From contig WFMW01000059.1 of NCBI GenBank assembly GCA_015488885.1, positions 1-32,638 on the forward strand: a stretch of 32,638 bases of DNA, given 5' to 3'. Origin of the DNA: Gammaproteobacteria bacterium (GTDB lineage Bacteria; Pseudomonadota; Gammaproteobacteria; SZUA-229). A program made the position numbers and the translations under genes. A model generated the notes under the pieces. The model was not told the origin of the DNA. It worked only from the letters and a program-made list of their open reading frames with translations, and searched no databases. Below, one piece after another: positions 1-32,638 of this stretch. The stretch's first letter is position 1. Each line of letters starts with the position of its first letter.

Positions 1-181
1 CCACCAGCCATTCTGGGTCGAAGAAAAACAACCGCAGCACAACACCCTGCACCATCTCAGCCCTGCAGAAAATAAACTCTATCAGGCTCTGCTCAAACAT
101 CAATACCGGCATAATTTACGGCTTGAGCAGGAACGGATTTATTATCATTATGTGGATGAGGTTTTAGACATGTTGAAATAA
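1..181 (+). CDS. C-terminal end of an unidentified protein (partial)
   Basis: Reading from base 2 gives 59 codons without a stop, ending in TAA at 179-181; the start lies outside the window. The visible residues are hydrophilic and rich in His, Gln and Tyr, ending in YYHYVDEVLDMLK. I recognise no domain or catalytic motif in this fragment, so I assign no function. The gene runs toward the histidine kinase gene (convergent). Its stop codon lies inside the first copy of a 14-base direct repeat (174-187 and 192-205). Confidence 0.55.
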   Translation, partial: HQPFWVEEKQPQHNTLHHLSPAENKLYQALLKHQYRHNLRLEQERIYYHYVDEVLDMLK

Positions 182-200
182 TCAGACCAGATGAAATAAT

Positions 201-220
201 CAGACTTGTTAAGAGATTCC
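201..220 (+). repeat. Solo terminal-inverted-repeat end of the MITE family
   Basis: Bases 201-220 match the right end of the full element (3681-3700) at 18 of 20 positions and in the same orientation. Nothing to the left resembles the rest of the element, so this is a solo end or relic. It is followed by TTCACTAA, whose CTA forms the complement of the kinase stop codon (TAG, 225-227). The full element and the truncated copy also sit at stop codons. Confidence 0.45.
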
Positions 221-224
221 TTCA

Positions 225-2315
225 CTAAAACGATGCCTTAATCACGTCGTTAAGGGTTTGTGGTGTAAAGGGTTTCTGTAAAAAACCACAGAGTCCTTTG
301 CCGGCAAAACGATCCTGAACGCTTTGCTTGCTGTAGCCGGAAGTGAGAATGACTTTTATATCTGGATTTAACAGGCGTAACTGGCGGTAGGTTTCTTCAC
401 CGTCCATATGTGGCATGGTCAGGTCAAGAATAATCAGCTTGATGGCTTCTGCTTCACGTTTATAAATTTGCAGGGCTTCTCGGCCATCTTCTGCGGTTAA
501 AATCGTTTCAATACCAACATCGGTTAACATCATGGTGGTGATGTCACGAATACTTTCCTCATCATCGACAATCAGTACACAGTCGATGCCGGTATTTTCC
601 AGGCTATATTCTTCGGTAGCGGTTGTACTGCATGGTGATGATTTAAGTGCGGGCAGTAACACCCTGAATGTGGTGCCCTGATCCGGTTCGCTATAGAGCT
701 TTAGTGCGCCCTGATGGCCACGAATAATACCCAGTACGGCGCTCATGCCCAAACCCCTGCCGGTAAATTTGGTGGTAAAAAACGGGTCAAAAATCTTTTC
801 GATGGTTGCTGCATTCATCCCGCAGCCGGTATCCGATACCTCGATAAAGACAAAATGACCAGGGTGAATATTCTCTGCGCATAAACATTGTGCCAGATAG
901 TTTGCTTTTGCCTCCATCATACCAGTACGTATGGCAATAATACCACTGCGGCTGGCAATGGCTTCGTTAGCATTGGTGATCAGATTCATGATTATCTGCT
1001 GGATTTGCGTGGCATCCGCCTCGATCATTGGCAGATTTTCCATAAGTGACAGTTTTAATACAACGCCTTTATTTAAACTAACTTCGAGAATATTCAGGAT
1101 ACTTTCAACAAACTGTGATACATCCAGTGGTTTGACAATAAACTTGCCATGCCCGGAATAAGCAAGCATTTGTTTGCACAGGTCTGCCGCTTTTTCAGAA
1201 GCGGTTACAATTCTGTCCAGATGTTGTTCAACCGCCAGCGGATCACGCTTGCATTTACTTTCTGCCAGGGAGGCATGACCCATGATGGCCGCCAGAATAT
1301 TGTTAAAATCATGGGCAATACCCCCGGCTAGCACCCCCAGGCTTTCCAGTTTCTGGGTATGCAGAAGTTGCTGTTGCATCTGTTCTTTTTCATGGTTACG
1401 GGTAATTTGTTCGGTGATATCAACACAAATTCCAACAAGTGCATTAATGTCTCCATTTTTATCATGCACGGGTACCCTGATGGTGTTGACAATGCGTTCT
1501 TTCGCATCCGGGTTGATGATGGTTTCACGTGCAGTGATAGTAGTACCCTGTTCAAAGCAGGCGTTATCAGAAACACTGCACTGTTTCGCCAGCGATTCAG
1601 GCAATACTTCAGCATAATGGTTAGCCGCTATAAAGTGTGACTCAGGGATATCAACGGTTTTACAAAAAGCCTGATTGACAAACATTACCCGTCCCTGTCT
1701 GTTTAGCATAAAGATTCCGATGGGGGCATGATCCATAATCAGGCGCATTAGTTTCCACTGTGCTTCCATCTGTGCGGCATGGGTTTGTTCAATATGTTCT
1801 ATTTTTGTAATGGCCTGTTCCGTTAATGGAATAACACGCATTGCAAGCTCGATGGATTCGTGGGTGAAAGCGGCGGGTTTTGCTGAGGTTAATATCAGCA
1901 TGCCATTCGTTGAAGGCAGGTTTAGCGGTAAATGCATGGCAGAGTGTATGCCATGGTTATCTATTTGCTGCCATTCAGGAACCTGAGTGACATCGAAGGC
2001 ATTAAGAACGCCACCAGCAAGCACACGACTGAAACCGTGGTATACAGGGAATACAGTATTGTTTTCGCTAATCAGGTGATTATCCTGTCGCTGTAATACC
2101 CAGCAATCATCGCAACCAATCAGTGTCTGGAAAGTGCTGCGTAGAATAGAAAGGACTTCATTGCGACAACTGGCACTGACCAGTGCCGACAGGCCGGAAA
2201 GAATGGCATCACTTTCTTTACGGAGCTGGCTTTCCTGGCGCCGGGCTTTTTCAAGATGTAACAGCGTTTCCTGCATAGATTCTGAATGCTGTTGTGTTGG
2301 CATAGGCGTATCCAC
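225..2315 (-). CDS. Soluble hybrid sensor histidine kinase with PAS, kinase and receiver domains (NahK-like)
   Basis: This 696-residue protein has no membrane segment. In order it shows a coiled start (about 15-40), a GAF-like sensory region (about 45-175), a PAS domain (about 185-300, motif [14 protein letters not shown]), a HisKA H-box with the phospho-accepting His near residue 335 in GGIAHDFNN, an HATPase region (N-box [11 protein letters not shown]1 DTGCGM, then [11 protein letters not shown]), and a C-terminal receiver (about 575-696) with an acidic DDEE patch, the phospho-Asp in LILDLTMP, and the conserved KP. The called start is GTG at 2315, one base after the FIST stop; an in-frame ATG four codons later (2303) is an alternative. 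Tight coupling suggests that the FIST protein is its sensory partner, as in NosP/NahK pairs. No DNA-binding output is encoded nearby, so phosphotransfer to a distant protein is likely. Confidence 0.85.
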
Positions 2316-2316
2316 T

Positions 2317-3513
2317 TCAACTCTGGGTAAAAATAACCACTGAGATCATTAAGTTACCGTGATGGTTTATGCCATCAATAAAACAGCCCTGTTCACCAAA
2401 GGTAAACATACCATGGAACGGAGCATGACCAAGGGCATTGTGCAAACCACTGGCCACTTCAGTCATCCGTGTCTGGATGCCTAGCATACAACCCGCACAG
2501 TATACGACCAGTGCCCCGGCAATCTGCGAACCATCCCAGTTCTGGCGTTGCAGAATACCACTGGCAACAGAACCTGCACGGTGACTCAGGCTGTCAGGGG
2601 AGCCTGACATTAGTGTTAGTAGATCGCCAGTATTAACTTTAGCAAATAAACGGATAGAACCATGATCCAGAATCTGTTCTGGATGAAGCAGAGCATAATA
2701 AGGGACATTCTGGATTTGTCCAGCTTCACGTCCGAGTGGCTGGAAGGTAGAAACCTGCAGGATATTACCGCCGGATAACTGTGTATCGACCAGCCCCTGT
2801 GTCCAGCTATTATAAACCTCAGCAGCAGGCTGGTTGTTGATCTGTTCAATGATGCGACCGTTGGCTCTGGTCACAGTGCCACAATGGTTGGTTGGCGTAT
2901 AACCACTATGAAAGGACAGCGCAATCTGGCATTGAGGATACATGGCTATCAATAGCACGCCGTCAGTTTCAAGACTGTCACGGCTAAACTGCCACCATTC
3001 ACCACTGATTGTATTATCAGCACTACTACCACCGATAACCGGTACATGACGGCCTATCACCGAGGCAATCCCATCAAGTACGGCTTCTTCTGAGCCGGGA
3101 GCTGCACTCATCCAGACCAGGTCAGGTAGTTCACCGGGGCGATCCGCATCATTGATCGCCTCACGTATGGCCTGAGCCGCCACCAGTTCGGGATTATCTG
3201 ACTGACTGAGCAGGCTGATACCAAAATCTCCGCCATCGTCTGCAAAGGCAATCAGACCCAGACCATAACCCTCAGTAGAGTGATAACCGCTATTATTCAT
3301 TGCACCCAGGCAGGATGATGATGCCGCTACTTTACAGGATTCCGGTACCCGTTCAGTAAGATATTTTTTTAGCGCCGAGGCAGAATAATTTGCGCTGGCA
3401 TTACAGAGGAGTAAGACAGGTTTGTGGTTAAGTTTGTCGATGATCTGCGACCAGGCAGTGCTGACAGCCTTTGTCGTATCCATATGTGTGCTGTTACCTG
3501 TCGCTATTTCCAT
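2317..3513 (-). CDS. FIST-domain sensor protein (NosP-like candidate)
   Basis: A 398-residue protein without a signal peptide or membrane segment. The N-terminal half fits the FIST_N domain (KPVLLLCNASANYS, a CLGAMNNSGY-type loop, and GGSSADNTISG near residue 170). The C-terminal half fits FIST_C, with the linker GYTPTNHCGTVTRANGR and the ending FTFGEQGCFIDG followed by HHGNLM. FIST proteins are signal-input modules. The NosP subfamily binds haem and senses nitric oxide, and is usually encoded beside a hybrid kinase or cyclic-di-GMP enzyme. Here the stop TGA is one base from the kinase start, so they are co-translated. Haem binding is inferred from family and context only. Its ATG lies 26 bases from the end of the MITE, so its promoter must lie in or beyond that element. 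Confidence 0.85.
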   Translation of the reverse strand: MEIATGNSTHMDTTKAVSTAWSQIIDKLNHKPVLLLCNASANYSASALKKYLTERVPESCKVAASSSCLGAMNNSGYHSTEGYGLGLIAFADDGGDFGISLLSQSDNPELVAAQAIREAINDADRPGELPDLVWMSAAPGSEEAVLDGIASVIGRHVPVIGGSSADNTISGEWWQFSRDSLETDGVLLIAMYPQCQIALSFHSGYTPTNHCGTVTRANGRIIEQINNQPAAEVYNSWTQGLVDTQLSGGNILQVSTFQPLGREAGQIQNVPYYALLHPEQILDHGSIRLFAKVNTGDLLTLMSGSPDSLSHRAGSVASGILQRQNWDGSQIAGALVVYCAGCMLGIQTRMTEVASGLHNALGHAPFHGMFTFGEQGCFIDGINHHGNLMISVVIFTQS

Positions 3514-3535
3514 ATTTTATTGTCCGGTATCTGAA

Positions 3536-3704
3536 CTAAGGAGCCTCTGAATAAGTCGTGGATACGCATCTTGAGTCCAGGATTTCTCATAGCAGCGTTA
3601 CTAAGCAATTGAAATAGAATAACTATTCCAATCACTTAGTGCCTTGCTCTGAAAAATTCTGGCTCTCAATCTGCTGTACCCAGACTTGTTCAGAGGTTCC
3701 CTAA
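3536..3704. mobile_element. MITE-like element (3540-3700) with CTAA target duplication
   Basis: A 161-bp element. Its ends GGAGCCTCTGAATAAGTC (3540-3557) and the complement of GACTTGTTCAGAGGTTCC (3683-3700) match at 16 of 18 positions, and it is flanked by CTAA on both sides (3536-3539 and 3701-3704). The centre holds a second inverted repeat, 3601-3617 with 3623-3639, pairing at 14 of 17 positions around a 5-base loop. It encodes no transposase. A 4-bp YTAR-type duplication with GG-starting ends is typical of IS5-group transposition, so cross-mobilisation by such an element is inferred. The right-hand duplication overlaps the secF stop codon. Confidence 0.75.
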
Positions 3705-4636
3705 GGATTATCATCAACAATCTTTTCTTTGGCTACGACAAGAAAATCCTGTCTGCTTACATTCATGGTCATTAACAGGCTACTGGCAACATAAATGGAT
3801 GAATAGGTGCCGATGCCAATACCAATAATTAAAGCCGTTGCAAAGCCATGAATAACTTCCCCGCCAAAAATAAACAGAGCAAATAATACCAGCAAGGTGG
3901 TAAAGGATGTCATCAAAGTTCGGGACAGAGTTTGTGTAATCGACATATTAATAATCTTGATTTCCGGTGTGCGGCGTAAACTACGGAATGTTTCCCGAAT
4001 TCTGTCAAGTACCACAACGGTATCGTTTAGTGAATAACCAATAACCGCCAGAATCGCTGCCAGTACGGTTAAATCAAATTCCAGATGAAACACGGAAAAG
4101 AAGCCGGTAGTAATGATTACATCATGAATCAGAGCCAGAATGGCACCTACGGCAGATTTGAACTGAAAGCGCATACTAATATAAATCAAAATACCGCCCA
4201 GGGCGACCAGCATGGCAATACCGCCATCATCACGCAGTTCATTACCTACCTGAGGGCCAACATATTCAACCCTGCGCATCTGTACTTTTCCCTTGCTTAC
4301 CGAGTTTAAAACGGTGAGTACATTATCACCAATGCTGGCTTTATTAATATCATTACGCGGTGCAATACGTACCAGTATATCTTTGGTGCTGCCAAAATTC
4401 TGTACTTTTGCATCCTTGAATCTGGCTTTATTTAATGCGGTTCTTATGGCATCCAGATTGGCACTGTTCTGATAACTGGCTTCGATAAGATAGCCACCAG
4501 TAAAATCAATACCAAGATTTAACCCCCGGGTTGCCAGACTAAACAGTGAAATAACAATTAAAGTTAAAGAAAATGTCATGGCAATCTTGCGTTTGCCCAT
4601 GAAATCGATAATTTTTGTAGCCGCTGGTTGTGACAT
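3701..4636 (-). CDS. secF: Protein translocase subunit SecF
   Basis: A 311-residue inner-membrane protein, the normal length for SecF. It has a first membrane segment at about residues 17-36, the periplasmic motif GIDFTGGYLIEA (about 42-53), then five more hydrophobic segments between about 130 and 295, including the family motif GYSLNDTVVVLDRIRE. SecF joins SecD and YajC around SecYEG and uses the proton gradient to help complete protein export. The start ATG is preceded by AGGAAA with suitable spacing. It follows secD by 115 bases and is the last gene of the queA operon. The stop codon TAG is formed within the duplicated target site of the adjacent MITE, so the protein is not shortened in any obvious way. 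Confidence 0.97.
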   Translation of the reverse strand: MSQPAATKIIDFMGKRKIAMTFSLTLIVISLFSLATRGLNLGIDFTGGYLIEASYQNSANLDAIRTALNKARFKDAKVQNFGSTKDILVRIAPRNDINKASIGDNVLTVLNSVSKGKVQMRRVEYVGPQVGNELRDDGGIAMLVALGGILIYISMRFQFKSAVGAILALIHDVIITTGFFSVFHLEFDLTVLAAILAVIGYSLNDTVVVLDRIRETFRSLRRTPEIKIINMSITQTLSRTLMTSFTTLLVLFALFIFGGEVIHGFATALIIGIGIGTYSSIYVASSLLMTMNVSRQDFLVVAKEKIVDDNP

Positions 4637-4725
4637 AGTATTTCCTGATATTAACAGACTGAATGAATACTGCTATTACGGTTATTAGATTCAAATTTCA
4701 AATAAAATTATCCGGTCGAGATTGG

Positions 4726-4757
4726 TTAAATCGGATGATTAAATAGGATGTTTAAAT
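4726..4757. repeat. 13-bp tandem duplication at the secD stop codon
   Basis: TTAAATCGGATGA (4726-4738) is followed by TTAAATAGGATGT (4739-4751) and a third partial unit TTAAAT (4752-4757) whose first three bases are the complement of the secD stop codon. Nearby spacers hold similar short duplications of different sequence. Confidence 0.6.
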
Positions 4758-6602
4758 AGAAACCCGGGTAACTTTTTTACGCCCATAAAGTATATTTACA
4801 ATAGCTCTGGTACCGACAATGGCAGTGAACATTGAGGTTATAATGCCAATGCTTAAGGTCACCGCAAAACCTTTAATCGGCCCTGCTCCCAGAATAAATA
4901 ATACCAGGGCAGCCAGTAAAGTGGTGACATTGGCATCAGTAATGGTACTGAAGGCTTTTTCATAGCCGGCATTAATACTTGCCTGTGGCGAGTTTCCAAG
5001 TCTAAGTTCTTCTTTAATGCGTTCGAATATTAATACGTTTGCATCCACCGCCATACCTACGGTTAATACTATACCGGCAATACCCGGTAAGGTTAAGGTT
5101 GCTTGAATCATCGATAGTAGTGCTACCATAATAACCAGGTTTGCTGTTAATGCAATATTTGCAATCAAACCGAATACTTTGTAATACACGGCCATAAAGA
5201 CAAGCACCAGAATAAACCCGATAATGACAGATTGAAAGCCTTTCTTGATATTGTCACGTCCAAGACTGGGGCCAACGGTGCGTTCTTCCACAATTTCAAC
5301 CGGGGCACGCAATGAGCCAGCACGTAATAATAATGCCAGATCATGGGCTTCCTGTGATTTTAAGCCGGTAACCTGAAAGCGCGAACTGAACTGCCCACGT
5401 ATGGTGGCAACGTTAATCACTTCTTTACTGGTAGTACGATGTTTGGTTGTAGTGTTGCCAACGTGTCGGGTTTCAACTTTATTTTCAATAAAAACAACGG
5501 CCATGGGCTTACCGATATTTTCACGCGTGGTCTCACCCATTTTTTTCGCCCCTTTACCATTGAGTCTGACTGAAACGGCTGGTGTCCCGGACTGACTGTC
5601 GATGGTAGCGGCAGCATCAATGATTTGATCACCAGTAACGATAACCCGGCGACTGAGTAATATCGGGGTACCATTACGTTCATGGAAAAGTAAAGACTGC
5701 AGGGGAACACGTCCGGTTTTTTCTGCATCAGCCGCTTCTGCGCCAGAGCCTTTGACTAAACGGAACTCCAGTGTTGCTGTTGCACCAAGAATTTTTTTCG
5801 CTTCGGCAGTATCCTGAATACCCGGTAATTCGACCACGATTCGCGCTTCTCCCTGCTGCTGAATAACTGGCTCAGCAACACCCAGCTCATTAACCCGGTT
5901 ACGTAGAGTAATGATATTCTGCTGTAAGGCCGATCTTTTTTCTGCACGTGTGGCTTTTTCCGTCAGTTTCCCACTCAGCGTTAATGAATCGCTATGTTCA
6001 GTAAAATCAATATCACGAAACTGCCGGGGTAATTTCTCTGCCGCTTTGCTGAAGTTCTCTTTATCACGAAACGCTACCTGCATGGTATTGTTTTTGAGTC
6101 TGACACCCCGATAACGAATTTTTTCATCGCGTAAATACGTACGCATATCAGAAAGTAGACTTTCGCGTAATCGTTTCAGGTCTGCAGCCATATCCACTTC
6201 CATCAGAAAATGAACGCCACCACGTAAATCCAGCCCAAGATACATCGGTTGGGCATCGAATGCTCTTAACCATGCAGGCGTCGCAGGAGCCAGATTAAGC
6301 GCAGTGAGGTATTCTTTTGAAAGTTTTTTCTTCAGCAGATCAACGGCTTTTAGCTGCGTCGTTTCATTATTAAAACGAACCAGAAGTTTTCCATTCTTTA
6401 ACTCTGCAGATTTATAAGTAAGTTTGCCTTTTTCAAGAATCTGTTCGATGGATAGTTTATCATTCTGGGTTAATGATCTTGTATGATGGCTTATCTGTAT
6501 GGCAGGATCCTGCCCATATAAATTGGGCGCTGCGTAAACCATACTGACGATAATGACAACAATTAACAGAATATATTTCCATAACGGATATTGATTCAGC
6601 AT
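4752..6602 (-). CDS. secD: Protein translocase subunit SecD
   Basis: A 616-residue inner-membrane protein of normal gammaproteobacterial length. It has an N-terminal membrane segment (about 9-25), a large periplasmic region carrying the signature LGLDLRGGVHF (about 123-133), a second domain with LRNRVNELGVAEPVIQ and VVELPGIQDT, and a C-terminal block of membrane segments (about 450-605) with the motif GMAVDANVLIFERIKEEL. It works with SecF and YajC in late protein export. The gene has large spacers on both sides (about 115 bases each) that carry short direct repeats, unusual inside an otherwise standard operon. No frameshift or missing motif is seen. Confidence 0.97.
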   Translation of the reverse strand: MLNQYPLWKYILLIVVIIVSMVYAAPNLYGQDPAIQISHHTRSLTQNDKLSIEQILEKGKLTYKSAELKNGKLLVRFNNETTQLKAVDLLKKKLSKEYLTALNLAPATPAWLRAFDAQPMYLGLDLRGGVHFLMEVDMAADLKRLRESLLSDMRTYLRDEKIRYRGVRLKNNTMQVAFRDKENFSKAAEKLPRQFRDIDFTEHSDSLTLSGKLTEKATRAEKRSALQQNIITLRNRVNELGVAEPVIQQQGEARIVVELPGIQDTAEAKKILGATATLEFRLVKGSGAEAADAEKTGRVPLQSLLFHERNGTPILLSRRVIVTGDQIIDAAATIDSQSGTPAVSVRLNGKGAKKMGETTRENIGKPMAVVFIENKVETRHVGNTTTKHRTTSKEVINVATIRGQFSSRFQVTGLKSQEAHDLALLLRAGSLRAPVEIVEERTVGPSLGRDNIKKGFQSVIIGFILVLVFMAVYYKVFGLIANIALTANLVIMVALLSMIQATLTLPGIAGIVLTVGMAVDANVLIFERIKEELRLGNSPQASINAGYEKAFSTITDANVTTLLAALVLFILGAGPIKGFAVTLSIGIITSMFTAIVGTRAIVNILYGRKKVTRVSI

Positions 6603-6623
6603 AACCAGCCTATTTTAAGTATA

Positions 6624-6670
6624 AAAGTTATTATTTAATTAAAGTTATTAATTAAAGTTATTATTTATTA
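6624..6670. repeat. AT-rich short direct repeats between yajC and secD
   Basis: The unit AAAGTTATTA recurs at 6624, 6641 and 6654, with ATTTAATT or ATT between copies. The spacer between yajC and secD (6603-6716) holds no gene. These look like slipped-strand duplications rather than protein-binding sites, but that is inference. Confidence 0.55.
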
Positions 6671-6716
6671 GCTTACTCTGTAAGGAGTTTGCCATAAATG
6701 GATACTGAACATTCAT

Positions 6717-7061
6717 TCAGTTCTTTTTCAGTTCTTTAATTGTGCCTTTGGGCATTAGCGTCTGTACAGCGCTACGTTGTACATTTAAAGAGACGTCTTT
6801 ACTAACTTCGAGGGTAATAAAATTATCATCCAGATGGGTGATTTTACCGAGTATCCCACCTGTTGTAAGCACTTCTTCACCCTTCTGTAATTCATTAATC
6901 ATCTGTTTATGCTCTTTCTGGCGTTTACTTTGCGGACGAATCAGAAAAAAGTAAAACAGGACAACCAGACCAATGGGCAACAGTAATGAAGCGAGCGGAT
7001 TAGCTGCCTGTGCCGGTGACGTGGCAGCCGCTGCCATGGCGTCAGATATAAAAAAATTCAT
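6717..7061 (-). CDS. yajC: Sec translocase accessory subunit YajC
   Basis: A 114-residue protein with one membrane segment (about 23-42), immediately followed by the YajC signature FYFFLIRPQSKRQKEHK, and a C-terminal soluble domain with GEEVLTTGGILGKI. YajC is a small partner of SecDF in the inner membrane; it is not essential in known hosts. The start ATG has an AGAGG ribosome-binding site. Position between tgt and secD is the conserved order in gammaproteobacteria. Confidence 0.96.
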   Translation of the reverse strand: MNFFISDAMAAAATSPAQAANPLASLLLPIGLVVLFYFFLIRPQSKRQKEHKQMINELQKGEEVLTTGGILGKITHLDDNFITLEVSKDVSLNVQRSAVQTLMPKGTIKELKKN

Positions 7062-7120
7062 TTAATGCCTCTAATAATAACAATAGGTAAACAGACCAGA
7101 TATTCTGGATAACGGGTTTT

Positions 7121-7142
7121 TATGGCGCGCTATTATGCCATA
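7121..7142. other. Inverted repeat in the tgt-yajC spacer
   Basis: TATGGC (7121-7126) and GCCATA (7137-7142) can pair around a 10-base loop in the 88-base spacer. A nearby repeat of CGCGCTAT (7127-7134 region and about 7146-7153) adds further pairing options. No T-run follows on either strand, so it is not a convincing terminator; it could modulate read-through or mRNA processing between tgt and yajC. Confidence 0.3.
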
Positions 7143-7149
7143 GATCGCG

Positions 7150-8283
<1,134 letters not shown>

Positions 8284-8306
8284 TTATATAGTTAAGTTTT
8301 ATTATA

Positions 8307-9338
8307 TTACGTGATAAACATCGCGTCACCATAACTGAAGAAGCGATATTCATGTTCAATGGCCTGCTGATAACAGTTTTTAATTTCATTTGTGCTGGCA
8401 AACGCGCTGATTAACATCAGCAGGGTTGATTCCGGTAAATGAAAATTGGTAATCAGTGCATCCACACTTTTAAAACGATAACCCGGATAAATAAAAATCT
8501 GTGTCTCACCCTCATAAGCCTGTAATTTACCCGCTTGTGAGGCCGTCTCCAGCGCTCTCACCGATGTAGTACCCACTGCAATAATTCGCCTTCCCTGTTC
8601 ACGTGCCTGCTGGCATTGCATAACCGTTTTCTGTGGAACACTAAGTGTTTCAACATGCATGATATGGTCTTCAAGTTTGTCGGCACGTACCGGCTGGAAG
8701 GTGCCCGCACCAACATGCAGGGTAACGTAGGCAAATGTTACCTGTTTATCTTTAAGTTTCTGTAACAGCGATTCATCAAAATGCAGCCCAGCGGTAGGTG
8801 CGGCAACTGCGCCGGGGTTGCGGGCATAGACAGTCTGATAACGTGAGAAATCGACCGCTGTATCTTCACGGGTTATATAAGGTGGTAATGGCATATGGCC
8901 CGCCTGGCGCATAATTTCTGTCATGTCTTCCTGCAGGCTGCTGAGGATAAATAAATCCTCATTACGCCCACTTACCTCAAGTTGATACCCCGAGGTGCCA
9001 TTATTTCCATTAACCGTAATTCGGCTGCCAGTTCCGGGTGAATGACTGGCTTTAATATGTGCCAGAGCGCATCGATGGTTAACCAGACGCTCAAGCAGAA
9101 TTTCAACCTTTCCCCCGGTTTGTTTGCGACCATATAATCTTGCTGGTATCACCCGAGTATCATTAAATACAAGACAGTCACCTGGCTGGATAAAATCAGC
9201 CAGGTGCGTAAATTGAGTATGGATCATTTGCGCACTGTCACGCGAATAATGTAGTAGACGACTATGAGTTCTGTTTTCAGGTGGGGACTGAGCGATTAAA
9301 TGCTCGGGTAGCCGGTAATAAAAGTCACGTGTTTTCAT
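8307..9338 (-). CDS. queA: S-adenosylmethionine:tRNA ribosyltransferase-isomerase QueA
   Basis: A 343-residue cytoplasmic enzyme that transfers and isomerises the ribosyl part of SAM onto preQ1-modified tRNA to give epoxyqueuosine. The start MKTRDFYYRLPEHLIAQSP, the internal VFNDTRVIPARL, PTAGLHFD and TLHVGAGTFQPV, and the ending YRFFSYGDAMFI are all diagnostic. It is the first gene of the queA-tgt-yajC-secD-secF operon, and a promoter-like sequence lies just upstream. Confidence 0.98.
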   Translation of the reverse strand: MKTRDFYYRLPEHLIAQSPPENRTHSRLLHYSRDSAQMIHTQFTHLADFIQPGDCLVFNDTRVIPARLYGRKQTGGKVEILLERLVNHRCALAHIKASHSPGTGSRITVNGNNGTSGYQLEVSGRNEDLFILSSLQEDMTEIMRQAGHMPLPPYITREDTAVDFSRYQTVYARNPGAVAAPTAGLHFDESLLQKLKDKQVTFAYVTLHVGAGTFQPVRADKLEDHIMHVETLSVPQKTVMQCQQAREQGRRIIAVGTTSVRALETASQAGKLQAYEGETQIFIYPGYRFKSVDALITNFHLPESTLLMLISAFASTNEIKNCYQQAIEHEYRFFSYGDAMFIT

Positions 9339-9364
9339 CGGGGGCGAATGGTAACACGTAATGC

Positions 9365-9392
9365 GTCATAGCTAAATCAGTCTGGTTTTCAA
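9365..9392 (-). promoter_or_regulatory. Candidate promoter of the queA-tgt-yajC-secDF operon
   Basis: On the minus strand, TTGAAA (complement of 9387-9392) and TATGAC (complement of 9365-9370) are separated by 16 bases and lie about 26 bases upstream of the queA ATG. The -10 match is only four of six, so this is a plausible but unproven sigma-70 site. Confidence 0.35.
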
Positions 9393-9429
9393 TCAGTATT
9401 CTTTTAGCACCAAAATTAGTTTCTCATGA

Positions 9430-9705
9430 TTATTTGCTCATGCGGCCTACAGCACAACTAACAAAAGATTTGGCTTTGGCTTTAGCGGCGGTAATACCTT
9501 CGACAGTGCCAGATTCTGGGTACCCCAGCTTTAATAAAGTATTGATTATCGTTTCACGCTGGTTATCATTACCATCCACACATACTTTGCCGTTTTCTAT
9601 ATCCACATCAACCGTTTTTATCCCCTCCAACGAAGCCAGTTTTGTGGTAATGGTATTCGCGCAACCGCCACATTTGATATTTTCGACACTAAGAGTAAAA
9701 GCCAT
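9430..9705 (-). CDS. Heavy-metal-associated (HMA) domain protein, CopZ-like metallochaperone
   Basis: A 91-residue protein with a single HMA fold. The metal-binding loop is VENIKCGGCANTI (Cys12 and Cys15), followed by VDVDIENGKVCVDG and a terminal GYPE that closes the ferredoxin-like fold at about residue 69. A roughly 20-residue tail then adds another cysteine (Cys84), longer than a minimal CopZ. Members bind Cu(I), Zn or Hg in the cytoplasm and pass it to ATPases or regulators; no such ATPase is visible here. It lies 48 bases downstream of a single-domain rhodanese, with an AGGAA ribosome site. Confidence 0.85.
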   Translation of the reverse strand: MAFTLSVENIKCGGCANTITTKLASLEGIKTVDVDIENGKVCVDGNDNQRETIINTLLKLGYPESGTVEGITAAKAKAKSFVSCAVGRMSK

Positions 9706-9753
9706 ATTGCGATTTCCTGTTGTAAATTTGTTGACGGGTTTCGACAGAATACT

Positions 9754-10041
9754 TTAACAACCAGTAAATTTCTGGTAACTGCCAATATTATACACTTGAT
9801 TAAAACCGCATGAATCAAGGAAACGTTTCACCCTTTCAGAACGCTGCCCAGAACGACAATATAATAATATCGGTCGAGTCTTGTCGATATCATCCTTGAA
9901 TAAACTAAAACGATCAACAGGCATGTTAACCGCTCCGGGTAAGGCTCCCCGGTTAAATTCGACGGGTGAACGCACATCAATTAACTGAGCGCCCTGTTTT
10001 ATTAAATCTTTTAAAAACTGGCAGGTGAAATTGTGATACAT
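9754..10041 (-). CDS. Single-domain rhodanese-like sulfurtransferase
   Basis: A 95-residue cytoplasmic protein, the size of a single rhodanese domain. It shows the opening LIDVRSPVEFNRGALPGAVNMP and the six-residue active loop CRSGQR with nucleophile Cys62, so it should be catalytically competent as a persulfide carrier or thiosulfate sulfurtransferase. It has no signal peptide, so GlpE-like rather than periplasmic PspE-like. It is probably co-transcribed with the HMA protein gene; persulfide handling beside a metal-binding thiol protein is a common pairing, but the specific role is unknown. Confidence 0.9.
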   Translation of the reverse strand: MYHNFTCQFLKDLIKQGAQLIDVRSPVEFNRGALPGAVNMPVDRFSLFKDDIDKTRPILLYCRSGQRSERVKRFLDSCGFNQVYNIGSYQKFTGC

Positions 10042-10103
10042 TATTGAGACAGGGTAAACAACTTATAACATTAGCATTTTATAATATAGAAGATTTATTT
10101 TCA

Positions 10104-10225
10104 ATATTTATATCCTAAATATTTACATCCTACATTTGCTTTCTCAAAAAGCATATCCATTAAAAAAGTTTATTGTATGTTAATTATTGGATAATAAATA
10201 CTGGATAAAAAATACTGGATAAAAA
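10104..10225. repeat. Short tandem duplications in the spacer between mltF and the rhodanese gene
   Basis: ATATTTATATCCTAA (10104-10118) is followed by ATATTTACATCCTAC (10119-10133). Further on, TTATTGGATAATAA (10184-10197) is followed by two copies of ATACTGGATAAAAA (10198-10211 and 10212-10225). The 209-base spacer is AT-rich and holds no gene. Confidence 0.65.
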
Positions 10226-10250
10226 ATGGTGCAAGGCGTTATATAGATTA

Positions 10251-11636
10251 TTAACGGGGGAAATAGTTCTGTAATAAATCATCATAACCCCTTATTCTGG
10301 CAACATAACGTACCGGTTCACTGCCTCTGGCATAACCGTAACGCAGGGTTTTATAATATTTTTTGCGTGCCAGCAATGGTAAAACGGTTTTCATTTCTAC
10401 CCAGATATTCGGATTTTTATGACGTTTACGTGCCAGTGACTGGGCATCGCGAAAATGGCCGCGGCCAATATTGTAGGCAGCCAGTGCCAGCCAGGAACGG
10501 TCAGGTTGTTTGGCACTGGCAACCATCTTTTCCATTTTTGCAAAAAATTTTGCGCCTGCAAAAATATTCTGCCTGGCGTTTAAACGGTTGCTGACACCAA
10601 GTGATTTTGCTACCGGCTGGGTCAGCATCATAATACCGCGCACCCCGGTCGGGCTTTTTGCCTTCCGGTTCCAGTGTGATTCCTGATAACTCTGTGCTGC
10701 CAGCAAGGATGGACGAATATGGTTTATGGTGGCAGCCTGAATAAAAAAGGTTTTATATTGGGGCAAGCGGGTTTTTATTCTGCTGAGAAATTTATGCGTA
10801 TCAACGTAATCAAAAATTTGCACATAACCGTAATATTTTTCCATCAGCTGAGCCAGCTTGCCGGTTTTTTTATAGGTTTTGAACCAGGTGTTGATTGACG
10901 CTTTGAGTTTTTCGTGATGCTTGTTTAACATCCATGCCAGTTTTGAACCTTTGGCAAGCGTGTATTTATTCTGCAATTCAATATGATAACGACGTTCAAT
11001 ATCAAACAGTGTGGAATCACTGATTGTACAGTTTATCTTTTTGGCGGCAACCTGCTGCAATAAATAGGAAGTGTTATTTTCAGTATCGCTGACCCAGTTT
11101 ATGTCAGGATAGGCTTTCAGGGTTTCAATATAGCTGGTATCGGCGGCAACCATAACCTTCAAGCCTTTCAGATCAGCTTTTCGATTGATGGGTTTATGTT
11201 GACGACGGCAGACCAGATACTCCTGAATATGCTGATATACCGGGCCATAATCGAACTCGGCCAGTCTTTCAGTCGTCACAGTTAAACCGTTTGCGGCAAT
11301 ATCACCCTTTTTTTCTTTTAAGGCCTGCAATAGCGTGCGGGTTGAATCATAAAGTTTATATTCAATCTTAACCTTGAGAAAACGCGCGAAAGCCTGCGAC
11401 ATATCATACTCAGGGCCAGTGAGCTGATTATCACGATTATAATAGTAGCTTGTTGGCAGGTTGGTGGTTAATACAATCAGCCTGCCACGTTTATGTATTT
11501 TTGCCAGCAATGAGTCTGAGGTATTAGTCGTCGCATTATCTGACTGACTACAGGCAGAAAAAACCAGACCTGTCAAAATAATACATAGAAATTTCAGACC
11601 TGAAGATAATTGCTCTGGAACCGGTTTTATAGCCAT
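10251..11636 (-). CDS. mltF: Membrane-bound lytic murein transglycosylase F
   Basis: A 461-residue lipoprotein that cleaves peptidoglycan with formation of 1,6-anhydromuramic ends. A hydrophobic signal ends in the lipobox LVFSAC (lipidated Cys29), predicting an outer-membrane anchor. Residues about 45-270 form a solute-binding-protein-3-like regulatory domain (KRGRLIVLTTNLPTSYY, GDIAANGLTVTTERL). The C-terminal SLT domain (about 285-440) has the catalytic Glu319 in QSYQESHW and the motif GVRGIMMLT, with AAYNIGRGH further on. Length and domain order match MltF. It stands alone, 82 bases after yggX on the same strand. Confidence 0.96.
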   Translation of the reverse strand: MAIKPVPEQLSSGLKFLCIILTGLVFSACSQSDNATTNTSDSLLAKIHKRGRLIVLTTNLPTSYYYNRDNQLTGPEYDMSQAFARFLKVKIEYKLYDSTRTLLQALKEKKGDIAANGLTVTTERLAEFDYGPVYQHIQEYLVCRRQHKPINRKADLKGLKVMVAADTSYIETLKAYPDINWVSDTENNTSYLLQQVAAKKINCTISDSTLFDIERRYHIELQNKYTLAKGSKLAWMLNKHHEKLKASINTWFKTYKKTGKLAQLMEKYYGYVQIFDYVDTHKFLSRIKTRLPQYKTFFIQAATINHIRPSLLAAQSYQESHWNRKAKSPTGVRGIMMLTQPVAKSLGVSNRLNARQNIFAGAKFFAKMEKMVASAKQPDRSWLALAAYNIGRGHFRDAQSLARKRHKNPNIWVEMKTVLPLLARKKYYKTLRYGYARGSEPVRYVARIRGYDDLLQNYFPR

Positions 11637-11717
11637 TTCAGCCTGCCTTTAACAGGTCTATTCAAGAGCAGGTTAACGGTATCCCGGTCTGAATACATTT
11701 ATATATTTCTGCATTTT

Positions 11718-12002
11718 TTATTTTTTCGCGCCACCAGCATTAAACCCGGCTGGTGCCTGGCCATAATCGCCTTCCTGAAAGAAAAAACCGGCCATGTGTT
11801 TTTCGATTAATTCAATATTTTTAGGGTCGGCAGTGTTTAATCCATTTTCGTTAATAATCGTCGTCAGTCGTTCCAGCCATTGCTTCCAGCCTTCTCTGGA
11901 AACATTTTGATAAATCCGCTCACCTAATTCACCGGGAAACGGTGGTGCATCCAGACCTTCTGCTTCAACTTTTAATACCACACACTGAACTCTATTTGTC
12001 AT
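11718..12002 (-). CDS. yggX: Probable Fe(2+)-trafficking protein YggX
   Basis: A 94-residue protein matching YggX: CVVLKVEAEGLDAPPFPGEL near the start with the conserved Cys7, then GERIYQNVSREGWKQWL and INENGLNTADPKN, ending in AGFFF. YggX protects iron-sulfur clusters and aids their repair under oxidative stress. It usually follows the adenine glycosylase gene mutY; here it follows a radical SAM gene, with an 11-base overlap and an AGAGGT ribosome site inside that gene. This context, supplying an iron-sulfur enzyme with a cluster-protecting partner, is unusual and suggestive. Confidence 0.95.
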   Translation of the reverse strand: MTNRVQCVVLKVEAEGLDAPPFPGELGERIYQNVSREGWKQWLERLTTIINENGLNTADPKNIELIEKHMAGFFFQEGDYGQAPAGFNAGGAKK

Positions 12003-13065
12003 TATTAACCTCTAACTGTTGTTCTTCATATTTTTTTAGCAGTACGCCCTGTTCACCACAGCAACTGGCCGCACAATGTTTGATTTGATGCAAGGCTTCT
12101 GCGCTGCTGTTTAGAAACACTTCAACCGGTTTGTTCTCGGTGGCACAGTCACAACCTTTATCATTATACACGTAAACATGTTTCAAACCCGCGCGCTTTG
12201 CCTCGGCTTCTGCGTCAAACAGCATGTATTCAGGCGTTTTTGGCACATCACTGAGCTTATAGGCAGGAAAGAACCGGGTAATATGCCAGGGGCTGTCTGC
12301 CCCCAGGTTGTTTCTTATCCAGCAGGCGATTTTATAATGTTCCTGCGGGTCATCATTTTTGCCCGGAATAATATTGGTACGGGTTTCCACATGAATACCC
12401 AGATCATGGGCTTTTTTAATCGACGCCAGCACCTGTTCAACTTTTGCCGGTCGACAGATTTCGGTATAAAAATCATCGCGCAGGCTTTTTATATCCGAAC
12501 ACAACACATCGACCTGCCCGGCCAGTAACGCCAGTGCTTCGTCGGTGACAAAACTGTTGGAAACATACACAGTATATAATCCTGCCTGATGCGCCAGCTC
12601 GCAAACATCCAGCACATACTCCAGCCACACTGCCGGTTCTGAATAGGTAAAGGCTATGCCCTGCACCCCTGCGCGTATGGCGGCATCGACCAGTTGCTGT
12701 GGCGGCACCCAGGCTTCTTTGGACTGCCCCCTGGCAAGATCATCCAGCACGCTGACTCCCCAGGAAATATCAAGATTATGGCAGCCGCCACAGCGAAAAC
12801 TGCAGCCATAGCTGCCAACCGACATGACTTTTGTACCGGGACGGTAATGTCTGACCGGTTTTTCCTCGATAAAATCGATATCAATCGAGGATAATATTCC
12901 ATAGGACAGGTTATACAGGGTGCCATGGCGATTGACGTGCGCCTGACAGAAACCACGCTGACCGTGGCTGATTTTGCAACGCCACAGGCATAAATGACAG
13001 CGTGTCGTGCCATTTTCAAGTTTTTCCTGCAAACGCGTTTCAACCAGCTGATATTGATCTTTCAT
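11992..13065 (-). CDS. AmmeMemoRadiSam-type radical SAM enzyme (AmrS-like)
   Basis: A 357-residue protein counted from the ATG at 13065; an in-frame TTG at 13077 would add four residues. The N-terminal Cys motif CHLCLWRC...GFC (Cys23, 26, 30, 40) and the radical SAM motif CSFRCGGC (Cys88, Cys92, Cys95, ligating the 4Fe-4S cluster) match the AmrS family, related to pyruvate formate-lyase activating enzymes. SAM-fold motifs such as GIAFTYSEPAVWLEYV and ETRTNIIPGKND are present. The tail differs from typical members: it carries CDC and HCAASCC clusters instead of a rubredoxin-like CxxC pair. The usual partners AMMECR1 and Memo are not in the window. It starts about 15 bases after the formyltransferase stop. 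Its substrate is unknown. Confidence 0.85.
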   Translation of the reverse strand: MKDQYQLVETRLQEKLENGTTRCHLCLWRCKISHGQRGFCQAHVNRHGTLYNLSYGILSSIDIDFIEEKPVRHYRPGTKVMSVGSYGCSFRCGGCHNLDISWGVSVLDDLARGQSKEAWVPPQQLVDAAIRAGVQGIAFTYSEPAVWLEYVLDVCELAHQAGLYTVYVSNSFVTDEALALLAGQVDVLCSDIKSLRDDFYTEICRPAKVEQVLASIKKAHDLGIHVETRTNIIPGKNDDPQEHYKIACWIRNNLGADSPWHITRFFPAYKLSDVPKTPEYMLFDAEAEAKRAGLKHVYVYNDKGCDCATENKPVEVFLNSSAEALHQIKHCAASCCGEQGVLLKKYEEQQLEVNNDK

Positions 13066-13080
13066 AGTAGAGGGCAAAGT

Positions 13081-13950
13081 TTAGCAGTCGCGTAGTTTAC
13101 CAGCATCTTCGGCAATTAACACACTGTTATGGAAGGGGATATACAGATAATTACCCTGTTTTGTAAGCCCTTTACGGCTGCCTGTGTCTAAATAAGCGAT
13201 TGCTTTATTGATGCGGTAACAAGCGGTACCGGTATAACACAGATAATCATTCGCAAAAATACGCGTAGCACAGATAAAATTATAGGCCTGTTGTGCCGAA
13301 CGCATGGTACGGGTATCAATACTGAAATCTTCAGCCTGAGGATAGCGATAGTAACTGGCCTGTTGATCATTCTGCGCCACAGCTGACAGGGTTCCCGAGC
13401 CATAAGCAGCGAGTAATTGCAGCATTAATACTGCCCCGTACTCTGCCAGTTGATGATTAATCTGCCGGTAATTCGCGCCATTATCAAACCGCAGCGATTG
13501 CTGCATGACAATCTCACCGGCATCAAAATGATGCACGACTCGATGCCAGCTTAGTCCGGTTTTCGCACCCAGCTTCAGCTGCCAGAAAACCGGTTCAGGC
13601 CCGCGAAATGCCGGTAGCAAGGAAGGATGAAGGTTAAAACAGTTGCCCTTGACATGGTTGATGATTTCATCCGGCAATCGTTTGCTGTAGCAGGCCATTA
13701 AAATAATATCGATGGCATAGGTGGATAATTGATCAACAATTGCATCAACAGATAATGACAAATCAATGATCGGGATATTATTGTGTCTGGCTGCCAGCGC
13801 CAGTGATGCATTTTCCAGTGCAATAATTTTTGTGTTCATCACTAACGGATGATAAATCCCGACAGCAGCAACGTGATAGCGGCTGTTTAACAAGGTTTTA
13901 AAGGGAAGCAAAGACAGACTACCTGAGGAACCGATAAACAGGATATTCAT
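13081..13950 (-). CDS. Formyltransferase-family protein, Fmt-like fold
   Basis: A 289-residue protein with a Rossmann start (MNILFIGSSGSL) and the formyltransferase core: Asn106 and His108 in NLHPSLLPAFRGPEPVFW, and Asp143 in HHFDAGEIV, matching the Asn-His-Asp catalytic triad of 10-formyltetrahydrofolate-dependent enzymes. A C-terminal part (about 205-285) has an Fmt_C-like AQQAYNFICATRIF. It is shorter and more divergent than genuine methionyl-tRNA formyltransferase and is not next to a peptide deformylase gene, so a different acceptor is likely: an amino sugar, an amine or a peptide. It heads a tight operon with the radical SAM enzyme and YggX, which suggests a shared pathway. Confidence 0.8.
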   Translation of the reverse strand: MNILFIGSSGSLSLLPFKTLLNSRYHVAAVGIYHPLVMNTKIIALENASLALAARHNNIPIIDLSLSVDAIVDQLSTYAIDIILMACYSKRLPDEIINHVKGNCFNLHPSLLPAFRGPEPVFWQLKLGAKTGLSWHRVVHHFDAGEIVMQQSLRFDNGANYRQINHQLAEYGAVLMLQLLAAYGSGTLSAVAQNDQQASYYRYPQAEDFSIDTRTMRSAQQAYNFICATRIFANDYLCYTGTACYRINKAIAYLDTGSRKGLTKQGNYLYIPFHNSVLIAEDAGKLRDC

Positions 13951-13997
13951 TATACGGATTAAATGGCTGACATCGTATTGCTGTTTGTGTGTTTATC

Positions 13998-14026
13998 GCC
14001 TCTGATAGCAACATACTATCAGAGGC
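13998..14026. terminator. Strong hairpin between the DsrE-like and formyltransferase genes
   Basis: GCCTCTGATAG (13998-14008) and CTATCAGAGGC (14016-14026) form a perfect 11-bp stem with a 7-base loop. No clear T-run follows on either strand, so it is not a textbook intrinsic terminator; it may terminate weakly, stabilise the upstream mRNA end, or act as an attenuator for the downstream operon. Confidence 0.55.
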
Positions 14027-14036
14027 ATTTACAGTG

Positions 14037-14375
14037 TTACAAGGTAATAACCTGATCAGGCATATTACCTGACAGCGCCGCATATAAATTCGGGAAACAG
14101 CCAATGGTTGCCCCCTCGACCAGTTTATCGTCAATTTCACGTTCATAAGCACACTGATCACAGGCCATTAACAACATGCCCTTATCCCGTGCCACTGTGG
14201 CCAGACGTTCGCCAATGGGATTACCCTGCTGCAAGACATAGGCGTTATCTTCAAAGAAGAACATGCCAACCACATCAACACCGTGTGCATCTTCTTCAAG
14301 TTGTGGCAGTATCATTTTGCCAAGTTTGTATGAAACAGAATGGCCCTGAGTAGAAAAAATATATGCGACTTTCAT
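14037..14375 (-). CDS. DsrE-family protein (SaoD-like)
   Basis: A 112-residue cytoplasmic protein with the DsrE/DsrF-like alpha/beta fold: MKVAYIFSTQGHSVSYKLG at the start, GVDVVGMFFFEDNAYVL, and a conserved Cys pair in MACDQCAYE (Cys72 and Cys75), then GCFPNLYAAL (Cys93) and a terminal DQVITL. DsrE-type proteins carry persulfide sulfur in trans-sulfuration relays; this subtype resembles DsrE-related proteins called SaoD, recalled from memory and not checked. No dsr, tus or sox genes are nearby. It has an AAGGT ribosome site and is followed by a strong hairpin, so it may end its own transcript. Confidence 0.75.
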   Translation of the reverse strand: MKVAYIFSTQGHSVSYKLGKMILPQLEEDAHGVDVVGMFFFEDNAYVLQQGNPIGERLATVARDKGMLLMACDQCAYEREIDDKLVEGATIGCFPNLYAALSGNMPDQVITL

Positions 14376-14381
14376 AATTAT

Positions 14382-14657
14382 TTACCTTTTAAAAAAAATG
14401 AATGAATAAATTCCGAATCTATCTGTAAGGTTGTAAAACACAACGCCGAATAATGCATTATGAATAAATTCAGTAAAATATCTGAATTGATATTGCATTT
14501 TCAGAATGCCCGTATGGCTACCTGAAAACATGCCACGAGCGGCAATCATACAGGCGCAGAATACCGGCGTGATGGTGTTACAGAATGTTTCGGAAAGTGA
14601 CGTATCGGTTATGTGATGGGTATGCCGTATGCATTGATTACGGTTAATACAGGACAT
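14382..14657 (-). CDS. Possible small Cys/His-rich protein of unknown function
   Basis: An open frame of 91 residues ending 6 bases before the DsrE-like ATG. What supports it is an excellent ribosome site (AGAGGAG, six bases from the ATG) and tight spacing to the next gene. The first half is rich in Cys and His (CINRNQC, RHTHH, FCAC); the second half is aromatic. I recognise no family. Against it, composition is not clearly protein-like and it overlaps the end of a decayed frame upstream. It may be a genuine short protein, a leader, or decayed sequence. Confidence 0.3.
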   Translation of the reverse strand: MSCINRNQCIRHTHHITDTSLSETFCNTITPVFCACMIAARGMFSGSHTGILKMQYQFRYFTEFIHNALFGVVFYNLTDRFGIYSFIFFKR

Positions 14658-14943
14658 AATACGCTCCTCTATAACGCACTGAATTGTGCACGGGAAATAT
14701 TACAGAATTCAAGAAAATAATGATACAGCAAATGCCAGGCCAACAATTGCCATTTACCAGCTTGCAGATAAATCGATACCTTAAGGAACGATAAAACTGA
14801 TATCTGCCCACTGTATCGCCAATATAAAAAGTACTGGCATACGCACTTAAAGGCAGTAAAATCTGCAGAATGTCACCTGCATTTTCAGTTGTTGTTTTAC
14901 CGGCACAGACTTTAAACGACACTGGTAACAGGACAGCAACCAT
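14644..14943 (-). pseudogene. Truncated N-terminal remnant of a PAP2-superfamily membrane phosphatase
   Basis: The first 54 codons (14943 to about 14782) read like the start of a secreted PAP2-type phosphatase: a hydrophobic signal ending in VCAG, then ENAGDILQILLPLSAYASTFY and GDTVGRYQFYRS. After that the frame becomes low-complexity and none of the three frames restores the rest of the domain (no KxxxxxxRP or PSGHT motif with a following SRxxxxxHxxxD). The signal-like stretch seems to extend upstream of the ATG (KFIRTIM), where no start codon is left. I read it as a decayed gene fragment; the family assignment is moderately secure only. Confidence 0.4.
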
Positions 14944-15006
14944 TATTGTCCGGATAAATTTTGTCTGGATAATTTTATAAATACCGATTTACCCTCTTAA
15001 GCAAAC

Positions 15007-15033
15007 AAAAAGTCAGTTCATAAATGAATGACT
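15007..15033 (-). terminator. Intrinsic terminator of the PreP-like protease gene
   Basis: On the minus strand AGTCATTCAT and ATGAACTGACT pair (10 bp with one bulged base) and are followed directly by TTTTTG. The stem overlaps the TGA stop codon of the protease gene (15018-15020). Confidence 0.55.
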
Positions 15034-18029
15034 TCCATCCCCAGATCACCGGTACTCTCCAGCGTAGCGGCACTGGTAATAACCGCCGTATTTGCTGAAC
15101 CCTGTTGCAGATACTTTTCGGTAACCCGTTTTAAATCATCCAGACTGACAGCCAGAATTTGCTGGCGATAACGCTGCAATTTTTCAGCTGTACGTTCGTG
15201 CAATGCATGGTGAAAAGCCACGCGCGCTTCACCCGCAGGCGAACCGGGTTTGTCCATACTGCCAATCACGCCCAGAATAGCTTCTTCAAGCTGACGGTAT
15301 TCATGTGGCTGATTTAATACCCAGTCAATTGAACGCTCAAAATCGTCCAGGGTTTCGCTCAGTCGCGGATCACGGTAGGAAAAGAACTTAAAGGCGGCAA
15401 TATTTGCATCATGGGATGCCCCGCCGCCATAAGCGCCTCCCTGCTCACGAATAGCCGTATGCAGATAACCGTTGCGCAGGAACCCGCCCAATACAGCCAG
15501 TGCTGCCGCATCTTCATGCTCCATGGTAACGGTGGCATAGGCACGGGCACAAAAATTGACCTGGGTATTGGCAATCCACAGTTGATTAATTTGCTGCCGG
15601 GCAGCAGGTAATATAAATTCACTGTTCTGTCCGGGTTTACGTGGCAACCAGACAGACTCAAATTCATCCAGTATCTGTGTCTGTTTATCCGCTTCCAGCA
15701 CCAGCATGGAAGATTTTTCCGCCTGCTGTATTTTCTGGTGGATATGGCTGAAAATTTCTGCCGTATTCTGTAGTTTGTGTTTTTCTTTATGGGTATCATC
15801 CAGTGACTTAATCGCCTGAATCCCGGCTAGCCCGCCAAACTGATGATGTAAAGCCGCTACCGGACTGATGCCACTGGCGGCAGCTGTCATTGCCAGCGTA
15901 TGGCCACTGCCGGTGACACTGCGCTCGCGCCGGACACGCATCCGGGTGATTAATTCTGCAATGCGTTCATGTTCATCAAAACGCACCGCATCCAGAGTGG
16001 TGGCCATTAATTCTGCCAGTTTTTTATTATTGCGTTGCAGGGCTTTACCATGAAATAAATAATAGGCGCGTGATAACTGTGCGTTATCGGTATAAGCCTG
16101 AATGCTGTGACTGGCATGAATGCCGCCACTGACACTGGAATGCCAGGCCTGCATTTGCAGGTAATCTTTATCGCCGCAACCCAGCTCTGTCAGGCAGGCG
16201 GAAAAATACGGTAACAGATTTTTTTGCTCCTCATTTAATGCCGGTAGCTGACAGACAATTTCATGATAGACCAGGCCGTTTGTCCCCTGCTGATAGATAC
16301 TGGCATGACCACAGGCCAGTTCAGTTTCTATTGATTGGGGTATGTTCATTTCTGCCGGTACATCATCCAGACCGACTTTGGGTAACAGACCGGGGTCATC
16401 CGGTTGCGTCTGACGCTGTGCCAGTGCTGCCGCACGTTCAACAAGCTGGTGTTTATCTTCGGTAGAAAGTGCCGCTTTAATCGCGGCAAGGCGAGTTTTT
16501 TCCGCTATTTCCTTACGTTGACTCAACTGTTCATCGGGGCGCAATGTCAGCCGAACCCGATGTTGATTGTTAATCAATAAATCAGTAACCAGTTGTTTGA
16601 TAAACGCAGGGTCTTTTATCGATTCACGTAACGCGTCGATAACCGGATCCAGATTTAACAGGCTGGCTGGATTACTCCGATGGATCGCCGCGCTTAAACC
16701 CTGCAGGATAAGTTGCAGGCCATAGGGGTAACCATCCCCACCCACTTCGCGCTGGTTTAATTCCAGTTGATGCAATACAGCTTCCAGCCGATCCTGGGTA
16801 ATGCCGTTTACTGCGACATCATGTAATACATCCATCACCAGTTTTTCAAATGCGCTGGCGTTTTCTACCTTGCTGCCTTCAAGGCCACACAGAAAACACA
16901 TTTCGTAATTGGAATCTTCCAGCCCGCACAAAGGTGATGGTGCTGCACCCAGCTCGGTTTTTTCCAGCGCCAGACGCAGCGGCGATGAACTGTTATCGAG
17001 TAATACCTGTGAGAGCAGACTGGCTTTCATCATTTCATCCAGGGAGGTACATGGCCCCAGTAACCAGCCCATAACATGATGGGTTTTATTTTCTGCGTTA
17101 TCATCACTGGCACTGTCATAGGCGTAGGCCTCTTCAACCGCAACCGGCGCGAGATAACGCTTTTCCGCTGACACAGCGATGGTTTTATCCAGTTTCTGAA
17201 ACTGTGACAAGGCCTGCTGTTCGAATTTTTGCTGGTGTTCAAAAACGGGGATATCACCAAAAGTCATAAACACCGCATTACTCGGATGATAATGGGTACG
17301 ATGAAAATCTTTCAGCTGTTGATAGCTTAAATCAGGAATATCTTCAGGCTCGCCACCGCTGTTATAGTGGTAGGTTGTCGTTGGATACAGATATTTGCTG
17401 AATTCCTGCCATAACACACTCACCGGTGAACTCATGGCGCCTTTCATTTCATTAAACACAACCCCTTTATATTCAAGCTCACTGTCAGGGTTATCCGCCT
17501 GGGTGAATTCAAGACGATGACCTTCCTGCAGAAAATCCATTTCATCAAGCCGGGTAAAAAACACCGCATCCAGATAAACGTCAAGCAGGTTATTAAAATC
17601 TTTTTTATTCTGGCTGGCAAAGGGATACGCCGTCCAGTCACTGCTGGTAAAAGCATTCATAAACGTATTTAACGAGCGCCGTATCATCATAAAAAACGGA
17701 TCACGTACCGGGTAATGTTTACTGCCACATAATGCAGTATGTTCAAGTATATGCGCGACGCCGGTTGAATCCATCGGCACGGTTCTAAACGCCACCAGAA
17801 AAACATTTTCACTATGCTCGGTTTGCATATGGTAATGCAGTGCACCGGTTTTAATATGGCGAAATTCATGTAAGGTCAGCTTCAGCGACGCAATCGGATA
17901 GCTGCGGATGTGCTCAAAGGAGGGATGACATTTTAATGTTTCCTGCTGGTTTGAAGCGCTAATGGAGGTGTTAGCTGAGGGAACCGTTTCTGCTGTTATT
18001 GATGTTGTATTATTGTGTGTGTTTTGCAT
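15018..18029 (-). CDS. M16C-family zinc metalloprotease, PreP/presequence-protease-like
   Basis: A 1003-residue protein, the usual size of PreP-type insulinase-family proteases that degrade short peptides in a closed two-halved chamber. The inverted zinc motif HILEH (His93, Glu96, His97) is intact within STGVAHILEHTALCGS, followed by YPVRDPFFMM, and the distal Glu lies in GVVFNEMKGAMSSP. The C-terminal half has the substrate-binding motif REQGGAYGGGASHD and an SYRDPRLSETL segment typical of the family. No signal peptide is visible, so a cytoplasmic role in peptide clean-up is likely; the first about 35 residues are Ser/Thr/Asn-rich and the true start may be further in. The gene is monocistronic or follows the methyltransferase gene by 48 bases. 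Confidence 0.93.
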   Translation of the reverse strand: MQNTHNNTTSITAETVPSANTSISASNQQETLKCHPSFEHIRSYPIASLKLTLHEFRHIKTGALHYHMQTEHSENVFLVAFRTVPMDSTGVAHILEHTALCGSKHYPVRDPFFMMIRRSLNTFMNAFTSSDWTAYPFASQNKKDFNNLLDVYLDAVFFTRLDEMDFLQEGHRLEFTQADNPDSELEYKGVVFNEMKGAMSSPVSVLWQEFSKYLYPTTTYHYNSGGEPEDIPDLSYQQLKDFHRTHYHPSNAVFMTFGDIPVFEHQQKFEQQALSQFQKLDKTIAVSAEKRYLAPVAVEEAYAYDSASDDNAENKTHHVMGWLLGPCTSLDEMMKASLLSQVLLDNSSSPLRLALEKTELGAAPSPLCGLEDSNYEMCFLCGLEGSKVENASAFEKLVMDVLHDVAVNGITQDRLEAVLHQLELNQREVGGDGYPYGLQLILQGLSAAIHRSNPASLLNLDPVIDALRESIKDPAFIKQLVTDLLINNQHRVRLTLRPDEQLSQRKEIAEKTRLAAIKAALSTEDKHQLVERAAALAQRQTQPDDPGLLPKVGLDDVPAEMNIPQSIETELACGHASIYQQGTNGLVYHEIVCQLPALNEEQKNLLPYFSACLTELGCGDKDYLQMQAWHSSVSGGIHASHSIQAYTDNAQLSRAYYLFHGKALQRNNKKLAELMATTLDAVRFDEHERIAELITRMRVRRERSVTGSGHTLAMTAAASGISPVAALHHQFGGLAGIQAIKSLDDTHKEKHKLQNTAEIFSHIHQKIQQAEKSSMLVLEADKQTQILDEFESVWLPRKPGQNSEFILPAARQQINQLWIANTQVNFCARAYATVTMEHEDAAALAVLGGFLRNGYLHTAIREQGGAYGGGASHDANIAAFKFFSYRDPRLSETLDDFERSIDWVLNQPHEYRQLEEAILGVIGSMDKPGSPAGEARVAFHHALHERTAEKLQRYRQQILAVSLDDLKRVTEKYLQQGSANTAVITSAATLESTGDLGMEVIHL

Positions 18030-18077
18030 AGTTTCAGAGACAAGGAATGAATTATATTTTTTATTAAGATGAATGGT

Positions 18078-18767
18078 TTACGTTGATGTTTTACGTTTAA
18101 GTTTATAGACCGTTTCAGTCAGGGCACTGAGTCCTTTTGCCTTAAAATGTGCCTCCTGCTCAAGCGCGTCTTTATAGAGTAGTTTTTCGACCTGAAAATC
18201 TTTTGCATATAGCTCATTGACTTCAGCTTCGCTGACAGAAAAAGGTGGGCCGTCCATTTCGGACTGAGCGTAACTCAGGGTTACCAGCAGGGTTCGAGTC
18301 CCTGGCTGTTGTAGTTCGGCCATTTTGTTCACATAGCTGCGTCGCATGTCTTCAGGCAGGGCAATCAGCGCAGCGCGGTCGAAGACATCGGTAATACCGC
18401 TAAAATCTTCTGCCTGTAAAGCAAAAAAATCACCCTGATAGATTTCAATATCCGCCAGCTGCCCGGTGTGCCGATAAAAGGCATAATCGTCTTTTTTTAC
18501 TGACTGATAATTCAGCCCATTTTCGCTAAAAAAATTGTCTACAGCCCGGTCACTGCATTCCACACCCAGTACAGCATAACCGTTCTGTGCCAGCCACAAC
18601 ATATCCAGTGACTTGCCACATAAGGGAACAAAAACTTTTAATGGCGCACGCCGCGCCGGATCCATGCCTTTGGTGCCATAAAAATAGCTCAGGTAGGGAT
18701 TCACTTTTTGCTGGTGAAAACCAATTTGATTGTTTTGCCAGCGTTGATTCCAGAATTCAATATCCAT
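18078..18767 (-). CDS. tpm: Thiopurine S-methyltransferase (TPMT)
   Basis: A 229-residue SAM-dependent methyltransferase. The start FWNQRWQNNQIGFHQQKVNPYL, the SAM-binding region VFVPLCGKSLDMLWLAQNGYAVLGVECS, and later FDRAALIALPEDMR with LLVTLSYAQSEMDGPPFSV are characteristic. In bacteria TPMT methylates thiol, selenium or tellurium compounds and can give volatile or less toxic products. The gene precedes the PreP-like protease on the same strand; no functional link is evident. Confidence 0.95.
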   Translation of the reverse strand: MDIEFWNQRWQNNQIGFHQQKVNPYLSYFYGTKGMDPARRAPLKVFVPLCGKSLDMLWLAQNGYAVLGVECSDRAVDNFFSENGLNYQSVKKDDYAFYRHTGQLADIEIYQGDFFALQAEDFSGITDVFDRAALIALPEDMRRSYVNKMAELQQPGTRTLLVTLSYAQSEMDGPPFSVSEAEVNELYAKDFQVEKLLYKDALEQEAHFKAKGLSALTETVYKLKRKTST

Positions 18768-18807
18768 TAGTATTAATCAAATAGTCAGCATCAAATTTAA
18801 GGCATTA

Positions 18808-18830
18808 GTAACGACTCCGTGAGTAGTTAC
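18808..18830 (-). other. Hairpin between the small unknown gene and tpm
   Basis: GTAACGACT (18808-18816) and AGTAGTTAC (18822-18830) pair at 8 of 9 positions around a 5-base loop, in the 75-base spacer between the stop of the 91-residue gene and the tpm start. It is followed on the minus strand by an AT-rich stretch rather than a T-run. It may weaken read-through into tpm. Confidence 0.35.
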
Positions 18831-18842
18831 AGGCATTATTAA

Positions 18843-19118
18843 TTAACTCTGGCCTGGTTTCCAGATACCAAATGCATCCTCAGCGGGTGCCAGATCAGCT
18901 TCAACCTGTTCGACAACCTGCCCCATAAAATGTTGCAGATCATCAAGCAGTCTTTTTTTATCCACTCCCGGCTGACCCTGATGAGCCAGCAGGTAACCGG
19001 TTATCGCCGTCAGATATTGCATCACATACATATCGTTATTGGCCGCCGGATCGTGTTTTTCTATGACTGCCCGAATCTCTGCAATCATCTCGGATGACAG
19101 TTGTATACCACCACTCAT
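18843..19118 (-). CDS. Small protein of unknown function with an EDAFGIWKPG end
   Basis: A 91-residue, acidic, soluble, apparently helical protein without Cys or a signal peptide. Its start MSGGIQLSSEMIAEIRAVIEKHD, the central YVMQYLTAITGYLLAHQ and the ending AEDAFGIWKPGQ look like a conserved small gammaproteobacterial protein, but I cannot name a family. It is divergently oriented from the YqfO-like gene, sharing a 142-base intergenic region with repeated CCTGAAT sites, so the two may be co-regulated. Confidence 0.75.
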   Translation of the reverse strand: MSGGIQLSSEMIAEIRAVIEKHDPAANNDMYVMQYLTAITGYLLAHQGQPGVDKKRLLDDLQHFMGQVVEQVEADLAPAEDAFGIWKPGQS

Positions 19119-19170
19119 ACGGTTATTTCCTGTTTATTGAAGTATTTTTGAAAGCGGTATAGTGTATGCT

Positions 19171-19228
19171 ATTTCAGGTCGGACGAATACCCTGAATTAT
19201 TATGGAAACCTGAATCCGTAAATTCAGG
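19171..19228. promoter_or_regulatory. Cluster of CCTGAAT half-sites in a divergent promoter region
   Basis: Four related half-sites lie in the 142-base region between the divergent genes: ATTTCAGG (19171-19178), CCTGAAT (19191-19197), CCTGAAT (19209-19215) and ATTCAGG (19222-19228). They form two inverted pairs, the second a perfect 7-bp dyad with a 6-base centre, and the direct copies are 18 bases apart. A -10-like TAAAAT for the plus-strand gene starts right after the last half-site (19229-19234). The layout resembles an operator; no known consensus is recognised. Confidence 0.45.
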
Positions 19229-19260
19229 TAAAATAGACGGCAACTGAAACAGACAGAAGT

Positions 19261-19572
19261 ATGTATAAGATTTGTGTATATATCCCTGAAAATGCGGTAG
19301 AAAAAGTCAAGCAGGCCCTGTTTGATGCAGGCGCGGGGCATATTGGCAATTATGACTGTTGCTGCTGGCAAACCGTCGGCACCGGTCAGTTCCGTCCACT
19401 TGCTGGCAGCCAACCGACAATCGGTTCACGGCATAAACTTGAGCAGGTAAAGGAAATTAAAATCGAACTGGTATGTGAACAGCCATTTCTGCAGGCGGCC
19501 ATCACAGCCATGAAACGCAGCCATCCTTATGAAACTCCTGCTTATGATGTCTGGAAGCTGGAAAATTACTGA
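19261..19572 (+). CDS. NIF3/YqfO-like (CutA-like fold) small protein
   Basis: A 103-residue protein matching the stand-alone domain inserted in YqfO/NIF3 proteins, with a ferredoxin-like, CutA-related fold. Diagnostic stretches are YKICVYIPENAVEKVKQALFDAGAG, IGNYDCCCWQTVGTGQFRPL, and the ending MKRSHPYETPAYDVWKL. It probably forms trimers and may bind metals or nucleotides, but no activity is established. The tandem CCC is notable. It is expressed away from the 91-residue gene. Confidence 0.88.
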   Translation: MYKICVYIPENAVEKVKQALFDAGAGHIGNYDCCCWQTVGTGQFRPLAGSQPTIGSRHKLEQVKEIKIELVCEQPFLQAAITAMKRSHPYETPAYDVWKLENY

Positions 19573-19597
19573 AAAAATCTTTGTCGATATATCAGTA

Positions 19598-20170
19598 TTA
19601 GTGTACGTCAGTTACCGCTTTTACCTGCTTAAAAACACGATGAACGATTTTATCCAGCGCAACAGGAATCCTGTTTGCACCGTAATAAACACATTTTTTA
19701 TAGCTGGATACTGATACGCAAAGACTATTACTACTGGCACTGGACGTAATATTGAATGCCATCCTCACCCTGCCATCAGATCCCAGACCGGCAACAGGAT
19801 AAGGAGCATATTGTGTTGGCAGGCTAAAAAAATGTATTTCATTCAACTGATTAAACAAACTTATAAGCTGCTTATCTGAATAGGCAAAGTTCTGCTGCCT
19901 GGCCTTATGGAATAATTTGCCTCCCCACTTACCTGACAGCTGTATCCGCCAGGGGGAATAGTTTGCATTACCGTTCTGGCAAGTTATATCAATACGCAAT
20001 GCAGACACATTGAATGTAGCCGGTAACCGGCTATCTGTCTTGTCAGCCACCTCACCTGCCCTGCTAACCGCTGGCAGAATAACGGCAAGGAACAGGAGCC
20101 ATGCCAGAAAAAAACCGCAGCGCTTACTGTATTTGGAAACTTCCTGCTTGAAAGAATTCAACTGGAACAA
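19598..20170 (-). CDS. Secreted protein of unknown function, coupled to a PEP-CTERM metalloprotease
   Basis: About 187-190 residues with a clear Sec signal peptide: basic KYSKRC, hydrophobic FFLAWLLFLAVILP, and cleavage near VSRAGE. The rest is a beta-rich domain with four Cys (near ITCQNG, SLCVS, KKCVYY). I recognise no family; the layout distantly recalls DUF6438-type domains. The called start is TTG at 20170. A second TTG at 20161 overlaps the protease stop as TTGA, a typical coupling arrangement, and may be the real start. Overlap with the preceding protease gene suggests that they work together outside the cytoplasm. Confidence 0.65.
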   Translation of the reverse strand: MFQLNSFKQEVSKYSKRCGFFLAWLLFLAVILPAVSRAGEVADKTDSRLPATFNVSALRIDITCQNGNANYSPWRIQLSGKWGGKLFHKARQQNFAYSDKQLISLFNQLNEIHFFSLPTQYAPYPVAGLGSDGRVRMAFNITSSASSNSLCVSVSSYKKCVYYGANRIPVALDKIVHRVFKQVKAVTDVH

Positions 20171-21150
20171 CGTTTTCTTAATGATGTTAACAGACCCAGT
20201 CCGGAAAACATTAACCAGAAAGCGGGTGGCAGCGGTACCGGTGTCAGGTTATAACCTATCACATCCAGCCCGGTCAGTTCTGTTGTCATATTTGTTGCGT
20301 AAACACCACGCGTACCAAAAGCATTCTGAACATGCACACCTCTGCCGGTATGATAATCGCCATAATCACCTGTTGAATCCTGATTAAACTGTACTAATTG
20401 CGTGGCGCCACCATCGATAGAGAAATAGGCATTATCACCAGCAGTTGTATAGGTTCTGGTACCAGCCAATGTATAGCGAAATAAATCCATGGGAGAAAAA
20501 AAACTTGTATCAGGCTGCCCCAACCATGAACCATTGCCTAATACCTCATCTATTTCATGCATAGCCACATTTTGCAAATCATATTTATTTGGATCAATGC
20601 TGGTACGATTAAAATTAGTCTTGTTTAAGTTCAATGAAATAGTGGCATCCCAGGAACTACTACCATCAGGTACCGATATACTCGTAGTATCTAACCCGAC
20701 AGCTACGGCATTACCCCGGGTTAACAGAATGGTATTTGATGTTCCGGGAACCGGTGAAGAGGTCGAAGGCAGATGGGACAAAGCTATTGTATCATTCACA
20801 CTGTTGCTATCATTTTTCAAGGCATTCAGATAGTTCCCATAGTTAAACCCGAAAATACTTTGTAATGAACTTCCAAGCCCGGAACCACTGTTGACAAATT
20901 TAATCTTTAAATTGACATTATCACTTATTCGAGATTGAAAAAAATTGATTGCCTGATTAACTGTGGTTTGAGCAGCTGAATCGAACCCCGATACAAAAGT
21001 CGGCGTAATAGTGAGTCCCTGAGCAGACAGGGCAGTACCCGCTAATCCGATAGCTAGCGACAGGCAGGTTATTTTTTTTATTAACTGTTTTCTTACAACA
21101 ACTAATGTGTTTTTTTCACAAGGAAAAAGACCTTTACTTTTATATTTCAT
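20158..21150 (-). CDS. PEP-CTERM-sorted metalloprotease-like secreted protein
   Basis: A 330-residue exported protein. It has a signal peptide (about residues 20-44: VVVRKQLIKK, then a hydrophobic run ending ALSAQG), a central domain like the NF038122-type secreted metalloproteases, with the zinc-site candidate MHEIDEVLG (near residue 198), and a C-terminal VPLPPAFWLMFSGLGLL segment followed by RKR. That tail is a PEP-CTERM-type sorting signal, variant VPLPAAxWL, which exosortase cuts during export in exopolysaccharide-forming bacteria. The motif is HExxE, not HExxH, so activity cannot be assumed. Exosortase is not in the window. The first about 19 residues before the signal are unusual and the true start may be further in. 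Confidence 0.82.
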   Translation of the reverse strand: MKYKSKGLFPCEKNTLVVVRKQLIKKITCLSLAIGLAGTALSAQGLTITPTFVSGFDSAAQTTVNQAINFFQSRISDNVNLKIKFVNSGSGLGSSLQSIFGFNYGNYLNALKNDSNSVNDTIALSHLPSTSSPVPGTSNTILLTRGNAVAVGLDTTSISVPDGSSSWDATISLNLNKTNFNRTSIDPNKYDLQNVAMHEIDEVLGNGSWLGQPDTSFFSPMDLFRYTLAGTRTYTTAGDNAYFSIDGGATQLVQFNQDSTGDYGDYHTGRGVHVQNAFGTRGVYATNMTTELTGLDVIGYNLTPVPLPPAFWLMFSGLGLLTSLRKRCSS

Positions 21151-21307
21151 TATTATTCTCAGTTTATTTTTATGAATATCTTTACAGAAACTATCAAATT
21201 AACCCTATTTTTATAATTGAAGCAATTTTTATGCCATTAAGATAGTTTTCTTGTATTTCAGTAGCTTGGTAAAAAGGCACTATATTAGAAAAATAAGATA
21301 TGTAAAA

Positions 21308-21323
21308 AATACCGACCGGTATT
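21308..21323 (-). terminator. Intrinsic terminator of pdxH
   Basis: On the minus strand AATACC-GGTC-GGTATT (complement of 21308-21323) forms a 6-bp stem with a 4-base loop, followed by TTTTAC in a T-run. It lies 30 bases after the pdxH stop, so it fits termination of pdxH and insulation of the metalloprotease gene. Confidence 0.6.
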
Positions 21324-21352
21324 CAGTTACAACAAAATATGATATGAATCCA

Positions 21353-22009
21353 TCAGGGTGACAGCCGCTGAATTTCCCAGCCTTTATTATCATCAGGCTG
21401 ATAGAAAAACACATCATGCAGGCGGTTTTCCCTGGCCTGCCAGAACTCAAAGCTGGTTGGCCTGACCCGGTAGCCACCCCAGAAATCCGGCAGGGGAACT
21501 TCACCATTGGCAAATTTGTGTTTGATTTTTTCCACCATGCTATCAAGCATGGCACGGGTTTTAATCACCTGGCTTTGATGCGATGACCAGGCACCAAGCT
21601 GACTGCCGCGCTGGCGGGTAGAAAAATACTTTAGCGATTCTGCCACGGAAATTTTTTCTGCCAGGCCGGTAATTTTTACCTGTCGCCCCAGCGGATACCA
21701 GGGAAACAGCAAACTGACACGATTGTTGTGCTGGATGTGTTGTGCCTTACGACTGCCATAATTGCTAAAAAAGATAAAACCCTGTTCATCATAAAGTTTA
21801 AGCAAAACCATGCGCTGCCAGGGTTGCCCCTGTTTATCAACGGTTGCCAGGGACATGGCAGTGGGTTCGGCAATATCTGTTTTCAGGGTCTGTTGATACC
21901 AGTTCTCAAACTGTTTAAAAGGATTGCTTTCAAGGTCATCTTTGTGCAATCCCTGCTGCATAAATAAGTCACGCAAATCAGCAGGACGGGATAGATTAAT
22001 AGATTTCAT
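21353..22009 (-). CDS. pdxH: Pyridoxine/pyridoxamine 5'-phosphate oxidase
   Basis: A 218-residue FMN-dependent enzyme that oxidises pyridoxine or pyridoxamine phosphate to pyridoxal 5'-phosphate, the last step of vitamin B6 synthesis and salvage. Characteristic stretches are NPFKQFENWYQQ near residue 30, AMSLATVD, QRMVLLK (FMN contact), FIFFSNYGSRKAQ, LGAWSSHQSQVI, and the ending FWGGYRVRP with the terminal RLSP. Length and motifs are complete. It is transcribed alone and followed by an intrinsic terminator. Confidence 0.98.
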   Translation of the reverse strand: MKSINLSRPADLRDLFMQQGLHKDDLESNPFKQFENWYQQTLKTDIAEPTAMSLATVDKQGQPWQRMVLLKLYDEQGFIFFSNYGSRKAQHIQHNNRVSLLFPWYPLGRQVKITGLAEKISVAESLKYFSTRQRGSQLGAWSSHQSQVIKTRAMLDSMVEKIKHKFANGEVPLPDFWGGYRVRPTSFEFWQARENRLHDVFFYQPDDNKGWEIQRLSP

Positions 22010-22232
22010 TATTAAGCAGACATGTTGAAAATAAAATTATCAGTGATAAGAGTATCTCTTGGATTTCAGATATACTCCAAAGGCAAATAGTTATTCATCA
22101 AGTGTTGTTATTGAAATCAACTTGTCGCATTTCTATCACATATCCTGGTTAAATTTGGCAGACTGCTGATGATTTTTCACTTCAGAACTGTTACTGTTAT
22201 TTACTGATGTAAATCACTAATGAGACCTAATA

Positions 22233-23015
22233 ATGAAATTACAACCACGTCCGTTTTTACTTGCTACTGCCATTATTTCAGCCATGACTGCGACAACGGT
22301 GTTTGCTGATAATGGCCAGAATCCCTGGTCACCTGATTATAATTCTAAGCAGTATAATTCAAACCAGTATAATTCGAATCAGTATAGACCAAACCAGTAC
22401 AACCGAAACCATTATAACTCGGGTCGGTATAGCTCACCACGGTACAACACACGGCCAGCTCATCATAACCATCAATTACCACCACAGCAATATCAACATC
22501 GTACAGCATCACGATCCACCAACCCCTGGCGTCAACCTGCTCCTCCCCAGAGTGCCAGAACACCGGCTTATCGGCAATCATCCTCTGCCCATAATACCTA
22601 TAACAGACAGCCACCACAAACTGAAAATATAATGCATTACAACCGAGCACCTGCCAGTCAAGCTCATTTCAGGCCGAACGGGTTTAATCCAAATCATAGT
22701 TTTAAGCAGAATCATGTTGCACCAAATCCCTCATCTCGCTTTAACAACCCGGGTTATAACCCTTATTTCCAACGTCGCCACCATAATAATTTCTGGGGGA
22801 ACAGCGGTCCCGGTGCATGGATGAACCCTAACAGACATAATCTCAGCCAGGGTTGGGATGATATGCTCAATGCACCCAGCCGTATGGGTGATATGCCAGG
22901 TGGCTGGTCAGCGCCTTCCGTTAGTATGCCTAACCCCGTTGATGTGGGTGATCAGTTTAAGGATAATGCCAGAAATCTACCTGATCAGATGCGTAATATG
23001 AATAGTGGTAACTAA
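22233..23015 (+). CDS. Secreted Asn/Tyr/Gln-rich repeat protein of unknown function
   Basis: A 260-residue protein with a clean signal peptide (basic MKLQPRP, hydrophobic core, cleavage near VFADNG). Residues about 35-75 hold a five-residue repeat of the NQYNS type (YNSKQ, YNSNQ, YNSNQ, YRPNQ, YNRNH, YNSGR), then Pro/His/Gln/Arg-rich low complexity, and a C-terminal segment that looks more ordered (MGDMPGGW...MPNPVDVGDQFKDNARNLPDQM). No family is recognised. The composition suggests an extracellular matrix or cell-surface structural role, possibly aggregation-prone. An adjacent MITE copy begins directly at its stop codon. Confidence 0.7.
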   Translation: MKLQPRPFLLATAIISAMTATTVFADNGQNPWSPDYNSKQYNSNQYNSNQYRPNQYNRNHYNSGRYSSPRYNTRPAHHNHQLPPQQYQHRTASRSTNPWRQPAPPQSARTPAYRQSSSAHNTYNRQPPQTENIMHYNRAPASQAHFRPNGFNPNHSFKQNHVAPNPSSRFNNPGYNPYFQRRHHNNFWGNSGPGAWMNPNRHNLSQGWDDMLNAPSRMGDMPGGWSAPSVSMPNPVDVGDQFKDNARNLPDQMRNMNSGN

Positions 23016-23151
23016 GATTGAGAACCGGAATTTTTTAGAGCAAGGCGCTAAGTGATTGGAATAGTTACTCTATTTCAATTACCTAGTCACGCAGCTATGA
23101 GAACACTGGACGTATAAAGGTGTAGTCACGACTTATTCAAAGGTTCACTAA
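23012..23151. mobile_element. Truncated MITE copy (23016-23147) at a stop codon
   Basis: Bases 23016-23147 align, inverted, with the full element at 3540-3700 and are about four fifths identical by eye. The copy lacks the first 29 bases, including one terminal repeat. The right end GACTTATTCAAAGGTTCA is followed by CTAA (23148-23151), and CTAA also stands at the left junction (23012-23015), where it forms the stop codon of the repeat protein. The internal inverted repeat is kept: 23048-23064 with 23070-23086, 14 of 17 positions. Confidence 0.7.
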
Positions 23152-23259
23152 CTGAGATACGGGTTACCCATAACGCGCAGGCGTAATACTGTCTTGCTAA
23201 TAATCAGATAGATTTCTGCTAAAAGCATGCAGGAATGACGGTAAAATATAAAGTATTTG

Positions 23260-23305
23260 CGTAAGTGAGTGCCGTTACGTAAGAGTATGCCGTTGGGTAA
23301 GAACA
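23260..23305. repeat. 18-bp degenerate tandem repeat
   Basis: CGTAAGTGAGTGCCGTTA (23260-23277), CGTAAGAGTATGCCGTTG (23278-23295) and a partial GGTAAGAACA (from 23296) follow one another in the 433-base non-coding stretch between the repeat-protein gene and the cold-shock gene. This stretch otherwise holds the MITE copy, the 16-bp repeat and the terminator; I see no gene in it. Confidence 0.55.
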
Positions 23306-23306
23306 T

Positions 23307-23370
23307 AGGGGATAAATTATAAGGGGGATAAATTATAAGGGGGATAAATTATAAGGGGGATAAATTATAA
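23307..23370. repeat. Four tandem copies of a 16-bp unit
   Basis: The unit GGGGGATAAATTATAA occurs at 23323-23338, 23339-23354 and 23355-23370; the copy before them (23307-23322) differs only in its first base. The three full copies are identical, implying recent expansion or sequence conservation. There is no spacer, so it is not a CRISPR array. Confidence 0.85.
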
Positions 23371-23383
23371 AAATGACGGGCAT

Positions 23384-23413
23384 AAAAAAACCCGCGATAA
23401 TCGCGGGTTTTTT
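23384..23413 (-). terminator. Bidirectional intrinsic terminator after the cold-shock gene
   Basis: CCCGCGAT-AA-style hairpin: CCCGCGA (23391-23397) pairs with TCGCGGG (23401-23407), flanked by A7 on the left and T6 on the right, so it can work on both strands. It lies 35 bases downstream of the cold-shock gene stop and also faces transcription from the repeat-protein side. Confidence 0.85.
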
Positions 23414-23448
23414 CAGTTTATATATTGCAGTTTATGTATTGGGCTGAT

Positions 23449-23649
23449 TTAGGCCTGTACATTAACTGCCTGTGGGCCTTTCGGTCCATCTTCAACTTCA
23501 AAAGTCACCTGTTGACCTTCGGCAAGTGTGCGAAAGCCATCACTTGAAATAGCTGAAAAGTGAACAAAAACATCTTTGCCACCATCAGCAGGAGAAATAA
23601 AGCCGAAGCCCTTGGATTCGTTAAACCATTTTACGGTTCCTGTAGCCAT
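23449..23649 (-). CDS. Cold-shock-domain protein, CspA family
   Basis: A 66-residue nucleic-acid chaperone consisting of one cold-shock domain: [16 protein letters not shown] (RNP1 KGFGFI) and DVFVHFSAI (RNP2), ending GPQAVNVQA. It binds single-stranded RNA and DNA and melts mRNA structure. The start ATG at 23649 is chosen because the domain begins there and GAGGT lies seven bases upstream; the frame stays open for a further 75 codons, but that extension is the untranslated leader. The leader is about 159 bases from the predicted start site, long as for cold-regulated csp genes. Which paralogue (CspA, C, D, E) it is cannot be told. Confidence 0.96.
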
Positions 23650-23801
23650 GATGTACCTCATCAAGAAAAATATTAAAAAAAGAGTGTTACAAATCTTACG
23701 AGGTATTAGCAAGAAAACTTCATGACAAAAAACCTGGATAGAAAATGTAGCATAATGTATGTCTAAATGAAACTCGTCTATATGAAACCAGTCAAACAGA
23801 C

Positions 23802-23820
23802 ATACACGCGGTGTATTATA
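23802..23820 (-). promoter_or_regulatory. Promoter -10 and dyad of the cold-shock gene
   Basis: On the minus strand a perfect TATAAT (complement of 23815-23820) lies 16 bases after a weak TTGTAT. It overlaps a dyad ATACAC-GCG-GTGTAT (23802-23816) that would fall at the transcription start, giving either an operator or a stem at the very 5' end of the leader. The predicted leader is then about 159 bases. No gene is seen in the 558 bases between the cold-shock start and the helicase start. Confidence 0.45.
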
Positions 23821-23986
23821 ATGCACACAAGTGTAAATACAAGCATTTAGCAGATTCTTTTTAACTTCTAACAACGATTTTTATCAAATCAACGACAAAT
23901 CACCCCTTTATCCATCCATCGCCATCATCATTCAGGGATTTAGCCACAAAAATAGCTGCTAAAAGGCACAAGCCTGTTTTTTGCTG

Positions 23987-24026
23987 TATAATACGCGCTC
24001 AATTTCCTGTGCACTCGGTCTGCACA
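23987..24026 (+). promoter_or_regulatory. Candidate promoter and leader hairpin of the helicase gene
   Basis: TATAAT at 23987-23992 has no convincing -35 partner but is preceded directly by TG. Just after the predicted start lies TGTGCA (24008-24013) with TGCACA (24021-24026), a 6-bp stem with a 7-base loop. This would give the helicase mRNA a leader of about 208 bases, comparable with cold-induced helicase genes. Confidence 0.35.
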
Positions 24027-24207
24027 CTGTTATGAATAATGGTTAGGGATATTCTGGTTAAGCAGCTTATCTCTGGAATAGCGCCACAGTGCGTTGTTTA
24101 TCCTCAAAACAAGCCAAAACCATAAATAATTTCCGCCTGGACCGAACCTGAACATCTCAACCAGCTGTTTTTGTTAGGCCGATCCAAAATCTGGAGTACA
24201 TCTTCGT

Positions 24208-25554
24208 ATGTCATTTGAAAAACTCGGTCTAATGACCGAATTACACCGCGCTGTCGCCGAAAAAGGTTATCAGCAACCCACACCTATTCAGCAACAGGCT
24301 ATTCCACTTATCCTTAATGGTCGGGATATCATGGGTGGTGCACAAACCGGCACCGGCAAAACGGCAGGTTTTACCCTGCCCATGCTGCATCGCCTGATGG
24401 CAAGCACACGGCCACAAAAAGGTCGTCGGCCATTACGTGCACTGGTACTTACCCCTACCCGCGAACTGGCTGCTCAGGTATATGAAAGTGTCCGGGATTA
24501 CGGCAAATACCTGCCGCTACGTGCTACCGTGGTTTATGGTGGTGTCAGCATCAATCCGCAAAAACAGAAACTTGTTAAAGGTGTCGATATTCTGGTAGCA
24601 ACGCCAGGGCGACTGCTGGATCATGTCGGTCAACGCTCTGTCAACCTGTCACAGGTCGATATTCTGGTACTGGATGAAGCGGATCGGATGCTGGATATGG
24701 GCTTTATCCATGATATTCGTAAAGTGCTTGCTCTGCTGCCGAAAAACAAACAGACCCTGCTGTTTTCTGCTACTTTCTCCAGTGCCATCAAGAAACTGGC
24801 CAACGGGCTATTAAAATCGCCCACCCTGATTGAGGTTGCTGGTCGCAATACTACCGCTGAACAGGTTACTCAGGTGATTCATCCGGTCGATAAAACGCGC
24901 AAGCGTGAATTGCTTTCCTTACTCATCGGCAAAAATAACTGGCAGCAGGTACTGGTTTTTACCCGTACCAAACATGGTGCCAACCGTCTCAGTAAACAGT
25001 TGATTAGCGATGGCATCAGTGCAGCCGCTATCCATGGCAATAAAAGCCAGGGCGCACGTACCCGGGCACTGGCAGAATTTAAAAAGGGTGACGTACGTGT
25101 CCTGGTTGCCACTGATATTGCAGCCCGTGGCATTGATATCGATCATTTGCCACATGTGGTGAATTTTGAACTGCCGAATGTGGCTGAAGATTATGTCCAC
25201 CGTATTGGACGAACCGGTCGTGCTGGCAATCAGGGTGAAGCCATGTCACTGGTCTGCGTAGATGAGCATAAACTGCTGAAAGACATCGAACGTTTGATTA
25301 AACGTGATATTCCTCAATGTATTATTGAAGATTTTGAACCGGATCCATCGATAAAAGCCGAACCCATTACCCGGGGTCGTAACAATAACCGGGGACGCAG
25401 TAATAATCGCCCTTCGTCCAGCAATGACAATAAAGGTAGACGGCCAAAATCAAAACGCTCGGCAAGCAGCAATTATGCCTCGTCGGCACAAACATCCGGT
25501 AACAGGCGTTCAAAGAGTCGCCGACACCGCAACCATGCACAACAGGCTGCGTGA
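24208..25554 (+). CDS. DEAD-box ATP-dependent RNA helicase, RhlE-like
   Basis: A 448-residue helicase with all DEAD-box motifs: the Q motif near [21 protein letters not shown] (motif I, about residue 45), PTRELAAQ (Ia), TPGRLLDH (Ib), DEAD (II), SATFS (III), then RGIDI (V) and [10 protein letters not shown] (VI). After about residue 385 the tail is very basic and Arg/Asn/Ser-rich ([14 protein letters not shown]), as in RhlE, which helps RNA binding. RhlE-type helicases act in ribosome assembly and RNA turnover and are often cold-induced. The divergent cold-shock gene and long leader support that. A GGAG site lies 11 bases from the ATG. Confidence 0.93.
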
Positions 25555-25652
25555 TTGGACACATAATAACTATCGATTATTTAATATTCAAATATTTAGA
25601 ATTTAATATTTAAAGTTATTTAATACTTTTAAGATATATAGCGGAAAAATTT

Positions 25653-27275
25653 ATGTTAACCACTGCAAATATCACCATGCAATTTGGTGCCAAACCTTTA
25701 TTTGAAAATGTATCGGTTAAATTCGGCGATGGCAATCGCTATGGTCTGATTGGTGCCAATGGCTGTGGAAAATCCACCTTTATGAAAATTCTTGGCGGTG
25801 ACCTGGAACCTACATCCGGTAATGTTTCCAAAGACCCGTCTGAACGTATAGGTAAACTGAAGCAGGATCAGTTTGCCTATGAAACCTTTCATGTGATTGA
25901 TACCGTTATTATGGGTCACGAAGAATTATGGGCGGTTAAATCGGAAAAAGACGCTATTTATGCCAACCCGGATATGACTGAAGCTGATGGCATTCGTGCC
26001 GGTGATCTGGAAGCTCAGTTCGCTGAAATGGACGGTTATTCTGCGGAAGCCCGTGCCGGTGAACTATTACTGGGTGTTGGTATCCCGGCTGAACAGCATT
26101 ATGGCCCAATGTCTGCTGTCGCCCCCGGCTGGAAATTACGTGTTCTACTGGCACAGGTGTTATTTTCCGACCCTGATATTATGCTGCTCGATGAACCGAC
26201 CAATAACCTCGATATTAATACCATTCGCTGGCTGGAAGGTATCCTCAATGCCCGTAACTGCACCATGATCATCATCTCCCATGACCGCCATTTTCTGAAT
26301 AGCGTCTGTACGCATATGGCCGATCTTGACTATGGTGAAATTCGTCTCTACCCGGGTTCCTACGATGAATACATGATTGCTTCAACGCAGGTACGTGAAC
26401 GTCTGTATGCTAATAACGCGAAGAAAAAAGCACAGATTGCCGAACTGAAATCTTTTGTCAGCCGTTTTTCTGCCAATGCATCCAAATCCAGACAGGCGAC
26501 CTCACGCGCCCGACAGATTGAAAAGATTCAGCTTGAAGATGTTAAACCCTCCAGCCGACAGAACCCTTATATCCGTTTTGAACAGGCTAAAAAACTGCAC
26601 CGGCTTGCGCTGGAAGTGGAAAACCTGAAAAAAAGTTTTGTTGATAAAACCCGGGCTGATGAAACCCCGGCTGATAAAACTCTGTTCGCCAATTTAAACC
26701 TGATGGTAGAAGTTGGCGAACGCATTGCCATAATCGGCCCCAATGGTATTGGTAAAACCACGCTGATGCGATGTCTGGTCGGCGATCTGGAGGCGAATTC
26801 AGGTACGGTGAAATGGTCGGAAAATGCCGAGCTTGGTTACTACGCTCAGGATCACAGTGCAGATTTTGATTCAGACACCCTGCTGATAGACTGGATGAAC
26901 CAGTGGCGCAAGGAAAATGACGATGAGCAGGTTATTCGTGGCACCCTTGGCCGTCTGCTGTTTTCACAGGATGAGATAAAAAAACCGGTTAACGTAATAT
27001 CCGGGGGTGAACAGGGACGCATGTTATTTGGCAAACTGATGTTACAGCAACCCAATATTCTGTTGATGGACGAACCCACCAATCACCTGGATATGGAATC
27101 TATTGAATCACTCAACCAGGCACTGGAAATTTACCCCGGCACATTGATCTTCGTCAGCCACGATCGCGAATTTGTTTCCTCACTGGCAACGCGTATTATC
27201 GAACTGACTCCCAATGGGGTGGTGGATTTTCATGGCAGTTATGAAGAGTATTTGCAGAAACAGGAAGCTGCCTGA
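25653..27275 (+). CDS. ybiT: ABC-F ATPase YbiT
   Basis: A 540-residue soluble protein with two ABC ATPase domains and no membrane part, as in ribosome-associated ABC-F translation factors. The first Walker A is GANGCGKS (34-41) and the second GPNGIGKT; both [20 protein letters not shown] Walker B motifs and His switches (SHDRHF, SHDREF) are present. The linker holds the P-site tRNA interaction motif with [23 protein letters not shown], which is strongly YbiT-type. In domain 1 the signature reads [12 protein letters not shown] instead of LSGGQ, which is normal for YbiT. It probably binds the ribosomal E site and clears stalled complexes. Confidence 0.96.
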
Positions 27276-27359
27276 TTCCCTGCCCGCCTCACCAGGCTGA
27301 ATACATGCCCCAGAGGATATCATATACTTACCTGAGTATTCCTCAGAAGAGTCAGCAGA

Positions 27360-28565
27360 ATGATTAACCAGCAAGCATTGAACACCGATGTTCTGATTAT
27401 CGGTGCCAGTGCTTCGGGCTTAATGTGCGCCATTGAAGCTGGTAAGCGCGGGCGCAAAGTTGTGCTACTGGATCATGCTAATAAAGCCGGTAAAAAAATT
27501 CTTATGTCCGGTGGCGGCCGTTGCAACTTTACCAATATGGACATCGAAGCAGACAGGTTTATCTCAGGTAACCCGCATTTTTGTAAATCCGCCTTAAGTC
27601 GTTACACACAATGGGATTTTATTGCTCTGGTCAAGGCTTATCATATTGCTTACCAGCAACGCGATCTGGGTAAGTTATTCTGTGAAAATAGTGCTAAAGA
27701 TATTCTCACCATGTTACTGGCCGAATGCAGAAAAGCCGGGGTAAGCATCTGCCTTAACCATAATATTTCAACTGTCAAAAGAACCGATAGTGGTACATTC
27801 ATTCTAAAAGGCAGCCATAAAGATACCCCGATAATTTATCAGGCAGCCTCGCTGGTGGTTGCTAGTGGCGGCCTGTCGATACCGAAAATGTGTGCAACAC
27901 CTTTTGGTTACCAGCTAGCCGAGCAGTTCGGTCACAGTATTCAGCCAACCCGTCCCGGACTGGTACCCTTTACCCTGCAACTTCGGGACAGGGAAACTTT
28001 TCAGTCGCTTTCCGGTATTTCAGTTTACTGTGAAGTTAGCAATGCGCGCATCGCATTTACGGAAAACCTGCTCTTCACCCACCGGGGGCTGAGTGGCCCG
28101 GCAATTTTACAGATTTCATCCTACTGGAAAAATGGTGAGACTATCAATATCAACCTGTTACCTGATATGGATCTGGTTCAGTATCTAAGTCGTTGTCACC
28201 AACAGCAACCCCGCCAGAAACTAAAGAATGTGTTAGCTGAACGATTGCCAAGGCGTCTATTAACCGTGCTGCTGGATGAAATTATTGAAAAACCGATACA
28301 GGAAATCTCACAGCAGTGCAGTAAAAACATTGCTGATAAACTACAGAACTGGATGATCAGGCCTGGTGGAACAGAAGGTTATAGAACTGCTGAGGTCACC
28401 ATTGGCGGCGTTAACTGTGATGAACTGTCATCCCGAACCATGGAATCAAAAAAGCTTGATGGTCTGTATTTTATCGGCGAAGTGGTTGATGTCAGCGGCT
28501 GGCTGGGCGGCTATAATTTTCAGTGGGCCTGGTCATCAGGCTGGTGCGCGGGACAGGTCGTTTAA
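27360..28565 (+). CDS. HI0933/YhiN-family NAD(P)/FAD-dependent oxidoreductase
   Basis: A 401-residue flavoprotein. The dinucleotide-binding site is DVLIIGASASGLMCAIEAGKRG near the start, followed by the family motif GKKILMSGGGRCNFTN (about 48-63). Further on come SGGLSIPKMCATPFGY and, near the end, GEVVDVSGWLGGYNFQWAWSSG, the FAD-closing segment. Substrate is unknown for the family, sometimes annotated as BaiN-like reductase or flavoprotein. It follows ybiT by 84 bases, with no strong terminator seen, and ends 30 bases from the convergent icd gene. Confidence 0.93.
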   Translation: MINQQALNTDVLIIGASASGLMCAIEAGKRGRKVVLLDHANKAGKKILMSGGGRCNFTNMDIEADRFISGNPHFCKSALSRYTQWDFIALVKAYHIAYQQRDLGKLFCENSAKDILTMLLAECRKAGVSICLNHNISTVKRTDSGTFILKGSHKDTPIIYQAASLVVASGGLSIPKMCATPFGYQLAEQFGHSIQPTRPGLVPFTLQLRDRETFQSLSGISVYCEVSNARIAFTENLLFTHRGLSGPAILQISSYWKNGETININLLPDMDLVQYLSRCHQQQPRQKLKNVLAERLPRRLLTVLLDEIIEKPIQEISQQCSKNIADKLQNWMIRPGGTEGYRTAEVTIGGVNCDELSSRTMESKKLDGLYFIGEVVDVSGWLGGYNFQWAWSSGWCAGQVV

Positions 28566-28595
28566 AAATTATAGCCAGTCTGCGAATAGCATCAT

Positions 28596-30815
28596 TTATA
28601 AATCATCAATGACTGCATTGAATATTGTACTCGGGCGCATGACGTTTGCGGTTTTTTCTGGATCCAGATGGTAATAGCCACCCAGATCAACAACTGTTCC
28701 CTGTTCAGCCAGCAAGGCGTCAGCAATCGCGTTCTCATTCTCCCGCAGCTGTTCTGCCAGCGGGGTAAAAATCGTTTTCAGTTCCGTATTATCCTGCTGC
28801 TCTGCCAGTGCCTGTGCCCAGTACAGGGTGAGGTAGAAATGACTGCCGCGGGTATCAATAGCGCCGGTTTTTTCCGATGGCGAACGATTGTTATTCAGAT
28901 ATTCACTATTGGCCCGGTTCAAGGCATCAGCCAGCACCTGGATTTTTTGACTACCGGTTTTCTGTGCCATCTCTTCCAGCGAAACAGCCAGAGCCAGGAA
29001 TTCACCCAATGAATCCCAGCTTAAATGATTCTGTTCACGTAGCTGGGTGACCAGCATGGGAGCCGTGCCCCCTGCCCCGGTCTCGAACAGCCCGCCCCCG
29101 GCAAGCAGCGGCACAATGGATAACATTTTTGCACTGCTGCCCAGTTCAAGGATAGGGAATAAATCGGTCAGATAATCACGCAATATATTACCGGTAACCG
29201 AGATAGTATCTTCACCGTTTTTCATTCGTGCCAGGGTATAATGGGTGGCAGCCACCGGTGTCATGATCTGTATATCCAGCCCGCGGGTATCCTCTGCGGA
29301 TAAACAGGCCTGTACTTTGTTTTTTACATTGCGATCATGCGCGCGCTGATCGTCAAGCCAGAAGATGGCCGGTAATGCTGTCAGACGTGCACGTTTTAGC
29401 GCCAGCTTCACCCAGTCTTTTACCGCAATATCCTTGCACTGACACATACGCCAGATATCGCCCTGTTCCACGTCATGCTGCATTAATAGCTTGCCATCAG
29501 CATCTGTGACACAGACTTTTCCGGCCTGCGGCATTTCAAAGGTTTTATCATGCGAGCCGTATTCTTCGGCCTTTTGTGCCATCAGACCGACATTACTCAC
29601 CGTGCCCATGGTGGTCACATCGAACGCACCGTGTTGCTTGCAGAAATCAATCGTTGCCTGGTAAACACCGGCATAGCTGCGGTCGGGAATCATGGCAAGG
29701 GTTTCGTGCATCTGGCCATCCGGGCCCCACATTTTTCCTGAGAAACGAATGGCTGCCGGCATGGATGCGTCGACAATCACCTTGTTCGGGGCATGCAGAT
29801 TGGTAATACCGTTTGCCGCATCGACCATCGCCAGTTTGGGGCCTTGTTGATAAACCGCATCAATATCGGCTTTTATCTGCGTACTTTCAGCCGCAGGTAA
29901 AGCAGCAATTTTTGCATAGATATCGCCCAGACCATTACGTGGATCAATGCCCAGCCGGTCGAATGTCGCGGCATATTTTTCCAGTACCGGCCGGTAATAA
30001 ACACTGACCGCATGACCAAACATAATCGGGTCTGAGACTTTCATCATGGTGGCTTTTAAATGCAGCGATAACAGCAGATTCCGGCTGCGGGCAGTTTCTA
30101 TCTGTGTGGCATAATAGTCATCCAGTGCCTGCACAGACATCACGGCTGCATCAATAATCTCACCGTCGAGTACCGGGGTTGATGGCTTTAATACCAGCGA
30201 TTCACCACTATCGGTATGTAAGGTAATGGTTACTTCACCGGCTTTGTCAATGACGACCGACTGTTCGCTGCCGTAAAAATCACCGCCAGACATTGAAGCC
30301 ACACGGGTCTGATTATCCGCTGTCCAGGCGCCCATTTCGTGCGGGTGTTGTCGCGCATAGGCTTTAACTGCCGGGGCAACACGACGGTCAGAATTGCCTT
30401 CACGCAATACCGGGTTCACCGCACTGCCCAGTACATGCGCATAGCGTTTTTTAATCACCTGTTCAGCCTCACTGACCGGGTCTTCCGGGTAATCGGGAAG
30501 CGCATACCCCAGTGTCTGACATTCTTTTATCGCCGCTTTCAGCTGGGGAACAGAGGCGCTGATATTGGGTAACTTGATAATATTCGCATCCGGTGTTTTC
30601 GCCAGTGCGCCAAGTTCGGCAAGATCATCACGGTGTTGCTGTGCAGCGCTAAGGTAATCGGGGAAACAGGCCAGAATCCGTCCCACCAGAGAAATATCCC
30701 GGGTTTGCACCGTAATACCGGCCTGCCGGGTAAAAGCCTGTACCACAGGCAAAAAGGAACAGGTGGCTAAAGCAGGCGCTTCATCCGTCAGGGTGTAAAT
30801 AATGCTTGATGACAT
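28596..30815 (-). CDS. icd: Isocitrate dehydrogenase (NADP+), monomeric type
   Basis: A 739-residue enzyme of the monomeric IDH-II class, which converts isocitrate to 2-oxoglutarate with NADP+ in the TCA cycle. It is unrelated in sequence layout to the 416-residue dimeric E. coli Icd. Diagnostic stretches are [24 protein letters not shown] at the start, [75 protein letters not shown] broken across the middle, and [21 protein letters not shown] near the end. All look intact. The gene is transcribed alone, with its own promoter-like sequence. Confidence 0.98.
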
Positions 30816-30858
30816 ATCAGGACTCTACAGACTCATGTGGGGCGATTAAAAAACGCCT

Positions 30859-30887
30859 ATTATATTTCAGATTGCAGCCGGTGACAC
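30859..30887 (-). promoter_or_regulatory. Candidate sigma-70 promoter of icd
   Basis: On the minus strand a perfect TATAAT (complement of 30859-30864) follows GTGTCA (complement of 30882-30887, four of six matching TTGACA) after exactly 17 bases, about 45 bases upstream of the icd ATG. Confidence 0.5.
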
Positions 30888-30932
30888 TATTCATGAAGTA
30901 GAGGCTGTAAATAGTATTTGAATTAAATATAA

Positions 30933-30966
30933 CTCCTTGCTGATTTCGCTCTGTGTTTGCAAGGAG
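30933..30966. other. Perfect 8-bp inverted repeat between ftsB and icd
   Basis: CTCCTTGC (30933-30940) and GCAAGGAG (30959-30966) pair around an 18-base loop in the 223-base spacer downstream of ftsB. On the minus strand it is followed by TTATATTT, so it may be a weak terminator of the pyrG-ftsB transcript. Otherwise the spacer holds the icd promoter and no gene. Confidence 0.4.
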
Positions 30967-31038
30967 GTAATCGCGTCTAATATGGTTTTGCACATATAAC
31001 GGATCAATGCAGGTTATTATTTTAGAGGGGTAACAATA

Positions 31039-31392
31039 TTATTCACTGTATTCACCGGCTGATCGCTTCGCTGATTTTTTGGTTGCTTTTTTATCTGCTT
31101 GCTTGGGCGGCTTGCTTTTGACCGGTTCAATAACCTGATAATACACTTCACCTTTTTTTATCATGCCCAGATCGCTGCGGGCGCGTTCTTCAATGGCTGC
31201 CCTGCCTTTTTTCAGATCCTGTACTTCAGCTTCCAGTGACTGATTGCGTTCTTTCAGGCGGGTGATCTGTGTACTGACTTTTGCTTTTTCATGTTCCAGT
31301 TGCAGCACTTCGGGGATACCACCGTGCTGCAACCAGATTTTATATTGCAGCCAGATCAGTAATAAAAACAGCAACAATGCGAGTTTTTTCAC
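31039..31392 (-). CDS. ftsB: Cell division protein FtsB
   Basis: A 117-residue single-pass membrane protein of the divisome: a short cytoplasmic N-terminus, a membrane segment at about residues 4-19 (LALLLFLLLIWLQYKIW), then a coiled coil (about 30-75) with KERNQSLEAEVQDLKKG, and the conserved ERARSDLGMIKKGEVYYQVIEP. It forms a complex with FtsL and FtsQ that activates septal wall synthesis. It is longer than E. coli FtsB because of a Lys-rich tail (about 92-117). It follows pyrG by 11 bases; the usual eno gene between them in many gammaproteobacteria is absent here. Confidence 0.95.
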   Translation of the reverse strand: MKKLALLLFLLLIWLQYKIWLQHGGIPEVLQLEHEKAKVSTQITRLKERNQSLEAEVQDLKKGRAAIEERARSDLGMIKKGEVYYQVIEPVKSKPPKQADKKATKKSAKRSAGEYSE

Positions 31393-31403
31393 TGCAACCT
31401 TGT

Positions 31404-32638
31404 TCAGCTTTTCCCTGATGTTGTATCAAGCGCTGTCCGGCCAGTCTGATACGACAAGGCAGCTTTAATATAACTGGTAAATAGTGGATGCCCAGAACGT
31501 GGTGTTGAGGTGAATTCGGGGTGGAACTGGCAACCCAGAAACCAGGGATGGCTAGTATTGGACGCAAGCTGTTGATCACGACTTAACTCGACCACTTCCA
31601 TCAGGTTGCCATCACTGGATTTACCACTGACGATCAGTCCTGCTGCGGTTAATTGCGCCAGATATTTATTATTGAATTCATAACGATGACGATGACGTTC
31701 AACAATATGTTCTTCGCCATAGGCTTCGCGTACCAGACTACCGGCCTGTAAATCACAATGCTGGCCACCCAGACGCATGGTGCCACCCAGGTCAGAATCA
31801 CTGTCGCGTTTTTCGATACGTCCGGATTCATCCTGCCATTCAGTAATCAGGGCAATAACCGGGTGCGTCGTTTCGATATTAAATTCACTGCTATGGGCAT
31901 CACTCAGCCCAGCAACATGGCGGGCAAATTCAATCACTGCCAGTTGCATCCCCAGGCAAATACCCAAAAAGGGAATTTTATTCTCGCGTGCGTACTGAAT
32001 GGCGGCAATCTTGCCTTCTATCCCCCGGTCACCAAAACCACCGGGCACCAGTATGGCGTCAAGAGAATCCAGAACCGAATTATCCCCGGATTCAAGTACA
32101 GAAGAATCGATATAACGAATATTAACCCGGGCATTGTTCTGGATGCCGGCATGGGTAAGCGCTTCATTCAGTGACTTGTAAGATTCGGTTAAATCGACAT
32201 ATTTACCCACCATCCCAATGCTGACTTCATGTGCCGGGTGGGTCATGACCGATACCACTTTATCCCAGTCCGACAGGTCAGCCGGTTTTAATTCCAGCTG
32301 CATCTGCCTGACGATAATATCATCCACCCCCTGCTGATGCAGCCAGCCGGGTAATTTATAGATATTATCCAGGTCGACAGCCGAGATAACAGCTTTGGCC
32401 TGCACATTGGTAAATAATGCAATTTTCCTGCGTTCGTCTTCGTGCAACAGACGTTCGGAGCGGCACAGTAATAAATCGGGCTGAATACCGATAGAACGTA
32501 ATTCCTTAACGGAATGCTGGGTCGGTTTGGTTTTTACTTCACCGGCTGTGGCAATATAGGGAACCAGGGTCAAATGGATAAACAGCGCGTGCTGGTGCCC
32601 AAGTTCTACCCTCATTTGACGAATCGCTTCCATAAACG
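31404..32638 (-). CDS. pyrG: CTP synthase (5' end outside the window)
   Basis: The last about 411 residues of a roughly 545-residue enzyme that makes CTP from UTP, ATP and glutamine. Codons continue past the window edge ([13 protein letters not shown] is an internal segment), so the amino-ligase domain is cut. The glutamine amidotransferase domain is complete: oxyanion strand [13 protein letters not shown], nucleophile Cys in [14 protein letters not shown], and the His-Glu pair in [11 protein letters not shown]. The linker has [15 protein letters not shown]. It is co-transcribed with ftsB. Confidence 0.98.

Follow-up and report, generated by a model that had tools for sequence, protein, structure and literature searches.

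A stretch of gammaproteobacterial DNA of 32,638 nucleotides (the window) carries a short non-coding sequence between secF and a FIST-domain gene, and the locus raises the question of whether this sequence belongs to its host genes or arrived as a mobile element, and, in the latter case, what its interior does. Bacterial MITEs are generally regarded as ends plus filler. The original prediction, made from the letters alone, was of a complete 161-bp MITE with ends matching at 16 of 18 positions, CTAA on both sides, an inner inverted repeat of 17 positions and no coding capacity. Letters and coordinates were verified for each of these features (Table 1), and no open reading frame of 80 or more amino acids was found inside the 161 bp. 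The prediction missed that the entire element forms a hairpin, that the fold is conserved on one strand and that its core is common to elements with other ends.

Table 1. Features of the element at the secF locus and of its surroundings, in window coordinates. Gene neighbours, here and throughout, are plain ORF calls.
Feature	Position	Strand	Remark
Target-site duplication, left copy (CTAA)	3536..3539	.	
Complete MITE, 161 bp	3540..3700	-	minus strand = strand A (more stable fold)
Left 18-bp terminal inverted repeat GGAGCCTCTGAATAAGTC	3540..3557	+	
Right 18-bp terminal inverted repeat GGAACCTCTGAACAAGTC	3683..3700	-	identical to one end of the L219 IS5-family element
Conserved core, model R2 match	3570..3670	-	83.1 bits
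Internal-loop motif, 5' half: GCAAGGCA	3640..3647	-	consensus TCAAGGCG
Internal-loop motif, 3' half: GTAACGCTGC	3592..3601	-	consensus CAACGCAGA
Inner hairpin, one arm	3601..3617	+	17-position repeat of the original prediction; 5-base loop
Inner hairpin, other arm	3623..3639	+	
GCAGATTGAG, 5' side of tandem G.A internal loop, strand A	3665..3674	-	partner 3566-3575
CTCAAGATGC, 3' side of tandem G.A internal loop	3566..3575	-	
Target-site duplication, right copy (CTAA)	3701..3704	.	holds the secF stop TAG (minus strand 3703-3701)
secF (TIGR00966), full length	3701..4636	-	
FIST-domain gene (PF08495, PF10442), downstream	2317..3513	-	start 26 bp past the element
Second copy, left end missing, CTAA on both sides	~23016..23147	+	

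The SecF protein is left intact by its neighbour: its C-terminus reads ...VDDNP, and most close relatives have ...VDDxP at that position. At the second copy in the window, the left CTAA likewise holds a stop codon, that of the ORF at 22233-23015. The end pattern occurs four times in the window against 0.3 times in shuffles, which, together with the many further copies in the genome, argues that it is not a product of chance. A lone 18-bp end of the family (GGAATCTCTTAACAAGTC) lies at 203-220 on the minus strand, with no partner and beside a short direct repeat (TGAAATAATCAGAC); it is probably a remnant.

A search of the genome (2.63 Mb in 72 contigs) returned further copies. At least seven are full-length, with lengths of 153-163 bp and identities of 74-96% (mean 82%); five of these seven are flanked by YTAR duplications, one by a TAAG duplication and one by none. 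Ends of this kind also bound derivatives of 48, 58, 73 and 289 bp. One full-length copy (G000:C25:27590) sits in the central CTAA of a 48-bp element, and when the copy and one CTAA are removed, its flanks match an uninterrupted 48-mer elsewhere in the genome (G000:C4) at 52 of 56 positions. Judged by sequence, this nested insertion is a paralogous empty site. The 48- and 58-bp elements themselves (G000:C4:5228-5275, C62, C5:18273-18330, C7:586-643, C60 and C38; L099, L105, L096, L101, L107 and L108) consist of hardly more than two facing ends, and several have YTAR flanks, so that they look like very small MITE-like units.

Absence from orthologous loci would be the other expectation for an insertion, and the secF loci of 29 other genomes are without the core; neither of the two outcomes that the prediction named as refuting it was therefore observed, with the reservation that SecF protein identity in these genomes is at most 75% and the non-coding flanks are not comparable base by base. 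Across a wider set of 101 copies gathered with a covariance model, 31 have identical YTAR tetranucleotides on both sides and 39 identical 4-bp flanks of any kind, while 21 lie immediately against a stop codon, which a YTAR target would lead one to expect. A search of plasmid DNA with the element gave no match. We regard the sequence at 3540-3700 firmly as a mobile element.

That the element is non-autonomous and of IS5 type, as predicted, is borne out by its many copies, its YTAR duplications, the empty site and the existence elsewhere of NF033581 elements with the same 18-bp ends. IS5-family elements of relatives carry GGAAACTCTGATTAATTC-like terminal repeats and TTAG or CTAG duplications, and a scan with TARGGAACCTCTGAAYAAGTC returned 118 stretches, mostly from Proteobacteria; these include complete IS5 elements that have the same ends as the MITE. 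One is a 1151-bp element with a CTAA duplication in Thiotrichaceae bacterium UBA4486 (L219), one end of which is identical to the right end of the window element at 18 of 18 positions; other IS5 elements show a few differences. Its transposase matches NF033581 at 334 bits (E 6e-100), and its plasmid-borne relatives, one of them ISXfu1 (49.8% identity), carry IS5-family annotations. A 1196-bp IS5 element in Achromobacter pulmonis ANB-1 is present in several copies with YTAR duplications, although one of its two ends diverges. The full insertion sequence with the same ends that the prediction called for therefore exists in other bacteria, but none was found in this genome.

The claim that the family is mobilised in trans in this genome did not hold up. 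Searches of its 72 contigs, from which a short IS contig could be missing, gave no NF033581, PF01609 or PF13586 match, and this result, together with the divergence of the full-length copies, makes transposition here look old; the family appears old and is probably immobile. One candidate autonomous element (G009:C333), with two ends 1.7 kb apart, was actually a 150-bp MITE and a separate end, and no autonomous element bearing the hairpin core was found. IS5-family elements of the NF033581 kind (transpos_IS5_4; L219, L173, L111 and L114) share near-identical 18-bp ends and 4-bp YTAR duplications with the window element but differ from it in their length of about 1.15-1.2 kb, in their transposase gene and in having no hairpin core that we could see. 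Being short and dispersed, with matching ends, a YTAR duplication, an empty site and no transposase gene, the window element has the features of a MITE of this family. An autonomous partner in the same genome is needed for present mobility and not for membership. The kind of element was named correctly; its mobilisation in this genome at present is not supported. An IS5-type transposase presumably acted on it in the past.

The interior of the element is far from featureless. A single hairpin takes in the entire sequence, and the 17-position repeat is only its top. The predicted RNA minimum free energy is -84.2 kcal/mol for the minus strand and -79.3 kcal/mol for the plus strand, with z about -13 and none of 200 shuffles as low. 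We call strand A the strand that starts ...AAGTCTGG; at this locus secF and the FIST gene are both encoded in the same sense as A. Strand A is more stable than its complement, B, in 35 of the 36 copies that were chosen solely by their end sequence (mean difference 19 kcal/mol) and in 96 of the 101 covariance-model copies (mean 16 kcal/mol); the first figure is the cleaner one, as the orientation of the 101 copies comes from the model itself. Folding each strand on its own alignment gave -57.6 (A) against -25.5 (B), and independent folding of the two strands of 51 cores gave -28.9 and -5.4, respectively.

Pairing on strand A bears marks of having been maintained. In the alignment 94.7% of cells are paired, compared with 34-42% when slid, and compensatory changes, with both sides altered, are seen in 25 of 55 pairs. 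G.U cells outnumber A.C cells by 140 to 21, a count made on the A-derived structure and by itself biased towards A. At columns 88-105 the pair has switched from U.G to G.U and is still a wobble. Among changes confined to one copy, the lean towards G.U is weak (14 G.U, 7 A.C), which suggests that the asymmetry is mostly old and belongs to mobile lineages rather than to resident copies. Orientation to flanking genes is random in the 101-copy set (26 ++ and 27 --; 15 and 16 among copies abutting a stop codon), and this speaks against both transcription-linked mutation and a function of the sense strand in host mRNA. A hairpin serving host mRNA in the sense direction, which the first few copies had suggested, was dropped on the same grounds. 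DNA energy parameters yielded an asymmetry of the same sign, so the folding does not separate RNA from single-stranded DNA. These results make it likely that selection acts on one strand. We infer that in mobile lineages it sees a single-stranded nucleic acid, most likely transcribed RNA, and we lean towards a core that acts as a transcribed RNA motif.

The core is not confined to elements with these ends. Its consensus on strand A is TTCAAGGCGnnAAnCGCAnGTAATAGCnnGCTATTGCnAAGnTTTnCAACGCAGAAA, with the layout TCAAGGCG-[hairpin]-CAACGCAGA, and within the window's own genome it recurs in elements with GAGACCTTTGCACGA ends (C45 and C49); in elements of the same genome with TAACTGCTCAG-type ends only the TCAAGGCG...CAACGCAGA loop has been retained, with different helices around it. 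The pattern TCAAGGCGN{25,55}CAACGCAGA gave 410 matches in 24 of the 274 genomes of the class and none with a reversed control. Nearly all of the matches listed are 52-58 long, within an allowed range of 42-72, and their flanks contain further end types, with several unrelated ends. Because element types were gathered by similarity to the core, their number is not a number of independent origins; several single matches lie in coding-like sequence and are probably due to chance. Three genomes have very high motif numbers (192 matches in G247, 71 in G198 and 48 in G045), and the copies in G247 and G045 have TAACTGCTCAG-type ends and are perhaps related to the TAACTGA repeats of Beggiatoaceae (mentioned in PMC4853749). 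Three other genomes, G158 (L435), G050 (L430) and G276 (L433), contain TCAAGGCG...CAACGCAGA repeats with a long extension past the hairpin and no strand asymmetry, of which G158 holds 21 near-identical copies; these possibly represent a separate, recently active kind of element. Over the phylum, the looser pattern TCAAGGCGN{25,55}CAACGC was too unspecific, being common in the control too, and a single genome from outside the class (G435) clearly stood out, with 55 matches and none in the control. The core may thus reach beyond the class. Searches of Rfam 15 with the element and its relatives gave no match at or above the gathering score, and we found no description of the ends, the core or the MITE in the open-access literature searched.

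Taken jointly, the observations are very probably explained by a non-autonomous hairpin MITE, moved in trans by an IS5-type transposase and built around a core module conserved on one strand. The 18-bp ends (about GGRANCTCTGAWYAAGTC) would be what an IS5-family DDE transposase of the NF033581 type recognises, and its insertion of the element into YTAR would give the 4-bp duplication. Each of the words TTAG, TTAA, CTAG and CTAA includes TAG or TAA, so that a stop codon would often be the insertion site and the gene would stay whole, as it does in the case of secF; the target would thereby explain how these elements come to lie at stop codons without disrupting genes. The body is a single hairpin whose pairing is conserved on A, including G.U wobbles that would be A.C mismatches on the other strand; it has a conserved TCAAGGCG/CAACGCAGA internal loop, above which stands an inner hairpin some 37 nt long. 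This motif behaves as a module kept while the ends change, because the same motif is present in hairpin elements with unrelated ends. We offer a further step with some hesitation, as a conjecture we would not yet back against its competitors: the portable, strand-specific loop around a near-constant inner hairpin would be a functional module shared by many unrelated MITE families, Correia repeats included, that acts as a single strand, probably as transcribed RNA binding a common host factor, and helps spread or tolerance whichever transposase is at work.

Part of this pattern might have simpler origins. Descent alone, from one ancestral hairpin element whose G.U pairs were inherited and whose ends were swapped by recombination, with no present selection, is a credible though not a favoured account. 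Many G.U columns are common to different genera, the singleton changes are only weakly skewed and orientation to genes is random, all as descent would have it; yet TCAAGGCG/CAACGCAGA and their spacing persist in element types whose helices around the motif are wholly different, and neither the pairs altered on both sides nor the wobble maintained across the switch at columns 88-105 is readily reconciled with inheritance alone. Strand-biased mutation, in which transcription- or replication-linked C-to-T and A-to-G changes accumulated on one strand of master copies without selection, seems unlikely. By reasoning, any transition in a hairpin arm turns into a wobble on one strand but a mismatch on its complement, and a bias would therefore mimic the pattern; the copies are indeed divergent, but the asymmetry has the same sign in copies of both orientations to flanking genes and in the majority of hairpin element types whose ends differ. 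The idea of an immobile host hairpin, a 3' UTR element, terminator or RNA-processing site in the secF-FIST gap, draws on the position between two co-directional genes and the great stability on their sense strand. It is largely refuted, and we consider it very improbable, given the multiple copies, the target duplications, the nested insertion, the 29 secF loci that lack it and the random orientation of the 101 copies; no terminator-like U tract was found, and the relatives' secF loci examined show no FIST match beside secF.

A one-strand-conserved module inside a mobile hairpin invites comparison with other short repeats of bacteria. ERIC, RUP, CIR, REP/REPIN and the Tn3-derived TIMEs are likewise short, non-coding, mobile or repeated hairpins (PMC2229807, PMC4133298, PMC3116915) but have other ends and targets than the window element. 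The MITEs of Ca. Thiomargarita nelsonii, also many-copy hairpins in a sulfur-oxidising gammaproteobacterium, have 10-bp direct repeats with 19-bp inverted repeats or are flanked by TATAG, and the ends of the window element are not reported in them (PMC4853749).

The core also bears a likeness to the Correia repeats (NEMIS, CREE) of Neisseria, which are short hairpin MITEs too and contain CAAGGCG...CAACGCC on the same strand. Their ends, TATAGTGGATTAA, which we take as the hallmark of Correia, differ from the GGAACCTCTGA-type ends of the window element, which is therefore not itself a Correia repeat. Although they have been known since 1988, we are aware of no transposase identified for them. 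When core model R2 was run on 72.7 kb of Neisseria-type viral contigs, the four best matches were all Correia repeats, on the expected strand and over the full core length (E 1e-4, 2.7e-4, 2.7e-4 and 0.02, with rough calibration and two of the four near-identical). Model R1 ranked Correia repeats first as well, and CAAGGCGACGAA is shared exactly between Correia and L305, whereas R2 found no match over 100 kb of E. coli K-12. With E-values of this size and with different ends and target, convergence or chance, the shared words being too short to tell of descent, remains a real contender, short of an even prospect; against it stand the matches just described, and we judge the Correia core likely to be homologous to that of the window element. 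Correia repeats are about 107 or 155 bp long (PMC2229807), and their transcripts are reported to be RNase III substrates (PMC2229807, PMC10969869). A core that lies inside many unrelated small mobile elements, probably including Correia repeats, points to an unrecognised shared function. If the core indeed keeps its fold on a single strand and recurs with unrelated ends, the filler of these MITEs would be a functional part of them, and the Correia repeats would be tied to a wide class of hairpin elements.
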